Below, in pieces: positions 1 to 64,000 of a stretch of DNA of 64,000 nt; positions within the stretch are counted from its first letter, which is position 1; every line of letters starts with the position of its first letter. Origin of the DNA: Fibrobacter sp. UWR3 (GTDB lineage: Bacteria; Fibrobacterota; Fibrobacteria; Fibrobacterales; Fibrobacteraceae); assembly GCF_900143055.1 (NCBI RefSeq), contig NZ_FRCW01000001.1, positions 186,001-250,000 on the forward strand, read 5' to 3'. A program made the position numbers and the translations under genes. The notes below the pieces were generated by a model. It was not told where the DNA came from. It made no database searches and saw only the letters and a list, made by a program, of their open reading frames with translations.

Positions 1-34
1 AGGCGCCCTGCTTGAATCCGAGTTCCTTAGCCAT
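1..34 (-). CDS. Start of Mu gp30-like head morphogenesis protein (partial)
   Basis: Only the first 11 codons are present; the gene runs off the left edge. The ATG lies inside the end of the portal gene in another frame, an 8-base overlap of the kind seen throughout this phage module. A purine-rich stretch (AAAGGCGGG on the minus strand) precedes it at a suitable distance. The N-terminus reads MAKELGFKQGA. In Mu-like phages the portal gene is normally followed by gp30, a minor head protein whose start region has this character. The assignment rests mainly on gene order and translational coupling, so it is tentative. Confidence 0.5.
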   Translation of the reverse strand, partial: MAKELGFKQGA

Positions 35-1532
35 TGACGATTCCCGCCTTTTTCAGGATGGAGAAACGGCCTGCAAGGTCTGCGGCAAGGAACGCCTGTT
101 CCATTTCGTCGGCGATTTTGTCCATGGGCATTTCGCCGTAGCAACCGCCCAGTTTGTCGCGGACTTCTTCGAGGCTCTTTGCGTTTTCCACCAGTTCCCT
201 GATGGGTGCCAGGATATCGACCTTTTCGCATTCGTCTTCTAGGTGTTCGGTGAATGCGTTCACCTGGTTTCGGAGTTCGTGGGCGGTCTTTCTGACCTTG
301 CCCTTCTTTTCGGGGCCTTCGGCAAACATGCCGCCTTGCTGAACTTCGGTCATCTCGAAATACTTCTCGTCGATTCCGTAGATGTCGCTGATGTACTGGG
401 CATTGAACTTGACTCCCAGCTGCGAGAGCTTTGCGTCGCGTTCAAGGCGTGCCTGCTGCATGTCTTCCGGGAGAATGATGTTCATCCACGGTATGACCTT
501 TTCGCCAGGCCAGTTGATTTCGTATATCCAGCGGATGAGCTGATTGAAGCTGGATTCAATCATAGCGGCATCGTCAAGTGCCAAGTCCAGGCGCACGTCG
601 TTATGCACGGTAGCCATGGCCTGGGTGCCGCCCGAGTTCGTCTGTTCGGTGGTTAGGGTCTCGCCAAGCCACGCCTTGCTGATTTCGGAATCCGCCCAAG
701 CCACGATTTCGCTGTGGGGGTTGGTGCCGCTCATCTTGGTTTCCAGGAGTTCCACGGAACCTGTCTGCGGGATGACCGCCACGGCGTCGCGCACAAGCCC
801 CGAAAGCATCCTGAGGAAGGTGTTCTGTTCCTTGTCGGTCGCTCCCGGAGGAATCTTCCCGACGGCCTTGGGCTTGCCGTATTTTTCGACGAATATCATC
901 CAGAACTTGAGACCGCCCTTCTTGAAGGCCATGGGCCAGAAGCAACGGGCATAGACAGGCTCGCCATAGGGATTGGTGGCCGTGGGGCGGTTGCGGGTCA
1001 CAATGAACTTGCGGTCGGGTACGGGAACCTTCGCGTTAAACTTGTTCTGGAATAGCAGCCTGCCTTCGTCATCGAAGCGGAACCATTCCTGCGGGCGGTC
1101 CTTGATGGCGACAGGCAGAATGAGCGTTCCGTAGGCCGTGGATACAGAATCCCACACGATTTCGTGGACGGCGAAACCGAAGCCGATGGCCTGGAGCATC
1201 TGCGAAATGGTGTTGCGCAGTTCCAGGTTCCAGAAGTATTCTTCAAGCATCTTCGCTTTCTTGGGGTCGCCCTTGCTACCGTCGATGGTCCAGGTGCGAC
1301 TGGTGATGGAAGCGAAACGCTTGCTCTTGACGGCATCGAGGTGCCCGTCCACGAAGTTTCGGTAGACCTTGATGTTTCCACCCTGCGCCTTGAGGATAGG
1401 GTCGGGGTTGGGCAGGTAATCTTCGCCCGTGACAAAAGTCGCTGCCGCCCGGGTGGCCACTTCAGTCGCCAGGCGGAGTTTTTCACCGCCGTTCTGGGTG
1501 TTTTCGGTCTGTTTTTTCCTTTTTTTGCTCAT
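27..1532 (-). CDS. Mu gp29-like portal protein (DUF935)
   Basis: This 501-residue protein is expected to form the dodecameric portal ring at the head vertex through which DNA is packaged. The DUF935 character is seen in EKYGKPKAVG (residues 216-225) and in the stretch around LTTEQTNSGGTQ (about 293-304). Length is close to the roughly 510 residues of Mu gp29. The N-terminus is Lys-rich and polar. A GAGGA ribosome binding site precedes the ATG. It follows the large terminase on the same strand after 131 bases, where I see no gene or clear terminator, and it overlaps the start of the next head gene. Family call is strong. Confidence 0.88.
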   Translation of the reverse strand: MSKKRKKQTENTQNGGEKLRLATEVATRAAATFVTGEDYLPNPDPILKAQGGNIKVYRNFVDGHLDAVKSKRFASITSRTWTIDGSKGDPKKAKMLEEYFWNLELRNTISQMLQAIGFGFAVHEIVWDSVSTAYGTLILPVAIKDRPQEWFRFDDEGRLLFQNKFNAKVPVPDRKFIVTRNRPTATNPYGEPVYARCFWPMAFKKGGLKFWMIFVEKYGKPKAVGKIPPGATDKEQNTFLRMLSGLVRDAVAVIPQTGSVELLETKMSGTNPHSEIVAWADSEISKAWLGETLTTEQTNSGGTQAMATVHNDVRLDLALDDAAMIESSFNQLIRWIYEINWPGEKVIPWMNIILPEDMQQARLERDAKLSQLGVKFNAQYISDIYGIDEKYFEMTEVQQGGMFAEGPEKKGKVRKTAHELRNQVNAFTEHLEDECEKVDILAPIRELVENAKSLEEVRDKLGGCYGEMPMDKIADEMEQAFLAADLAGRFSILKKAGIVNG

Positions 1533-1663
1533 GCAGTCCTCGGTGTATTTCTAATCTCGTTGAATGGCCGTTCAAATTCGTTGAATTTTGATTTTCTAAA
1601 ATCGGATGACCGTTTACTAGTCCAAAACAAAAACGGGCTAAAAAGGGCCTTTCTGTGCGATTG

Positions 1664-3070
1664 TCAGAAACCGTTAAAATTCATGCTTTCCCCTTTGAAC
1701 GGATTTGCGGTCTGGATGAATACCGGACCCGCGTCACTTGCGTTTTTCGCATGGTATGCCAAAGCCGCTCCCCAGAAGAAGTCGCCGTGGCCCTGCTCGG
1801 TGCTTGCGGCATCGTAGCGCACGTTCCCGGCACTTGTGACAATTTTACGGACGGCGTGGATGCTTTCGGCCTGTTCGTCCTCGATTTTGGTGTCGATGCC
1901 CGGGAACTTCGGGCATTTCTCGATGATAATCTTCTGGTCTTCAAACGCCTGCAAAAGATTGATGGCAAGGTCGGCCTTTACCGTGTTGGAGAAAAGGACG
2001 CCCTCGACCTTGACCGTGCCGAACTTGTCCTGGGCCCGTTCGGTGAACTGGTCGCCGCATCCGGTGCGGTCGATACAGCCGCGGACAAGGTTCGGGAGTT
2101 TCAGGAACTTGTAGAGTTTCTGTTCAAGGTAACTCCATTTCTTGTTCTGATAGGCTTCTACTGCGCGGCAAATTAGGCGGTCGCCAATGTCTTCGAACAC
2201 GTAGATGACGTAAAGGTGACGGTGGCGGGCCACGTCGCAACCCAGGTAGAGCGGGCCTTTGGCCTTTTCGAGCCCGAGCACTCCCAGGCGCTCGCAGCTG
2301 TGAATCAGGTCATAGCTGATCATGGCCTTGGATTCGTCCTGCGGGTTGCAGCAGTATTCCTCTTGCCATATTGCTTCGGTAAGGCAGCCTTTGTGTTCCT
2401 GCTCCAGCCATTCTTCGCGTTCTTTCCTGGAGAGTTTGCGACCGCAGATGCGGTCGGCAACGCCTTCCTCTACTGCGAGCTGGATTGGCACGGTGTGCAC
2501 GCTGTAGTCAAGTTCACCTTTTTTGCATTTCTCGATGAGCTTGTAGAACAGACTGTTTACGCCGTTGTGGGTTGACAAGATGCGTATGGGATAGCCCCAC
2601 ATGGCGGCAGGCTTCGCGGCTGCCCACATCTTCTGGTCGTTTTCGTGGTGGGCGGCTTCGTCCCACACGATTTTACCGCCCTTGGAGCGAAACGCCTTGG
2701 GGTTGCTGGAGAGCACGTAGATTTTCGAACCGTTGTTGAACTCGATAATCTTGCTCTTGATTCCCTTGTCCTCGTCGGCAAATTCGCAGTCCTCGATGTC
2801 TTCGGAGTTGATTTCGGCGAGGGCCTTGGCGATGGCGTTGAGCTTCTGAATCCACGATTCGCAATAGTCGATGTATTCAGCTGCTGCGGTCATGTCCGCT
2901 GAGCTGAAAAAGACCTTGAGCCCGGGCTGCTCGATACAGTCCTGCACGTCTTCGAAGCTTTGGACCCACGTGCCGCCGATACGGCGGGACTTCTCGAAAA
3001 TCTTGACTTTCGACTTGTCGGCTAGCCACCGTTTCTGATAAGGAAAAAAGAATTCTTGAAGAGCAGCCAT
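1664..3070 (-). CDS. Mu gp28-like large terminase (ATPase and nuclease)
   Basis: At 468 residues this is the packaging motor that cuts and drives phage DNA into the prohead. The N-terminal ATPase shows a Walker A-type loop (KSRRIGGTW, residues 27-35) and a Walker B segment KIVWDEAA (133-140) with the catalytic Asp-Glu. The C-terminal half has the acidic start of an RNase H-like nuclease (LGCDVARH) and later IDRTGCGDQF. The ATG overlaps the stop of the gp27-like gene (TAATG), so the two are translationally coupled. Its strand is opposite to the head and tail genes, which is not the Mu order. Confidence 0.88.
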   Translation of the reverse strand: MAALQEFFFPYQKRWLADKSKVKIFEKSRRIGGTWVQSFEDVQDCIEQPGLKVFFSSADMTAAAEYIDYCESWIQKLNAIAKALAEINSEDIEDCEFADEDKGIKSKIIEFNNGSKIYVLSSNPKAFRSKGGKIVWDEAAHHENDQKMWAAAKPAAMWGYPIRILSTHNGVNSLFYKLIEKCKKGELDYSVHTVPIQLAVEEGVADRICGRKLSRKEREEWLEQEHKGCLTEAIWQEEYCCNPQDESKAMISYDLIHSCERLGVLGLEKAKGPLYLGCDVARHRHLYVIYVFEDIGDRLICRAVEAYQNKKWSYLEQKLYKFLKLPNLVRGCIDRTGCGDQFTERAQDKFGTVKVEGVLFSNTVKADLAINLLQAFEDQKIIIEKCPKFPGIDTKIEDEQAESIHAVRKIVTSAGNVRYDAASTEQGHGDFFWGAALAYHAKNASDAGPVFIQTANPFKGESMNFNGF

Positions 3071-3477
3071 TATACACCCAGGTGTTTCTTGATTTCTTCA
3101 AGCGCCTTCTTGGCACGTTCTTCCGGGGAAAGCTCGGACTTGTTTTTCTTGGGTGCCACGGCCTCGTACTTGCGGGCGTGTTCGGCGGTGTCTATGATTC
3201 GCTGGAGTACGGTGTATCGTTCTGCGGCAACCTTTACGCCGTCCAGTTCGTCTTGCTTGATTTTACGGGCAATGACTTCACCCAGCTCGAACAGCTGCGC
3301 GTGAAAGTTCTTTTCGCTGCCGCTGATTTCGGCACGTGCTTCGTCCCAGTGTTCTTCAGATTTCCAGTTCTGAAGGGTGCGCGTGGAGATGTTGAGCCGG
3401 CGGCTAATGTCAGCTAGGCTCATCTGGTGAATGGTGTAAAATTCTTTCGCCTTGGGCTTGAGTTCGGACTTGCTCAC
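3070..3477 (-). CDS. Mu gp27-like protein (DUF1804), probable small terminase
   Basis: This is a 135-residue protein with an N-terminal helix-turn-helix (SLADISRRLNISTRTLQNWK) followed by charged helices and a Lys/Glu-rich tail. In Mu-like phages the DUF1804 protein sits directly before the large terminase and probably recognises DNA for packaging. I chose the GTG at 3477: GGGAGG lies 5 bases upstream, and the GTG overlaps the stop of the upstream membrane-protein gene (GTGA). An upstream ATG at 3510 would lie inside that gene and has no good ribosome site. The small-terminase role is inference from order and the HTH. Confidence 0.78.
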   Translation of the reverse strand: MSKSELKPKAKEFYTIHQMSLADISRRLNISTRTLQNWKSEEHWDEARAEISGSEKNFHAQLFELGEVIARKIKQDELDGVKVAAERYTVLQRIIDTAEHARKYEAVAPKKNKSELSPEERAKKALEEIKKHLGV

Positions 3478-3707
3478 GGTTGCCTCCCTGTCGTGTGCGA
3501 TTCCATGCAACAGGCCCGTATCGCGTCAAGCGCCCTTTTCTGGTCGTCGCTGTACTGTTTCAGGACCGCTTCCCAGCGCACCTGGTCATTGGCGGCGTTC
3601 TTTTCCCACTTGGCGTTTTCGTTCGTGTAGAAGATGACAAGCATCAGCGCGAAAATGACGCCGATGCCGAACTGTTTCAATGCTTCTTTCCAGAAAGTTT
3701 TATCCAT
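3474..3707 (-). CDS. Small phage membrane protein
   Basis: This 77-residue protein has one membrane segment (about residues 13-28, GIGVIFALMLVIFY) followed by a charged, probably coiled region (ENAKWEKNAANDQVRW) and a short tail with two adjacent Cys. GGAGG precedes the ATG. It is the first gene of the minus-strand packaging operon and is coupled to the gp27-like gene by a 4-base overlap. Size and topology would suit an Rz-type spanin or a holin helper, but no family motif is visible, so the lysis role is only a possibility. Confidence 0.6.
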   Translation of the reverse strand: MDKTFWKEALKQFGIGVIFALMLVIFYTNENAKWEKNAANDQVRWEAVLKQYSDDQKRALDAIRACCMESHTTGRQP

Positions 3708-3753
3708 GGTATATACCTCCTCGCAAAGTTACCCAATAGGCTCTGACATAGGG

Positions 3754-3768
3754 CATGACAATGTCATG
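3754..3768. promoter_or_regulatory. Palindrome in the divergent late promoter region
   Basis: CATGACA and TGTCATG form a perfect 7-bp inverted repeat around one central base. It lies 46 bp from the small membrane protein start and 35 bp from the protease start, within the 96-bp divergent region between the two phage modules. A partial third copy (TGACAT) lies just to the left. Its size suits a dimeric phage repressor or late activator. No protein in the window can be assigned to it. Confidence 0.45.
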
Positions 3769-3803
3769 TCCTCGTTCGCTATCAATCGGGTAAATTTGGT
3801 GCC

Positions 3804-5093
3804 ATGAACAAGAAAGTTTTGAAATCGATTGATCTGAAGGAACCGTGGGTCGAAGCCTTCAAGGTCGGCAAGGTGACCGACATGGCAGGCAAGGAACACG
3901 AGTTCAGCGAATCGGACTTGAACGACCTCAACGAAGGTATCCACAACCAGCTTGACGCCGGTTACCAGCCGCCGATGGTCAAGGGCCACCCGAAACTCGA
4001 CGATCCGCGTGTAGCCTCGATTGTCGATTCCAAGGTGGAAGACAATGTGCTGAAAGTGAAGCTCGACGATGTGAACCCGGACTTTGCCGAAGAAGTGAAG
4101 AAGGGCGGCTTCAAGTATCTTTCCGCAGCCATTTACAGCAACTTGAAAAAAGGCTTGCGGCATCTGGGCGCTCTCGGTGCGGTTGGCCCTGCTATGAAGG
4201 GTATGGCCCCGCTGTGTTTCGGTGAAGGAATGTTTGCTGAAGCCGACAAGGGCGTTACAGAGCAGGACGTGTGCGTCTTTGCAGAGCCTTTCGCATGGGA
4301 CCGCCTGGTGCCTCGCAGTGTCTTTGAAACGCTTGTGTACAAGCTGAGCGGCATTGGACGTATGTTCCGCAGCCAGCGCGAACAGCTTATCGAAAAGGAT
4401 GGCATTGAGGCTGCCGACAAGGTTTTCCCGGAATACGCCATCAAGGACATCGAAGAAATCGAAAGCGTCTTGAAGGACGCAAAGGACTTCCCGCAACAGC
4501 CGAAGCCTGTTGTGGAAAAGCCGGCGGAATCTACAGCTTCTTTCGGTGAACCGAATACCGACGGTTCTGATTCGCTGGAGAACGGGAATCAGAATCCTCA
4601 GCCTACAACGCCCCCTCGTAACGAACCGACCGAATCTATCCCGGAAGGTAATTCAAGCGAGGCGACGCGGTTGAGCGAAGAGAATGCCGCACTCAAGGCT
4701 GAAAACGAGGCTCTCAAGGACGACAAGCTTGCGGCGCAGCGCCAAAAAGCCGGTGCGGCGTTCTCTGAGACTTTAGACAATGCTATTGCCGAAGGCCGTT
4801 GCAACCAGGCGATGAAGGATTGCTTCATGAAGGTCTTTGGCGCTATGCAGGCCTTGCCTGTTGATGGCGAAGGCTGCTTTGGCGAAGGCGACGAACGAAT
4901 GAACCCGATGCAGGTTCTGGGCGACACGGTAAAATCCTTACCGAAGATTGTCCAGTTCGGTGAATTTGCGCCCGCGGCGGCTCCTAGCTCGGAGTCTGCG
5001 GCGGTACGCATCAGCAAGTATCACGATGAACAGCTGGCAAAGGGGCGCAAGCTCAGTTTCGCCGAAGCTGCGGAAGAATGTTACAATCAATAA
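3804..5093 (+). CDS. Mu gpI-like prohead protease and scaffold
   Basis: This 429-residue protein is expected to combine a capsid maturation protease (N-terminal half) with a scaffold (C-terminal half). The N-terminal domain has the gpI family pattern GYQPPMVKGHPK, then FKYLSAAIY and LGALGAVGPAMKGM. The middle is Pro/Thr/Ser-rich and is followed by a long Ala/Glu coiled segment (about residues 290-325) typical of a scaffold. It is the first gene of the plus-strand head module. The ribosome site is weak. In Mu a shorter internal product (Z) is the scaffold; an internal start here was not established. Confidence 0.8.
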   Translation: MNKKVLKSIDLKEPWVEAFKVGKVTDMAGKEHEFSESDLNDLNEGIHNQLDAGYQPPMVKGHPKLDDPRVASIVDSKVEDNVLKVKLDDVNPDFAEEVKKGGFKYLSAAIYSNLKKGLRHLGALGAVGPAMKGMAPLCFGEGMFAEADKGVTEQDVCVFAEPFAWDRLVPRSVFETLVYKLSGIGRMFRSQREQLIEKDGIEAADKVFPEYAIKDIEEIESVLKDAKDFPQQPKPVVEKPAESTASFGEPNTDGSDSLENGNQNPQPTTPPRNEPTESIPEGNSSEATRLSEENAALKAENEALKDDKLAAQRQKAGAAFSETLDNAIAEGRCNQAMKDCFMKVFGAMQALPVDGEGCFGEGDERMNPMQVLGDTVKSLPKIVQFGEFAPAAAPSSESAAVRISKYHDEQLAKGRKLSFAEAAEECYNQ

Positions 5094-5103
5094 GGAGTAC
5101 CTG

Positions 5104-5631
5104 ATGAAGGGCAATATCCTCAACTTTACGGCGGAAACCGCCGTCCCCGCTTTCCGCTTCGTCAAGGCTGGCGAAGCCCAAGGCAATGTTAAACTTGCAG
5201 GTTCCGGCGATGCCGTGCTTGGCGTGTCCATGGATGTGGATGTCAAGGAAGGCAACCGCGTCGATGTGCAGCACGACGGTATCGGCCATGTGGAACTTGG
5301 TGCCGACGTGACCTACGGCCAGGCACTCTCCTCCGATGCCGAAGGCCGTGGCATTCCTGCCGAAGGTGCGTCCGGCATCGTGGCCCTTGATTCGGGCACC
5401 GAAGGCGATGTGGTCCGCATCAAGGTGGACTGCGCCGGTTCTGCTGCGACGGCATCCACTGGCGACGAAACGCCTTCCACTGGCGATGACACTCCCGCTG
5501 GCGACAACGACGCCCCGGCAAACACCGAAGGTGGCGAAACGCCCACCGAACCCACTGAGCCTGAAACCAGTGGAACTGAAGGTGGCGACACCAACGGCAA
5601 CGAAAACGAATCTTCCAACGAAGGAGCATAA
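5104..5631 (+). CDS. Capsid decoration or cement protein
   Basis: This 175-residue protein starts at the ATG preceded by AAGGAG. The first about 115 residues are a beta-rich, DUF2190-like domain (AVPAFRFVKAG, VLGVSMDVDVKEGNRVDV) as in small capsid cement proteins coded next to major capsid genes. The last 60 residues are a low-complexity tail of Thr, Pro, Gly, Glu and Asp with repeated TGDET/TGDDT units. It lies between protease and capsid genes, 10 bases from the former and 3 from the latter. Function is inferred from fold character and position. Confidence 0.7.
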   Translation: MKGNILNFTAETAVPAFRFVKAGEAQGNVKLAGSGDAVLGVSMDVDVKEGNRVDVQHDGIGHVELGADVTYGQALSSDAEGRGIPAEGASGIVALDSGTEGDVVRIKVDCAGSAATASTGDETPSTGDDTPAGDNDAPANTEGGETPTEPTEPETSGTEGGDTNGNENESSNEGA

Positions 5632-5634
5632 CCC

Positions 5635-6714
5635 ATGAAGAAAATGACCAAGATCGCTCTTTTCCTCATCACCTTTGCGCTTACCGTCTGCGCCTTTGCA
5701 GGTGGCGACGCGCTTACCGCCTGCGGCGTTCCGCAGTTCATCGTCGATTCGCTGAGCTTTGGTAGCGCAGGCGCAAGTTTTGCCACCATCCTGCCCATTG
5801 GCGAACAGCAGACCGGCCTTGTGACCGCATTCAAGAACGGTCGCCTGATTGCCGATGAGGTGATGCCAATCAAGCAGCTTGACGGTAACGAACTCGCATT
5901 CAAGTATTTCCGCAGGAACATGGGCGACGCATTTGGTGCCCAGGATACCCAAGTGGGCCGAATGTCCGCTCCGAATGTCGTGTATTTTGGCGGTGAAGAG
6001 ATTCCGGGGCTTGCCAAGGCTTACGGCTTGCAGACTCCCGTTCCCTACGAAGACCTTGACCAGGTGAAGAACAAGGACCGCTTCGTCAACAAGACCATCG
6101 AAAACCTGATTGACCGTATTCTCCTGGACAGGGAAATCCGCATCGCGAAAATCGTTCAGGATGCAGCCAACTATGAATCCTCGCAGGTCAAGACCCTTTC
6201 TGCTTCTGAAAAGATCGGTGCCGAAGGTTCCAACATCTTCGAGCTGATTATGGACATGATGGAATCCGCCCTTGTGCGTCCGAACGTGCTTGGCATGAGT
6301 TCCAAGGTGTTCTACAAGCTGCGTACCGACAAGTCCGTGATTAACGCCATCTGGCCTACCAACAACGGCTCCGGCGTCGCCACCCGCGAACAGATTGCCG
6401 ACCTCTTCGAGGTTGACCGCATCATCGTCGGTCAGGCCCGCGTGAACACCCGCAAGAACCCGAAGAAGCCCGATCTCACCTCTTGCTGGGGCGAAAACAT
6501 CTTCGCACACTACCAGGAAGAACTTTCCGACTTGAAGGAAGGTCTTGCCTGGGGTATGACTGCCCAGGTCGGCGAACGCTACGTGGAAGTCATCGAAGAC
6601 AAGAATATTGGTCTCAAGGGCGGCGAAATCGTGAAGGCTGGTTTCTACCAGGCTGAACTGGTAACCGCTCCTGGTGCTGGCATTCTCCTCAAGGACGTTC
6701 TCAAGGACGCCTAA
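5635..6714 (+). CDS. Major capsid protein with a signal-peptide-like N-terminus
   Basis: This 359-residue protein is the likely coat subunit: it follows the protease and decoration genes and has the size and mixed alpha/beta character of HK97-fold capsids of Mu-like phages (for example VMPIKQLDGNELAFKYF and VGERYVEVIEDKNIGLKGGEIVKAGFYQ in two separate stretches). Oddly, it begins like a Sec signal peptide: KKMTK, a hydrophobic core (residues 7-19), then AFA at 20-22 before GGDAL. GGAG lies 9 bases before this ATG and no better start is visible downstream. The leader may be a prohead delta segment removed by the protease. Confidence 0.8.
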   Translation: MKKMTKIALFLITFALTVCAFAGGDALTACGVPQFIVDSLSFGSAGASFATILPIGEQQTGLVTAFKNGRLIADEVMPIKQLDGNELAFKYFRRNMGDAFGAQDTQVGRMSAPNVVYFGGEEIPGLAKAYGLQTPVPYEDLDQVKNKDRFVNKTIENLIDRILLDREIRIAKIVQDAANYESSQVKTLSASEKIGAEGSNIFELIMDMMESALVRPNVLGMSSKVFYKLRTDKSVINAIWPTNNGSGVATREQIADLFEVDRIIVGQARVNTRKNPKKPDLTSCWGENIFAHYQEELSDLKEGLAWGMTAQVGERYVEVIEDKNIGLKGGEIVKAGFYQAELVTAPGAGILLKDVLKDA

Positions 6715-6723
6715 GGAAAGCTG

Positions 6724-7170
6724 ATGAACTACTGCACTCTCGACGATATACGGGGGCACGTGCCTGACGCGCGTTTGGTGGAGGTCACCGACGACCTCAC
6801 GCCAAATGCCGACGGTGAAATCAAGGAGAACATCGTGGTCAAGGCCATCGAGGAAAGTTCTACCCTGATTGACGCCTATATAGGCAAGCGTTTCAGGTTG
6901 CCGCTCCCGCGTATTCCGAGAGTGCTTCGCATGATTTGCGTTGACCTGACGATTTACAACCTTTACGAGCGCCTGACGGAGATGAACATCACCGAAGGGA
7001 TGAAGCTCCGCTACAATAACGCCATAGCCCTCTTGAAGCGAATCGCCGACGGTGAAGTTTCCATAGGGATTGACGAAATAGGCCCTGTCGATGAATCCAG
7101 CTTCAAGGTATCTTCAAAGCTGGATGGCGGGCCTGCCATTTTCTCGCTTGAATCCATGAGGTCCTTATGA
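6724..7170 (+). CDS. Mu gp36-like head-tail connector (DUF1320)
   Basis: At 148 residues this matches the length of DUF1320 proteins, which lie between capsid and tail genes of Mu-like phages and probably cap the portal. The N-terminus MNYCTLDDIRGHVP and the segment ESSTLIDAYIGKRFRLPLP are family-like, as is the helical LRMICVDLTIYNLYERL. Its last codons overlap the next start by 4 bases (ATGA). Confidence 0.82.
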   Translation: MNYCTLDDIRGHVPDARLVEVTDDLTPNADGEIKENIVVKAIEESSTLIDAYIGKRFRLPLPRIPRVLRMICVDLTIYNLYERLTEMNITEGMKLRYNNAIALLKRIADGEVSIGIDEIGPVDESSFKVSSKLDGGPAIFSLESMRSL

Positions 7171-7730
7171 CCGATTTCGATATCGAAGAGAGAATATCAG
7201 TTCTTTTTTGCGGTGAAAACGACAAGACCCCCGCCAGGGAAAGGGATTCGTTCTGGTTCAAGGCCATCGATATCCAGGCGGGAATCACGACTCTTTCTCG
7301 CCCGGGAATGTCTGTTGCGGTCATGTCGGGCGATTACGAAACAGAAGACGCTACTGACAATCTTAAGGTGACATCCAAGATTATCGTTACCCTGGTCGTC
7401 AAGAATGTGGCGAAAGAAAAGGAACGCCGCCGCATTTTGCACCCCTGCGTCAAGCACGTAGTCTGGAAACTGCAGGGCAACGATCTTGGGCTTGAAATTG
7501 ACCCGCTGAAGGTCAAGAACTGGAAGGACGTTACCACACCTGAACATCTTGCGGCAACACTGCTTGTTGCTGAAATCGAATTTGAAACGGCGTACACGCT
7601 GACGCCTGAAACAGAAGAGGCAAGCTACCGCAACCTGCTTTCTATCTGGAGTTCCTTCAAGAGCGAAGAGGAACCGCACGAGGAACTCGCTACATCCAAA
7701 GTGAACTTTGATAACGGAGAAACACCATGA
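7167..7730 (+). CDS. Mu gp37-like tail terminator (DUF1834)
   Basis: This 187-residue protein sits between the gp36-like gene and the sheath, the position of the DUF1834 protein in Mu-like phages, thought to cap the tail tube. The sequence has the expected order: an N-terminal helix, the beta-rich core KIIVTLVVKNVAKEKERR and the C-terminal LAATLLVAEIEFETAYTL. The tail of about 30 residues is acidic. Both ends overlap their neighbours by 4 bases, indicating tight translational coupling. Confidence 0.75.
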   Translation: MTDFDIEERISVLFCGENDKTPARERDSFWFKAIDIQAGITTLSRPGMSVAVMSGDYETEDATDNLKVTSKIIVTLVVKNVAKEKERRRILHPCVKHVVWKLQGNDLGLEIDPLKVKNWKDVTTPEHLAATLLVAEIEFETAYTLTPETEEASYRNLLSIWSSFKSEEEPHEELATSKVNFDNGETP

Positions 7731-9160
7731 CACTGACCAACAACATCCCGGAAACCATGATTCCGGGCTCCTACTCGGAATACAACTACTTTGCCGGCCC
7801 GAACGGACTCCCGGCGAACATCCAGAAGGTGCTTCTGGTCGGCGACATTGCCGAAGGCGGCACCCTTGCAGTGGCGAAGCCCACGGCGGTCTACAACGAA
7901 AGCGAGGTCCTCGCTCTCGCCGGGGCCGGTTCGGTACTCCACCAGATGTACAGGGCCGCAAAGAATGCCTGGAAGTACGCCCAGATTACCTTGGTGCGCC
8001 ACAAGGCTACTGCGGGAACCCCCGCCACCTGGACCATCACGCTTTCCAACCCCAGCGGCGCAACCGCTGCAACCGTTGGCGGCCTTGTCCGTGTCGTCTA
8101 TAACGGCAAGAAGGTCAATGTCGGCGTGAAAATCGGCGAAACAGCAGCCAAGGTTGCTGAAGACATTGCCACCGCTTTGAATGCCGAAGCTACCGCACCG
8201 TTTACCGCAGAAGCTGCGGAAGGTGTCGTGACCCTTACCGCCAAGGCGAACGGTGCCTACATTTCTGCCGCCAAGGGTGGCGTGAACGTCTCGGTCGAGG
8301 TCGTGTCCACCGACATCACTGCAGCAGACCCGATTCTTACTGCGGGAACTGGCGAAATTGACGTGAAAAGCGCCCTTGCAGCAGCCTTCCCGGAACGTTT
8401 CCACCTGATTGTGCTCCCTACGGCCGATGCGCCCAATTTGACCCTCTTGAAGACGCACTTGATGCAGGCTGCCGAACCGCTTGAACAGCGTGGCCAGCGT
8501 GGCATTGTGGCTACAATCGTTGGCGGGGCCGGCGACGCCATTTCCCTTGCAACCGACTTCAACTGCGAACGCCTGCACATTGCCGCAGTCAAGAACGCCA
8601 TTCCCGCCACTACCTGGGAAATTGCCGCAGGTCTTGCCGCCATCTTTGCCAGCAATTCCCAGCCCAACAAGCCCATGAACGGGCTCCCGATCCCTGGCAT
8701 CGGTCTCCCGGATATCGCCGACAAGTGGAGCGGCGAAGAACAGGACGCCCTGCTTTATGGCGGAGTGATTCCTCTGGTGGAAACCGACAGCGAACTTTGC
8801 ATTGTCCGTGCCGTGACTACTCGCAGCACCAAGGACGGCGTCCGCTTCACCAAGCTCATCGATACGGGTGTCATCGCCGCGCTCGACTATTTCCGAGACT
8901 CCATTCTCGCCATGCACAAGGTGAAGTACAAGAACAAGGTCATCCACGAGCTGTTGCCCGATGCCCTGAACGAAGACAACATCGCCGTGGCAAAGAGCCT
9001 TGAAGGGGTGCAGATTCTGCGTTTCATTGACCAGTATGCAGACCAGTTCATCACCGAGGAATCGAAGGATGAACCGGGCCGTATGCTCTGCCAGATTCCG
9101 GCTCCTGTCGTGCCTGGCCTGAACCAGATTTATTCCACCATCGACCTTTACCTCAACTAA
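7727..9160 (+). CDS. Contractile tail sheath protein (Mu gpL-like)
   Basis: This 477-residue protein forms the contractile outer sheath. Sheath features include the N-terminal IPETMIPGSYSEYN handshake-type arm, LLVGDIAEGG, the repeated pattern GAGSVLHQMYRAAKNAW, and a C-terminal domain with CIVRAVTTRSTKDGVRFTKL and DYFRDSIL. A bacterial Ig-like loop segment rich in Ala and Val occupies about residues 100-210. It overlaps the previous gene by 4 bases and is followed 10 bases later by the tube gene, the usual pairing. Confidence 0.88.
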   Translation: MTLTNNIPETMIPGSYSEYNYFAGPNGLPANIQKVLLVGDIAEGGTLAVAKPTAVYNESEVLALAGAGSVLHQMYRAAKNAWKYAQITLVRHKATAGTPATWTITLSNPSGATAATVGGLVRVVYNGKKVNVGVKIGETAAKVAEDIATALNAEATAPFTAEAAEGVVTLTAKANGAYISAAKGGVNVSVEVVSTDITAADPILTAGTGEIDVKSALAAAFPERFHLIVLPTADAPNLTLLKTHLMQAAEPLEQRGQRGIVATIVGGAGDAISLATDFNCERLHIAAVKNAIPATTWEIAAGLAAIFASNSQPNKPMNGLPIPGIGLPDIADKWSGEEQDALLYGGVIPLVETDSELCIVRAVTTRSTKDGVRFTKLIDTGVIAALDYFRDSILAMHKVKYKNKVIHELLPDALNEDNIAVAKSLEGVQILRFIDQYADQFITEESKDEPGRMLCQIPAPVVPGLNQIYSTIDLYLN

Positions 9161-9170
9161 GGAGTGAACC

Positions 9171-9521
9171 ATGAAGATTTCCCAAGTTACAGTTGTCCTT
9201 AACGGCGACAAGATTACGGGCTTCAAGCAGTTCAAGGAGAACGAAATCGAAGAAGCCCAGACCGTGGAACTCGCCGATGGCGTAGATGTGGTGGAAGTAC
9301 CGCCCAACTATGGTTTCCAGCTTACCGTTGTGCCCGATAGTGGTGCCGACCGGGATTGGACCGGAACCAGCGACGCCACTGTTGTCGTGCAGTACAAGGG
9401 CGGCAAGAAGGTGGTGTTCACCGGTTGCCGTCTCCTGAAACAGACTCCGGGTGACATTGACGGCAAGACCGCCAAGGAAACCCAGCTCGACTTCTATGCC
9501 CGCGCTCGCAAGGTAAGCTAA
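9171..9521 (+). CDS. Tail tube protein (Mu gpM-like)
   Basis: This 116-residue beta-rich protein directly follows the sheath gene, as tube proteins do. It has the alternating pattern of the tube fold (VTVVLNGDKITGFKQF, ATVVVQYKGGKKVVF) and ends in a strand, LDFYARARK. The gene shares its last base with the start of the chaperone gene. AAGGAG precedes the ATG. Confidence 0.82.
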   Translation: MKISQVTVVLNGDKITGFKQFKENEIEEAQTVELADGVDVVEVPPNYGFQLTVVPDSGADRDWTGTSDATVVVQYKGGKKVVFTGCRLLKQTPGDIDGKTAKETQLDFYARARKVS

Positions 9522-10054
9522 TGACGGAACTCGAAAAAGCCATTCGCGACGACGAACCCGACGAACTCATTGCCCGCATCAAGGCGTCCCACGATGTCAA
9601 GCGTGTCGTGAGTTGGCCGGGCAGGCCGGACATCAAGATTGAAATCCGCCTGCTGACGCTTTCCGAAACCCGCAAGGCTAAAGTCGATAACCAGCTGGAG
9701 TTCAAGCACGACGGCATTGATATCGCAATGCACAATGTTACCGACTACCGTGAACAGGAGGCTGCTCACGGTATGTGGCGGGCTTTCTACAACGTCGATA
9801 CGGGAAAACGCATTTTCCGCTCTGCGGAGCACCTGCGTTCGTTCTGTACCCCCGACGAACTGAAGAAACTCTGCGACGAATACAATGCATTTGCCGAGGA
9901 ATGCGACCCGAGCCTTGACGAAGTTTCGGACGAAAGTATCGAGACGCTCATCGAAACGCTAAAAAAAACGCCGGACCAGGTTCAATTGAAAGTCGTAAGC
10001 TTGAATACGGCCTGGAAGCTAGTGCGTACTTTGGTTGCCCGGTTGCAAGCATAA
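9521..10054 (+). CDS. Tail assembly chaperone, zero-frame product (G-like)
   Basis: This 177-residue acidic, helical protein lies between tube and tape-measure genes, where contractile and siphophages code the chaperone that coats the tape measure during tail assembly. The N-terminal domain includes DIKIEIRLLTLSETRKAKVDNQ. The run of eight A at 9961-9968 is read CTA AAA AAA ACG, so a slippery A AAA AAA lies 28 codons before the stop. See the separate entry for the frameshifted form. Confidence 0.8.
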   Translation: MTELEKAIRDDEPDELIARIKASHDVKRVVSWPGRPDIKIEIRLLTLSETRKAKVDNQLEFKHDGIDIAMHNVTDYREQEAAHGMWRAFYNVDTGKRIFRSAEHLRSFCTPDELKKLCDEYNAFAEECDPSLDEVSDESIETLIETLKKTPDQVQLKVVSLNTAWKLVRTLVARLQA

Positions 10055-10143
10055 CTGACGCCCAGTGGCTCCTTGTCTTTGCGATGAAGGGGCTTTTGGA
10101 ACCCAACGAAAAAGATAAAGGATGGCAGACAATTGGCGAATAA
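9521..10143 (+). CDS. Tail assembly chaperone, -1 frameshift product (GT-like fusion)
   Basis: If ribosomes slip back one base on A AAA AAA (9961-9967), reading continues open from 9967 to a TAA at 10141-10143. This adds about 58 residues in place of the last 28 and gives a 207-residue protein. The extension has normal protein character, including AYFGCPVASITDAQWLLVF, which resembles T-type extensions. It fills the 78 bases between the zero-frame stop and the tape-measure start and overlaps that start by 11 bases. Programmed frameshifting at this exact gene pair is conserved in many tailed phages (lambda G/GT; Mu uses -2). Slippage is inferred. Confidence 0.72.
9961..9967 (+). promoter_or_regulatory. 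Slippery heptamer A AAA AAA for -1 frameshifting
   Basis: The zero frame reads CTA AAA AAA ACG, so the heptamer sits in the phase required for tandem -1 slippage of two Lys tRNAs. Eight A in all are present. I did not find a strong stem-loop directly downstream by eye. Confidence 0.68.
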
Positions 10144-12124
10144 CGAAGTCACATTGCGAATCGGTGCGGATGCTACAGGTCTCCAGAATGGCCTGCGCCA
10201 GTCATCGACTGCTGTCTCTTCTTTCGGGACGAAGGCACGGGCGACCATTGCACGTGTCGGCGGATCCATGCGGGGCCTTGCCGACAGCCTGGTGACTCCG
10301 TTCAATTCGCTGGTCCTTGGGGGTGGCCTTGGCATGGCCGTCAAGAACGTGGGCGACCTTTCCGAATCGCTCATGTATTACGGCTTTGCGGCAAAGAAAA
10401 GCGACGCGGACACGAAGGTGTTCCGCGAATCGCTGCATAAGACGGCAATCGAGACAGGTGTCGCCGCCAATGAAATCCTGAACGGTGTTTCAAAGATTGG
10501 CGAAATTACAGGCCAGTTCGATTTTGCCGAAGATATGGGCGGAATCCTGGCAAAGGCGGCCAAGGCTTCCGGGGCGTCTGTAGAAGACCTGGCAAATGTT
10601 GCTTCTTCGTTAAAAGTGACCATGGGCTTGACGGCCGATGAAGTTGCGAAATTCTTCAATTCCCTTATTATCCAGGGCGACCAAGGGTCATACACCCTGC
10701 AAAAGTTCGCAGCTGAAGGTAAGGCCCTGCTCGCGGCTACTTCGACTCACGGCATCAAAACGGCAGACCAGTTCGCTAGTTTTGGTGCTTATTTGCAGGT
10801 CATGAATGCCCAGATTAAGAGTGAAGCGGAGCTCACCACATCTGTATCGACGCTTTTCAGCGAACTTGTTTCAAAGGCAAAGGACCTGAATAAAATCGGG
10901 GTCCACGTTTTTGACAAGAACAAGGAATTTAACGACTTTGATTTCATCATGCGCCAGCTGATGGAAAAAACTGATGGCGATTTGCAGAAGTTGGGAAAAT
11001 TATTCGGAGCATCCTCTATCAAGGCCTTGCAACCCATTATTTCCGAATACAAGAATGGGTGGAAAACAGTCGAAACAATTACGAAAAGCGGCCAAGAGGG
11101 TATGGCCAATACGAAAGTGTTGGATGAACGCTTTCAAAAAACCGCTAATGATTTCAACAGCAATGTAGACAAGATGAAGGCAGTCGCCCTGCAATTTGCA
11201 GACACGAACCTTACAGGGCCTGTTGAACAGCTGACGACCGCTCTAGGCTTTCTATCCCGCCACCAGGGAATAGTTACGGCGGGCTTCAAGATGATGGCCG
11301 TTGCGGCTGCTGCCTTGGGAATGGTCAAAATTGGCGGTCTCGTGAAGGATGTGGCCGGACTTGCCAGGGATATCAAGGGTATCTGGAGCAAGAATGGCGG
11401 CGCAGGGGCATCTGCCGCAGGGACGGGCGTTTCCGCTTTGGATGCATCTGTCCAAAAGGTATTCGTAGTCAATATGCGCAGCGGTTTTGGCGGTGGTTCT
11501 GACTACATGGACGATGATGCGCCTATGTATCAGCCTGCTACCCAGAAGGCGGCCCAGGCTATGGAATCGACCACAAAAGAGGTCGGCAGATTCCGCCAGG
11601 GCCTTTCCACCGCACGTGCGGGGCTGAACAAGTTCGGGAGCAGTGTCATTGGCGGCACATTGATGACGGCTGCCACAGGCTGGGCCATGAATCAAATCTA
11701 CAACTTTGGCCAGGCTTTCATGGAATGGCGAAATGTCGTTGCCGATGTCGAGGCCAACAGCCGGGCCATGGTGGACCGTAACCAGACAGAATTCGAAAAA
11801 CGGTATGGGCCTGAAGCAGCAAGGTGGAGCAAGAAGCATGGGGACACCCTTCTCGAAATCCAAAAGGAAGAAAACAGCTTCTTGCCGTCACAAAAGAAAC
11901 TTGACAAGCTTTATGGCGATTTACGGCTATACAATCAGCTGACGAAGAATGCTGTCGCGGCTCAAAAGGGCGATAAAATGATGTCGCCCCAGGAATACAT
12001 GCAGGCTTTGAACCAAAACATCATTATCAATGTGGATTCCAACGGCAAGGCTGTCGTCGAAACCGACAAGGGTAAGCCGCCCAAAGTCAGCGGACGAAAA
12101 ACGACACCGGGATGGGGGGCATAA
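10133..12124 (+). CDS. Tail tape-measure protein
   Basis: This 663-residue protein sets tail length. Mu's counterpart is of similar size, which predicts a tail of roughly 100 nm. The N-terminal region (LRIGADATGLQNGLRQ) and the segment DLSESLMYYGFAAKKS with following helical repeats are typical of TP901-type tape measures. Hydrophobic helices occur near residues 385-410 (TAGFKMMAVAAAALGM) and about 500-520. It begins at TTG with AAAGGATGG about 8 bases upstream, overlapping the end of the frameshifted chaperone, and its stop overlaps the next ATG by one base. Confidence 0.85.
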   Translation: MANNEVTLRIGADATGLQNGLRQSSTAVSSFGTKARATIARVGGSMRGLADSLVTPFNSLVLGGGLGMAVKNVGDLSESLMYYGFAAKKSDADTKVFRESLHKTAIETGVAANEILNGVSKIGEITGQFDFAEDMGGILAKAAKASGASVEDLANVASSLKVTMGLTADEVAKFFNSLIIQGDQGSYTLQKFAAEGKALLAATSTHGIKTADQFASFGAYLQVMNAQIKSEAELTTSVSTLFSELVSKAKDLNKIGVHVFDKNKEFNDFDFIMRQLMEKTDGDLQKLGKLFGASSIKALQPIISEYKNGWKTVETITKSGQEGMANTKVLDERFQKTANDFNSNVDKMKAVALQFADTNLTGPVEQLTTALGFLSRHQGIVTAGFKMMAVAAAALGMVKIGGLVKDVAGLARDIKGIWSKNGGAGASAAGTGVSALDASVQKVFVVNMRSGFGGGSDYMDDDAPMYQPATQKAAQAMESTTKEVGRFRQGLSTARAGLNKFGSSVIGGTLMTAATGWAMNQIYNFGQAFMEWRNVVADVEANSRAMVDRNQTEFEKRYGPEAARWSKKHGDTLLEIQKEENSFLPSQKKLDKLYGDLRLYNQLTKNAVAAQKGDKMMSPQEYMQALNQNIIINVDSNGKAVVETDKGKPPKVSGRKTTPGWGA

Positions 12125-13401
12125 TGGCAGAAGAAAAAATTCCAATGCTTGGCCCATGGAAACTTCGACTAGAGTCGATTGGCGACGAAATCTCTCACGC
12201 TATAGCCGAAACTAAATACCCTTACAAGAACGGAGCCGATCTCGAAGACATGGGCGTTGATCCTGAAACGCTCAAGTTCTCTGGTGTTTTGATCAATGAC
12301 GAGTATGACAGAAATTATACCGAGCTGAGAAATTGGTTCCTATCGATTTTCAAAGCGCCAGTCTTGCTGGTACATCCCAAGCATGGCGCAGTTACAGGCT
12401 ACCCCAAGAACGTATCATTCAGTAATGACCGTCGCAAGAGATATGCCGCATTTACATTTGATTTTGTGGTAGCGCATGTTCAGGACGATATCCAGTGCTA
12501 TACGGACCCGTATGACGCCAATTTCGAAGAAACACAGACTCTCAATTTGGAAGTCCAGGAGAGTGTCGCCGTATCGATGCAACAGACCGGCGTTCCCGAT
12601 ATTCCCGGTTCTTCGGACTGGTCGCTTATCGATGTTTGGGGCTCATTAGGCGATGCTGCCCGCAGCTTTGGCGAAGCGACAAACAAGGCCATGGGGCAAC
12701 TCCTGGGAACAATTGAATCCATAAAGGCCCCTGTCGATGCAATCAATACGACCATCGATTATATGGACTCGCTGTCAGGAACCTTGACAAAAGCTATCCA
12801 AGAATGCTGCGATTCTTTCGTGACACTTGCCAGAAAGGCCGGTTCCAACAAGGGCAAATCCAGGGCATCTACCGCCACCTTGGTCACCAACGCCTCATCG
12901 ATGTTGGCGGCTCTTTATGGTGCCCCCGCAAGCGTTCGGGCTGCATTTGCAACCCTTGCTGCCGCTACTGTCGCTACGGAGACCGCCAAGCAAATATCCG
13001 ATGATGAGAAAAAGATGGGCGAATCTATTGCGGCTGAACGAGTCGCCATTGACGATGCCGAAGGCCGCGAACTGGCTTCGGAAAGCGAACCGTATCTGCT
13101 TTCCCCCGATGAACTTGAGGATACGTTAGCCTTGGCAAGGGAGTTCATCCAACAGGTTCTTCCGCAGGCTGTAAGCCCCTACAGGCTCAAGAAAATGGCG
13201 GCGACGCTGTCGGATGCGGTGCTTCGTATCAAGCTGGAATACATGACCACCAAGACAATCAACGTGACCCACGAAACACCGCTCCACAAGATTGCCCTGG
13301 ACAACAAGCTGAATTATAAGGCGGCTGAGCGCCTTTGCGCATTGAATAACGCCAAGAATCCCACGTTCATGAAAGGCGAGGTGCTTGTCTATGCAGAATG
13401 A
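12124..13401 (+). CDS. Mu gpN-like DNA circularisation / tail protein with C-terminal LysM-like domain
   Basis: This 425-residue protein matches the gpN position after the tape measure. The N-terminal region (PYKNGADLEDMGVDPETLKFSGVL, here in two pieces) and FVVAHVQDD are family-like. The C-terminal about 45 residues (THETPLHKIALDNKLNYKAA, then LNNAKNPTFMKGEVLVY) look like LysM, which binds peptidoglycan or marks baseplate hubs. I chose the ATG at 12124 because GGGGGG lies 5 bases before it; an ATG at 12112 is inside that run. Confidence 0.8.
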   Translation: MAEEKIPMLGPWKLRLESIGDEISHAIAETKYPYKNGADLEDMGVDPETLKFSGVLINDEYDRNYTELRNWFLSIFKAPVLLVHPKHGAVTGYPKNVSFSNDRRKRYAAFTFDFVVAHVQDDIQCYTDPYDANFEETQTLNLEVQESVAVSMQQTGVPDIPGSSDWSLIDVWGSLGDAARSFGEATNKAMGQLLGTIESIKAPVDAINTTIDYMDSLSGTLTKAIQECCDSFVTLARKAGSNKGKSRASTATLVTNASSMLAALYGAPASVRAAFATLAAATVATETAKQISDDEKKMGESIAAERVAIDDAEGRELASESEPYLLSPDELEDTLALAREFIQQVLPQAVSPYRLKKMAATLSDAVLRIKLEYMTTKTINVTHETPLHKIALDNKLNYKAAERLCALNNAKNPTFMKGEVLVYAE

Positions 13402-14398
13402 TGAAGTCGTCGTGCTTGTGGCGAATGCCAAAGGGAGAGCTCGGGTGGACAAGTTCGTGAGCTACACGATCGATGCGGACCTCTATTCCCCGGAAGGCTC
13501 ATTCTCGTTCGAATGCGATTCTAAGTACGATATGAACCGCGGCAACCTGTGTCAAATCTTTGTGAACCGCAAGTGCGTCATGGCGGGGATTATCGATACC
13601 GTGCGCCGTTCCCTTTCTCGCAGCGGGCCCAAGATGGAAATCGAGGGGCGATCGGTGGCGTCGGTGCTAGCCGACTCCAGCGTGACAAAGTTTGGAACTT
13701 TGCCAAGGACGCTTCCCCAGCTGGCAGAACGGCTTGTGAAGGACCTGCCGTTTCTCTCCAGGAAAGATTTCGTTTTCAACTCCGGGTCAGATAAGGATAA
13801 AATCAAGCGCAAATTCGTCGAGCTTTCTCCGGGAGATAGCGTCTTTGATGTCCTGAAGAAAGCGGCCAATTCGCTCGGTTTTCTATTCTGGGCATCTCCT
13901 GACGGCTCACTGGTCTTTGACAAGCCTGTTGAACGTGGCAAGGCCGATTTCAGAATCCATGCCTTTGAAAATGGCGAGGAAATGGACTATATCGAGGGGT
14001 CTGTCACCGAAACATTGAACGGTCAGCACTCGCTTATCAAGGTTATCGGCGAAAGCCAGGACGATAGCGACATCAAGTATGTAGCCGCCTCGGTCAAAAA
14101 TGACGATTTCCCGTTCTATCGCCCTCTTGTGGTAAACTGGAACGAGAATGAGGGCCCTGCCAAGAAAACCGCAGAACTTCAGCTGGCAACGGAAAAGGCA
14201 TCCGCAATCCAGCTCGAATACACGATGTCCGGGCACTCGCAAAACGGTATTCCCTGGACAATCAACGCCTTTTGCGACGTAGAGGACCATTACAACGGCG
14301 CTGTTGACTCGTATCTGATTAAACGCCGCACGTTCACGCTCTCCAGGAGTGAGGGCAAACGCACCCGCCTTGAATTACAGCCCGGAGGCTCGTTATGA
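13391..14398 (+). CDS. Mu gpP-like baseplate hub protein
   Basis: This 335-residue hub protein belongs to the gpD/gpP/gp27 hub group of contractile tails. Recognisable points are YTIDADLYSPEGSFSFEC, the FVNRKCVMAGIIDTVRRS strand pair and SPGDSVFDVLKKAANSLGF, which is the usual family segment. The ATG at 13391 is preferred over a TTG at 13385, since GAGG lies 9 bases before the ATG and only 3 before the TTG. It overlaps the gpN stop and the gp45 start. Confidence 0.84.
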   Translation: MQNDEVVVLVANAKGRARVDKFVSYTIDADLYSPEGSFSFECDSKYDMNRGNLCQIFVNRKCVMAGIIDTVRRSLSRSGPKMEIEGRSVASVLADSSVTKFGTLPRTLPQLAERLVKDLPFLSRKDFVFNSGSDKDKIKRKFVELSPGDSVFDVLKKAANSLGFLFWASPDGSLVFDKPVERGKADFRIHAFENGEEMDYIEGSVTETLNGQHSLIKVIGESQDDSDIKYVAASVKNDDFPFYRPLVVNWNENEGPAKKTAELQLATEKASAIQLEYTMSGHSQNGIPWTINAFCDVEDHYNGAVDSYLIKRRTFTLSRSEGKRTRLELQPGGSL

Positions 14399-14859
14399 TG
14401 AAATTTTTCACCAGTTTGGTTACCAGCTGCAAGGATGTGGCAGGCAAGCTCCGCAGTATCAGCGGCAAGGCTAACGGTATCGAATTTGAAGGCCGTCAGA
14501 TGATGCAGCATTTTGGCTTTATCAGCATTCCCAAGGCCGGAGAGCGTTGCCTTTTCTTGCAGTTTGGCAATGTGGTCATTGCTGTTGCAAGCGACGGCAA
14601 GGACCGCCCCGCCGTAAAGGAAGGCGAAACGGCGCTTTACAGCGACAAGGCCCACTACATCATCCTCAAGAATAACGGCACCATAGCCATCAAGGCGGAT
14701 GGCGGTCTTGATATCGATGGCGACGTGCGAGTCAATGGCGAAGTTAAGGATAAGATCGGAAATCTCTCAAAACTTCGCGATACCTTCAACCAGCATACTC
14801 ACGTGGGCAACCTTGGTGCACCAACAGCAACGCCTGTGCCGCAGGATACGGGGGCCTAA
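14395..14859 (+). CDS. Mu gp45-like tail spike (baseplate assembly)
   Basis: This 154-residue protein is the membrane-piercing spike. The N-terminal OB-like part (MMQHFGFISIPKAGERCLFL) leads to a beta-helix-like repeat region (IAIKADGGLDIDGDVRVNGE). Near the C-terminus is QHTHVGNLG, the His-x-His metal-binding motif that caps gpV/gp45 spikes. It overlaps the gpP stop by 4 bases. Confidence 0.85.
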   Translation: MMKFFTSLVTSCKDVAGKLRSISGKANGIEFEGRQMMQHFGFISIPKAGERCLFLQFGNVVIAVASDGKDRPAVKEGETALYSDKAHYIILKNNGTIAIKADGGLDIDGDVRVNGEVKDKIGNLSKLRDTFNQHTHVGNLGAPTATPVPQDTGA

Positions 14860-15354
14860 ATGCTTGACCTGGACACTCTCGATTCCGAATTTTCCCGGAT
14901 TGTCAAGTCTGCCGACGGCAAGACAAGCGTGGCCCCGCAGCTTGCCAAGGCCTACGACGACTACGCCAAGGGCGGCGTTATCCTCGGTGCAGACCTGTCA
15001 GCTGGTGGCGACAAATCACTACTTGAAAGCGCCTTCTCGGTGCTCGACCCGTCCAGCGGGACACCCGCCAATATGGCCGCCAGGCTCTGTGCCTATTGGC
15101 AGGGGCTGCCTAAGCCTGGAATCCCGTCCCACGGTGGCGTAGCCGTCGTGTCAGTCATTCCGACTTTTACAGCAGTCCAGGCGGCTGTTCTAGCGGTCAT
15201 AATGGCCTGCGTTACAACTAAAGAAGTTGAAAAGCCATACAAGAAGCTTTTCGGCGACATTGAAACCGTCTTGAAGACCGCCGTCTGCACGGTCACTGAA
15301 ACCATGCCCACGACACCACCCAGCCCGTCACCATTCCCGGAGACCTTACAATGA
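14860..15354 (+). CDS. Phage protein of unknown function between gp45 and gp46
   Basis: This 164-residue protein starts directly after the spike stop codon. It has an acidic N-terminal half (LDSEFSRIVKSADGKTS), a hydrophobic central segment of about 25 residues (VSVIPTFTAVQAAVLAVIMA, residues about 96-120), and a Pro/Thr/Ser-rich C-terminus. I do not recognise a family. Position inside the baseplate operon with overlaps on its downstream side suggests a baseplate or spike-associated role. Confidence 0.7.
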   Translation: MLDLDTLDSEFSRIVKSADGKTSVAPQLAKAYDDYAKGGVILGADLSAGGDKSLLESAFSVLDPSSGTPANMAARLCAYWQGLPKPGIPSHGGVAVVSVIPTFTAVQAAVLAVIMACVTTKEVEKPYKKLFGDIETVLKTAVCTVTETMPTTPPSPSPFPETLQ

Positions 15355-15674
15355 CTACAGATCAGATTAAAGAAGAAGTTCAGCTTTCGCTTACCGTGGC
15401 AAAAGGTTCATTTTACAAGAAACCTGAATTTGGCCACCGTTTCAAAGAACTTGCCCGTGAAGTGGCATCCGAAAACACCAGGAGCAAAGCCGAAACTTAT
15501 GCCACCGAGGCACTAAAGTGGATGCTGGACTATAAGCACCTTAGAAGCGTGGAATCGACGGCAACCTATGCCGATTCCGACAAGCTCCTGGTGCATGTGG
15601 TATGTGTCGCATACAATGGCGATGTGATTGAATTTAAGCGTTTTGTGGAGGTCGGCGATGTCCGTAACAGTTGA
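15351..15674 (+). CDS. Mu gp46-like baseplate wedge protein
   Basis: This 107-residue protein lies directly before gp47. The sequence pattern LTVAKGSFYKKPEFG followed by SKAETYATEALKWMLDYKHL matches gp46/gp25-type wedge proteins, where a helix ending in ALxWLxxxG is typical. It overlaps its neighbours by 4 and 17 bases. Confidence 0.72.
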   Translation: MTTDQIKEEVQLSLTVAKGSFYKKPEFGHRFKELAREVASENTRSKAETYATEALKWMLDYKHLRSVESTATYADSDKLLVHVVCVAYNGDVIEFKRFVEVGDVRNS

Positions 15675-16866
15675 TCAAATCTTACAGCGTATGATTGTCG
15701 ATGCGAAAAACTACAACCCGACTATCAAAATTAGCCAGGGCACGGAAACCTATATCCGATTCGCGACTGCTGCGTCTGCCATCTGGGGCCTCTACAAGCA
15801 GATGGACTGGACCCTTGACCAGATTTTTCCGACCACGATGAACCAGGAAAGCCTGGAACAGTGGGCGAACGATCGTGGGCTGGACTACAGCAACCTGACC
15901 GCAAGCGAGCTTTTGACGTTCATCCTGTCGTATCTTCGCAACCCGAAGAGCGGCGGCAAGCCTAGTGATTACGAACGCTGGGCCTTGGAAGCGTCTTCTA
16001 CCGGCAAGGCTATCGGGCTCGAATCCTCGATGATTTACGGCAACATGCCCGACCTGAACGCGGCCAACGCTGTCAAACCGCATGACCGCGAAAACATCGC
16101 CTTTACTTGCGGATCCAGCGACACTGAAAAGAATGTCGTGATTGATTTGGGCGATTCGAAGGAAATCTTTGGAATTGGTCTTGGTTTCATTACCAAACGA
16201 CCGGCTACTTTTGGAATTTATACGTCCGACGACGCCCAGACCTGGACCAAGCAGGGCAAGGTCGATGCCGCTTACTGGTGGGCTATGGCCACCTTCGATT
16301 CTGTTTCTACCCGCTATGTCAAGGTTGAACTCGAAGAAATCGAAGCGCTCGAAAGCTGGCAAACCGAAGCTTTGAATACCGTCAAGTGTTTCGGCGTCGA
16401 AATTTATGTGCCTAGTGACTCAAATGAGGCCCCGACATCATCCCGATGCCTCAAGAACTACTATGGCGTGGGAACGGTTCTCATGCTGATGGGTCCGAGT
16501 TCACTTTCGATGCGCTGTTGCGAGGCGGTCCGGGCAAAGTGCGAATACGAAGGCCCCGTTGCCCCGCGTGAAATTTGGGTCAATGTTCCTGTAGAAATAA
16601 CTCTTTCTCTACGTGTTACGGTGCGAAAACTGCAACAATTGGACGAAGACGGTTTCCGGGAAGATGTCAATAAATATTTCGCCGATTTAGAACCAGGAGA
16701 TCTCTTTATTCCTTCACAAATTGTTGTATACGCAATCAAAAATGGTGGCGAGAATGCGACTACTATCGAAGTATCGAAAAATGGTGGGGAATATCAGGTT
16801 GAAACAGATGCTATTGACTCGTATTCCACTGAAAAATTCGTCCTTGGTGACCTGGTGGTGCAGTAA
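15658..16866 (+). CDS. Mu gp47-like baseplate J protein with inserted F5/8C (discoidin) domain
   Basis: This 402-residue baseplate wedge protein is read from the ATG at 15658 (GGAGG upstream). The N-terminal part (SQGTETYIRFATAASAIWGL, DYERWALEASSTGKA) and the C-terminal part (GVGTVLMLMG, YEGPVAPREIWVNVP) are gp47-like. Between them, residues about 125-250, lies a discoidin-like domain: KNVVIDLGDSKEIFGIGLGF, IYTSDDAQTWTKQGKV and FDSVSTRYVKVELEEI follow the F5/8C order of strands. Such domains bind glycans or lipids in other proteins. The insertion falls where ordinary gp47 has a short loop. Confidence 0.8.
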   Translation: MSVTVDQILQRMIVDAKNYNPTIKISQGTETYIRFATAASAIWGLYKQMDWTLDQIFPTTMNQESLEQWANDRGLDYSNLTASELLTFILSYLRNPKSGGKPSDYERWALEASSTGKAIGLESSMIYGNMPDLNAANAVKPHDRENIAFTCGSSDTEKNVVIDLGDSKEIFGIGLGFITKRPATFGIYTSDDAQTWTKQGKVDAAYWWAMATFDSVSTRYVKVELEEIEALESWQTEALNTVKCFGVEIYVPSDSNEAPTSSRCLKNYYGVGTVLMLMGPSSLSMRCCEAVRAKCEYEGPVAPREIWVNVPVEITLSLRVTVRKLQQLDEDGFREDVNKYFADLEPGDLFIPSQIVVYAIKNGGENATTIEVSKNGGEYQVETDAIDSYSTEKFVLGDLVVQ

Positions 16867-17453
16867 TGGTTGAGAATCCCTTCGAAAGCCCGCACTATAG
16901 AGCTCTCACGCAGCTCTATCCGCTCCAGATGGACGCGGAGGAATATGCCGTCGCCAAGGAACTTGACCGAGCCCTGGAAAGCGCCGATGCCGTCTACCGT
17001 GAAATCTTTCCTGGTTCAGCAATAACGACTCTCGAACGGTGGGAAAACCTTTATGAATTAGGCCATTCCGGCTCCTTGGAAGTTCGCCGCCAAGCCCTTT
17101 TAGAGGCTATCAACAGGGATTCAGGCATTGCGGAACGTCATTACAAGGCGCTTGCAGCGGCAATCGGTTTCGATATCGATATTGTAAAACCGCCCAGGAT
17201 GCTCCGTGCGGGCCTTGGCCGAGCAGGCTTTGAAGTATACGACCAGGATGAACAATACACCTGGACGGTTAAATGTGATAGACTGAAATCTTCTTGTACC
17301 AAATTGATACAGACATTGGAAGCTCAGAAAATCCCGTTTACTCAAATTAAATGGAAATTCCAACAGCCACCTGCAGGTCGCTTGTTGCTCGAAGATGGCG
17401 GAGCCCTGCTTCTTGAAAACGGACATCAACTTCTCCTGGAGAACGAAACATGA
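16866..17453 (+). CDS. Mu gp48-like baseplate protein (DUF2313)
   Basis: This 195-residue protein connects the baseplate to the fibres. The N-terminal half has the family segment TTLERWENLYEL and RRQALLEAINRDSGI. The last 30 residues form three near repeats, GRLLLEDG, GALLLENG and HQLLLENE, a pattern common where baseplate proteins meet tail fibres. It starts on the last base of gp47 and overlaps the fibre gene by 4 bases. Confidence 0.82.
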   Translation: MVENPFESPHYRALTQLYPLQMDAEEYAVAKELDRALESADAVYREIFPGSAITTLERWENLYELGHSGSLEVRRQALLEAINRDSGIAERHYKALAAAIGFDIDIVKPPRMLRAGLGRAGFEVYDQDEQYTWTVKCDRLKSSCTKLIQTLEAQKIPFTQIKWKFQQPPAGRLLLEDGGALLLENGHQLLLENET

Positions 17454-18832
17454 ACGAAGAAACCTTAGACAAAAAAATGTCTCAAATGGGAACAAAAACC
17501 TTGGCTCAGGCCTTGGCCGCAAATGCATCTTTGGCCGGATTTGCCGGACAGGAGAATTTCACCTTGCCCATTGGTGAATTGCTTCCTAGTCATGATGAAT
17601 CGTTAGAAGGTGACGGAACTCCCGAAAATCCACTGAAAGTTAATATCGAGGAAATCGAACATACCGTAACCGAAGAAGTCGAAGAAGCCGTGGATACCAT
17701 CAAGAGTAAAATCGTCTATACACTTGACCTTGGCGCAGTCCAAACGGGTATCGCTATTCAAGGAAATGGTACCTTGTTTGCCAAAGCAACCCTTTTTAGC
17801 CCTGGCATGGATCAGGAAATCAACGATACTGATTCAAAAATCATGTTTGCGACGAATCAGACCGGCTCTGTTTCGAAATTGATATTTGCCTTGTACCGCT
17901 ACGACTTGGCAGACAATACAATTCATTGGGTAGCCAACACTGACAATGTGGCGTCGCTCGTTTCTACTACAGGCTTGCATGTCGCACCAATCAAGTATGT
18001 TGCTTCCGTGCCTGAAGGAAGTACGCTACAGCTTAAATCCAATAAATTATACTATTTGGTGGTTTTTACGGATGCAAACAGCGTCAAAATCGCAGGGAAC
18101 ACTTATTCCGAAAACATGAATACCATACCGCTTCTTGGTTGGTATGCAGACAATTTGCAGGATGTAACGGCAGAATCAATAAAAAACACCTATTCTGTCA
18201 TCAATCCTAATGGAGAAAATCGCTCTCGTTTATTTGCCGCAATATCGAATATTGCCATAGAATCGGCTTCCACACCCGTTGCTACAGGCCCATTTACCGA
18301 ACTCTCTAACTATGCCGTATCCAATTCTAAACGGATCCAATCTGTAGCCCAAGCGCTAACCCTGTCTTCTTCAGGCATGGTTTTCCAGAAAGTTGTTCCA
18401 GCAGCCGATGTTGACATCGTTGCCTGGCAATTTTTGGATTATCATGGTTCTCAGCCCAATCACTATGGCGCTCTTGTTCTTGATAGCCAACTGACGCCGG
18501 TAAGCGATTCTTCTGACACCTCTTGTACTGTTGGCGACAATGACAGCACTAAAGAAGGTAACTTCTATGTGCACAAATACGAAAAGAATTCGGGGTCCAT
18601 TCACCTTACTGCGGGTGAAACATATTGGTTCCCGGCCATAGGCAATGGTAGCAACCGGAACCAGGAATGGCTTATTCAATACAGTTCGGCAACGCCCAGT
18701 ATTCCTACAAGAGACTTATTGCTTGTTGAGGATTGCTCCAACTTGGGGAACTCGAACAACGAAACAGTGGTTGCCGAGAACGGTTGCTACTTAAAACTTT
18801 GGGATAACCAGGGAAACACTTATCAAATATAG
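17450..18832 (+). CDS. Probable tail fibre / receptor-binding protein 1
   Basis: This 460-residue protein follows gp48, where receptor-binding proteins are coded. It has a helical N-terminus (about 35 residues, QMGTKTLAQALAANASLAGF), an acidic helical segment (IEEIEHTVTEEVEEAVDTIK) likely to trimerise, and then two beta-rich stretches (about 95-280 and 290-460). No enzyme motif is visible. Codon use is more AT-rich than in the baseplate genes, common for exchangeable fibres. Confidence 0.65.
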   Translation: MNEETLDKKMSQMGTKTLAQALAANASLAGFAGQENFTLPIGELLPSHDESLEGDGTPENPLKVNIEEIEHTVTEEVEEAVDTIKSKIVYTLDLGAVQTGIAIQGNGTLFAKATLFSPGMDQEINDTDSKIMFATNQTGSVSKLIFALYRYDLADNTIHWVANTDNVASLVSTTGLHVAPIKYVASVPEGSTLQLKSNKLYYLVVFTDANSVKIAGNTYSENMNTIPLLGWYADNLQDVTAESIKNTYSVINPNGENRSRLFAAISNIAIESASTPVATGPFTELSNYAVSNSKRIQSVAQALTLSSSGMVFQKVVPAADVDIVAWQFLDYHGSQPNHYGALVLDSQLTPVSDSSDTSCTVGDNDSTKEGNFYVHKYEKNSGSIHLTAGETYWFPAIGNGSNRNQEWLIQYSSATPSIPTRDLLLVEDCSNLGNSNNETVVAENGCYLKLWDNQGNTYQI

Positions 18833-18841
18833 AGGTCAAAA

Positions 18842-19876
18842 ATGAACAAAAAGGTCTTTAAAACTGGTGATATCATCACTCCAGAGTTCCTGAATGCTCT
18901 GCAAAATCCATCTTTTGACAGAAGTACAGATGAAGTAGGTGGATTGCCGCTTCCCCCGGAACACTCTGAAATGAACCAAGTAAGAACATTTTCGGGTTTT
19001 GGCGCATCCATTACTATTGATTTAGGTGATTGGGACAAGAACTCTGTAATTTTACACAAAACAAGTGTCTCGCCTACAGAATCTTCTTACCCAACAAATT
19101 GTTCTGTAAGCGGGCATGCTGCAAGCGGTTTTTTACTCTATATGCCTATAGGAAACAGCAATGATGTAACTTTGTCCTATTGCGGGAACTCTTATACTTG
19201 TCATAAAGGGGCCGCGTTGTTGCTTATAACGCAATACATCAGTCTGGCTCATACTTGGTGGTGCAAAGCCTTTGAAATCCCTTTACAGGGCGCTGAAGCC
19301 TTCTTCAATGCTATTAAAACAGCCAATAATATCTCAGTTGGAGGAGACATTGAATGCGACGGTTCTTTAACTAGCCGAAGTGGTACTTTCGAAGACGAAG
19401 TAAGTGGCGATGAAGTCATAGGCAAATCCGTAACTGCTCAAAACAACGAAAATAGCGCTTTTTTTGATGTGCATGTGGGCACTGATGGCGTTGTTACATT
19501 CCAAATAAAGGGGAATTCGACCTATAATTACCAAACCATTCGATATGATACCAATACAGGATGTTTGCGTGTTGGTCATTCATATGTAGATAATGCAGAA
19601 TGGGTTGAACTTGAAAACGGTCGGGTTTTGTCTGAAAGAAGAGGAAGCACTACGGGTTCTTCGTGGATTGAAAAAGTTGCTATCCAAGCAGATTTTAATA
19701 TAGATGGCGAAATTCAGGATAGTTCTGGTGGATTATCCATGTATAGTTCATCAGCCACTCTTACTGGTTCTGAAACTCGCAAAGTGACTATAAGTCCTTA
19801 TGGTATTAAATTCTATAAAATCAACAGCAATCAAGATGGATGGGAACAATTGAACAGCGTTGTTCCAAATAGTTAA
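18842..19876 (+). CDS. Probable tail fibre / receptor-binding protein 2
   Basis: This 344-residue protein begins KVFKTGDIITPEFLNALQNP, a phrase used at the N-terminus of phage fibre subunits. The remainder is beta-rich with many Ser, Thr, Asn and Gly; a DVHVGTDGVVTFQIKGNSTY segment and the YSSSATLTGSETRKVTISPY segment look like fibre shaft or head repeats. GAGG precedes the ATG. AT-rich like its neighbour. It is the last plus-strand phage gene and is followed by a terminator. Confidence 0.65.
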   Translation: MNKKVFKTGDIITPEFLNALQNPSFDRSTDEVGGLPLPPEHSEMNQVRTFSGFGASITIDLGDWDKNSVILHKTSVSPTESSYPTNCSVSGHAASGFLLYMPIGNSNDVTLSYCGNSYTCHKGAALLLITQYISLAHTWWCKAFEIPLQGAEAFFNAIKTANNISVGGDIECDGSLTSRSGTFEDEVSGDEVIGKSVTAQNNENSAFFDVHVGTDGVVTFQIKGNSTYNYQTIRYDTNTGCLRVGHSYVDNAEWVELENGRVLSERRGSTTGSSWIEKVAIQADFNIDGEIQDSSGGLSMYSSSATLTGSETRKVTISPYGIKFYKINSNQDGWEQLNSVVPNS

Positions 19877-19917
19877 AAAAATCGCCTTTCATTTTGTCTC
19901 ATGAAAGGCGATTTTTT
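19876..19917. terminator. Bidirectional terminator at the end of the fibre genes
   Basis: A perfect 17-bp stem (19876-19892 with 19901-19917) with an 8-base loop has A at its outer left side and T at its outer right side. It can end plus-strand transcription of the tail operon and minus-strand transcription of the secreted-protein genes. The stop codon of the minus-strand gene (19889-19891) lies inside the left arm. Confidence 0.85.
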
Positions 19918-20563
19918 GTCTCACAACAACCGCGCCGTTATAGTCGCTTGCGCGCATCTGCGCGACAATGCTTTCTGCGTAGTCTTTAGGTATGCCGTTG
20001 GAATTTCCGGCGTTGATTGCGGAAGCATTTGTGGAGGGCGAGCCACCTGCTTGTGCGGCGCCCGCAGTTGTGCTAGCTGCAGTTGCATTGTCCGCGGAAT
20101 CGTCTATCCCGTTCGTCGCGGCGATGACTGCCTTTTCGTTCGCCTTCACGACCTTGCAGTCTTTCTGGTTGGTGTTCTGCTTTAGTTCGGCGAATGGGTC
20201 AACTCCCATCTGCTTGAGTGTCGCCATCGTGTTCGCATCGATGTTCGCTTCGGCTATGACAAGCGATGCGCACTGGTTTATCATTGCAAGTTTGTTCAGG
20301 CGGTTCGGTGCCGCGATACCGTACTTCTGCAGGATAGTTTCGGCCTTCGCCTTGTCCTGCTTGCTTGTGGTTGCGATGTTGTCGCGCGAGAAGCCCGCTT
20401 CGTCGAGGGAGATGCCTGCATCGCTGAACTCGTTCTGAATTTGCTTGTAGTTCTTGGCCCAACTCTTTACGTCGGTATCGGTGATGCCTGCGGATTTTGC
20501 GTTCTGCGCGAATACGGCAGATGCCATGGCGCAAGTTGTGGCTAGGATAAGCAACTTTTTCAT
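19889..20563 (-). CDS. Secreted protein of unknown function
   Basis: This 224-residue protein starts with a signal peptide (KKLLILATTCAMASAVFA, cleavage before QN). The body is helical and Ala/Asn/Lys-rich (VKSWAKNYKQIQNEFSDAGI), with two Cys in the middle and a low-complexity Ala/Ser/Thr/Gly stretch at about 150-190. GCGAGG precedes the ATG. It is the last of three minus-strand genes spaced 18 bases apart. I recognise no family. Confidence 0.68.
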   Translation of the reverse strand: MKKLLILATTCAMASAVFAQNAKSAGITDTDVKSWAKNYKQIQNEFSDAGISLDEAGFSRDNIATTSKQDKAKAETILQKYGIAAPNRLNKLAMINQCASLVIAEANIDANTMATLKQMGVDPFAELKQNTNQKDCKVVKANEKAVIAATNGIDDSADNATAASTTAGAAQAGGSPSTNASAINAGNSNGIPKDYAESIVAQMRASDYNGAVVVRQKIAFHETK

Positions 20564-20581
20564 GTTACCTCGCTTTTCGGA

Positions 20582-21043
20582 TTACTTCTTTTTGCGGAGT
20601 TTCAAGCAATCTTTTTGGATTTTATGGGCGTGTTTCTTGAAATCCTTTATCTTTTTCCAAAGGGCCGTTTTGGGGACGAGAATGGTATATGCTGGTCCGG
20701 TACTTAGTTTGTTGGATAACGTTGCAGTGGAATCCTCGATTCCGCAATAGTCAAAGAGCCAGAATTTTTCGCCGATATCGTGAGCGGACGTAATGGAGAT
20801 GGCGTCGTCGTAGCAGCAATGCTCGATATTGCCTGCACAAGTGCAGCCGCAAAGGTCTGCTATTTCCGGGATGATAAATTCGCCTTTGCTCCAACGGGCA
20901 TACAGGGAATCGTCTATCGCCTGTATTTTCTTCTGCAGGGAAGGGTCCGACGATATGTCGCATTTGAATCCGCCAAAATGCAGTGCAGGCTCGGCATTTA
21001 TGAAGCATGCCAGAAAGAGGATTGTTTTCAGCACCGATTTCAT
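20582..21043 (-). CDS. Small Cys-rich secreted protein of unknown function
   Basis: This 153-residue protein has a short signal peptide (VLKTILFLACFINAEPA) and then a region with a compact Cys cluster, DLCGCTCAGNIEHCCYDD, plus further single Cys residues. The C-terminus is very basic (KIKDFKKHAHKIQKDCLKLR). An even number of exported Cys suggests disulfides or a metal site. It lies between the nuclease and the other secreted gene and probably shares their transcript. No family recognised. Confidence 0.6.
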   Translation of the reverse strand: MKSVLKTILFLACFINAEPALHFGGFKCDISSDPSLQKKIQAIDDSLYARWSKGEFIIPEIADLCGCTCAGNIEHCCYDDAISITSAHDIGEKFWLFDYCGIEDSTATLSNKLSTGPAYTILVPKTALWKKIKDFKKHAHKIQKDCLKLRKKK

Positions 21044-21061
21044 CTCAAAAAGAATAATAGT

Positions 21062-21877
21062 TTAATTCTGTTGGCGGTGGGCGTCCTGTTCGAAAATCGT
21101 CTTGATGTATGCCTGCACCTGCTTGACGGAGAGAGGGGTGTTGCCGCTTTCGAATGTTGCGATGAGGTTCTTGCCGAGGATGTATCCGCTTGCGGCGTAT
21201 CGGGAGATTTTCTGCACGGCGTTTTCGGTGTAGTCCGGGTCGCCCATCAGGCCGAAGTGCTCCCAGATGATTTCTTCGCGGGAGCTGGGGCGCAGGCAGG
21301 TGAAATCGGGGTAGAGCGTGCCCCAGCCCTTAATGCTTGCGGGGAATTCGTAGCGGAAGGGGATGCCTGCGCGATTGAGCGCGTCCGCGATGATGACTTC
21401 GGATTTTGAGCGGACGCGCACGCCCGTGCATGTGAAGAATTCGGGGGCGTTGATTTCGAAGGGCTTGCCGGTGTAGGGGAGGTGCTGCCATGCAGCGATG
21501 AAATCCTCGTCGGGCTCGCGCACGGGCGTCACAAGGGGGCGGCGGCCGGGGTGTAGCCCCGTGAACGCGGTGTCGATTTCTTCGGGATGGTAATTCTCCG
21601 TCAGGTTGTTGAGCGCGATGATTTGCCTGCCGATGATGCTTGCAACAGCCGCGTTGTAATCGCGTTGCGCGATTGCCGCCGCCCTGCGTCGTTCCTTGCG
21701 GGGGAGGTATTTTCCGTTAGAGTTGCTGCCTTTGTCTACGAGATAGTATTGCGACCGGTCATGGTTGGTTATGACTCGCAATCTTCCTGTGGGTTGCTTT
21801 CCCTTGGGGAGTTTAGCCTTCAGTGCGATCAGTTGCTGAATCCGCTCGTTGGCGATTTGAATGAGTTGGTCTGCCAT
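21062..21877 (-). CDS. PD-(D/E)XK-like nuclease domain protein
   Basis: This 271-residue protein has a charged helical N-terminal half and a C-terminal nuclease-like core: RSKSEVIIADALNRAGIPF (Glu160), LYPDFTC (Asp191) and IIWEHFG (Glu206) give the E...PD...E order of very-short-patch and Holliday-junction-type folds. I chose the ATG at 21877 because AAAGGAACGG lies just upstream; the longer reading from 21940 would start inside a terminator hairpin. It may be phage cargo or a host defence gene. Target and partner are unknown. Confidence 0.68.
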   Translation of the reverse strand: MADQLIQIANERIQQLIALKAKLPKGKQPTGRLRVITNHDRSQYYLVDKGSNSNGKYLPRKERRRAAAIAQRDYNAAVASIIGRQIIALNNLTENYHPEEIDTAFTGLHPGRRPLVTPVREPDEDFIAAWQHLPYTGKPFEINAPEFFTCTGVRVRSKSEVIIADALNRAGIPFRYEFPASIKGWGTLYPDFTCLRPSSREEIIWEHFGLMGDPDYTENAVQKISRYAASGYILGKNLIATFESGNTPLSVKQVQAYIKTIFEQDAHRQQN

Positions 21878-21901
21878 TTCCGTTCCTTTTTTCTGTGAAA
21901 C

Positions 21902-21945
21902 AAAAAAGCGCTGATACGCCGTTTTAACGGACAATATCAACGCTT
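21902..21945 (-). terminator. Terminator-like hairpin in the nuclease gene leader
   Basis: On the minus strand AAGCGTTGATA (21945-21935) pairs with TATCAGCGCTT (21916-21906), 11 pairs with one G-T, and is followed by a short T run. The apex can form a second stem, CCGTT with AACGG. It ends about 25 bases before the nuclease start, so it is either a terminator for upstream minus-strand transcription or an attenuator for the nuclease operon. Confidence 0.55.
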
Positions 21946-22050
21946 ATGTGTTCATAATATACAAAGTGTGTGGCAAAAAAACAAGTTGATGCTTTAGGCG
22001 GCAGTTGGATAGCATTTTTTTTGACTTTTGAACGTCTGTTTTGTGGGGGC

Positions 22051-22090
22051 TTACATACCAAAGACGTAAATAGTGGTGGTTGGTATGTAA
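22051..22090. repeat. Dyad unit 1 of 3
   Basis: TTACATACCAA (22051-22061) and TTGGTATGTAA (22080-22090) are perfect 11-bp inverted copies separated by 18 bases. The whole 40-bp geometry recurs twice downstream. Confidence 0.8.
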
Positions 22091-22186
22091 AAAAGGTTGC
22101 GAAAGAGCGAAAAGTGTCCCAAATGCGGTCGCGGATGACGAAATTAGGGTAATTTTTGCTTAGTTTGTCTGTGTTTTGGCTGTTTT

Positions 22187-22226
22187 TTACATACTAAAAC
22201 ATTGCTTCGGGAAAATTGGTATGTAA
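22187..22226. repeat. Dyad unit 2 of 3
   Basis: TTACATACTAA (22187-22197) and TTGGTATGTAA (22216-22226) are separated by 18 bases, as in units 1 and 3. The single mismatch between the arms becomes a U-G pair in plus-strand RNA. Confidence 0.8.
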
Positions 22227-22249
22227 GGTCTGTGAATGCTGATTACGGA

Positions 22250-22289
22250 TTGCATACTAATTGAACTTTTTTGGTGTTTTAGTATGTAA
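22250..22289. repeat. Dyad unit 3 of 3
   Basis: TTGCATACTAA (22250-22260) and TTAGTATGTAA (22279-22289) are again separated by 18 bases. The single mismatch is a G-U pair in plus-strand RNA. The unit lies 25 bp before the decayed moxR end. Confidence 0.8.
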
Positions 22290-22314
22290 ATAGATGCGTT
22301 TTTCCCGCTCCTAG

Positions 22315-22488
22315 ACGGCTTCTCCGAGGCTTGCGGGCGTTATTTTGCAGCCTATAGGCGGTTTTCCGCAGGCCGTCGCCATGGAAGTGCTCCGCCACCG
22401 CATTATCCTGAGCTACGAGGCCGAAGCGGAAGAAGTCTCCGCCGAGACCGTCGTGCAGAAGATTCTGGATTCTGTTGAGGTTCCGTAG
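22315..22488 (+). pseudogene. Remnant of the 3' end of a MoxR-family AAA ATPase gene
   Basis: In one plus frame the translation ends QAVAMEVLRHRIILSYEAEAE, then EVSAETVVQKILDSVEVP and a TAG at 22486. VLRHR(I/L)xLSYEAEAE is the hallmark C-terminal segment of MoxR ATPases. Upstream in frame is TASPR, also a MoxR phrase, but only about 14 residues separate it from the C-terminal motif where about 24 are normal, and a TAG lies just before it (22312). No ATPase core is present. It is a truncated, internally deleted scar and not a gene. Confidence 0.62.
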
Positions 22489-22497
22489 TGAGCTGGA

Positions 22498-22601
22498 ACG
22501 ACTCGTATTAACGAGTCGTGGAAGCGAGAGCAACGCTCAGACCGGAGGCATGTCAATTGCGGTAGAGCGTTGCGGTCGTGTGAAGTGCCGTAGTCGCGGC
22601 C
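22498..22601. other. Hairpin-rich intergenic segment, possible structured RNA
   Basis: Three consecutive stems are visible: ACGACTCGT/ACGAGTCGT (22498-22519, 4-base loop), CAACGCTC/GAGCGTTG (22531-22538 with 22565-22572) and GGTCGTG/CGCGGCC (22574-22580 with 22595-22601, with G-U pairs). They lie between the moxR scar and a terminator. No open frame spans them. They could be a small RNA or relic palindromes; I recognise no RNA family. Confidence 0.4.
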
Positions 22602-22617
22602 ATCTCCCTTAAAGTCT

Positions 22618-22650
22618 AAAATCCCCAGCCGAGGTGGCCGGGGATTTTTT
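22618..22650. terminator. Terminator, probably bidirectional
   Basis: AAATCCCC (22619-22626) pairs with GGGGATTT (22640-22647), with an inner GCC/GGC and loop GAGGT. Six T follow on the plus strand and four on the minus strand. It lies 24 bases past the acetylesterase stop and probably ends that minus-strand gene. Confidence 0.8.
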
Positions 22651-22673
22651 GGAGGTGTACTGTTGCGAGAGAG

Positions 22674-24317
22674 TTATCGCCTTACGGCCTTGAATATCCC
22701 GAGGATCCTGTTGCCTTGTGAGACTTTGACGAGGTAGGCGCCTTGACGCAGGGTGATGTGGAGTTCGTTCCCCTGCATGGCGAGGAATTCCGCGATGCGG
22801 TGGCCTTGCATGTCGAAGATGCTGATGTCGTGCGCGCCGCCGTCGATGCCCTCAAGAAGGAGCGTGCTACCTTCGATTCGCCCGCTGATGGCGTTGCTTT
22901 GCATCATGGATTCGGCGGCGGTGATGCCCTCGGTTCCTTCTGCGCTGGACGATTCCGGACCGGCGATTTCTGCGCTTGAAGAAGAATCCGTTTCTTCGGA
23001 ACTGCTGGACTCCGGTTCCACCTGGACAAGCCCGCCCTCTGTGATAGGCGCTTTTGCCTGTGTGAGGATGTCAAGAGGGTCGGGCTTGCTGGAATCGAAC
23101 GCTTCATGATCGTCGCGCAGGTGCTTGGCGAGTTCGGGTACCTTCGCCTTGATTTCTTCGATGTTCGCGCGGGCGAGTTCGTAGGCGCCGTATTCGCAGA
23201 AGTGCGTCTTGTCGCTTGCGGTGTACATGTACATTTTTTCCTTGTTGCCTCCGAGCGCCTTGCCGAGCGTGATGCTATGCTGGTTCAGGTCGAGTACGAT
23301 GACGCCGAGCTTTTTCCCGAGGGCGCGCATGCGTTCGGGAAGCCCGCCCACGGCTGTTTTCGGGTCGGTCTCGTTCTGCCTTGCGGTGGATGTCACGAAC
23401 AGCGGGGTAGCGCCCTTCGCCTTGATTTCGTTTGCGTACTTGGTGAGTGTCGCTTCGTAGTTGTTCACGTCGTTTTGATTCTTCTGGTCGTTATGCGCGA
23501 ACTGCACGGTCACGAAGTCGCCCTTCTTGACCTCGGAGAGAATCTTTGCGAGACGCTTCATACTGTAGAACCCGCTTGCGGTAAGGCCCGATTCGGCGTA
23601 GTTCGCGATGGCAAGGCTGGATTTGAAAAATCCCGGGGCCATCTGGCCCCAGCCCGCCCACGGAGCCGTTATCTGGTCAACCACGGTGGAATTCCCGCAG
23701 AGCCAGAGTGTGGTCACGTTGTCGTTACGCTTGATTTCGATTCCTGCGACGGCGGGCGCCTTGCCGCTGATGACGAAGGTGAGTTTTTTGTCCCAGGTGC
23801 GGTAATCCTTTTCGCGGTCCTTGATGCTCATGGTCACCGAGCCGTCCATGCTTCTTGTTTCCATGCGCCTGAGCGAAACGGTCTGCCTGCTGAACACGCC
23901 GCCGGCGAGGGTGATGCGGTCGAGCATGAGCTTGCGGTTTTCTGCCCATACGGTGGTTTCGCTTTCGTTCTCACCGTCACCGAGAATGAACGTCACCTCG
24001 TAATTGCCTTGCGGGAGCGCCACCGAGAAAACCATGTCGCCTTTCGCCGTCAGGAAATCCGTGGTGAGGTCGTCGTCCCACAGGCGGTCTACCGAAGAAA
24101 CCGTCCCGCTTTCGAAGCCGTAGCCCTGCGAGTCGCTGTACTTGGTGCTTGCCTTGACCTGCGTGTAGCCCGCGGCAACCGGGCCCTCGACAAAGTCGAA
24201 CTTGTAGTTTTCGGCGGCTTCTGCCATGGAGAATGCGGCCAGAAGCGCTGCGACAGTCACCATCGTGGCTGTTTTGACAAGGGTGTCGTAGCCCTTGATT
24301 TCAGTTTTGTAATCCAT
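22674..24317 (-). CDS. Secreted rhamnogalacturonan acetylesterase (CE12, SGNH hydrolase)
   Basis: This 547-residue enzyme should remove acetyl groups from RG-I galacturonate. Domain order: signal segment (about 15-35), a beta-sandwich galactose-binding-like domain (about 38-190), an SGNH domain (203-400), a Ser/Glu linker and a C-terminal sorting-like domain ending in basic residues. SGNH blocks: CGNST with Ser210, YAESGLTASGF, FAHNDQ (Asn276) and SDKTHF (Asp369, His372). AAGGGA lies about 8 bases before the ATG. It is divergent from the regulator gene and has an operator-like repeat in its promoter. Confidence 0.88.
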   Translation of the reverse strand: MDYKTEIKGYDTLVKTATMVTVAALLAAFSMAEAAENYKFDFVEGPVAAGYTQVKASTKYSDSQGYGFESGTVSSVDRLWDDDLTTDFLTAKGDMVFSVALPQGNYEVTFILGDGENESETTVWAENRKLMLDRITLAGGVFSRQTVSLRRMETRSMDGSVTMSIKDREKDYRTWDKKLTFVISGKAPAVAGIEIKRNDNVTTLWLCGNSTVVDQITAPWAGWGQMAPGFFKSSLAIANYAESGLTASGFYSMKRLAKILSEVKKGDFVTVQFAHNDQKNQNDVNNYEATLTKYANEIKAKGATPLFVTSTARQNETDPKTAVGGLPERMRALGKKLGVIVLDLNQHSITLGKALGGNKEKMYMYTASDKTHFCEYGAYELARANIEEIKAKVPELAKHLRDDHEAFDSSKPDPLDILTQAKAPITEGGLVQVEPESSSSEETDSSSSAEIAGPESSSAEGTEGITAAESMMQSNAISGRIEGSTLLLEGIDGGAHDISIFDMQGHRIAEFLAMQGNELHITLRQGAYLVKVSQGNRILGIFKAVRR

Positions 24318-24348
24318 AATAACATCCCTTTTACACGCGTTTGTGCCT

Positions 24349-24366
24349 GTACTACAAAATGTACTA
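24349..24366 (-). promoter_or_regulatory. Operator-like direct repeat A, CE12 promoter
   Basis: On the minus strand: TAGTAC, six bases ATTTTG, TAGTAC, period 12. It begins within a TATTAT -10-like element and ends 31 bases before the acetylesterase ATG, so it covers the expected transcription start. Confidence 0.65.
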
Positions 24367-24452
24367 TAATATTTTTAAAAAAGCAAGAAAAAATTGAATA
24401 ATTCTCAAATTTTAGAAAAAAAATTGGGTAAATAGCATATATTTTTGTTTTT

Positions 24453-24469
24453 TACTATACCATGTACTA
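24453..24469 (-). promoter_or_regulatory. Operator-like direct repeat B, regulator leader
   Basis: On the minus strand: TAGTA (24469-24465), CATGGTA, TAGTA (24457-24453), period 12. It lies 23 bases before the TIGR02147 regulator start, which suggests autoregulation. Confidence 0.65.
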
Positions 24470-24492
24470 CATTTTTATGTATATTTAATATC

Positions 24493-25350
24493 ATGAATAC
24501 CTTCGTAAACATTTTCGAGTTTACCAAGTTCCGCAAGTTCCTGGCAGAATACCAGGAGCGCCGTCAGGCGGCGGAGCCTTCGTTTTCGCGTACCGAGTTC
24601 TGCAACTTGCTGGGGCTCCCCAATACCCGCAGCTATTTCAACGACGTGGTGCAGGGCAAGCGCGTGACCGACAACATGCGCGAGCGCTTTATAAACGTTA
24701 TCGGGCTCAAGGGGAACGAGGCGAGGTATTTCGAGGCGATGGTCGATTTCGACCAGGGGAAGACGGCCCAGGTGCGCGAGGCGGCGTTCGATGCCATGAT
24801 GCGCCTGAACAAGAACCCGCAGGCGATTGTGGACCCGGACAGCTACGAGTTCTTTGGCAACTGGTATAATAGTACTGTCTACGCGATTCTCGAGGTGATG
24901 GATGTTGGCGACGACGTGTCGGAACTCGCGGCGAAGATTTTCCCGCCTGTATCCGAGAAACGCCTGAAGGCGAGCCTCGAACTCATGAAAAAGATGTCGC
25001 TCGTACGCAAGGACGAACGCGGGTTTTGGAAGCCGACGAAGGATAGCCTTGCCACGGTGCAGCAGAGCAAGAGTCAGATGGTGCTCCAGTTCCAGAAGCA
25101 GTGCCTGGAACTCTCGAAGCAGGCGCTGGAATCCGAAGGGAGCGAATCCCGCGACATGACCACGTTTACGTTCGCGGTGTCGAAATCCGCGCAGGCGAAG
25201 GTCGAGAAGGCTGCCGAAAAGTTCAAGGCGCAGGTGCGCCAGATCGTGATGGCCGATAACGAGACGCCGACCGTCGTGGAACATGTGAACCTGCACGTGT
25301 TCAGCAATATCCGCGAAAACAATAAACCGTCCGGTGCGGGCGAGGCGTAG
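24493..25350 (+). CDS. TIGR02147-family regulator
   Basis: This 285-residue protein belongs to a family expanded in Fibrobacter. N-terminal phrases are FEFTKFRKFLAEYQERRQA, FCNLLGLPNTRSYFNDVVQG and GLKGNEARYFEAMVDFDQGK, with a helix-turn-helix-like region in about residues 30-75. The second half (YEFFGNWYNSTVYAILEVM, IFPPVSEKRLKASLELM) is the DUF4423-like part. The ATG at 24493 gives the family start; the longer reading from 24445 begins across the operator. It is divergent from CE12 and followed after 13 bases by the LamG lipoprotein gene. DNA binding is inferred for the family. Confidence 0.85.
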   Translation: MNTFVNIFEFTKFRKFLAEYQERRQAAEPSFSRTEFCNLLGLPNTRSYFNDVVQGKRVTDNMRERFINVIGLKGNEARYFEAMVDFDQGKTAQVREAAFDAMMRLNKNPQAIVDPDSYEFFGNWYNSTVYAILEVMDVGDDVSELAAKIFPPVSEKRLKASLELMKKMSLVRKDERGFWKPTKDSLATVQQSKSQMVLQFQKQCLELSKQALESEGSESRDMTTFTFAVSKSAQAKVEKAAEKFKAQVRQIVMADNETPTVVEHVNLHVFSNIRENNKPSGAGEA

Positions 25351-25363
25351 GGAGGGAGGAATT

Positions 25364-27397
25364 ATGGGATGCTTTAGGAATATGATTGGTTCGAGGCGAC
25401 TCGCGTTCGCTTTTGTCGCGGTGTGCGTGCTCGCCTTCTTTGCGGGCTGCAGCAATACGTCTTCTACGGATTCCGCGGGGATTTTGATTGAAACGAATAC
25501 GGGCAACAAGGGCGTCGCTCGCATATGTGTTGCTCCGGAACTGTGGGATCTCTCTGCTGGAGATACCGTTTCGCTTGCCTTTGCTAATCGCGATACCGTG
25601 GGCGATACGGTCTTTGTGTACGAAAGTGACTACCGTAAGGTGGTGGATTCTTCTGCGGTACTTTCGGGAATGTTTGACATGGATAGCGTTCCCGTAGGGA
25701 AATACGATTCCGTGACTATTTACGGACTGTATGGTGAGCGCTCGTATGTTGTGGACGTTGATGTCGAGGACGGCGAAACCTATATGGTCAACGTGGATGG
25801 CGTGAAGGAAATTTCGGTAGTTGAAATGTCGGCTTGGACGGGCTTGTCCGACTTTGTATATATGTCTATTTCTGATTTCAATATAAAGACGGGTGATTCC
25901 CTGAAACTGTATGGGACGGAAAATTGGGGCGTGTTTGAAGATACGCTGGTGGTGTCGCATTTTGAGTATTATGACTGGACCAACTTGGTGATGGATTCGG
26001 TAACTGTGGCTTCCGGGAGCGCCTTGCTTGCGTTTATACCTTACGGCCACTATGATTCCTTGCTGGTGACGTCGCCGAACGGCGAAACCAAGAAACATAA
26101 ACTTTCGTTCTATATCGAAGAGGGAAAATCCTACTATATCGATTCTGACGGTGCGAGGCCCATTGCCATTGACATTACTCCTGTGCGTGAAGGCGATGCC
26201 CAATTTTACTTCTTTATAGAATCTTTCGAAATGGCCGAAGGTGATACCCTTTCGATGATGCGTTCCGAAAGGGAACTGAATGGCGATACGCTTCACGAAA
26301 CCAATTATTTTGCAACGAAGGTCGTATCGGCTGAGGATGTTTTAAAGGGCGTAGTGAAAGTAAAAAACGTGCCGGGAGGATTCTACAACCAGTTGAGTAT
26401 TAGAAGGGTGTCGAATGAACGCGGGTTATCCAACGGTTTTGCGGAAGATTCTAGACAGTGGAATTTATCTGAAACGCCAATATTCATATCGAGTTCTTAT
26501 GTAGGCAGCCTTGACAGTGTGGACGTAGCCTTGCCCGAAGGATTTGAAGACTTGGCCAAGACGGACGAAATTTTTGTTGATATCCCGTTCCCGATATTCT
26601 TGCCGGCATCGCTTGACAATCCTTGCTTGCTTGATGCGGAAGATAACCTTATCAAGCTGGAAGCGAGCGAACGTGATTATTATGCCGATAGCGTGTTGTA
26701 TTGGGGCAAGGCTCCTGCGATGAAATTATCTAGAACGGGGAAACTCAAATTCAGAATTATAGATAAGTGTGTTGAAGATAACAATCTGCAATTACAGTTG
26801 GGTACCTACAGAAACCATTTCTCCGATGCAGAAATTTCCGATTCCGCTTACGCTAGGTTCAAAGATAAGAAGGATCTTCTGGGCCGTTCCCGCTGGGTGG
26901 ATTCTACCGACAAATGGTTTTACATTCCCGATTTCAAGCCCTTCTCCGAAGACGGCTACTACATGGGGCTCTCCATCTGGTTCAATATCGATTCCATGCA
27001 GGTGAGCGAGTACGCGCAGATTATCTCGGCCAAGAAGGACAGCGTGGGCTTCACCCTGCAGAAGCGCGGAGCATCGGGTGCGGTGAACCTCAGGCTTGAT
27101 ACGCGCACGGGCGTTTACAATACGGTCGTGGGTCGCGCGAACGGGGTGCTCGACGGCACGTGGCACAACTACTCGTTCAAGATTCACGGCGATAGCGTGA
27201 CCACATTCATCGACGGAACGCTGCTGGAATCTAGGCAGTTCGATTCGGGCGAAGGCTTTGCAGCTGCATTCAACCCTTCGATCGGCTACGGCGGGCTTCG
27301 CGGCGGTGTTGACGAGGTATTCTTCTTCGATGGTACGCAGTCCAACAACTGGATGCGGCTCTTCTACGCCCTGCAATATGCGGTTATAAAGGAATAA
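25364..27397 (+). CDS. Surface lipoprotein with three beta repeats and a LamG-like domain
   Basis: This 677-residue protein (ATG after GGGAGG) has a lipoprotein signal ending FFAGC (Cys at about residue 27). Three repeats of 100-130 residues follow (about 30-390); each has a GDT/GDS-L strand and a VPxGxYDSV-type strand, suggesting sandwich modules. The C-terminal 160 residues (KWFYIPDFKPFSEDGYYMGL, DGTWHNYSFKIHGDSVTTFI) are a concanavalin/LamG domain that could bind sugar polymers. It forms a two-gene operon with the regulator. A sensing role is inference; it could simply be a binding protein. Confidence 0.75.
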   Translation: MGCFRNMIGSRRLAFAFVAVCVLAFFAGCSNTSSTDSAGILIETNTGNKGVARICVAPELWDLSAGDTVSLAFANRDTVGDTVFVYESDYRKVVDSSAVLSGMFDMDSVPVGKYDSVTIYGLYGERSYVVDVDVEDGETYMVNVDGVKEISVVEMSAWTGLSDFVYMSISDFNIKTGDSLKLYGTENWGVFEDTLVVSHFEYYDWTNLVMDSVTVASGSALLAFIPYGHYDSLLVTSPNGETKKHKLSFYIEEGKSYYIDSDGARPIAIDITPVREGDAQFYFFIESFEMAEGDTLSMMRSERELNGDTLHETNYFATKVVSAEDVLKGVVKVKNVPGGFYNQLSIRRVSNERGLSNGFAEDSRQWNLSETPIFISSSYVGSLDSVDVALPEGFEDLAKTDEIFVDIPFPIFLPASLDNPCLLDAEDNLIKLEASERDYYADSVLYWGKAPAMKLSRTGKLKFRIIDKCVEDNNLQLQLGTYRNHFSDAEISDSAYARFKDKKDLLGRSRWVDSTDKWFYIPDFKPFSEDGYYMGLSIWFNIDSMQVSEYAQIISAKKDSVGFTLQKRGASGAVNLRLDTRTGVYNTVVGRANGVLDGTWHNYSFKIHGDSVTTFIDGTLLESRQFDSGEGFAAAFNPSIGYGGLRGGVDEVFFFDGTQSNNWMRLFYALQYAVIKE

Positions 27398-27505
27398 ACG
27401 GGTGTTTAAGGCGCCTTTCGGGATGTATTTTTGCGAAATGTGGACTTTTTTTAAGTAAAGTGTTGTAAAAATTACATCATTTAGTTTGAAATTGCGTAAA
27501 AAATA

Positions 27506-27534
27506 TTGACTTTTAATAAAAACTAGCGTATATT
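27506..27534 (+). promoter_or_regulatory. Promoter of the GH43 operon
   Basis: TTGACT (27506-27511) and TATATT (27529-27534) are separated by 17 bases, a good sigma-70-type match. The predicted start near 27541 falls on operator C. Confidence 0.6.
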
Positions 27535-27539
27535 TAAAG

Positions 27540-27556
27540 TAGTAAACCTTATAGTA
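27540..27556 (+). promoter_or_regulatory. Operator-like direct repeat C, GH43 operon
   Basis: TAGTA (27540-27544), AACCTTA, TAGTA (27552-27556), period 12. It starts 5 bases after the -10 element, at the expected transcription start, a position suited to repression. Confidence 0.65.
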
Positions 27557-27571
27557 AAAAGGGAGATAAAT

Positions 27572-29689
27572 ATGTTTGGTGTGATGGGATTGAGTTCTCG
27601 CGGAGTGGTGTCCGCGGCAATTTTCACGCTCGCTTTTGCGGGCCAGGGGGTGTTCGCCCAGTCGTGGTATGCGACTGACGTGCGCCAAGGGGGCCATGAC
27701 CCTTCCGTGTACAGGGACGAGAATGGCTACATCCTTATGTCCACGAATAACAACCTCGCCATGTGGACTTCTACGGACATGGTCAAGTGGAACTCGAAGG
27801 GCCAGATTTTCAGGGATAGCCCGCAGTGGCTCAAGAACGCCGTGGGCGGCAAGACCGACGGCATCTGGGCTCCGGACCTGTTCCATTTCAATAACCAGTA
27901 CGGCGTGTTCTACTGCGGCTCCGTTTTTGGCCAGCGCACATCTGCCATCGGTGTCGCGACGAACGCGAACCTGGACTTTTCTAATCCGGCAAGTGGCTGG
28001 ACTGACCAGGGCGAAGTGACGCGCACCACGAACAGCAACAACTACAACGCGATTGATGCCGACGTGGTGGTGACTCCCGATGGCCAGTACTGGATGACGT
28101 ACGGTTCGTGGAATGCGGGCGGTATCCGCTTGATCAAGCTTGACCCCAAGACGGGCAAGCAGGCGAGCGATGACAAGACGAACTACCAGATTGCGACGCG
28201 CGGCGGTACGGGTATTGAAGGCCCGAGCCTCATCGAGCACGGCGGCCAGTATTTCTTGTTCACGGCCTGGGACGTATGTTGTAAACAAGGTAACGAAATC
28301 GAACAGACCACCTACAAGACGGCCATGGGCCGCGCCGACAAGGTGAACGGAACCTACAAGGACCGCAGCGGCAAGGAACTCAACAAGGGTGGCGGAACCA
28401 TCCTGATGCAGCGTTACAGCCGTTATGTGGGCCCGGGCGGCGGCGAAGCCTTCAAGGACCTGAACCGCATCCGTTTTGTGCATCATTACTACGACCTGAC
28501 CGGCGACAAGTACAACCACATCCACATTCGCGACCTGGTGTTTACCGACGACAACTGGCCCGAAATGGGGCAGCCCTTCCTCGGGCGCTACCTGAGTGCC
28601 GAGGCGGAACACGGCATTATGACACGCGGTGCGACGGATGACCTGACCTTCAATTACACGAAGGAAGCCTCGAACGGCGAATACGTGGGCTACATCAATA
28701 CGAAGGGTTCCAAGATTCGCTTGCCGATGAACATTATGCAGGCGGGCGACTACATTATGCGTTACCGCTACGCGAACGGCGGCGATAATGATGCTACGCA
28801 TAAAGTAACGGTGAATGGAAAGGCGCAGACGGTGAAGCTCCCGAAGACGGGCGCCTGGGGCAGTTTCCCCGAAAAGTCCGTGGCGATGATTCCGGCGACG
28901 CTCAAGCGCGGTGGCAACTTTATCGAGGTGGAACCCGACCAGAATTTTGCGGAACTTGACCGTATCGACTTCTTGCGCGTGATTCGCGATACCATTCCGG
29001 GCAACGGCTTCGATAACGGCATCAAGGTGCGCCTCACGAACGATGACAAGCTTGCCGTCAAGAACGGCGGTTACGCCATCTTCGAAAACGTGGTGACGGA
29101 TTCCATCAGGAGCACCGAAGTCAAGGTTGAACTGCAGCAGTGCAGCGGCGGGACGCTCAGCATTCGCGAAGGTTCTGCTTCGGGTACGGAACTTTCTAAG
29201 TGCACTGTTCCTTCGAGCTGCGCGAATGGCGCCTGGACCGAAGTGAACTGCTCTGCCACCAAGAAGCTTTCGGGCGTCAAGGACTTCTACCTCACGGGAA
29301 GCGGCATGAGCGGCGAAGTGCTGGTCGGCAACATCCGCTTCGGAAAGGCCGCCTCTATCGAACCGCCGTCATCTAGTTCTAGCGCGGCTCCGATGGAATC
29401 TAGCTCCAGCGAATCTCCGGTGGAATCCAGCTCCAGCGTGACTCCGCCGGAAAGTTCCAGCAGCGGAACGACTGCGATTGCGCAGGCGAAATCTTTGAAA
29501 GCCAATTACAAAATGACGACGAATGCTTCTGGCTATACCTTCCATTTTGATCGTCCCGGTAATTACGAAATCATCGTGATGAACCCGCTGGGTCAGCTGA
29601 TGGCTCGAAAGACGGTGCGCATGGAATCTGAAGTGTCGCTGCAGGGACTGCCAAAAGGAAAGTACATCTTCAAGGTGATGAATCGCTAA
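27572..29689 (+). CDS. Secreted GH43 endo-arabinanase-type enzyme with two binding modules
   Basis: This 705-residue enzyme should cut alpha-1,5-arabinan side chains of RG-I. After the signal peptide (cleavage near VFAQ, residue 30), the five-bladed propeller shows the catalytic base in GGHDPSVY (Asp43), the pKa-tuning Asp in AIDADV (Asp161) and the acid in GIEGPSL (Glu215). A CBM35/CBM6-type module follows (about 345-480; AEAEHG start, ELDRIDFLRVI end), then a second CBM6-like module (about 485-605), Ser-rich linkers with SSGTTAIA, and a C-terminal sorting-like domain. First gene of the operon. Confidence 0.85.
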   Translation: MFGVMGLSSRGVVSAAIFTLAFAGQGVFAQSWYATDVRQGGHDPSVYRDENGYILMSTNNNLAMWTSTDMVKWNSKGQIFRDSPQWLKNAVGGKTDGIWAPDLFHFNNQYGVFYCGSVFGQRTSAIGVATNANLDFSNPASGWTDQGEVTRTTNSNNYNAIDADVVVTPDGQYWMTYGSWNAGGIRLIKLDPKTGKQASDDKTNYQIATRGGTGIEGPSLIEHGGQYFLFTAWDVCCKQGNEIEQTTYKTAMGRADKVNGTYKDRSGKELNKGGGTILMQRYSRYVGPGGGEAFKDLNRIRFVHHYYDLTGDKYNHIHIRDLVFTDDNWPEMGQPFLGRYLSAEAEHGIMTRGATDDLTFNYTKEASNGEYVGYINTKGSKIRLPMNIMQAGDYIMRYRYANGGDNDATHKVTVNGKAQTVKLPKTGAWGSFPEKSVAMIPATLKRGGNFIEVEPDQNFAELDRIDFLRVIRDTIPGNGFDNGIKVRLTNDDKLAVKNGGYAIFENVVTDSIRSTEVKVELQQCSGGTLSIREGSASGTELSKCTVPSSCANGAWTEVNCSATKKLSGVKDFYLTGSGMSGEVLVGNIRFGKAASIEPPSSSSSAAPMESSSSESPVESSSSVTPPESSSSGTTAIAQAKSLKANYKMTTNASGYTFHFDRPGNYEIIVMNPLGQLMARKTVRMESEVSLQGLPKGKYIFKVMNR

Positions 29690-29710
29690 CAGAAAAAGGG
29701 ATGTTTGGGT

Positions 29711-31294
29711 ATGTTTAAACGTGCTTTATCTATGCTGATGGGGGTAGCGGCTGTTGCGATGGCTGCAAACCCCCTCACTACAAAATTCTACTCTGCCGAT
29801 GCCGCGGCGCTCGTGCACAACGACAGCCTGTTCATTTTTGCGGGCCACGACGAGCAGGGCGCTCAGGGGAATAACAACAAGTTCTTCTTGATGAACGACT
29901 GGCACGTGCTGGTGACCGACGACATGGAAAACTACCATGACTACGGTGCGGTACTTTCGTGGCGGACCTTCAAGTGGGCAAGCGGCAACGCCTTCGCGGG
30001 CCACTGCGAATACCGTAACGGTAAGTTCTATTGGTACGTGGCAGTGCATCATGCGACTGTCGTGCGTGACGAAGGTTTCGCGATTGGCGTCGCGGTGGCC
30101 GATCACCCCTCGGGCCCATGGAAGGATGCTATCGGCAAGGCGCTCGTGACCGACGACACCCCGAACGATGTCGCGCTGAATATCGACCCCGCAATTTTCT
30201 ACGACGGGAACGATATATGGATGTATTGGGGCTCGTGGAACGCGGGCCGCCGCGTGAAGCTCAAGGAAAATATGATTGAGCTGGCAAGTACGCCCGAAGA
30301 CATCAAGATCAAGGACTTTTTCGAGGCTCCCTGGATGCACAAGTATCGTGGCAACTACTACTTCAGTTACGCCTCGGGTTACCCTTCTACGACAAACTAC
30401 TCCATGGCCACGAGCCTGAATGGCCCGTGGACGCAGAAGGGCGTGCTGAATGACAAGCTCGACAATTCCGAGACGAATCACCAGGCGATTTTCAAGTATC
30501 TCGGTCACTGGTATTTTATGTATCACGGCGCGAACGCTCCGGGCGGCTGGACTTACCGTCGTTCCGTGAATATCGACTACCTGTACTATGACGAGAATGC
30601 GAATATCCAGAAAATCAAGCGTACCACCACGGGTGTAGACAAGGTAAACAACGCGCTTGTGGAGAATGGAACGTATCGCTTGACCGTTTCGCACAGCGCC
30701 TTGTCGCTGGTCGAAGAAAACGGAATCGTGGTGCAGCGCCCCGAAAGCGAAAAGGATGCGAACCAGTTCTGGACCGTGGAACGCAGCGCGAAAAATGCCC
30801 GCCATTACACGCTCAGAAATTACGGTACCGGCCGCTACTATTGCCCGCCCAAGACGCTGCTCGATACCGTCAAGACGTCGGCGACCGCCTGCGAAATCCG
30901 CATCGAAAATGCCTCTGTCGCAAAGGGCTACTACCTGTACGGCGACTATGACAGCGACTTTGTGGGCGACGTGCTGAATGTCTCGAAGGATTCGGGCATG
31001 CCCGTGATTATCTGGGTGCGTACCGGTGCTGACAACCAGAAGGTGAAACTCGCGAAGGCGACCCCGCCGGCAGTTGCACCGGAGTCGTCTTCTAGCATCG
31101 AGGAATCTTCCAGCTCTGTTGTCGCCGAAAATTCTTCGAGTTCCGAAGTCGCGCCCGAAAGTTCTAGCAGCGGAACTACCGCGATTGCTCCGCGTGCAAC
31201 TCGCCAGGGAATGCAGGTGCCAGCTCGCAAGGGTTACCGTGACCTCAAGGGCCGCAGTTTTGACAGGCGGATTCCGTATCGGGTGATGTTCTAG
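29711..31294 (+). CDS. Secreted GH43 arabinofuranosidase-type enzyme with ricin-like module
   Basis: This 527-residue enzyme starts after a signal peptide ending AVAMA. The GH43 triad is visible: Asp in YSADAAALVH, Asp in LNIDPAIFYD and Glu in FFEAPWMH. The domain of about 320-450 residues (YRLTVSHSALSLVEENG, NQFWTVE) is a ricin-type beta-trefoil (CBM13-like). A linker with SSSS repeats and SSGTTAIA leads to the basic tail YRDLKGRSFDRRIPYRVMF, almost the same as in the PL1 gene ending at 46716. The ATG at 29711 is chosen over a TTG at 29705. It is a paralogue of the next gene. Confidence 0.83.
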   Translation: MFKRALSMLMGVAAVAMAANPLTTKFYSADAAALVHNDSLFIFAGHDEQGAQGNNNKFFLMNDWHVLVTDDMENYHDYGAVLSWRTFKWASGNAFAGHCEYRNGKFYWYVAVHHATVVRDEGFAIGVAVADHPSGPWKDAIGKALVTDDTPNDVALNIDPAIFYDGNDIWMYWGSWNAGRRVKLKENMIELASTPEDIKIKDFFEAPWMHKYRGNYYFSYASGYPSTTNYSMATSLNGPWTQKGVLNDKLDNSETNHQAIFKYLGHWYFMYHGANAPGGWTYRRSVNIDYLYYDENANIQKIKRTTTGVDKVNNALVENGTYRLTVSHSALSLVEENGIVVQRPESEKDANQFWTVERSAKNARHYTLRNYGTGRYYCPPKTLLDTVKTSATACEIRIENASVAKGYYLYGDYDSDFVGDVLNVSKDSGMPVIIWVRTGADNQKVKLAKATPPAVAPESSSSIEESSSSVVAENSSSSEVAPESSSSGTTAIAPRATRQGMQVPARKGYRDLKGRSFDRRIPYRVMF

Positions 31295-31329
31295 CGGAAG
31301 TAATTTGTCTTAAAAGCAGGAGTGTTTGG

Positions 31330-32988
31330 ATGTACGGATTGGGAAACGCCCTTCGGGGCGGCTTTATGGGAGTCGGCTTGTCGCTTGCCGTTGGTGCATT
31401 TGCTGCAAGTAATCCCATTGTCACGAACATGTTCACGGCAGACCCCGCAGGGCTCGTTTACAACGATACCATGTATATCTTCACGGGGCATGATGAGGCG
31501 CCCGCCGGTCACGAAGGTTACATAATGAACGACTGGCACATATTCTCTTCGGGAGATATGGATACCTGGGTGGATCGCGGGGCCGTGCTTTCTATCAAGT
31601 CGTTCAAGTGGGCGCGTGGCAGCGCCTGGGCGAGCCAGACTATCGAACGTAACGGCAAGTTCTACTGGTATGTGACCGTGCACGACGGCAGGGACTTTGC
31701 GGTTGGCGTCGCCGTCGCGGACCATCCGGCAGGCCCGTACAAGGATGCCATCGGCAAGGCACTCATTACAAGCGACATGACTCCGGCGAATAGCGGCGTG
31801 AATTACGATATCGACCCGACCGTCTTTATCGATGACGACGGACAGGCTTATATTTATTGGGGCAACGGCGCCGTGATGGGCTACAGGCTCAAGGAAAACA
31901 TGGTCGAACTGCAAGGCAACATGTTCAACGTGACGCCGCCCAGTTTTACCGAGGCTCCGTACGTTCATAAAAGGAACGGCTACTACTTTTTGACGTATGC
32001 CTACGGCTGGGAAGAACGCATTGGCCAGGCGACCATGAAAAGCCCGACGGGACCCGTATCCAATTCCAAGGTCATTGTCGGTTACAACAAGAATTCCAAT
32101 ACGAGTCACCAGGCGTTTGTTGAATTCCGTAACCAGTGGTACTATATCTACCATACGGGTGCGATTGGCGGCAGTTTCCGTCGTGCGCTGTGTGTGGACT
32201 ACGCCTACTACGAAAACGATTCGACCATCGCGAACATCACCATGACCGACGCAGGCGTAAAGAAGGTTGACCACGCGCCGATCAGGGATGGCGTTTACCG
32301 CATCAAGGCGCGGCACAGCGGCCTGAGTCTCGAAGATGCGGCTTCTGCGGTAATCCAGATGGATTCCGAAGAAAGTGAATCGCAGCTGTGGGCGCTCAAG
32401 AGAATCGATGGTTACACCTACACGCTCAGAAATATCGAAACGGGAAAGTATCTTTCGTTCGGAAAGGGAAACCTGCTTGATACCGCAAAGACCGTCGATG
32501 CCGAAAACAGGATTATCATCGAGAACTTTAATGTGGATGACGGTTACCGCCTGTACGCGGATACCGCAAGTGAATACCTGGGCGATGTCCTGAACATCTC
32601 TACGGAGGCGGGAATGCCGCTTGTCGTGTGGAAACAGACCGGAACGCAGAATCAGTCGTTCAAGTTTGAATATATGGGCGACGAATCTGCATATAGTTCT
32701 TCCAGCGTAGAGGTCGCGCCCGAAAGTTCCAGCTTCGAGGACGTGTCGAGCAGTTCCGCAGAAATTATGTCGTTAGTCGCGGCGCCTGGGAATCTCGGTG
32801 CACGGATTGTCGGGGTTTCTCGCGTGGATGGGTTGCGGTTCTCGCAGGCTGCGGATTACGCCCTGATGAACCTGCACGGCATGGTCGTTGCCCGTGGGCA
32901 CGCTGCGCAAGTCGCGGTGAATAACCTTGCCCCCGGCGCATACGTGGTAAGGCTTGGCGGCCGCATCCAGAAAATCGAGCTGAGGTGA
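31330..32988 (+). CDS. Secreted GH43 arabinofuranosidase-type enzyme, tandem paralogue
   Basis: This 552-residue protein has the same layout as the previous gene: signal peptide, GH43 propeller (Asp in FTADPAGLVY, Asp in YDIDPTVFID, Glu in SFTEAPYVHK), ricin-type trefoil (YRIKARHSGLSLEDAAS, SQLWALKRI), a short Ser linker and a C-terminal sorting-like domain (LMNLHGMVVARG, YVVRLGGRIQKI). AGGAG lies 9 bases before the ATG. Unlike its neighbours it lacks the TT motif before the tail. Substrate could be arabinofuranosyl or xylosyl side chains. Confidence 0.84.
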   Translation: MYGLGNALRGGFMGVGLSLAVGAFAASNPIVTNMFTADPAGLVYNDTMYIFTGHDEAPAGHEGYIMNDWHIFSSGDMDTWVDRGAVLSIKSFKWARGSAWASQTIERNGKFYWYVTVHDGRDFAVGVAVADHPAGPYKDAIGKALITSDMTPANSGVNYDIDPTVFIDDDGQAYIYWGNGAVMGYRLKENMVELQGNMFNVTPPSFTEAPYVHKRNGYYFLTYAYGWEERIGQATMKSPTGPVSNSKVIVGYNKNSNTSHQAFVEFRNQWYYIYHTGAIGGSFRRALCVDYAYYENDSTIANITMTDAGVKKVDHAPIRDGVYRIKARHSGLSLEDAASAVIQMDSEESESQLWALKRIDGYTYTLRNIETGKYLSFGKGNLLDTAKTVDAENRIIIENFNVDDGYRLYADTASEYLGDVLNISTEAGMPLVVWKQTGTQNQSFKFEYMGDESAYSSSSVEVAPESSSFEDVSSSSAEIMSLVAAPGNLGARIVGVSRVDGLRFSQAADYALMNLHGMVVARGHAAQVAVNNLAPGAYVVRLGGRIQKIELR

Positions 32989-32991
32989 AGC

Positions 32992-33078
32992 GTGTTCGAC
33001 CGTGAAAATTTCGCCATCGTCAAGCAGATTGCGGTGCTCAGCCTGCTCGCCATCGCGCTAGGGCTTGTTTACGGGTGA
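32992..33078 (+). CDS. Possible 28-residue membrane peptide
   Basis: A GTG start with GAGGTG 4 bases upstream opens a short frame, MFDRENFAIVKQIAVLSLLA and IALGLVYG, ending TGA. It has a charged N-terminus and one hydrophobic segment of about 18 residues. It sits 3 bases after the GH43 stop and just before the operon terminator. It may be a real small membrane protein or the N-terminal remnant of a larger lost gene. Confidence 0.35.
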   Translation: MFDRENFAIVKQIAVLSLLAIALGLVYG

Positions 33079-33102
33079 GAAAACGCTTGTTCTACATTAA
33101 AT

Positions 33103-33134
33103 ATCGCCGTTTTTCGCTCGAAAACGGCGATTTT
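33103..33134 (+). terminator. Terminator of the GH43 operon
   Basis: ATCGCCGTTTT (33103-33113) pairs perfectly with AAAACGGCGAT (33121-33131) around a 7-base loop and is followed by T residues. It separates the GH43 operon from the GH53 promoter region. Confidence 0.8.
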
Positions 33135-33152
33135 AAATTTTTTCAAAAAATA

Positions 33153-33169
33153 TAGTACGTTTTATAGTA
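33153..33169 (+). promoter_or_regulatory. Operator-like direct repeat D1, GH53 promoter
   Basis: TAGTA (33153-33157), CGTTTTA, TAGTA (33165-33169), period 12. It overlaps the -35 region expected for the TATATT at 33178-33183. Confidence 0.65.
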
Positions 33170-33195
33170 AAAAGAGTTATATTTATGGAAAATTG

Positions 33196-33212
33196 TAGTA
33201 CAACTTATAGTA
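33196..33212 (+). promoter_or_regulatory. Operator-like direct repeat D2, GH53 leader
   Basis: TAGTA (33196-33200), CAACTTA, TAGTA (33208-33212), period 12. It lies 12 bases after the TATATT element and 35 bases before the GH53 start. D1 and D2 together bracket the promoter. Confidence 0.65.
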
Positions 33213-33247
33213 CAACAAAATATTAACTAAAAACAAAGGAGTGAAGG

Positions 33248-35077
33248 ATGTTTGGAATGGGTAAAATCATCAGGAAAACGGCGCTGGTCCTGGGTGCCGT
33301 GGCGGTTGCGGCGCTTGCGCGCCCGTATATCGTGGGTGTCGATGTCTCGTGGGTGCTCGAAGACGAGTCCTTGGGGGCAAAGTACTACGATAACGGCAAG
33401 CAGCAGGACCTCTTTGATATCCTGCAGAATCATGGAATCAACTTTATCCGCGTGCGCACCTTCGTGAATTCGTGCATCGGCTACGCTAAGGAGAGTTACT
33501 CCGGTGCAAATTCCAACGTGTGCTGGTGCGACCTGGAACATACCATTGCGCTCGCCAAGCGCATCAAGGCGCACAACATGGGATTCTTCCTGGATTTCCA
33601 CATGAGCGACACGTGGGCATCCATCGGCCACCAGAATGTTCCGGCCTCGTGGGCGGGCAAGAGCAATGCCGAGATGGGCAAGCTCGCCTATAACCACGTG
33701 AAGACGACCATGGATGCGCTCATGAAGGCGGGGCTGCGCCCCGACATGGTGCAGGTGGGTAACGAAATCAACTCGAAGGTGGCGGGCGTTTCGCTGAGCA
33801 AGACGGCGGACTTCGCGAATATCATCAATTCGGGCGTGCGTGCGGTGCGCGAGACGGATCCTTCCATCAAGATTGTGATGCAGCATGGACAGCCGCGCCC
33901 CGAGAAGGGCTTCGCGGATTGGTACAGCAAGATTCACGCGAATATCGACTACGATGCCATTTGCGGTTCCACCTACGGCACCACGAACAACGGGCAGGAT
34001 TGGCGCGATATGTTCGGGCTCGTGGTCAAGAACAAGAAGGCGGTGCTGAGCTGCGAATATACGGGCGAACGCACGGCCCTCGTGAACTCGGTGTTCTATG
34101 AATTTGGCGACCTGGGCTGGGGAACCTTCGTGTGGGAGCCGACCCGTTACAGCAAAAAACCGATGTTTGATCGCGATGGCCAGAAATACACGGCGAATGC
34201 GCGCCTTAGGGAACTGCGCGATATCGCGAAAAAATATAACGCGACGCTCCCGGACTGGGTGCAGAACGGCAAGGCCGTAAAGAAGTACAACGTGAAGACG
34301 ACGGTCGCTTACGGCGGCTCGATTGCGCAGAGCATCGAGGGTGGTGAAATTGCCGAAGGGAGCAAGGTGACCTTTACGGCCGTTCCGCAGGAGGGCTGGG
34401 AATTCGTGGCGTGGACTGGCGACAACACGGGTAACGGCAAGGAATACACGGTGGCAAGTCTCGGCAAGGATGTGAACCTGGGCGCGACCTTCAAGTTCGT
34501 GGGCAAGGATTCGCTCAAGTACGAGGCGGAAAACGGCGTGTTCAACAAGGCGGTTCTCGAGTCGACGCACGAGGGCTTTTCGGGCAAGGGCTACGCGAAT
34601 CTCGATAACGAGGTGGGTTCTTCGGTGACGCTTTCCGTGGTTGCTGCCGACGAGGGCGATAAGGACGTGAAGATTGTCTTTGCGAACGGCTCTACGGCAA
34701 ATCGCCCGGTAAGTGTTGCGGTGAACGGCAAGGTGCAGGTGGAATCGGTGGACTTCGAATCGACGGGTGCCTGGGAATCGTGGGATTCTAGCGTGGTGAC
34801 GCTCAAGTTGCCTGCGGGTGCAAGCACCATCACTATCGCCTCGCTCACGAAGGATGGCGGCCCGAATATCGACCGTATCGAGTTCGTGAATAAGAATGCG
34901 GTAATCCCCGTCAATCCCGGCGACTCGGTGGTGGGCGACAGCGGCACGACGGTGCTCCAGCGGATCCCTGTGCGTAGCAATACGCTCCGTAACGGTGGCC
35001 GGAACTTCCTGGTGAACGGGCGTTCTGCGGGTGCATTGAAGAACCGTGCATCGAAAATCAAGATATATTCAAAGTAA
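33248..35077 (+). CDS. Secreted GH53 endo-beta-1,4-galactanase with binding module
   Basis: This 609-residue enzyme should cut beta-1,4-galactan side chains. AAAGGAG precedes the ATG. After the signal peptide, the GH53 domain (about 26-340) carries the acid/base Glu173 in QVGNEIN and the nucleophile Glu270 in LSCEYTG, plus FLDFHMSDTW. Then come a bacterial repeat (about 350-420, VTFTAVPQEGWEFVAWTGD), a CBM35-like domain (about 422-550, SLKYEAENG to NIDRIEFV), the motif DSGTTVLQR and a basic tail, FLVNGRS to KIYSK. It heads an operon with PL9 and another GH43. Confidence 0.9.
   Translation: MFGMGKIIRKTALVLGAVAVAALARPYIVGVDVSWVLEDESLGAKYYDNGKQQDLFDILQNHGINFIRVRTFVNSCIGYAKESYSGANSNVCWCDLEHTIALAKRIKAHNMGFFLDFHMSDTWASIGHQNVPASWAGKSNAEMGKLAYNHVKTTMDALMKAGLRPDMVQVGNEINSKVAGVSLSKTADFANIINSGVRAVRETDPSIKIVMQHGQPRPEKGFADWYSKIHANIDYDAICGSTYGTTNNGQDWRDMFGLVVKNKKAVLSCEYTGERTALVNSVFYEFGDLGWGTFVWEPTRYSKKPMFDRDGQKYTANARLRELRDIAKKYNATLPDWVQNGKAVKKYNVKTTVAYGGSIAQSIEGGEIAEGSKVTFTAVPQEGWEFVAWTGDNTGNGKEYTVASLGKDVNLGATFKFVGKDSLKYEAENGVFNKAVLESTHEGFSGKGYANLDNEVGSSVTLSVVAADEGDKDVKIVFANGSTANRPVSVAVNGKVQVESVDFESTGAWESWDSSVVTLKLPAGASTITIASLTKDGGPNIDRIEFVNKNAVIPVNPGDSVVGDSGTTVLQRIPVRSNTLRNGGRNFLVNGRSAGALKNRASKIKIYSK
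34480..34896 (+). repeat. Duplicated linker plus CBM35-like module, copy 1
   Basis: The C-terminal binding module of the GH53 gene is nearly repeated in the GH43 gene at 38440-38856. At the DNA level long identical stretches are visible, for example TTCAAGTTCGTGGGCAAGG at the module start. Shared protein phrases are NLGATFKFVGKDSLKYEAEN, HEGFSGKGYANLDN and ANRPVS. Confidence 0.75.
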
Positions 35078-35092
35078 CGGGATGAGGTGTTT

Positions 35093-36751
35093 ATGAAAAT
35101 GAAGCGCGTGTTGTGTGCGGCCGTGATTGCCTTGGCTGCTGCGGAAACTTTCGGGGCGACCTACTATGTGGCCCCCGCTGGCAAGAATACGAACAAGGGA
35201 ACGAAGGATAGCCCGTTTGCGACCCTCAACAAGGCGAATTCCGTGGTGAACGCGGGCGATACCGTGTGGATTCGCGGCGGAATCTACCTGCATACGGACA
35301 CGAACTATGTGAAAAACGACAACATGTTCGCGGGCATTCACCTGACCAAGAGCGGTTCAAGCGACAACAAGCGCATTCATTACCTCGCATACCCGGGCGA
35401 AAAGCCGGTCATCGACTTCAGCAAGATGCCGATTGCCAACGGTTCGAACAACGTAAGGTACACTTCTGGTATCCTTATCCAGGCGCAGTACTTGCACTTG
35501 AAGGGGCTCGAAGTCAAGAATGTTCCCATGAAGGGCGAATCAAATGTGGGCGTGTACGTGTCCCGCAGTAAGCATATCTTCTTGGAACTTATCGATAGCC
35601 ACCACAACGGCGGTTCGGGATTCTTCGTGAACGAGAAGGGCTCGGGAAGCGGCGGCGGACATTTGTTCTTGAACTGCGACAGTCACGACAACTACGACCC
35701 GAACGGGCGCCAGGGAGATGGTCAGAATGCCGACGGCTTTGGCGTGCACTACCAGCAGGGTGGCGATACTACGAAGTTCATCGGTTGTCGTGCCTGGTGG
35801 AACAGCGATGACGGCTGGGATTTTATTAGCCAGGAATTCCCGGTGGTTATCGAGAACAGCTGGGCGATGGGCCACGGCTACAGCAACTACGGCACCGGCA
35901 AGCCGAAGGATGGCAACGGCAACGGTTTCAAGGCGGGGAGCAGCAAGACGGGGGTGCGCCACACCATCCGCAACTGCGTGGCCTGGAAAAACAAGGCGTC
36001 TGGTTTCTATGCAAATCACAGCAGCGGTGGTAACGACTGGTTCAACAATACGGCCTATATGAACGGCACGGCGTTCAACATGTGGGCGAGTACCTGGGAT
36101 GCAAACGACAACCGCACCGACGGCGTCGTGCTCAAGGGCAGCAAGGCTCACGTGATGAAGAACAACATTGCCTTCCCGAACAAGACGGCCTACATCGGCG
36201 GTGAATATGCGGCGGGCGAATACAATACCTGGAACCTGAATATTACCCCGAAGGAATCGGATTTCGTGAGCGTGTCTGACCCGAGCATGACCGTGACGGG
36301 CAAGGAACTCGGGCCTCTCGGCGGTGCTTTCGGCCCGCGTCAGGCCGACGGTAGCCTTCCGGATATCGACTTCCTGAAGCTCGCAAAGAACAGCCAGATG
36401 ATTGACAAGGGCGTGAATGTGGGTCTCAAGTACGAGGGCAAGGCTCCGGATTTGGGTGCGTACGAATACGGCTATGTGTCGCCTGTTATAGTGCCGGTCG
36501 ATACCACGCCGAAGGATACTGCTGTAACGCCGATTGTCGTTCCGGTCGATACGTCTGTTGCGCCGGTCGATTCGACGGAGGATTCAACGGAAGTATCTGC
36601 GGGCGACTCGACGACCTTAGTGCGCCCGCTTCCGCAACGCAGGCAGAATATGCAGCAGCCGGGACACCTGTTCTACGTGAACGGTCGCTCGGTGAATGCG
36701 CTGCGTGCTGGTGACCGCAAGGCATCGAGAATCAGGACTTATTCAAAATAA
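35093..36751 (+). CDS. Secreted PL9 pectate lyase
   Basis: This 552-residue right-handed beta-helix enzyme should cleave polygalacturonate by beta-elimination. The Ca-binding Asp cluster is in ADGFGVH (Asp214) and WWNSDDGWDF (Asp239, Asp240, Asp243), and the catalytic Lys280 is in GNGNGFKAGS, as in PL9. The signal peptide ends ETFGA. After the helix comes a Val/Pro/Asp/Thr linker, then GDSTTLVRP and a basic tail FYVNGRSVNALRAGDRKASR. I prefer the ATG at 35093 (GAGG 5 bases upstream) over a GTG at 35087. It is 15 bases after GH53. Confidence 0.87.
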   Translation: MKMKRVLCAAVIALAAAETFGATYYVAPAGKNTNKGTKDSPFATLNKANSVVNAGDTVWIRGGIYLHTDTNYVKNDNMFAGIHLTKSGSSDNKRIHYLAYPGEKPVIDFSKMPIANGSNNVRYTSGILIQAQYLHLKGLEVKNVPMKGESNVGVYVSRSKHIFLELIDSHHNGGSGFFVNEKGSGSGGGHLFLNCDSHDNYDPNGRQGDGQNADGFGVHYQQGGDTTKFIGCRAWWNSDDGWDFISQEFPVVIENSWAMGHGYSNYGTGKPKDGNGNGFKAGSSKTGVRHTIRNCVAWKNKASGFYANHSSGGNDWFNNTAYMNGTAFNMWASTWDANDNRTDGVVLKGSKAHVMKNNIAFPNKTAYIGGEYAAGEYNTWNLNITPKESDFVSVSDPSMTVTGKELGPLGGAFGPRQADGSLPDIDFLKLAKNSQMIDKGVNVGLKYEGKAPDLGAYEYGYVSPVIVPVDTTPKDTAVTPIVVPVDTSVAPVDSTEDSTEVSAGDSTTLVRPLPQRRQNMQQPGHLFYVNGRSVNALRAGDRKASRIRTYSK

Positions 36752-36762
36752 CGGGGTGGTTT

Positions 36763-39009
36763 ATGAAAAAGATGAGTTTATTCAAGACGGTGCTTGCCGG
36801 GGGATTGCTTGTTGCATCCCTTGCCGGTACGGCTACGGCGCAGACTATCGTAAATGACCGTTTCTGGAAAGATACGGACGGCAACTTTATCTATTCGCAG
36901 GGTGGAGGCGTGCTCCAGGTGGGCGATACGTTCTACTGGTACGGAGTCAAGTACAACGGTGCCGTTACATACGCGGCGAACCCCACCAAGAAAAATGACG
37001 ATACCGGATTTGCGGGCGTCACCTGCTATTCCTCGAAGGACCTGGTCAACTGGAAATTCGAGGGAATCGTGCTTAAGCCGAGCGAAGCGGGCGGTGGATG
37101 GTTCGGGCGCATTGGCGTCGTGTACAATGCGAAGAGCAAGAAGTATGTGCTCGCGGGCCAGGGGGCAAGCCCGAGCTGGGAATACGGCGAGTATTTTGCC
37201 ACCAGCGATTCCCCTACGGGGCCGTTCAAGTTTGCGCGCGTGCAGCCCGAAAGCGAGATGACGTTTTTTGTGAACAATAATACCGGCGATCAGACGCTTT
37301 TCCAGGATGACGACGGCAAGGCGTACGTAATTGCTTCTAACGTGAAAGGCCGTACTAACTTGTACGTAGCACCGCTCCGTGAATCGGATTTCTTGGCTAT
37401 TGACGGTTCCAGGACGGTGAATATCCACAAGAGCCGTGTGGGTGGCCGCGAAGGGAATGCCATGTTCAAGCAGAATGGCGTTTACTACTTCTGCTCTTCT
37501 GATTTGCATGGCTGGAATACCTCGCAGACATATTGCATGTCGGCGACAAACATCCTGGGCCCCTACAGCGAAGAGTTCGTGCTTGAAGGAACGCAACACG
37601 ACTTTAGTCACGTGACTCAGACCGGGTTCTTTGTCATGGTGAAGGGTTCGAAGGGTTCGTTCGTGGTGAACGCGGGTGACCGCTGGAGCGATTTTGCCGG
37701 GAATGGCCTCGGTTACAACCAGTGGCTGCCTATTTCTTTCGAGACGGGCAAACCCGTGTTCCATTCCCTGAGCGAGTGGAACATCAACGTGAAGGAAGGC
37801 TCGTGGAGCGTGGGCGCGGGTAACAACTATTGCCTGAATCCGACATTCGAGGCGGATCGCGTGAGCCAGACGACCTTGACGGGCTGGAAACTGGACAAGG
37901 CCGATGCCAACAACATCAATTCCACATCCAAGAAACGCACGGGCCGCTGGGGGCTCTACCTGACGGACAGCAAGACGCTCACGCAGACATTGACGGTACC
38001 CAACGGGAAGTACACCCTGAGCGCCTACGTGCAGAGCAGTGGCGGGCAGAGTTCCGCGAAGATGTTCGCGAAGGATTTTGGTGGCAGCGAGCAGAACGTG
38101 TCTATTGCCGCGGCTGCAGGCAACTGGACAAAGAAGGCGGTGGAAAACATCACCGTGACGAACGGGAAGATAACCATCGGGTTTAGCACCGCGGGCTCCT
38201 CTAGCCAGTGGATTGCCGTCGACGATATTGAACTCATCAAGTCGGGCAAGAGCTACAAGGTGTCGCTCGATGCCGGAATTGGCGGGACGATAGCCCAGAA
38301 TATCGCCGGTGCAGAAATTCCCGAGGGTTCGAACGTCACGTTTACCGCGACCCCTCTGGACGGCTGGGAATTTGCGGGCTGGAGCGGAGATGCGAGCGGG
38401 CTCGACAAGGAATACGTTGTGGCAAGTCTCGGCAAGGACGTGAATCTTGGTGCCACGTTCAAGTTCGTGGGCAAGGATTCGCTCAAATATGAGGCGGAAA
38501 ATACCGTATTCAATCAGACGCTTTTCGAGGATAAGCACGAAGGTTTTTCGGGCAAGGGTTACGCGAACCTGGACAATGCGGTGGGTTCCTCGATTACGTT
38601 TGCGCTTTGCCTGCCCGAAGGCGATGAACGCAATGTCAAGCTGACTTTCGCGAACGGCGGGAGCGCGAACCGCCCCGTAAGCATTTCGGTAAACGGCAAG
38701 GTTCTGGTAGAAAAGCTGGACCTGGAACCGACGGGCGGATGGACCACATGGAACGATGCGGAATTGTCGCTCAAGATTCCCGCCGGCGTAAACACCCTGG
38801 AAATTGCGTCGCTCACGGAAGACGGTGCCCCGAATATCGACAAGATAGAGTTCGTGCGTGCAGACTCCGGTACGACCGTGCTGCGCAAGGTTGCCCCTGC
38901 AGAAGTATCCAAGGCCCGCACAGGCAAGCGGTTCTACGTGAACGGCCGCACGGTAAATACCCTGCGTGCTGGCAACCGCAAGGCCCGACAGCCTGTTTTT
39001 GCGAAGTAA
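36763..39009 (+). CDS. Secreted GH43-like exo-galactanase-type enzyme with three accessory modules
   Basis: This 748-residue protein begins with a signal peptide ending TATAQ. The N-terminal propeller reads SQGGGVLQVGDTFYWYG, then NNTGDQTLFQDDDGKAY and GREGNAMF. This is the pattern of the GH43 subfamily that includes exo-beta-1,3-galactanases, where the usual Asp base is absent, so galactan is the likelier target. Then come a CBM4/9-like domain (about 370-490), a bacterial repeat, a CBM35-like module shared with the GH53 protein, DSGTTVLRK and the basic tail FYVNGRTVNTLRAGNRKARQ. Third gene of the GH53 operon. Confidence 0.8.
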   Translation: MKKMSLFKTVLAGGLLVASLAGTATAQTIVNDRFWKDTDGNFIYSQGGGVLQVGDTFYWYGVKYNGAVTYAANPTKKNDDTGFAGVTCYSSKDLVNWKFEGIVLKPSEAGGGWFGRIGVVYNAKSKKYVLAGQGASPSWEYGEYFATSDSPTGPFKFARVQPESEMTFFVNNNTGDQTLFQDDDGKAYVIASNVKGRTNLYVAPLRESDFLAIDGSRTVNIHKSRVGGREGNAMFKQNGVYYFCSSDLHGWNTSQTYCMSATNILGPYSEEFVLEGTQHDFSHVTQTGFFVMVKGSKGSFVVNAGDRWSDFAGNGLGYNQWLPISFETGKPVFHSLSEWNINVKEGSWSVGAGNNYCLNPTFEADRVSQTTLTGWKLDKADANNINSTSKKRTGRWGLYLTDSKTLTQTLTVPNGKYTLSAYVQSSGGQSSAKMFAKDFGGSEQNVSIAAAAGNWTKKAVENITVTNGKITIGFSTAGSSSQWIAVDDIELIKSGKSYKVSLDAGIGGTIAQNIAGAEIPEGSNVTFTATPLDGWEFAGWSGDASGLDKEYVVASLGKDVNLGATFKFVGKDSLKYEAENTVFNQTLFEDKHEGFSGKGYANLDNAVGSSITFALCLPEGDERNVKLTFANGGSANRPVSISVNGKVLVEKLDLEPTGGWTTWNDAELSLKIPAGVNTLEIASLTEDGAPNIDKIEFVRADSGTTVLRKVAPAEVSKARTGKRFYVNGRTVNTLRAGNRKARQPVFAK
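38440..38856 (+). repeat. Duplicated linker plus CBM35-like module, copy 2
   Basis: See copy 1 at 34480. The two copies keep the same order of repeat domain end, module and start of the TT motif, while the catalytic domains before them are unrelated, which indicates module shuffling. Confidence 0.75.
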
Positions 39010-39016
39010 CAAAAGT

Positions 39017-39077
39017 ACCGCAGGTGCCCACGAAGAAACTTGTCTCCTTTGTCTCCGTTGTCTATGGACAACCGGAA
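39017..39077. repeat. Short intergenic repeat, copy 1
   Basis: ACCGCAGGTGCC (39017-39028) and GGACAACCGGAA (39066-39077) recur in the same order at 42132-42168. It lies between the GH43 and PL11 genes. Confidence 0.5.
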
Positions 39078-39170
39078 GTGTGGTGGTGAAGGTACTATTT
39101 GGAGTGCCGGAGATATATTATAGGTGCAGGTTCCCGGTGGTGCGGGGGCTTGTAATTCAAAAAGGATTGG

Positions 39171-42080
39171 ATGATGAAAAAGTTGTGGATGTTTGGGCTT
39201 TCGCTCGCACTTGGAGTGGGCATGTCGCAGGCGGCTCGCCAGATGGAATGGCTGAACCGCGGGCTTGTGGCGGTTAAGACCGGCGGGGGCGTGTTCCTCA
39301 GCTGGCGCGTCCTTGGGACCGAGGGCTCCGAGACGGGCTTTAACCTGTACCGCGATGGCGAGAAAATCGCGAACCTCAGCGGGACACAGGCGAGCAACTA
39401 TACCGACGCGAAAGGGACAACCTCGAGCAGATATTCCGTAAAGGCTGTCATAAACGGCAAGGAACTTGCATCTGACGATGCCGTACCCGTGTGGGGCGAG
39501 CAGTTCTTGACAGTGAACCTGGACAGGCCTGCAGGCGGTAGCGACTACACCTACAGTCCCAACGATATTGCCGTGGGCGATGTGGATGGAGATGGCGAGT
39601 TCGAGTTGGTTCTCAAGTGGGATCCGAGCAATTCCAAGGACAATTCCCAGAAGGGGAAGACGGGCAACGTCATCATTGACTGTTACAAGATGAGCGGCAA
39701 AAAACTTTGGCGCATCGATTTGGGCGTAAACATCCGTGCGGGGGCGCACTACACGCAGATGCTCGTGGGTGACTACGATGGCGACGGCAAGGCGGAACTT
39801 GCCGTAAAGACTGCGCCGGGAACAAAGGATGCCAGCGGAAAGTACTTGAGCAAGGGCGCAGCGGCCAATGCGGCGCATACCAGCGATTATCGCAATTCGA
39901 GTGGATACATTCTGACCGGTGACGAATACCTCACGGTTTTCAACGGCGAAACGGGACTTGAAATGGCGACCGTCGCCTATAATCCAGGGCGCGGTACGGT
40001 AAAGAACTGGGGCGACAGTTACGGGAACCGCGTCGACCGCTTCCTTGCGACAAATGCCTATCTCGATGGCAAGAAACCGAGCATGGTTTTCCAACGCGGC
40101 TATTACACGCGCATGGCGCTCACGGCCTACGACTGGGACGGAAAATCGCTGACGCAGCGCTGGTACCACAATTCGGCGACGAGCGGCAAGGAATGTTACG
40201 GGCAAGGCAATCACAACATTTCCGCAGGCGACGTGGATGGCGACGGTTTCGATGAAATCATTGAAGGAAGTTGCGCCATTGACCACGATGGGAAATTCAT
40301 GTACCGCACAGGCAAGGGTCACGGCGATGCAATCCACTTTGGCGATTTGGAGCCCGACAACGACGGCCTCGAGGTTTGGCAGGTCCACGAAGAAAAGCCC
40401 TACGGATACGATTTGCACGATGCCCGCACCGGCAAGTTGCTTTTTAGCGAAACGAGCTCCGGGGACAACGGGCGCGGCGTCGCGGGCGACGTTGATTCCA
40501 ACAGCCGCGGACATGAGCTCTGGTCTGCTGCAAACTGGAACACCTATACGGCTAAGGGAAAAATCTGGAAGGCCGACAAGCGTCCCGCCTACAACTTCCG
40601 TATCTACTGGGATGGTGACCTGCTTGACGAATTGTTGGACAATACGACCATCAGCAAGTGGGACCACGCAAAGCAACAGAGCAATACGCTTTTCCAGATG
40701 CAGGGCAACAGTTGCAACACCACCAAGGCGACACCGAATTTCAGCGGTGACATTCTGGGCGACTGGCGCGAGGAAGTCATCTTGCACGATGGAGCCTCCA
40801 AGCTTTACATTTACACGACGACCACGCCTACCGAACATCGCATGTACACGCTTGCGCACGACCCGGTTTATCGCAATGGCATGAGCTGGCAGAATACCGC
40901 CTACAACCAGCCGCCGCATCTGGGTTTTTGGCTGCATGGCAACAAGGGCAAGTTCCCGAAGCCGGACATCGTGCTGATAGGCGACAACACGCCGAAGGCG
41001 GCCGCGATTGTCAAGCAGGGCGCAGGTAGTTCGAGCCAGGTGATTGTGAAGGGTGATTCGATTGTCCCGTTCACCTTCGCAATCCAGCATGCGGACGGGG
41101 CGAATGTTGACGGGCTCCCGGCAGGCGTGACGGCCGTGTGGAATGCGACGACATCATCGCTCTATTTTAGCGGGACTCCCGTTGTCGAGGGCGAGTTTAC
41201 CTATACGATTACGACGAAAGGCGGGAATGCTGACTTTGGCGAAGCGACTCGCAACGGAAAATTCACCATCCTGAGTGTCGTGGAATCGGGACCTGCTCCT
41301 CTTATGGTTCGGAGCGATATCGAGGCGGCGGTACCGACCGATGCAAAGGGAGCCTTTGCCGACAACCACGAGAATTTCCGCGGCACGGGATTCTACGATT
41401 TCGAAAACAGTCTCGATAGCTACGGCATTTACCACCTGGTTTCGCCGAAGGAATACAAGAATGCAACGATGGTGCTGCGCTACGCCCACGGCAAAACGGA
41501 TACGCGTCGCATTATGGTGAAGATGAATGAAGACCTGGTCGGTTCGCTGACGTTCAAGCCCACTGCCGATTGGGATACCTGGGATAGCGTCTCGGTGGGT
41601 GTTTCGCTCCAGAAGGGGTTGAATGTGCTTTATCTGAAATCGCTGGAAGAGGCGGGTGCACCGAACATCGATCAGATCGGTTTTGATGTCGAAGGCGTGG
41701 TGCTTTTTGAGGATTCAACGCAACTCTCGGCGATAGACACCTTGAGCGCTGAAGTCGCGGGAGACTCTTCGGGAACGACGGGACTTACCCGTGGCGATTA
41801 CACCGCAGAAGACGACTTTGCTGGTAACATTCGCGTTGCTGCCGGAATACACCTGAATCTTGCAGATGGTACGCTGATTGCCCGCGAATCGGGGTATGCC
41901 CAGGTGGATTTCTTTGACATGACTGGCCACCAGGTGGCGCGCCTTGCAAGAAATGTTCCGGCAGGAGCGTCTGACTTGTCCCGCGAAATCAGGGCTCTCC
42001 CCGAGGGCGTTTACATGGTCCGTGTCAAGTTCAATGGTCGCACGATGCAGAATGCGGTGCAGGTAAGAGTCGAACGGTAG
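39171..42080 (+). CDS. Secreted PL11 rhamnogalacturonan lyase with binding module
   Basis: This 969-residue enzyme should cleave the RG-I backbone. The PL11 propeller (about 20-610) starts RQMEWLNRGLVAVKTGGGVF and has the calcium-rich phrases GDVDGDGEFELVLKWDPSN, VGDYDGDGKAELAVKTAPG and GDVDGDGFDEI, typical of the YesW/YesX family. An Ig/cadherin-like domain (about 620-705), a CBM35-like domain (about 715-845), SSGTTGLTR and a C-terminal sorting-like domain (FFDMTGHQVARLA to VRVER) follow. It is preceded by AAGGAT and has no TAGTA repeat upstream, so its control may differ. Confidence 0.88.
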   Translation: MMKKLWMFGLSLALGVGMSQAARQMEWLNRGLVAVKTGGGVFLSWRVLGTEGSETGFNLYRDGEKIANLSGTQASNYTDAKGTTSSRYSVKAVINGKELASDDAVPVWGEQFLTVNLDRPAGGSDYTYSPNDIAVGDVDGDGEFELVLKWDPSNSKDNSQKGKTGNVIIDCYKMSGKKLWRIDLGVNIRAGAHYTQMLVGDYDGDGKAELAVKTAPGTKDASGKYLSKGAAANAAHTSDYRNSSGYILTGDEYLTVFNGETGLEMATVAYNPGRGTVKNWGDSYGNRVDRFLATNAYLDGKKPSMVFQRGYYTRMALTAYDWDGKSLTQRWYHNSATSGKECYGQGNHNISAGDVDGDGFDEIIEGSCAIDHDGKFMYRTGKGHGDAIHFGDLEPDNDGLEVWQVHEEKPYGYDLHDARTGKLLFSETSSGDNGRGVAGDVDSNSRGHELWSAANWNTYTAKGKIWKADKRPAYNFRIYWDGDLLDELLDNTTISKWDHAKQQSNTLFQMQGNSCNTTKATPNFSGDILGDWREEVILHDGASKLYIYTTTTPTEHRMYTLAHDPVYRNGMSWQNTAYNQPPHLGFWLHGNKGKFPKPDIVLIGDNTPKAAAIVKQGAGSSSQVIVKGDSIVPFTFAIQHADGANVDGLPAGVTAVWNATTSSLYFSGTPVVEGEFTYTITTKGGNADFGEATRNGKFTILSVVESGPAPLMVRSDIEAAVPTDAKGAFADNHENFRGTGFYDFENSLDSYGIYHLVSPKEYKNATMVLRYAHGKTDTRRIMVKMNEDLVGSLTFKPTADWDTWDSVSVGVSLQKGLNVLYLKSLEEAGAPNIDQIGFDVEGVVLFEDSTQLSAIDTLSAEVAGDSSGTTGLTRGDYTAEDDFAGNIRVAAGIHLNLADGTLIARESGYAQVDFFDMTGHQVARLARNVPAGASDLSREIRALPEGVYMVRVKFNGRTMQNAVQVRVER

Positions 42081-42097
42081 TTTCCTAACTAAACGAT

Positions 42098-42129
42098 ACG
42101 TCCCGGCGGAAGCCGGGGCGTTTTTTTTT
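42098..42129 (+). terminator. Terminator after PL11
   Basis: ACGTCCCGGC (42098-42107) pairs with GCCGGGGCGT (42112-42121), one G-T, around GGAA, followed by nine T. Confidence 0.85.
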
Positions 42130-42131
42130 GC

Positions 42132-42168
42132 ACCGCAGGTGCCTGCCGTAGTCCGCGGACAACTGGAA
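42132..42168. repeat. Short intergenic repeat, copy 2
   Basis: ACCGCAGGTGCC (42132-42143) and GGACAACTGGAA (42157-42168); compare 39017-39077, where the two blocks are farther apart. Confidence 0.5.
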
Positions 42169-42232
42169 ATTTCTTTTACCCTACCCCCGGAGCAAATCCG
42201 AGGGTATTTTTGAGGGCAGAAAGGAGTTTTGT

Positions 42233-44902
42233 ATGGGATGTTTGAATTCTATTCGCGTATTGGGCCTCTCGGCGGCGCTTGCCTTTGCCGCATCGCCCGT
42301 CATCAAGGTCGATTTTGACATGAGCGGCCGCAATTCGAGCGAGGTTACGGAACCGAATTACGTGCCCTGGGTGGTTTCGGGTGTCGCTTCGAAAGATACG
42401 ACGCTTTCGGGCGTAAAGGTGAATGTCGCTGGAAGCGCGAACCTCAAGGCCAACTGGTACAAGGCCGGGGTGCAGTCCCCGAGCTATGCGCGCCTTGTGT
42501 GCGACGGCGTGATGGTCGAAGGTGGCGGGGCGATTACGCTCACCTTCTCGAATCTTGCGGCAGGGACGCACAGCCTCCTTTTGTACCTGAACAATGTCGA
42601 TGGGACGGCAGCAAGCAACAGCATCGATGTCTACGTGAACAATTCGAAGCAGGCGTCGGTCAAGCCCACGAATCGTGCGCTCTCGACAGGCGAGGCGGCG
42701 ATTGCCTATGTGACTTTTAATGTGGGCGGGACGGGCGCCTCGACCGCGATAAAGCTGAATACGGGAACGGTTACCCTGAACGGCTTTGAGCTGAACGTGC
42801 CCAATGCGGCGGCACAGGCGACAGGGCCTTCGCCTGCGGATCTGGATTATCACGCTCCGCACGAAAACGGCACGCTGACGCTTTCGTGGACGGCGGCGAA
42901 GTCGGCCGTAAAGCATCGCGTCTATTTCGGGACGGATTCGGCGGCTGTGCTTGCGGCAACGCCCTCGAACACTGCGGTTTACATGGGTGAACAATCCGGC
43001 AGTTCGTATAAGGTGAGCGGTACGACTCCGCTCCAGACATACTACTGGCGCGTAGATGAGGTCGATGCGAACGGAACGGTCACGGCAGGGAATGTCTGGT
43101 CGTTCAAGCCGGGCCGCGTCGCGTTCGAGGGTGCCGAAGGTTATGGCCGCAATGCGGTCGGCGGGCGCGGCGGCAAGGTAGTGTACGTGACGAACCTGAA
43201 CGATGACGGTGCAGGCTCCTTGCGCGAGGCGTGCACGGCAGAAATTGGCCCGCGTACCATCGTGTTCAAGGTGTCGGGAATGATCCAGCTGAAATCGCGC
43301 CTGGTCTGCAATCAGGATTACGTGACGATTGCGGGGCAGACGGCTCCCGGCAAGGGTATTACCATCAAGAGCGCCCCCATCGGGTTCACGGGCAAGGACA
43401 TGGTCATCCGCTTCATGCGCGTGCGCCTGGGTTACGGTGCCACTTACGACGGCATGGGGCTCACCGGCGGCGACCACAGCATACTGGACCATGCAAGCAT
43501 CAGCTGGACGATTGACGAAGCCTTCAGTAGCCGAGGCGGCAAGAACCTTACGCTGCAGCGCACGCTGATTTCGGAAGCGCTGAACATTGCGGACCACCAG
43601 AATTACCCTGTCGGGACGGGACATGGGTACGCGGCGACCATCGGCGGCGATATCGGCAGCTTCCACCACAACCTGCTTGCGCACAATGCGGGCCGCAACT
43701 GGAGCCTGGGCGGTGGCCTCGACGGGAACGGCTACTATGCGGGTCGCCTCGACATATTCAACAACGTTGTCTATAACTGGGTGAGCCGCGTGACCGATGG
43801 CGGTGCGCACGAGGTGAACTTCGTGGGCAATTACTACAAGGAGGGCGCCGCCACTACCTTGCACGGCTATACATTGCGTGCGCAGTTCGAAGGTACGGGC
43901 AAGGGCTCGCAGGCGTATTACTACCACAACAATATTCTCGAGGCTGCGGGCGGCAAGTTCACCTGCGACGGCACCAACGACAATTGCGGTCGCGAGTATT
44001 CGCTTTCCGGCGGGCAGGTGCTGGATTGGGAACCCTGGAACAGCAAGCCCTTCTTTGTCTCGTACGCGACTGTCCAGAGCGCGAAGGCCGCCTACAAGGA
44101 TGTGCTGAGCGATGTGGGCCAGCGCATGCCGGTACTTGACAATCACGACACCCGCGTGATAAACGAGACCAAGAACGGAACCTACAGCATGAAGGGTTCC
44201 GTGGGTGGCATGGCGGGCATTCCCGATCGCGAAACCGACGTGAAGGATACGGCGAACATCAAGGGCTGGGAGCCTTACCCGAGCGAAATCCGGGCCGACG
44301 ACTACGACAGCGATTTGGACGGGCTCCCTGACTGGTGGGAAAATATGTACGGGTACAATCCGAAATCCAAGAGCGGCGATTTTAGCGAAGCGAACAGGGA
44401 CCGCCTGGGCGATGGCTGGACGGAACTGGAACGCTACCTGGAATGGATGGCTCGCGCGCACTACACCTTCGCGAAGGGCGAAACCCAGGTGATAGACCTT
44501 TCGCAGTTTACCCGCGGTTACGACGGCGGAACCTATACCGTGTCGGCCCCGAGCGGCGTGACGGCGACCGTGAACGGTTCCAGGTTGACGTTGAAACTCG
44601 CCGAAAACTTTGCAGGTGCGGGCTACGTGCAGTTTACGCTCAAGGACAACGCGGGCGATACCTTTAGCCGCTACATCGGCGTGACGCAGGGCCTAGCCTT
44701 GAACGCCTCGCAGGGCGAACAGGATGAAAACGATACGACATCTATTGTCGCGGGCGATACGACTGCGACAGGAGATTCTACGACAACATCGTTAAGGCCG
44801 CGTGCGCAGAGAAAGCATGTAAATGGCCTTGGACGCATTTACGACATGCAGGGACGCCTCTTGAAGCAGCGAAAACATAGGGGTTTTTACCTGACGCGAT
44901 AA
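42233..44902 (+). CDS. Secreted PL1-type pectate lyase with N-terminal accessory domains
   Basis: This 889-residue protein has a signal peptide, a beta-sandwich domain (about 22-190), a fibronectin type III domain (about 195-300, TLTLSWTAAKSAVKHRVYFG) and a parallel beta-helix of PL1 type (about 302-650; EGYGRNAVGGRGGKVVYVTN, DYVTIAGQTAPGKGI, DHASISWTIDEAFSSR). A thrombospondin type 3-like Ca motif, DSDLDGLPDWWE, and a beta domain follow, then DSTTTSLRP and the basic tail RIYDMQGRLLKQRKHRGFYL. It has its own promoter region after the PL11 terminator. Confidence 0.84.
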   Translation: MGCLNSIRVLGLSAALAFAASPVIKVDFDMSGRNSSEVTEPNYVPWVVSGVASKDTTLSGVKVNVAGSANLKANWYKAGVQSPSYARLVCDGVMVEGGGAITLTFSNLAAGTHSLLLYLNNVDGTAASNSIDVYVNNSKQASVKPTNRALSTGEAAIAYVTFNVGGTGASTAIKLNTGTVTLNGFELNVPNAAAQATGPSPADLDYHAPHENGTLTLSWTAAKSAVKHRVYFGTDSAAVLAATPSNTAVYMGEQSGSSYKVSGTTPLQTYYWRVDEVDANGTVTAGNVWSFKPGRVAFEGAEGYGRNAVGGRGGKVVYVTNLNDDGAGSLREACTAEIGPRTIVFKVSGMIQLKSRLVCNQDYVTIAGQTAPGKGITIKSAPIGFTGKDMVIRFMRVRLGYGATYDGMGLTGGDHSILDHASISWTIDEAFSSRGGKNLTLQRTLISEALNIADHQNYPVGTGHGYAATIGGDIGSFHHNLLAHNAGRNWSLGGGLDGNGYYAGRLDIFNNVVYNWVSRVTDGGAHEVNFVGNYYKEGAATTLHGYTLRAQFEGTGKGSQAYYYHNNILEAAGGKFTCDGTNDNCGREYSLSGGQVLDWEPWNSKPFFVSYATVQSAKAAYKDVLSDVGQRMPVLDNHDTRVINETKNGTYSMKGSVGGMAGIPDRETDVKDTANIKGWEPYPSEIRADDYDSDLDGLPDWWENMYGYNPKSKSGDFSEANRDRLGDGWTELERYLEWMARAHYTFAKGETQVIDLSQFTRGYDGGTYTVSAPSGVTATVNGSRLTLKLAENFAGAGYVQFTLKDNAGDTFSRYIGVTQGLALNASQGEQDENDTTSIVAGDTTATGDSTTTSLRPRAQRKHVNGLGRIYDMQGRLLKQRKHRGFYLTR

Positions 44903-44937
44903 ATTTTTAGTATAATAAGATGAAAGGATGGTCGATT

Positions 44938-46716
44938 ATGGGAATGTTTGGTACAAAAACGGCAGTTTCGGCGCTTTGCCTAACAGTGTTTGGTTTTATC
45001 GGGGCAGGTGCCGAGCCGTTGGCTTTCCCGGAGGCGCTCGGTTTTGGCGCGCAGGTCACGGGTGGCCGCGGCGGTACCGTGTATCACGTGACGAACCTGA
45101 ACGATGACGGTGCGGGTTCTTTCCGCGACGCGGTGAGCCAGGGCAACCGCATTGTGGTCTTTGACGTGGGTGGCATTATCAACATCAAGACGGCGGTTTC
45201 CATCAAGAGCAACATTACCATCGCGGGGCAGACGGCTCCGGGCGAGGGAATCGCCATTCACGGCGGCAAGCTCAGTACCGGCAAGCAGAGCAACATCATC
45301 ATCCGCTATTTGCGAATCCGTCCGGGCGAAAATACCGCCTCCGAAAAGGACGATGCGCTCAACCTTTACGATTCCAAGAACGTAATCGTGGACCACTGCT
45401 CGGTGGAACTGGCTCCGTGGAACAACTTCGGCGGTTCCTCGGACAACGCAAGCTACCGCGTTACGGGCATTACGGTGCAGAACTCGCTGATTGCAAACCC
45501 CATCGGGCAGCAGTTTGGGGCGCACATCGAATCGGTGGATGGCACTTGGGCTTGGTACTACAACGCCTTCGTGAACACGCACAACCGAAACCCGCTTGAC
45601 AAGATTAACGACGTGTTCGTGAACAACATCCTCTACAACTTCGAGGCGGGCTACACGACGCATACGAGCACGCACTTCAATCACGACATCGTGAACAATT
45701 ACTTTGTCTATGGTCCGAAGGGGAGTAACCCGTGGTTCCAGGTGGACAAGAACCAGAGTATCTACGCGAGCGGCAACATGATCGATACGGACCGCGACGG
45801 AAAACTGAACGGCGGGCCTTCGAGTATTTACTACTATCAGGGCGTGGGCGAGGAACTTGCAAAACCCTGGAGCGAACTTACGACATCGGGCCCGATGCTC
45901 AGTGCCGCAAGTGCGTGGCGCTACGTGACGTCGCAGAGCGGCGTGCTTCCGTACGACGACATCGATTCGCTGGTGTGGTACCAGGTGAATACGCTTGGAA
46001 CGGCCGGTGCGCTCGTGAAGAGCGTGGGCGCGATGGGGCTCAAGACCAATAACGGCTGGGGAGAGGTGATTGCGGGGAAGACCGCGACCGATTCCGACAA
46101 GGACGGCATGCCGGATTACTTCGAAGAAGCGATGGGTTATGACAAGTCGAAAGATGACGCGATGACCAAGGAAAGCGATGGCTACGTGCGTATCGAGAAG
46201 TATATCAACTGGCTGGGTGCCATGCACGCGACGGCTGCGGGCGGGAAGTCCCTCGATTTTGACCTGCGCACGATTACGCGCGGGTTCAAGGATGTATCGC
46301 CGACCTACAGCGTCTCTGCTGCAGAAAACGGAACCGTAGAACTTGCGGGTGACGGCTATACGGCAAGGTTTGCGCCCAAGGCGAATTTCAGCGGGCTTGC
46401 TTCGTTCAAGTATACCGTGAAGGGCAACGACAATACGGAATATACGGGCCGCGTCGAGGTGCTTGTGGAAAAATCTGCCGGCGCGGGCACGGATACTTCG
46501 ACTGTGCAGCCGCAGGACACGACTGCGCGCGATACCTCCGCGACCGACACGACGTCTATTGTCGCGGGTGATTCTACGGCGACGGATTCGACAACCCTTA
46601 TTCGCGATATTCGCCGGACTCGCCCTGCCGAAATGCGCGGGACTGTGCATAAAAATTACCGCGACCTGAAGGGACGTCGCTTCGACAGGCAGATCCCTTA
46701 CAGGGTAATGTTCTAG
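44938..46716 (+). CDS. Secreted PL1-type pectate lyase
   Basis: This 592-residue protein has a signal peptide, then the PL1-type helix (about 30-370; GFGAQVTGGRGGTVYHVTNL, ITIAGQTAPGEGI, VIVDHCSVELAPWNN). Then come a Ca motif DSDKDGMPDYFE, a beta domain, a Thr/Asp linker with DSTTLIRDI and the tail YRDLKGRRFDRQIPYRVMF. It lies 35 bases after the other PL1 and is shorter because it lacks the two N-terminal domains. I chose the ATG at 44938 since AAAGGA lies about 9 bases upstream; 44920 and 44944 are alternatives. Confidence 0.83.
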   Translation: MGMFGTKTAVSALCLTVFGFIGAGAEPLAFPEALGFGAQVTGGRGGTVYHVTNLNDDGAGSFRDAVSQGNRIVVFDVGGIINIKTAVSIKSNITIAGQTAPGEGIAIHGGKLSTGKQSNIIIRYLRIRPGENTASEKDDALNLYDSKNVIVDHCSVELAPWNNFGGSSDNASYRVTGITVQNSLIANPIGQQFGAHIESVDGTWAWYYNAFVNTHNRNPLDKINDVFVNNILYNFEAGYTTHTSTHFNHDIVNNYFVYGPKGSNPWFQVDKNQSIYASGNMIDTDRDGKLNGGPSSIYYYQGVGEELAKPWSELTTSGPMLSAASAWRYVTSQSGVLPYDDIDSLVWYQVNTLGTAGALVKSVGAMGLKTNNGWGEVIAGKTATDSDKDGMPDYFEEAMGYDKSKDDAMTKESDGYVRIEKYINWLGAMHATAAGGKSLDFDLRTITRGFKDVSPTYSVSAAENGTVELAGDGYTARFAPKANFSGLASFKYTVKGNDNTEYTGRVEVLVEKSAGAGTDTSTVQPQDTTARDTSATDTTSIVAGDSTATDSTTLIRDIRRTRPAEMRGTVHKNYRDLKGRRFDRQIPYRVMF

Positions 46717-46884
46717 AAATTCGCTTTTTCTGCCAGATTTGGCGCACGCTGGGAAAAAATCACGCTTTTTTGCGTTGCTGGCGGATTGCCCGGTCCGCGA
46801 TAACGGCCACTTTTTTATCTTTTGGGCGAAAAAGGGCGCAGGGAAATCCCCCGCGTTGCAATTTCGCGTTTTAAACAAGCAATC

Positions 46885-46921
46885 GACCCGCGGGCTGCCC
46901 GCCAAGGCTTTGCTCCGGGTC
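46885..46921 (+). promoter_or_regulatory. Possible structured leader of purA
   Basis: GACCCG (46885-46890) and CGGGTC (46916-46921) can pair, enclosing a second G/C-rich hairpin. This lies 18 bases before the purA ATG, in a 222-base region without another gene or clear promoter. It does not match a purine riboswitch by eye. Confidence 0.28.
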
Positions 46922-46938
46922 ACAAAAACGAAGGATAT

Positions 46939-48243
46939 ATGGCAAATCGTGTTGTAATCGGCTCCCAGTGGGGCGATGAAGGTAAGGCGAAGGTTGTTGA
47001 TTTCTTGACGCTCGATGCGGATATCATCGTGCGCTTCCAGGGCGGCGCGAATGCGGGCCACACCGTCGAGGTGGGCGACCAGAAGTTCGTGTTCCACCTG
47101 ATTCCCTCGGGCATCATGCACCAGGACAAGATTTGCGTCATCGGTAACGGTGTCGTGCTCGACCCCATCCAGACGCTTGCCGAGATTGCCGACCTCCACA
47201 CGAAGGGAATCAACCCGGAAGGCCGCCTGTTCATTGCGAACAATGCCCACGTGGTGCTCCCGTACCACTCCACGCTCGACAAGGCGAAGGAAAAGAAGGC
47301 GGGCAAGGCTGCCATCGGCACGACGGGCCGCGGCATTGGCCCCTGCTACAGCGACAAGGTGAACCGCATCGGCGTCCGCGTGGGTGACCTCATGGACGAA
47401 CGCGAACTGCGCCCCCGCGTCGAGGCGATGGCGAAGGTCCACAACGAAGAATTTACCGTGATGTACGATGTCCCGGCGATTGACCCCGAAGTGGTCATCA
47501 AGGACTACCTCGAACTCGGCCAGAAGATCAAGCCGTTCGTGACCGACGTGAGCGAGATGCTCTACAAGGCCGTGAAGGCCGGCAAGCGCCTTGTGTTCGA
47601 AGGTGCCCAGGGCACCATCCTCGACGTGGACCAGGGTACCTACCCGTTCGTGACCTCCAGCAATACGGTCGCGGGCTACGCGAGCTGCGGTGCGGGCGTC
47701 GGACCTACGGCCCTGGACGAAGTCTGGGGCGTGGTGAAGGCGTACACGACCCGCGTGGGTAACGGCCCCTTCCCGACGGAACTTCTGGACGAGACGGGCG
47801 ACACGCTCCGCAAGATCGGTAACGAATATGGCGCCACCACGGGCCGCAACCGCCGTTGCGGCTGGTTCGACGCCCCGGTCGTCCGCAAGGCGGCCGTCGT
47901 GAACGGCCTCACGCACCTCGCCATCACCAAGCTCGACGTGCTCGACACCTTCGACACGGTGAAAATCTGCACCCACTACGAATGCGACGGCGAAAAGCTC
48001 GACTTTATCCCGAACCAGCTCTCGAAGGTGGGCCGCTGCACTCCGGTGTACGAGGAAATGCCCGGCTGGAAGTGCGACACGACCAAGTGCCGCAGTTACG
48101 ACGAGCTCCCGGAAAACGCAAAAAAATATTTGCAGAAAATGGCTGAGCTTGTTGACGTAAAAATTGGTATGATGTCTATTGGCGCTAAGCGCGACCAGAG
48201 TATCGTAATCGATAAGGGCCTCGCGAAGGGGTTGGGTCTGTAA
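46939..48243 (+). CDS. purA: Adenylosuccinate synthetase
   Basis: This 434-residue cytoplasmic enzyme joins IMP and aspartate with GTP in AMP synthesis. The start MANRVVIGSQWGDEGKAK keeps the catalytic Asp13, and GGANAGHTV keeps His41. GTTGRGIGPCYSDK, FEGAQGT and GATTGRNRRCGWFD are further family blocks. The usual P-loop GDEGKGK reads GDEGKAK here (Ala17). Length is normal. AAGGA lies 4 bases before the ATG. It is followed by a Crp/Fnr-type gene after 21 bases. Confidence 0.95.
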   Translation: MANRVVIGSQWGDEGKAKVVDFLTLDADIIVRFQGGANAGHTVEVGDQKFVFHLIPSGIMHQDKICVIGNGVVLDPIQTLAEIADLHTKGINPEGRLFIANNAHVVLPYHSTLDKAKEKKAGKAAIGTTGRGIGPCYSDKVNRIGVRVGDLMDERELRPRVEAMAKVHNEEFTVMYDVPAIDPEVVIKDYLELGQKIKPFVTDVSEMLYKAVKAGKRLVFEGAQGTILDVDQGTYPFVTSSNTVAGYASCGAGVGPTALDEVWGVVKAYTTRVGNGPFPTELLDETGDTLRKIGNEYGATTGRNRRCGWFDAPVVRKAAVVNGLTHLAITKLDVLDTFDTVKICTHYECDGEKLDFIPNQLSKVGRCTPVYEEMPGWKCDTTKCRSYDELPENAKKYLQKMAELVDVKIGMMSIGAKRDQSIVIDKGLAKGLGL

Positions 48244-48264
48244 CTAGAAACAGGAGAATCGCAC

Positions 48265-48978
48265 ATGGTGGACTCTACAATTCTTGGACTGCTGAAGGGC
48301 GTTGAACTCTTCTCGGAGTTGAGCGAAGAACAGATCGGGATGCTTGCCAATCTGGTGGTGTCCCAGAATTTCAACCGCGACGAGACGGTTGTGCTTGAGG
48401 GCGACGATTCGGTGCAGGCCCTGTACCTCATTGCGTCGGGCTCGGTGCAGGTCTACATGACCGGCGTCGATGGTCGCGAAACGATCCTCAGCTTCCTTGA
48501 ACGCGGTGACTTCTTCGGCGAAATGTCGCTCATCGACGGCGAACCGAGGTCTGCCTCGGTGCGCACCGTGACCGACGCGCAGTTGCTCATCATCCACCGT
48601 GAATCCTTCCTGCAGCTTATCCGCCAGTCCCCCGAGATTGCGATGGGCCTCCTGAGTGAACTCAGCAAGCGCCTCCGCAAGGCGAACCGCCAGATCGGGT
48701 CGCTCTCCACGATGTCTGTTAGCGGGCGCGTGGCCGGCACTCTCCTGAACCTCATGGAAGAACGCGGCGTGCGTATCCATACCGACAACGGCAACATGGT
48801 GACGGTCATCCACAACCGCCCGACCCAGCAGCAGCTGGCTGACATGTCGGGTACTACCCGCGAGACCGTGAGCCGCATCTGCTCCCTGTTGGTGAAGACG
48901 AACGCGATTGCCATGACCGGCAAGGACATCGTCATCTTCGACGAAAGCGCCTTGCAGGAAAAGGCTACGAAGGGCTAG
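48265..48978 (+). CDS. Crp/Fnr-family transcription regulator
   Basis: This 237-residue protein has an N-terminal cyclic-nucleotide-binding-type barrel (GDDSVQALYLIASGSVQVYM, LERGDFFGEMSLIDGEPRSA) and a C-terminal winged helix (about 155-225; PTQQQLADMSGTTRETVSRI). The ligand is not certain: the GEMSLIDGEPRSA phosphate cassette keeps the Glu and Arg of cAMP binders, but this does not prove cAMP binding. No Cys cluster for an Fnr iron-sulfur site is present. AGGAG precedes the ATG. Confidence 0.9.
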   Translation: MVDSTILGLLKGVELFSELSEEQIGMLANLVVSQNFNRDETVVLEGDDSVQALYLIASGSVQVYMTGVDGRETILSFLERGDFFGEMSLIDGEPRSASVRTVTDAQLLIIHRESFLQLIRQSPEIAMGLLSELSKRLRKANRQIGSLSTMSVSGRVAGTLLNLMEERGVRIHTDNGNMVTVIHNRPTQQQLADMSGTTRETVSRICSLLVKTNAIAMTGKDIVIFDESALQEKATKG

Positions 48979-49030
48979 TGGTTGGCGGCGCGTTGCAGCC
49001 GCCTATTGACCTGTGACTAATGACCGCTGT

Positions 49031-49804
49031 ATGAATAAACTAAAATCCATTATAAACAAGTTGTTGACCTGGTTCAAGACGTCGCCTATCGTGAAGGCGG
49101 TAATAGTCTGGATTGTGGGCCTGGCCGTGCTCGCCTTTGTTGTCGACAAGATTGCGTTGCCTATATTCTCCGGGCATTTCGCAAAGACGGGCATAGTGCC
49201 GAACCTGGAAGGGCTTGAGGCCTCTGCAGTGGAAAAGGCGCTCGACTCCGCCGGATTCAAGTACGAATGGCTCGAGGAGGGCCGCTACAGCGCACAGGTG
49301 CCTGCGGGCATGGTGCTCGTGCAGATGCCTGCCGCGGGCCGTACCGCAAAGCTCGGCCGCACGGTAAAGCTCACCAGGAGCCTCGGCGTGCGCGAGGTGG
49401 AAATTCCCGACCTGCGCGGCAAGAGCCAGAAGCAGGCCGAAATCTCGCTTACCCGTGCCGGCCTCGTGCAGGGCGAAATCGTGAAGGGCGCCCATGCGAG
49501 TATCCCCCGCGGGGTAGTTATCCGCACGGAACCGATGGCGGGTAACAAGGTCCGTATGGGCGATACGGTGAAGGTCGTTATTTCTGCGGGTGTAACCACC
49601 GGCAAGGTGATGCTTCCTTCGTTCGAAGGCGAAATAATGGATAACGTTTACCCGAAACTCGAAAAGCTCGGGTTCCGCGTGGGTAAGATCAAGCGCGTGA
49701 AGGGCGAAAACGGCGAGATGTCGGGCACGGTCCTCGAGACCGCTCCGAAGGAAGGCGACTACCTGAAGCCCGACACGAAAATCGATTTCGTCATTGTGGA
49801 CTAA
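49031..49804 (+). CDS. Membrane-anchored PASTA-domain protein
   Basis: This 257-residue protein has one membrane segment (about 20-42, VIVWIVGLAVLAFVVDKIA) and then three PASTA domains (about 57-118, 120-187, 190-257). Each begins with a VPxL/IPDL/LPSF phrase and ends with a strand such as TVKVVISAG. PASTA domains bind muropeptide or mediate division-protein contacts. No kinase or transpeptidase domain is attached. Start is uncertain (ATG 49031 or GTG 49013); neither has a clear ribosome site. Confidence 0.85.
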   Translation: MNKLKSIINKLLTWFKTSPIVKAVIVWIVGLAVLAFVVDKIALPIFSGHFAKTGIVPNLEGLEASAVEKALDSAGFKYEWLEEGRYSAQVPAGMVLVQMPAAGRTAKLGRTVKLTRSLGVREVEIPDLRGKSQKQAEISLTRAGLVQGEIVKGAHASIPRGVVIRTEPMAGNKVRMGDTVKVVISAGVTTGKVMLPSFEGEIMDNVYPKLEKLGFRVGKIKRVKGENGEMSGTVLETAPKEGDYLKPDTKIDFVIVD

Positions 49805-49807
49805 ACT

Positions 49808-51745
49808 ATGAATTTTTTTGCCAAGCTGCTTGCCGTACTTGCTTGTACTGCGTTCGCCCTTGTGGCGTGCAGCTCGGCTCCCGTGAAAAAAACGGATAGT
49901 GATGCTCCGGCGGCGCCTGCTGCGGCTGCCCCGCAGGAATACAAGGGCAATCTCGATACGGCGCATGCCGCGTTTATCGCCGCGATGGACATGGAACTCC
50001 GCGGGCTTGACCGCGAGTCCGACTCGCTGTGGATTCTTGCGTGGCAGTACGACCCCCAGAACCGCTACCTTGCCTTCAAGGTGGCGCAGAAACTGCTTGC
50101 CCACGGCGCGGACTCGCTTGCGGTCGGCATTGCGGTAAAGGCGAATTCCCTGAAGGGGAAGGTGACTGCATCGCAGCTCGAGACGATGGCGCGCGTGTAT
50201 CTGGTGGCAGGCATTGCCGATTCCGCCCGCAAGTACTTTGTGGCCGCCCTCGATTCCTCGAAGAACCAGGACATGAAGCTGCTGTACGACTACAGCCTCT
50301 TTTTGGAAGCAGTGCAGGACAAGGAAGAACTGGTTCGCGTGTACGACCGGCTGCTCCCGCAGGCGAACTACATCCAGTCGCTTTTCAACAGGCAGGTAAA
50401 GCTGCTCGCCGAACTGGGGCGGGATTCCGCTGTCGTGGAACTCTTCATGAACGCGTACGACGCTACGGGCGACAGGGAATACCTGGCGAAGGGCATGCAT
50501 GCGCTGGTGCTGCAGAAGCGTTTTGTCGAGGCGCGCGCGATTGCCGATACCATTACGGGTTCGACCGAATCCGATGCGATGATGATCGAGCTTGCTCTCC
50601 TCACTTTTGTCGATGGCCCGCGTGAACCTGTACTCAAGTTCCTCAAGAAGAAGTATTACGACGATGGCGTTCGCGTGCCGGAACTCATTTACCACCTGGG
50701 GCTCAACGAGTACATGCTGGGCGAGACTGACAGCGCGAAGGTCCATTTGGACAGTGTCCACCTGAAGCTGGTGCGCGATCCTTCTTACGGGGCACAGGCT
50801 TGCAGGACCCTTTCGGCAATCGCTTTTAGTCGCGGGCAGAACAAGGAAGGCGTGCGTTATGCGGAACAGGCGGATTCCCTGCTGCAGGGCGAAGGGAAGG
50901 TGTTCCTTGCGCTTGCGCTCGGTACGGCGAAGGAATTTGACAAGGCGTATGCGCTGCTGGATTCGATGCTCGGCGTGTGGAGCAAGTGGACCCCGCTCGA
51001 GGCGGTCGTGGATTCCGCGCAACTGAACAAGCTGATGGCCGCCGCGAAGGTAAAGTACCGCAGGTTCCAGCGTGCCTATGCCGACGTGCTTATGTTACAG
51101 GCGCGCGATCTCGAAGGCAAGACCGTGTTTACGGATTTCTTCAAAAATCTCACTGCGGGCAAGCCGAAGGAATCCCTGAAGGATTCCCTGAACCGTGCCG
51201 CTGCACGCGAGGCGCGCACGAAGGCGCATCTCTTCTGGGAAAGTATTCTGGCCGAAGAACCCGACGATGCCGCGCTCCGCTTTACGATGGCCCGCAACCT
51301 CGAACGTCTCGGCCGCATAGACGAGATGTTTGCGATGTTCGAGGCTATCCTCAAGTCGCCTCAGCTGCAAAAGCTCGACTACCCCGAGGTGGCAAACTAC
51401 TACGGCTATACGCTCATTAACTTGAACCGCAACAAGGCCGAGGTGGAATACGGCTATTCGCTCGTACTCAAGGCGCTCGACGCGATAAAGGGCGACAAGC
51501 CCGATGCGATTATAGATTCCAAGGCCTGGGGGCTCTACCGCTTGGGCCGCTTCCAGGAAGCGCTCGAGGTGATTTTGCAGGTCAATCCCGAAAAGTTCAA
51601 GGACGATGACGAGTACTTGGAACATTTGGCCGCGATACAGGATGCCGCAGGCAAGAAGACCGAGGCGGCGGAAACATACCGCAGGCTCCTGAAACTCAAG
51701 CCCAGACACCCGGCGGCGCTCGAATTCCTGAAGGGCAAGAAGTAG
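49808..51745 (+). CDS. TPR-repeat lipoprotein
   Basis: This 645-residue protein has a lipoprotein signal ending FALVAC (Cys at about residue 21), a Pro/Ala linker and then helical repeats through the whole length (for example TYRRLLKLKPRHPAALEFL at the end, and EVANYYGYTLINLNRNKAEV). TPR lipoproteins usually scaffold envelope complexes. It starts 3 bases after the PASTA gene and ends 5 bases before a further lipoprotein gene, suggesting one envelope operon. Confidence 0.78.
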   Translation: MNFFAKLLAVLACTAFALVACSSAPVKKTDSDAPAAPAAAAPQEYKGNLDTAHAAFIAAMDMELRGLDRESDSLWILAWQYDPQNRYLAFKVAQKLLAHGADSLAVGIAVKANSLKGKVTASQLETMARVYLVAGIADSARKYFVAALDSSKNQDMKLLYDYSLFLEAVQDKEELVRVYDRLLPQANYIQSLFNRQVKLLAELGRDSAVVELFMNAYDATGDREYLAKGMHALVLQKRFVEARAIADTITGSTESDAMMIELALLTFVDGPREPVLKFLKKKYYDDGVRVPELIYHLGLNEYMLGETDSAKVHLDSVHLKLVRDPSYGAQACRTLSAIAFSRGQNKEGVRYAEQADSLLQGEGKVFLALALGTAKEFDKAYALLDSMLGVWSKWTPLEAVVDSAQLNKLMAAAKVKYRRFQRAYADVLMLQARDLEGKTVFTDFFKNLTAGKPKESLKDSLNRAAAREARTKAHLFWESILAEEPDDAALRFTMARNLERLGRIDEMFAMFEAILKSPQLQKLDYPEVANYYGYTLINLNRNKAEVEYGYSLVLKALDAIKGDKPDAIIDSKAWGLYRLGRFQEALEVILQVNPEKFKDDDEYLEHLAAIQDAAGKKTEAAETYRRLLKLKPRHPAALEFLKGKK

Positions 51746-51750
51746 TATTC

Positions 51751-52605
51751 ATGTGTTCGTTTGTCTTAAATCGCACTGCTTTTGTGAACCGCATTGCGCT
51801 CGCTGTGCTTTGTGCCGTGACCGTGTGGATTGCGGGGTGTGCGTCGTCGAAACCCGCAGTGGAACCGACTGCGGCGAAGTGCGTGGCCGGTGCAACAGAT
51901 GCCGGCGCAGTAGATGGCGCGGCAAGTGCGGCAAATGCAGGTGTGGCGTGTGCGCCCGAAGCGCCGAAGCCTGATAGCCTCCGCGCGAAGATGGCGATTA
52001 CCCTCGTGGACCAGAACGGCAAGGAACAGAACCTGGACGCGGTACTGTTCTCGGTACCCGGGAAGCGCTACCGCATGGAACTCACGGGCCCGATGGGGAT
52101 AGGCGTCGCCTCGCTCCTGTGGCAGGAGGAAGGCTGGACCATGACCTTCCCGACGGAGAAACTCTACATGAAGGGCGCGGGCTACATGGTGGGGCTTTTC
52201 GGTGAACCTTCCATCCCGACGGTGAACATTCACCAGGTGGCCTCGCTATTCAAGGGAACGCTCCTGCCCGAGGGCTACGAGGAGGTTGAACCGCCTGGCG
52301 ACTCCACGCGGGTGGAGGGCGTTACCTATGCCCGCGAGAAGACGGGACGCTCGTTTACGTTCGCGAAGGAAGGCCAGCACGTGGCGTGGCTCTCGCGTAT
52401 GGGCGGTGACGGCAAGCCTGAAACCATCCGCTATTTTGACTTCAGGGAGTTCGAGGGCGTGGAGATGCCCGAAAGAATCGTGTTCGAGCGCGGCGGCGCG
52501 AAGTATCTCGAAATCCGCGTGAAGAAGGTGGCCCGCGGGAAATCGTTTAGCCCCGGGACCTGGCGCCTTACCGTTCCCAGAAGTTACAAGGCCGTCGGGG
52601 AATAA
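51751..52605 (+). CDS. LolB/DUF4292-like outer membrane lipoprotein
   Basis: This 284-residue lipoprotein has a signal ending VWIAGC and an Ala-rich spacer. The beta-rich body (LRAKMAITLVDQNGKEQNLD, VLFSVPGKRYRMELTGPMGI, ASLLWQEEGWTM) resembles the half-barrel of LolB and DUF4292 proteins that receive or carry lipoproteins at the outer membrane. Assignment is by pattern only. It ends 33 bases before the M6-like gene. Confidence 0.6.
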   Translation: MCSFVLNRTAFVNRIALAVLCAVTVWIAGCASSKPAVEPTAAKCVAGATDAGAVDGAASAANAGVACAPEAPKPDSLRAKMAITLVDQNGKEQNLDAVLFSVPGKRYRMELTGPMGIGVASLLWQEEGWTMTFPTEKLYMKGAGYMVGLFGEPSIPTVNIHQVASLFKGTLLPEGYEEVEPPGDSTRVEGVTYAREKTGRSFTFAKEGQHVAWLSRMGGDGKPETIRYFDFREFEGVEMPERIVFERGGAKYLEIRVKKVARGKSFSPGTWRLTVPRSYKAVGE

Positions 52606-52638
52606 CTTTTCAGGCCCTATTTTTTGTAAATTGTAACC

Positions 52639-55600
52639 ATGAAGTTTAATGCGACCCTATTTGCATTGTTTTTGGGTGTACTCGCTTTTGCGCCGAACTC
52701 GTTCGCCGTAGATACTCTTGAAGTGTTTGCGCTGCGTATCCAGTTCCAGGAAGAGAAGAACGACAACTCGCTTACGACGGGCACGGGCGTTTTCGATTCC
52801 GACAAGAAGGAGAAGGACGCCTACAGCCTCGACCCTCCGGGCCGCAGGGGTACGGCATCGTACTGGCTCAAGCATTTTGAATTCGCGAACAACTACTTCA
52901 ATGCAGTGAGCGGCGGGAACCTGGTGGTAAAGGCCCGCGTGTTCCCTGACCCCTCCACGGGTTCTACCGTCTATACGCTGGCCAAGCCGATTATCGACTA
53001 CAACCGCACGAGCAAGAAGAAGGGCGAAAAGACTGCCGAGTACGACGAGGCCCGCAGTCGCGACTACCTCACGTTCATTTACGACGCCATTGCCGCTGCC
53101 GCCGCAGATTCCTCGGAGGCGGGGCCGTTCCGCATTCCGGTTTCGGAGAACCCGAACGTGAAGCGCGCCTACATGATTATACATGCGGGCGCGAGCCGCC
53201 TGGTGGATGGCGGGAGCATGGGCACGAAGGGTGCGGACACTCCGGGCGACTTTATGGACATCTACATTGCCGGCGACGACTGGCAATACCTGCTGGCCGA
53301 TTCCGCGAAGAGCAAGGCCGCAGAACCGATTATCGGGCTTACGAGCGTCGGTGATACCGCGACGATGGGTATCCGCATTCCGGGCGGGAAGGTCGATACG
53401 CTCCGTTCGGTGATGGTGCTGAGCGAGACCGCCTCGCAGGATGGCCTCAACTGGGGCGTGAACGGGATTCTGGTGAACCAGCTTGCACGCGAGATCGGGC
53501 TCCCGAACACCTACGACGTGGTGAAGGGAATAAGCCGCCTCGGCTATTACGACGTGATGGACTTTGCGGGTTACAACGCGGGCAACGGATTCATGCCCTC
53601 GATGCCTGCCGCGTGGGAACGCGCCTACATGGGCTGGTCGCAGGTGAAGGAAGTGCGCCCGGTGGCAGGGAAACCCGTGACGGTGGATATTGCCGCGGCA
53701 GGTACGGGCAAGGGCACCGAAATCGTGAAGGTGCCGCTCAGCGCGAGCGAGTACTTGCTTATCGAAAATCGCCAGCGCAGCTGGAGCGATGACGGTACGG
53801 TGAACGTGATTCTCGGGACGACGGACGATGACGTGGATACCACCTGGCGCACGGTGCCGGTGGATAGCCTGAGCCTCGTGTTCGAGGACAGCGTGTGCGT
53901 GAAGAACAAGGACGGCGCCTGCGTGGATGGCAAGTTCACCGTAAACAAGAAGAAGGCGAAGGGCCTTATCGTTGGCCTGAGCAGCTACGATGCGGGGCTG
54001 CCGGCGAGCGGCATCGTGGTGTGGCGCGTGAACGACTGGTACCTGCGCGAGACCTTGCAGTACGGCATCGCGAACTTCTGGGGCGGCGACACCCTGCGCG
54101 ACCACCAGTTCGGAATCGCGATGGTGGAATCCGACGGCGTTCTCTCTATCGGGAAGACGTTCAAGAACGCGCTAGGCGAGGATACATACGACTACGGAAG
54201 CGGTACGGACCTGTTGCCGCACTTGCGCTACTCCGAAAAGAAGAAATTCGATACGGTGAAGGCGATCGGGCCCTCGGGCTACGCGAACACGATGACCACC
54301 ATGGGTGGCTATACCGGCGTGAAGATTACGGTGAACGTGCCGAAGGATGCCCGCGAGGAAAAGACCGCGAACGCATTCATGGGCGACAGCGTGGTGAACT
54401 TTGCGGCACAGACAATCAGTGTGACGATAAGCATTGACGACGGGAGCATCGAGGGCGGTAAGTTCCCGCGCGAGATTGGCCTGAATTCGGCGGTGCGCGG
54501 CGCGGTGTTCGTGAATGATCCTGAAAATGAGGGCGAGAAGATTCTCGTGGTGGGTGCGGAAGACGGAACGCTGCAGGTCTTTAATGCTTTGGGCGATACG
54601 CTGTTCGTTGCCGATACCGCGATTGTGCAGAAGCCGCTGACCCGCGACGGCGCCGAGCGCGAAGTGCCGCTGTACCGCGTGGGCGCAAGCTACGGCCCGC
54701 TGGTGGGCATGGCCAGCGACGGCAAGGACGTTTACAGCCTGCATAAGGAGCACTTCGTGAGAACATCTTTCAAGGGTGGGCTCCCGACCGTCGATGCACA
54801 AAGGATGACGGGTGCGGTTGCCGGCCCGGTTATTGTGGATGACCGCATTTGGGTACTTCGTGAGGACGCTGTCGATCATGCGGTGCTGTCAGATGGAGAA
54901 CTCAAATGGCAAGACGCTGCCCCTGCTTGGAAGGAACCTGGATTTGTTTCGGAAGACATGGCGTATTGCCCGCACAAGGATGGCGTGGATTTCCTTGTGG
55001 TTGCCGGCTCGGGTGGAGAAATCCTCCGTGTTGCTGTACCCACGGGCATGGCAATGAGCAGGTCCGAAATCGTCTCGAAGCAGAAGGGTGAAACCTTCCG
55101 TGTTGCTTGTGCGGACATTGATAGGGATGGTGAGAATGAACCTGTAATTGTGGGCAGCCGCGGGACCGTAGCCGCCTTCAAGATGGAAGACAGAATCAAG
55201 ACTGTATGGACAAAAAGCTACAAGCGCGGCGCCGGTGGCACAAGTGGCCTGAAGGATGAAACTTCCGGCATTGCGCTGGGTGATATCAACGGCGACGGCT
55301 ACCCCGAAATCGTGTTCCTGGGCGACAACCTCGTGTATGCGCTCGACCGCTCGGGTCTCCCGATTGCTGGTTTCCCGGTGAAGATTTCCCGCGGTACGCC
55401 GGTTACGGGATTCATGAGCGACCCGCTCCTTGTGGACGTTACCGGCGACGACATTCCCGAGATTCTTGTCCCGAGCAGCGACGGCCTCGTGTATGCGTAC
55501 ACAGGCAAGGGCACGGAAGTGAAGGACCAGTTCCCGCTGGCCGCAGGAAGCTTTGAATACCAGGATACGCTTGGGACAATCTACCCGATGAGCATATTTG

Positions 55601-56094
55601 TCGCGGATGCGGTTCCGGGAAAGAAGTCCGCGGGGCCTGAACTTTACGCATTGCACCGCAACAGCCTCTCCGCTTTCCGCCTGCGCAAGGCGAACGGGTC
55701 GGCTGCGGAATCGCATGCGGCATGGGCTCTCCCCGCGGGTGGCAACGAGCGCACGGGTTACTTTGATGCCAGCAGGCTCGGCGACGTGGAGAAGATGGAA
55801 GAGAAGGACGAGATAAGCGAGTTCTTCGTGTTCCCGAACCCGGTACGCGGAGGTGTCGCGAAGGCGCGTTTCGAGATTGGCGCGCAGGCGAAGGAAGCGA
55901 CCCTCGAGTTCTACGATATTACGGGCCTTTGCGTGTTCAAGCAGAAGATGGAAGAACCTGCGCAGGGCCGCAACCAGTTCGAAAATCTCGACCTGAAGAA
56001 GCTCGGTTCCGCCGTCTATACGGTGAAACTCAAGGTGAAGTTCAAGAGCGGGAAGACGAAGCAGAAACTCTACCGCGTGGGTGTAATCAAATGA
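52639..56094 (+). CDS. Large secreted M6-like protein with lost metal site, beta-propeller and sorting domain
   Basis: This 1151-residue protein has a signal peptide (cleavage after SFA), a domain that follows the M6 metalloprotease layout (about 25-400) and a propeller with VCBS/FG-GAP-like phrases (GDINGDGYPEIVFLGDNLVY, DVTGDDIPEILVPSSDGLVY). It ends with a type IX-like sorting domain (FFVFPNPVRGG, FYDITGLCVFKQ). Around NQLAREIGLPNTYD the M6 pattern would be HExGHxxGLPDxYD: residues 280-284 read NQLAR, so both His and the Glu are gone. LGYYDVMDF and AWERAYMGW still match. It is probably a non-catalytic surface protein. Confidence 0.75.
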   Translation: MKFNATLFALFLGVLAFAPNSFAVDTLEVFALRIQFQEEKNDNSLTTGTGVFDSDKKEKDAYSLDPPGRRGTASYWLKHFEFANNYFNAVSGGNLVVKARVFPDPSTGSTVYTLAKPIIDYNRTSKKKGEKTAEYDEARSRDYLTFIYDAIAAAAADSSEAGPFRIPVSENPNVKRAYMIIHAGASRLVDGGSMGTKGADTPGDFMDIYIAGDDWQYLLADSAKSKAAEPIIGLTSVGDTATMGIRIPGGKVDTLRSVMVLSETASQDGLNWGVNGILVNQLAREIGLPNTYDVVKGISRLGYYDVMDFAGYNAGNGFMPSMPAAWERAYMGWSQVKEVRPVAGKPVTVDIAAAGTGKGTEIVKVPLSASEYLLIENRQRSWSDDGTVNVILGTTDDDVDTTWRTVPVDSLSLVFEDSVCVKNKDGACVDGKFTVNKKKAKGLIVGLSSYDAGLPASGIVVWRVNDWYLRETLQYGIANFWGGDTLRDHQFGIAMVESDGVLSIGKTFKNALGEDTYDYGSGTDLLPHLRYSEKKKFDTVKAIGPSGYANTMTTMGGYTGVKITVNVPKDAREEKTANAFMGDSVVNFAAQTISVTISIDDGSIEGGKFPREIGLNSAVRGAVFVNDPENEGEKILVVGAEDGTLQVFNALGDTLFVADTAIVQKPLTRDGAEREVPLYRVGASYGPLVGMASDGKDVYSLHKEHFVRTSFKGGLPTVDAQRMTGAVAGPVIVDDRIWVLREDAVDHAVLSDGELKWQDAAPAWKEPGFVSEDMAYCPHKDGVDFLVVAGSGGEILRVAVPTGMAMSRSEIVSKQKGETFRVACADIDRDGENEPVIVGSRGTVAAFKMEDRIKTVWTKSYKRGAGGTSGLKDETSGIALGDINGDGYPEIVFLGDNLVYALDRSGLPIAGFPVKISRGTPVTGFMSDPLLVDVTGDDIPEILVPSSDGLVYAYTGKGTEVKDQFPLAAGSFEYQDTLGTIYPMSIFVADAVPGKKSAGPELYALHRNSLSAFRLRKANGSAAESHAAWALPAGGNERTGYFDASRLGDVEKMEEKDEISEFFVFPNPVRGGVAKARFEIGAQAKEATLEFYDITGLCVFKQKMEEPAQGRNQFENLDLKKLGSAVYTVKLKVKFKSGKTKQKLYRVGVIK

Positions 56095-57002
56095 CCCGCG
56101 GAAATTTATACAAACTAACGCTTGCAAGCGTGGCTATCTCGTTCCTGCTCATGTTCTCTGCCTGCACGGCAAGCGGCGAACCCGAAGAGATTGCCCCGAC
56201 GGCCCCGAAGTCCGATTCGGGAACGGCGAGTTCTTCTTCTGGCACTGAATCTTCCAGTAGTGAATCCGGGAATGGCGGGGAACGCGATTCTTCTATCTAC
56301 AATCTTCTGCGTTGGGTTGAATTCCAGGGCGGGAAGGCGAAGGTCAATTCTGCCGAGTTCTCTTTCAGTGCGTATTCCGTTTCGGCGACGGAAGTGACGC
56401 AGGCGGCATATGCAGAGGCGATGGGCGGCATGCCTGACCAGCCAAAGGATGCCCCCGAGAACCCCGTGGTGAATGTTTCCTGGTTCGATGCGGTACTCTT
56501 TTGCAATGAACTTTCCAAGAGCATGGGGCTCGATACGGCCTACGTCTATTCTTCCGTGGGCGACAAGAATTACCTGCAGGCTCTCGAAATCGATTACGGG
56601 GTGGAAGCATTCCGTCTTGCCACAGAAATCGAGTGGGAAATCGCTGCGCATGGCGGTACGAATACGATGTTCTACTGGGGTACGGACAAGGCCTCGGACT
56701 ACGTGTATTACGGACAAACTTCTGGCCCCACGAGGGTAGGGAGCTATCCGCCGAATCCTTACGGCCTGTACGACATGGCGGGTAACGTCGCCGAATGGGT
56801 AAACGACTGGTACGGCGCATTCCCGACGAAGGCCATGGACAATTACACGGGTGCCACTTCGGGTACGGCTCGCGTGGTGCGCGGTGGCGGCTGGAGCGAC
56901 CCCATCAAGGACTGCGCTCCGGATGTCCGCGAAAAGAAGGACCCGCTCTATACGGCTCCGACGCTTGGGTTCCGCGTGGTTTATTCCCGCGGACTGCTCT
57001 AA
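56091..57002 (+). CDS. Lipoprotein with FGE/sulfatase-modifying-factor-like domain
   Basis: This 303-residue protein overlaps the previous stop by 4 bases (ATGA). The signal ends FLLMFSAC, then a Ser-rich spacer. The rest is an FGE-type fold: VSATEVTQAAYAEAMGG, NPVVNVSWFDAVLFCNEL, FRLATEIEWEIAAHGG, YGLYDMAGNVAEWVNDW and RVVRGGGWSD. The paired Cys of true formylglycine enzymes is not evident, so it is likely one of the many non-enzymatic FGE-like surface proteins. Confidence 0.82.
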   Translation: MTRGNLYKLTLASVAISFLLMFSACTASGEPEEIAPTAPKSDSGTASSSSGTESSSSESGNGGERDSSIYNLLRWVEFQGGKAKVNSAEFSFSAYSVSATEVTQAAYAEAMGGMPDQPKDAPENPVVNVSWFDAVLFCNELSKSMGLDTAYVYSSVGDKNYLQALEIDYGVEAFRLATEIEWEIAAHGGTNTMFYWGTDKASDYVYYGQTSGPTRVGSYPPNPYGLYDMAGNVAEWVNDWYGAFPTKAMDNYTGATSGTARVVRGGGWSDPIKDCAPDVREKKDPLYTAPTLGFRVVYSRGLL

Positions 57003-57021
57003 TTTTGTTAGATTATAGCCC

Positions 57022-57468
57022 ATGAAAAGGATTGTGCTTGCGACCCTTTGTATGGGTCTATTTTTGGCTGGTTGCTCCAAGGAAGAACCGGCTCCGCTCC
57101 CCGAATTGCCGAAGGTGGAAATCCCAGAGACTCTCGTGGGCCTCTATTCGGGCAGACTCCCCTGTGAAAACTGCAAGGCCCGCGGCGTTCGCATGGAACT
57201 TGCCGAAGACAGCACGCTGCTCTTTGTGCAGACTCTCATGACCGATACGGTGAAGGTCGATTCGCTCAGAGGCAAGTACTCGTTTGGCGACGGGAAGGTT
57301 TCCGTGGTGCTCGATGACGGGCTTCGCCTGAACTTTGCGGTCGACAAGTATGGTGCGCTCTCGATGCTTACCGGTGCCGGTACAGTCTACCTCGACGAGA
57401 ACGGCATGAAGGCCGACCTTATAAAGATTATTACTGCACCCAAGAAAAAGGAAGGAGAAGTAAAATGA
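57022..57468 (+). CDS. NlpE-like lipoprotein
   Basis: This 148-residue lipoprotein (signal ending FLAGC, Cys18) contains GLYSGRLPCENCKARG, the CxxC phrase (Cys48, Cys51) and strand order of the NlpE N-terminal domain, known from copper-stress and adhesion sensing lipoproteins. The remaining strands LRGKYSFGDGKVSVVLDDG fit. It overlaps the response regulator gene by 4 bases, which supports a signalling or envelope-stress link, as an inference. Confidence 0.75.
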   Translation: MKRIVLATLCMGLFLAGCSKEEPAPLPELPKVEIPETLVGLYSGRLPCENCKARGVRMELAEDSTLLFVQTLMTDTVKVDSLRGKYSFGDGKVSVVLDDGLRLNFAVDKYGALSMLTGAGTVYLDENGMKADLIKIITAPKKKEGEVK

Positions 57469-58235
57469 AGGCAAGGACGCTGATTGTTGACGACGAACCG
57501 CTCGCCCGCGTGCGCATGCGTTCGCTCCTGGAAAAGTATTCCGAGGACCTCGAGATTATCGACGAGGCAGGCTCGGGCGCCCAGGCGATTTCGAAGATAA
57601 ACGAGCTCACTCCGGACGTGGTGTTTCTCGATATCCAGATGCCCGACATGGATGCCTTCGAGGTGCTGAAGAACGTGGACGAGGACGTGATGCCGCTCAT
57701 CGTGTTCACTACCGCGTACGAGAACTTTGCACTCCGCGCCTACGAGGAGAATACGGTGGATTACTTGCTGAAGCCGGTAGACCCCGAACGCCTCGAGGCG
57801 ACGATGGAAAAGTTGCGCAAGCGCCTGCCCGATATCGAGGCGACGAACCAGATGCCCGCGGATTTCTCGTGGGAAAAGTTCCGCTCCCTCATGGCGATGG
57901 GCGACCAGTACCTGCAGCGCATCCAGGTGAAGATCGGTGACCGTATCTTGCTTGTGAACGTGGACGAGATTATTCGCTTCCACAGCGAGGAGAAGTACAC
58001 GACCGTCTATACGCCGACGAACCAGTACATCATAGACACTCCGCTCGTGGATCTCGAGAAGAAGCTCGACCCGCGCCAGTTCGTGCGTGTGCACCGTGCA
58101 CATCTCGTGGCCATCGACTACATCGCCGAAATCCGCAAGTCGGACATGAGCCGCCTGAATGTGGTGCTGCGCGACAAGGACCGCACGCAGATTCTGGTGA
58201 GCCGCAACTTCGTGAAGTCCGTACGCAATCTCTAG
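57465..58235 (+). CDS. LytTR-family response regulator
   Basis: This 256-residue cytoplasmic regulator has a receiver domain (1-120; acidic pocket Asp9, Asp10 and phospho-acceptor Asp56 in FLDIQMPD, Lys in LLKPVDPERL) and a LytTR DNA-binding domain (about 150-256; INVDE-type start, FHSEEKYTTVYTPTNQYIID, FVRVHRAHLVAIDYIAEI). No sensor kinase is coded in the window. It is coupled to the NlpE-like gene and followed 6 bases later by signal peptidase. Confidence 0.92.
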   Translation: MKARTLIVDDEPLARVRMRSLLEKYSEDLEIIDEAGSGAQAISKINELTPDVVFLDIQMPDMDAFEVLKNVDEDVMPLIVFTTAYENFALRAYEENTVDYLLKPVDPERLEATMEKLRKRLPDIEATNQMPADFSWEKFRSLMAMGDQYLQRIQVKIGDRILLVNVDEIIRFHSEEKYTTVYTPTNQYIIDTPLVDLEKKLDPRQFVRVHRAHLVAIDYIAEIRKSDMSRLNVVLRDKDRTQILVSRNFVKSVRNL

Positions 58236-58241
58236 TGAATT

Positions 58242-59633
58242 ATGGAACAGAATCCGAATAAGTTCTCGATAAAGAAATTCCTGAAGTCGCTCGCGCGCGA
58301 GATAATCGTGCCTATTGTGCTTGCGCTCGTGGTAATCCAGTACGTGATTCAGGCGTTCCAGATCCCGAGCGGGTCCATGGAAGACACCTTGCATACCGGC
58401 GACTTTCTGCTGGGGCTCAAGTTCACCTACGGTTCCCCGATTCCGTTTACCAACAAGCACTTCCCTGGGTATGCCGAACCCAAGCCCGGCGACGTGGTGA
58501 TTTTCCGTTACCCGGGGGAGCCGGAATACCCCGACAACAATCCCGCACGCTACACGCACCTGTTCAACGCGCTGATGTTCGGGAACTTCTACTGGGACCA
58601 CGAACCCGAGGCGGGGCAGCCGCACCTGGTGCACTTCGCGGACGGCCCGAAGGACTACATCAAGCGTTGCGTCGCCGTGCATGGCGATACCGTTGCCGTA
58701 CACGAGGGAAGGCTCTACATCAATGGAGTCAGGCAGGATACGATTCCCGGACGTGGCAAGTGGACCGAGACGTACCGCAGCAAGTCCCCGCGTGACGAGC
58801 GCGAGACCTTCGTGATTCCGAGTGTGGGTGACGAGTTCGTGCTGGATTCGCTCCCGCTCGAGAAACTCTGGTGGATGCGTTCCATAATCCTGCAGGAAAA
58901 TCCGGATAGCCACGTGGAACTGGAACTTACGCTGTTGAAGGACGGTGTGGAGGACAACAACTTCGAGTTTACCGACTTCAAGGTGCCGGTGGAAAATGAT
59001 CGCGGCATGCTCTTGAATGCGATGTTCACGCGCAACAGGACCGTAATCCAGCACAGGCTTACGCAGGGCGATACGGTGAGCGGCGCGATGAGTTTCTCGT
59101 ACTTCCGCGAACTTGCACGCATCGGCTTTTTGCCGCTGTTCGACCCGCACGCGAAAGGCGGGTTTACGCGCCAGGTGAGCTATGTGGGGCTGGAAGGCTC
59201 GATACTGCGTGACCTCGAGGGCAATGTCGCGATGTACAGTTCCCCTGCGGTTGTTGTTGCGGATTCCGCTGTGGCACAGGACAGCGCCGGCAGGGATACG
59301 CTTGCTTCTGGCAGCGTGTTTGCGGAACCGAATACGCTCCCGCGTCTCGAGATTCGCCGCAAGCTCACGATTGACGGGAAGGAGATTGACCGCTATACGG
59401 TGAAGACTCCGCTGTTCTTTATGATGGGCGACAACCGCGACAATTCCGCCGATAGCCGTTACTGGGGCTTTGTGAACCTGAGGAATATCCGCGCGAAGGC
59501 TTCCGTCATCTACTTCTCCTTCGAGAACGACGACCAGGCGTTCAGCCTGGGGAATCCGTTCACCTGGTGGCGCATTCCCTTCCGTATCCGCTGGTCCCGC
59601 ATTGGCAAGGTAATCCCGCTTATCGAGCGTTAA
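58242..59633 (+). CDS. lepB: Signal peptidase I, long form
   Basis: This 463-residue inner membrane peptidase removes Sec signal peptides. An N-terminal membrane helix (about 21-40) precedes QIPSGSMEDTL with the catalytic Ser45; KDYIKRCVAV has the general base Lys141; MMGDNRDNSADSRYWGFV near 400 is the last conserved box. The enzyme is much longer than the E. coli one (324 residues) because about 230 residues lie between the Lys box and the last box, a feature also seen in Bacteroidetes-type enzymes. Confidence 0.92.
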   Translation: MEQNPNKFSIKKFLKSLAREIIVPIVLALVVIQYVIQAFQIPSGSMEDTLHTGDFLLGLKFTYGSPIPFTNKHFPGYAEPKPGDVVIFRYPGEPEYPDNNPARYTHLFNALMFGNFYWDHEPEAGQPHLVHFADGPKDYIKRCVAVHGDTVAVHEGRLYINGVRQDTIPGRGKWTETYRSKSPRDERETFVIPSVGDEFVLDSLPLEKLWWMRSIILQENPDSHVELELTLLKDGVEDNNFEFTDFKVPVENDRGMLLNAMFTRNRTVIQHRLTQGDTVSGAMSFSYFRELARIGFLPLFDPHAKGGFTRQVSYVGLEGSILRDLEGNVAMYSSPAVVVADSAVAQDSAGRDTLASGSVFAEPNTLPRLEIRRKLTIDGKEIDRYTVKTPLFFMMGDNRDNSADSRYWGFVNLRNIRAKASVIYFSFENDDQAFSLGNPFTWWRIPFRIRWSRIGKVIPLIER

Positions 59634-59644
59634 GGAATAGCCTG

Positions 59645-61429
59645 ATGAAGAAGAGCCGCCCCGCATACGTCTACGCCCTTGCATTGGTGCTTGCATGCAT
59701 CGGCTTTTGGGCGTGCGCGACGCAGGTGGCGCCGGGCGGCGGGCCCGAAGACAAGTTGCCTCCCCGCATTGCGGCGGTTTACCCGGCCCCGAATACGACG
59801 AACCATCCCGAAGAACTCTACGTGAAGCTGGAATTTGACGAGTGGGTGAACGCGTCTATCCCGCGCAGCGCCGTATCGATTTCTCCGCCTATCGAGGGAA
59901 AGATGAAGTTCGAGGTGAGCGGGAAGACGGTGGTGCTCACTTCGCGTGCCACGCTCGATACGGGAACGACGTACACGGTTACGTTCGCGAGCGGCATCAA
60001 GGACCTGCACGGCAACGCGCTTGCAAAGCCGTTCAACGTGGTGTTTTCTACGGGCGACCATATCGACTCGCTCACTCTTTCGGGCCGCGTGCTGGTGAAC
60101 GATTCCATGACGCGCAAGAAGACTTACCCGAGCATAGGGCTGTTCCTGATGGGCGCGGAACGCGAGGGCCGCAGGTACCTGGAAAAGTACCGCGATACGG
60201 CGACGAAGGTGCTCGATACGCTCCCGCTGCTCACGAAGGAGCCCCCGCTGTTCATGACGCGCGCGGATAGCGTGGGCAGCTTTACGCTTACGGGGCTCAA
60301 GCCGGGCCGTTACCGCGTGGTGGCGTTCGTGGACGTGAACGGTAACCAGAAAATCGAGCCTGCGCAGGAACTCGCGGGCGTGTGGGTGAAGGACCTCGAA
60401 CTGACCGAGGAAACGAAGGATACGCTCTGGGTGGCGCTTGCCGACCAGGATACGTCCCTCCTGGAACTGGAATCGGTGAGCCAGCCTTTTGCGCATGTGC
60501 TCGAGGCGAACTTCTCGAGGCCGGTGTTCTTTGATTCCGCGTTCGCTGATACCGCGAACTGTACGCTGACTTACCCCGACGGCAGTACGGTGCACCCGAG
60601 GTACGTGTATATGGGGGCCTCGAGCAACAAGCCTCAGTTCTACTTCGATTCTATCCCCGCTCCCGAGCTTACGTACAAGTTTGCCTGTAAGTACGCGAAG
60701 GATTCTCTTTCCCGTAAGCTCGATACCCTGCGTGACGAGGTGGAATGGAACTGGGTGGAGAAGGCGAGCGATACGCTTGACCCGGTGGTTGCGAAGACTT
60801 CGCTCCGTTCGATGACAAAGTCCGCCTTCCCGGGCGATACGCTCGTGGTGGCCTACAACAAGCCGCTCGATTCGCTCAAGGAAACGTTCCATGTGGCGAT
60901 AAACAAGGATACGGTGAAGGTCAACATGAAGCGCCTCGATGCCATCCGGTTCATGGCGGTGCCTGCCGAGCCCTGGCCGACCGATGCCGCGGTGGATTTC
61001 TTGATGGGTTACATGGACACGACGCTCGCGAAGGCGGATAGCAACGGCGTGCGCGATACGGTTATAGAACTCAAGTACAAGAAGTTGGTGCGCTTTGAAA
61101 CCGTTCCGAAGATCAAGCTTGCGTCGCTCAAGGGCACGCTCAAGAATGCGAACCCGGGCGTGACGGTGCGACTCGCCTCTGTCGATACCAAGAAGTACTT
61201 CTACACGAAGTGCGACCACGGCGGAAAATTCGCGTTCGACAACCTGATGGAAGGCAAGTATTTTATTGACTACTACTATGCGGAAGAGGGCAGGCTTACG
61301 CCCGATGGCGGCTCCCTTTCTCCGTTCCGTTACGGAAAGCCCTGGCGTGCGCCTACCGATACGGTGCATGTGGCGAACGGCGAGAACGATATTGCAAAAC
61401 TTTTGCCGGACATGCCGGCGCTTCCCTGA
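59645..61429 (+). CDS. Lipoprotein with Ig-like (SbsA/Big_5-type) domains
   Basis: This 594-residue lipoprotein (signal ending CIGFWAC) starts APGGGPEDKLPPRIAAVYP, the usual opening of a family of Ig-like surface lipoproteins. The first Ig domain (about 35-140; LYVKLEFDEWVN, GTTYTVTFASGIKDLHGN) is followed by further beta domains, including a SpaA/TTR-like part, SFTLTGLKPGRYRVVAFVDV, and a C-terminal one, FAFDNLMEGKYFIDYYYAEE. I chose the ATG at 59645, 11 bases after the lepB stop; a longer reading would lie inside lepB. Confidence 0.8.
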   Translation: MKKSRPAYVYALALVLACIGFWACATQVAPGGGPEDKLPPRIAAVYPAPNTTNHPEELYVKLEFDEWVNASIPRSAVSISPPIEGKMKFEVSGKTVVLTSRATLDTGTTYTVTFASGIKDLHGNALAKPFNVVFSTGDHIDSLTLSGRVLVNDSMTRKKTYPSIGLFLMGAEREGRRYLEKYRDTATKVLDTLPLLTKEPPLFMTRADSVGSFTLTGLKPGRYRVVAFVDVNGNQKIEPAQELAGVWVKDLELTEETKDTLWVALADQDTSLLELESVSQPFAHVLEANFSRPVFFDSAFADTANCTLTYPDGSTVHPRYVYMGASSNKPQFYFDSIPAPELTYKFACKYAKDSLSRKLDTLRDEVEWNWVEKASDTLDPVVAKTSLRSMTKSAFPGDTLVVAYNKPLDSLKETFHVAINKDTVKVNMKRLDAIRFMAVPAEPWPTDAAVDFLMGYMDTTLAKADSNGVRDTVIELKYKKLVRFETVPKIKLASLKGTLKNANPGVTVRLASVDTKKYFYTKCDHGGKFAFDNLMEGKYFIDYYYAEEGRLTPDGGSLSPFRYGKPWRAPTDTVHVANGENDIAKLLPDMPALP

Positions 61430-61444
61430 TTTTGTGAGGCTTAG

Positions 61445-64000
61445 ATGATGGAAAAGATTCCTGCGTTTGTTGCGGTTGACCTGGAAACCACCGGTCTTGA
61501 ATTCGAGAAGGACGAAATTATCGAGGTGGCGCTTGTCCGCTTCGAGAACGGCGCTCCTGTCGAGAACGTGGATTACCTGGTGCGCCCTTCGTCTGCAAAA
61601 CTGCGCCCGTTCATCGAGAGCCTCACGGGAATTTCGAACGAGGATATCGCGGGTGCCGAGGAATTTGCGGGCATTGCCGGAAAGGTTTCCGCCTTCATTG
61701 GCGACATGCCGCTCGTGGCGCACAACGCGGCGTTCGATTCCCGTTTTTTGAAGAGTGCGATGGAAAAGGTGGGTATCCCGCTGGATAATCCCGTGTGGGA
61801 TTCGCTTACCTTGTCTAGAATTGCCTACCAGGATGTTCCCAACCACAGGCTCGATACGCTCACGCAGGTGCTGAACATCGAGCGCAGCCGCGCCCACCGC
61901 GCACTCCCCGATGCGGATGCGTGCGGCAAGCTGTTCGTGATGGCGTACGAGAAAATTCGCGCTCTCGACCCGTGGCTCGTGGGCGCCCTTACCCGCATTG
62001 CGGCGCATACCGACTGGGAAAAACTTTTCGGTACGGCTCCCGAGGGTGAACTTGCCGAACCCGCACTTGCATTGCGCGCAGGCGATGCCCCCGCGGGTGC
62101 TGTCGTCGCCTCGAAGGCTCCGCGCGTGGACGCCTTCTTCAAGGAGGGCGGGCTCCTCTCGAAGACGGTGGAAAACTTCAAGGCCCGCCCCAACCAGCAG
62201 GAATTCGCCTCGTGCGTGGAACGTAACCTGTACAAGGGCGGCATCTGCGTGCTCGAGGCGCCGACGGGTTCGGGCAAGTCGCTTGCGTACCTTGTGGCGG
62301 CGGCGAACAAGGCTGTCGCGGGTGAACGCGTGGTGCTGAGCACCGCGACGCATGCCCTGCAGGAACAGCTCATCGGGCACGATATCCCGCAGATTGCCCC
62401 GCTGTACGATGGCAAGCTGAAGGCGTGCGTGCTCAAGGGCCGCGACAACTACCTGTGCGTGCGCAAGCTGATGGAAATTTTGAACGCCCCCTCGACGCTC
62501 CTTTCGGCGGAAGAGCGCGATTCCTTCATGGCGCTCCTCCCGTGGGCGGTAACTACCGGGAAGGGCGATATCGGGGAATGCAACTCGTTCAGCTGTGCGC
62601 GCAATCGCGTGCTGTGGTCCAAGCTTGCGAGCACGGCCGCGTCGTGCCTGGGCGAAAAGTGCAAGTACCATGCGGTATGCCCCGCCCTCAGGGCGAAGCG
62701 CGAGGCGGTGGCCTCGAACCTGCTGCTGGTGAACCACTCGCTGTTCCTTGCCGACCTCGCTCTCGATTTTGCGCTGCTCCCCGCGTACGAACACGTGGTA
62801 TTCGACGAGGCGCACCGCCTGCCCGAACTCAGCAACCAGAGCTTTGGCCGTCACGTGTCGTTTTTCCGGTTCAGGAACGTGGCGAAGACGCTCGTGCCCC
62901 CGAAGGGCGTGCCCGGCGGGCTCCTTGCCGAAATCGAGAAGCGCATCCCTGCCGAGAACGATGCGGCGCATGCCGAATGCACGCAACTCGCCGCCGATAT
63001 CGGCGAAGCCGAAAAGGCGCTCCACCGCTTCTTCATGAAGATAGGCAAGAAGCTTTCGAAGCAGAAGGTGGGGAAGGGCGAACTTATCTACAGGAACGGA
63101 ATTGCGGCGGATTTCGAGGCCGACCCGAAGAACGTGCTCGACCAGTTCGAACTCGCGAAGTCCCGCGCGAATTCCCTCGCGGAAATGCTTGCGGGTGTCG
63201 CCGGCCTGGATGGCCTCCTGAGGGATTTCTCGGGCCGCATGGAAGAACTCTCGCGTTTCGCTTCCGATTTCGAGTTCCTCGTGAAGGCGGGTCGCGATGG
63301 CTGGGTGTTCTACATGGAAGAACCCTTCAACCCGCACACCATCAAGATTCACGCCGTACCGCTCCGTTCCGGCGATATCTGGAAAGAGAAATTCTACCCG
63401 TGGGTAAAGTCCGCGACGTTCACCTCGGCGACGCTTGCCGTGCAGGGTGACCTCTCGTACTACGCCGGGCGCATGGGCATGTCGGAACTCGAGACGAAGC
63501 GCCCGTTCCTCAAGGCGTTCGGCGAGGTGTTCGCAAGCGACGAACGCCGCACCGTGCAGGTGGCGCGCTACCTGCCGAAGCCCTCGACTCCCGAATTCGG
63601 CGACGCGCTGAACGAGACGCTCGTGCAGGTGCTCCCCGATGTGGAAGAGAACACGATGGTGCTGTTCACGAGCATCTCTGCGATGATGAAGGCGCAGGCG
63701 GCTCTCGCTCCCGTGTTTGCCGCGAAGGGCAAGCTCTTGCTGTGCCAGCATGTGGACGGCGCGCTCGACGGCCTCATTGCGATGTTCCGCAAGTCGCGCG
63801 GCGCGTGCCTTCTCGGGTGCCAGAGCCTGTGGGAAGGTGTCGACTTCCCGGGCGATGCGCTCAAGTTGCTCGTCGTGACGAAACTCCCGTTCCCGAACCC
63901 CTCCGACCCGCTGGTGGCGGGCATTTCCGCCGACCTGAAGGCGAAGGGCGAGAACGTGTTCAAGAGCTACTACATACCCGAGGCGTACATGGAACTGCGT
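61445..64000 (+). CDS. dinG: Exonuclease-DinG helicase fusion (partial, runs off right edge)
   Basis: 852 codons are open to the window end. Residues 1-165 are a DnaQ-type 3'-5' exonuclease: VAVDLETTGL (Asp12, Glu14), HNAAFDSRF and AHRALPDADA. The helicase part has Walker A EAPTGSGKSLAYL (about 270), DEAH in VVFDEAHRLPE (about 453) and four Cys for an iron-sulfur cluster (YLC, CLGEKC, HAVC) as in XPD/DinG proteins. The C-terminal domain shows FTSATLAV and GCQSLWEGVDFPGD. It acts on DNA in repair or replication conflicts. The epsilon-DinG fusion is known elsewhere. Confidence 0.92.
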   Translation, partial: MMEKIPAFVAVDLETTGLEFEKDEIIEVALVRFENGAPVENVDYLVRPSSAKLRPFIESLTGISNEDIAGAEEFAGIAGKVSAFIGDMPLVAHNAAFDSRFLKSAMEKVGIPLDNPVWDSLTLSRIAYQDVPNHRLDTLTQVLNIERSRAHRALPDADACGKLFVMAYEKIRALDPWLVGALTRIAAHTDWEKLFGTAPEGELAEPALALRAGDAPAGAVVASKAPRVDAFFKEGGLLSKTVENFKARPNQQEFASCVERNLYKGGICVLEAPTGSGKSLAYLVAAANKAVAGERVVLSTATHALQEQLIGHDIPQIAPLYDGKLKACVLKGRDNYLCVRKLMEILNAPSTLLSAEERDSFMALLPWAVTTGKGDIGECNSFSCARNRVLWSKLASTAASCLGEKCKYHAVCPALRAKREAVASNLLLVNHSLFLADLALDFALLPAYEHVVFDEAHRLPELSNQSFGRHVSFFRFRNVAKTLVPPKGVPGGLLAEIEKRIPAENDAAHAECTQLAADIGEAEKALHRFFMKIGKKLSKQKVGKGELIYRNGIAADFEADPKNVLDQFELAKSRANSLAEMLAGVAGLDGLLRDFSGRMEELSRFASDFEFLVKAGRDGWVFYMEEPFNPHTIKIHAVPLRSGDIWKEKFYPWVKSATFTSATLAVQGDLSYYAGRMGMSELETKRPFLKAFGEVFASDERRTVQVARYLPKPSTPEFGDALNETLVQVLPDVEENTMVLFTSISAMMKAQAALAPVFAAKGKLLLCQHVDGALDGLIAMFRKSRGACLLGCQSLWEGVDFPGDALKLLVVTKLPFPNPSDPLVAGISADLKAKGENVFKSYYIPEAYMELR

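Follow-up and report, generated by a model that had tools for sequence, protein, structure and literature searches.

Helically phased palindromes beside a PD-(D/E)XK-type nuclease gene in Fibrobacter: most likely docking sites for the encoded protein

REP and REPIN elements are dispersed intergenic inverted repeats that co-evolve with an enzyme, the RAYT (TnpA-REP), whose gene is flanked by its own elements. In these REPtrons, the RAYT is an HUH enzyme that acts on single-stranded, GTAG-tagged hairpins (PMC3116915, PMC8266576). In TIGR arrays, two repeats of 8-12 nt alternate, the guide spacers are 9 nt long, and a Nop-domain protein is required (PMC12045711). The ends of Mu and Tn7 carry several protein sites at fixed spacing, and free-standing homing endonucleases are stand-alone nucleases with their own site specificity, patchy occurrence and multiple copies. 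The TnsA protein of Tn7 is also a PD-(D/E)XK nuclease.

Here, we describe a locus of Fibrobacter sp. UWR3, analysed in a stretch of 64,000 nucleotides (the window), that resembles each of these systems in part. It shares with REP/RAYT the dispersed intergenic inverted repeats, the cognate enzyme gene flanked by its own elements and the co-evolution of site and enzyme. Unlike a RAYT, its protein carries a PD-(D/E)XK-type domain and not an HUH (Y1 transposase) domain; no HUH-family match was found for the nuclease family in Pfam, NCBIfam or PADLOC. The arms of its repeats have no GTAG tag and no strand bias, its arrays contain several helically phased units, and these units number tens per genome as compared to hundreds. 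The system follows a logic like that of REP/RAYT without belonging to that class. As in TIGR-Tas, the array adjoins an effector gene, and the repeats are uniform at any one locus but vary from locus to locus. The spacers, however, are 17-18 bp inside units and 12-108 bp between them and decay without replacement, and the nuclease family has no Pfam match to the Nop domain. As at the Mu and Tn7 ends, several sites at fixed spacing would build a synaptic complex, but the module has no DDE transposase, no two-ended element or target duplication was found, and the arms of every unit form a symmetric pair. In contrast to homing endonuclease loci, the site array stays beside the gene and also stands alone at many unrelated loci. 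A search of the open-access literature, with subscription journals and preprints outside its scope and priority uncertain to that extent, yielded no description of such a nuclease/array system.

The array and the adjoining nuclease gene

The features of the locus are as follows, in window coordinates.

21062..21877, minus strand: candidate cognate nuclease gene, 271 aa; ATG at 21877, 173 bp from unit 1, with an upstream TTG at 21940 as a possible start
21638..21877, minus strand: N-terminal ~80 residues, modelled as a helix, three strands and a long helix; putative site-recognition domain, based on arm/domain co-variation
21675..21690, minus strand: end of DNA identity to the allied nuclease genes L081, L117, L131 and L076, whose first ~67 codons and array differ jointly
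21077..21436, minus strand: C-terminal PD-(D/E)XK-type nuclease domain (RSKSE...YPDF...WEHFG; PADLOC PDC-S68 C-terminal match, E 6.6e-24)
22051..22090, no strand: unit 1, TTACATACCAA-N18-TTGGTATGTAA
22187..22226, no strand: unit 2, TTACATACTAA-N18-TTGGTATGTAA; starts 136 bp (13 helical turns) after the start of unit 1
22250..22289, no strand: unit 3, TTGCATACTAA-N18-TTAGTATGTAA; starts 63 bp (6 helical turns) after the start of unit 2
22371..22490, plus strand: 120-bp copy (91%) of the moxR 3' end, bordering the array directly on the right; intact moxR lies at C1:167325-168308, ~40 kb leftward

The three 40-bp inverted-repeat units lie within 240 bp, each with 11-bp arms at an exact 29-bp offset and an 18-bp inner spacer. 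A sequence-only reading of this DNA had reported the positions, sequences and offsets of these arms, and all six were confirmed. With at most one mismatch, the consensus TTRCATACYAA matched the 64-kb window eight times versus 1.6 expected, a count reached in 0 of 100 shuffles; the six exact matches are all arms of the three units. A scan for sigma-70-like promoters at the array and a search of Rfam with it gave no match. An imperfect hairpin, AAGCGCTGATA...TATCAACGCTT, occurs at 21907-21947, between the array and the nuclease start codon, and is a possible leader or attenuator. In UBA7003, the nuclease module is placed between moxR and the copy of the moxR 3' end.

By its match to an accepted family in PADLOC, the gene product is predicted to be a PD-(D/E)XK-type nuclease. 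The C-terminal domains of PDC-S68 were matched by all 20 members of the nuclease family tested, and HEAT_CxxC_PDDEXK by 5. The catalytic candidates are E160 and E206, which are invariant, and D191, which is nearly so; no lysine is apparent at the canonical ExK position (WEHFG). The window nuclease and its homologues fell into no Pfam or NCBIfam family, and PDB sequences yielded nothing useful. An AP2/integrase-type DNA-binding fold, a three-stranded sheet plus a helix, was considered for the N-terminal domain, whose model shows helix, three strands and helix (mean pLDDT 82). Fold searches with the whole model and with the N-terminal model returned nothing significant, the top rows being coiled-coil look-alikes such as prefoldin (Z <8).

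Arrays, arm sequences and helical phasing across nuclease lineages

Homologues of the window nuclease are present in 27 of 41 Fibrobacter genomes, at 1-7 copies each. An array precedes 43 of 50 homologous Fibrobacter genes at an array score of at least 49, as compared to maxima of 41 at control loci and 42 at shuffled loci; scores of at least 50 were obtained at 28 of 30 nuclease loci. At one locus (L242), the units lie downstream of the gene. Comparison of these loci indicates that the window array belongs with the adjoining nuclease gene. UBA7003 (L080) has the window array and a nuclease 97% identical to that of the window. The arm types upstream of the Fibrobacter homologues include TTACATACTAA, GGGCGTATAAA, GTACCTATAAA, ATGCATATAAA, TTACGGACTAA, ATGCTACCAAA, ATAGGACTAAA and others, at a constant offset of 28-29 bp. 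The sequence-only reading had proposed that arms varying in relatives without pairing or without the fixed offset would speak against it; the sequences do change, yet the inverted symmetry and the offset are kept. The gap class, 136/63 or 84/84/84, goes with the nuclease lineage. The second nuclease of UWR3 (contig C4) has a six-unit array (L258, 5068-5573) with near-identical tandem copies of ~201 bp (gaps 64/137/64/137/64), a case of recent growth by tandem duplication.

By these comparisons, the arm sequence is private to each gene lineage and tracks the N-terminal domain. Specifically, arm distance correlated with N-domain distance when the nuclease domain was controlled for (partial Mantel r = 0.37, P<0.0005; 0 of 2000 permutations), while the correlation with nuclease-domain distance given the N-domain was r = 0.13. 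In the window protein, the variable N-terminal segment reads GRLRVITNHDRSQYYLV...NGKYLPRKE...AQRDYN. TNH or RNH in this domain pairs with TTACATAC arms, RCR or KCK with GTACCT (including one gene just 33% identical), HKNSFQYY with GGGCGTATAAA, and RRGNQFYGYH with ATGCTAC. In the four allied genes listed above, DNA identity to the window gene ends ~67 codons past the start, and the N-terminal codons change jointly with the array.

Unit gaps range from 53 to 148 bp. For 80 pooled gaps between neighbours, each distinct gap pattern entering once, a period of 10.50 bp fitted best, with a mean vector R of 0.93; none of 5000 uniform random sets approached this value (99.9% bound, 0.37). Gaps in Lachnospiraceae cluster at 53 and 64 bp, with a period of 10.55. 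Within units, the offsets were 29 (101 units), 28 (53), 30 (5) and 27 (3). Such exact 10.5-bp phasing of units in two phyla will be unexpected to specialists.

Dispersed arrays, a proposed mechanism and its alternatives

Arrays with the window arms occur at three further places in the UWR3 genome: C9:140977-141215, where the unit-start distances of 136 and 63 bp recur, C5:13826-14063 (135, 62) and C9:92882-93068. The first of these sits between cysS and an MBL-fold gene. In four relatives (G050, G049, G046 and G005), the gene pair is kept with a short spacer and no array, and among 30 homologous MBL loci that of UWR3 is the only one with units. The support for an insertion at C9:140977 is this absence in relatives, whose intergenic DNA is diverged. 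The second UWR3 nuclease (arms ATAGGACTAAA) has solo arrays of its own type on contig C2; thus, both nucleases of this genome have them.

Solo arrays also follow the resident nuclease in other genomes. As predicted beforehand, GTACCTATA arrays were found in G019, G052 and G053 (17, 15 and 23 units), all three of which have a GTACCT-type nuclease; there were 4 units in G006, 1 in G017 and 0 in the other 36 of the 41 genomes (Fisher P = 0.0009). Arrays of TTACATAC type were present in six of six genomes with a TTACATAC-type nuclease and in 3 of 35 others; for those not adjoining a nuclease, the counts were 4 of 6 versus 3 of 35 (P = 0.0045). Reversed-pattern controls gave zero. Exceptions were G019, G044 and G053, which have TTACATAC arrays and no detected nuclease of this type, and G020 and G046, which have the nuclease and no exact solo array; many of the sampled genomes are metagenome bins. 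Dispersed intergenic copies that match the resident enzyme's own sites are likewise a hallmark of REPtrons.

Within a genome, comparison shows solo arrays to be diverged copies of one another. Those of G006 align in both orientations, at 66-77% over as much as 333 bp. In RGIG9997, likeness is 87% over 335 bp and stops ~20 bp beyond the terminal units, and one array of G053 is a partial copy of another. The stretch shared by copies is the array and up to about 20-35 bp. In three arrays orthologous between G006 and G019, identity was 95-98% in the arms, 67-79% in the inner spacers and 56-66% in the inter-unit DNA; because the loci were located by their exact arms, these figures retain some ascertainment bias. 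Neither a target-site duplication nor a sharp element end was found around the arrays, and ~1 Mb compared between G053 and G019 contained no homologous empty locus that would give a clean empty site of a GTACCTATA array. Solo arrays lie between convergent, divergent and tandem genes in 16, 12 and 11 cases, without orientation preference, and 1 of 40 overlaps an ORF of at least 150 aa. The sequence-only reading had also offered the promoter control region of the nuclease operon as an explanation. Its link to the gene at the left was in the right direction; the array is not simply the nuclease promoter, because like arrays stand alone at many intergenic places in all three gene settings.

The three palindromes are most likely docking sites for the DNA-cutting protein encoded next door. 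We propose that together they are an array at which the adjoining nuclease binds double-stranded DNA, and in which one N-terminal domain would read each ~11-bp arm and the inverted arms of one unit would take a dimer. Unit spacing by whole turns would align several dimers along the same face of the DNA, in a multi-site nucleoprotein complex resembling a transpososome or repressor loop. Gene and array would form a module whose site sequence diversifies along with the recognition domain, and the same-arm arrays scattered genome-wide would be short non-autonomous elements. The array-assembled nuclease may cut at or near arrays, and repair would then copy an array elsewhere. Arm conservation would follow if bindable arrays alone spread, or if binding is otherwise kept. 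Because the dispersed copies are related and match the resident nuclease, nuclease-driven mobilisation would be the most economical cause of their dispersal. We assign a probability of about 0.6 to this reading, in which a nuclease is bound to double-stranded sites of its own that disperse, with REP/RAYT-like logic and an unrelated enzyme.

The sequence-only reading had observed that the arm differences are wobble-compatible in plus-strand RNA only, and took this as a hint of folded RNA or single-stranded DNA. Each unit is, in form, an inverted repeat with an 18-nt loop, and the observation holds for the three window units. It does not extend to the family: across 169 distinct TTACATAC-type units, the count of wobble-compatible asymmetries was 41 for plus-strand RNA and 41 for minus-strand RNA, with 82 compatible in neither, so that there is no strand preference and half cannot pair either way. 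At arm position 9, C or T is largely independent between the two sides, with C on both in 11 units. Pairing-neutral asymmetries and near-independence at this position fit protein contacts on each arm separately and not a stem. Given also the 10.5-bp phasing and the empty Rfam result, action of the arrays as hairpins is very improbable, and the RNA hairpin reading was rejected on the strand-neutral asymmetries and the lack of an Rfam match. The same reading had listed sites for a multimeric DNA-binding protein as an alternative, which our comparisons favour in direction; overall, its interpretation is partly supported. A chance close to nil is left for a reading in which the units mark the right end of a Mu-like prophage and bind its transposase. 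Mu ends do bear several transposase sites, and a prophage lies immediately leftward, its structural genes (Mu portal, terminase, sheath, baseplate) filling the left 20 kb of the window. This prophage of ~34 kb (C1:~171942-205942, ending at window ~19,942) interrupts a host gene that is uninterrupted at L081, where identity extends up to C1:171942 and starts again at C1:205943, with GTCGC(T) as the 5-6 bp target duplication. The empty allele puts the prophage end 2.1 kb left of the array. The left part of the prophage contains no units, and UBA7003 has the array without the prophage. The L081 empty site and the missing left-end units refute the prophage-end reading.

Arm conservation bears on two further readings. 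The arrays might serve the host as binding sites kept for chromosome structure, insulation or regulation by a domesticated architectural or regulatory factor. Orthologous solo arrays that keep arms and geometry while spacers decay are what this predicts, helical phasing suits stable looping complexes, and the arrays avoid genes; long-term arm conservation could thus reflect host use rather than selfishness. We nevertheless consider a host-serving factor unlikely in view of the patchy presence, the private arm code of each lineage, the presence of as many as 12 copies of the gene in a genome, the lack of gene-orientation preference and the conserved nuclease motif residues. Alternatively, the protein would be a toxin or defence nuclease restrained by the arrays, inactive when bound and released to cut by array loss or DNA invasion. 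Its nuclease domain resembles the C-terminal domain of the candidate defence proteins PDC-S68 and HEAT_CxxC_PDDEXK, and conserved arrays would be expected were their loss costly. No antitoxin-like partner was identified, however, the solo arrays look like spreading copies, and IMG/VR viral contigs gave no match, which makes such restraint improbable.

Occurrence in Lachnospiraceae and other taxa

Nuclease homologues are present in 25 of 60 Lachnospiraceae genomes, with 12 copies in one. At least three phased units stand upstream at 14 of the 40 Lachnospiraceae loci with enough sequence and downstream at six of all Lachnospiraceae loci examined, as compared to none of the shuffles. The nuclease arrays of G102 and G117 have arms of the type TACGTATMA; this pattern forms 32 and 17 units in the two genomes and 0 in 18 other Lachnospiraceae. 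By these comparisons, the system evidently extends over no fewer than two phyla, Fibrobacterota and Bacillota. In other taxa, singletons of the pattern are about as frequent as chance predicts (an estimate of ~75 for this pattern and collection). The IMG/VR viral contigs contain 29 such singletons and no match to a nuclease relative. Phages gave three weak matches only, and in plasmids the match is limited to the C-terminal domain, in ATPase-like proteins.

The system connects an unnamed nuclease family of the sampled Fibrobacter and Lachnospiraceae genomes with a class of dispersed DNA sites, and has the appearance of a novel selfish or genome-shaping DNA system. Slightly short of even odds, in our estimation, is the broader proposal of a new bacterial class of this kind, in which one nuclease with a modular, fast-diversifying recognition domain would assemble on helically phased palindrome arrays and spread them through genomes with no known transposase involved, in Fibrobacterota and Bacillota at the least. 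Its dozens of natural protein/site pairs offer ready-made material for deciphering a DNA-recognition code, and with this system one can ask whether short DNA elements can be spread by a nuclease on its own.

The uncultured Dorea CAMBRQ01 (L042, L046, L061, L093, L105, L146 and others) contains many TTACATAC palindromes at an offset of 30-31 bp and a unit spacing of ~75 bp. No nuclease homologue was found in this genome, and the palindromes may belong to this system, with a gene that has diverged or is missing. Finally, three contigs of G102 (C64, C89 and C104) carry arrays of exact 53-bp period with spacers that resemble each other inside a locus but change from one locus to the next, a pattern that suggests homogenisation inside arrays.
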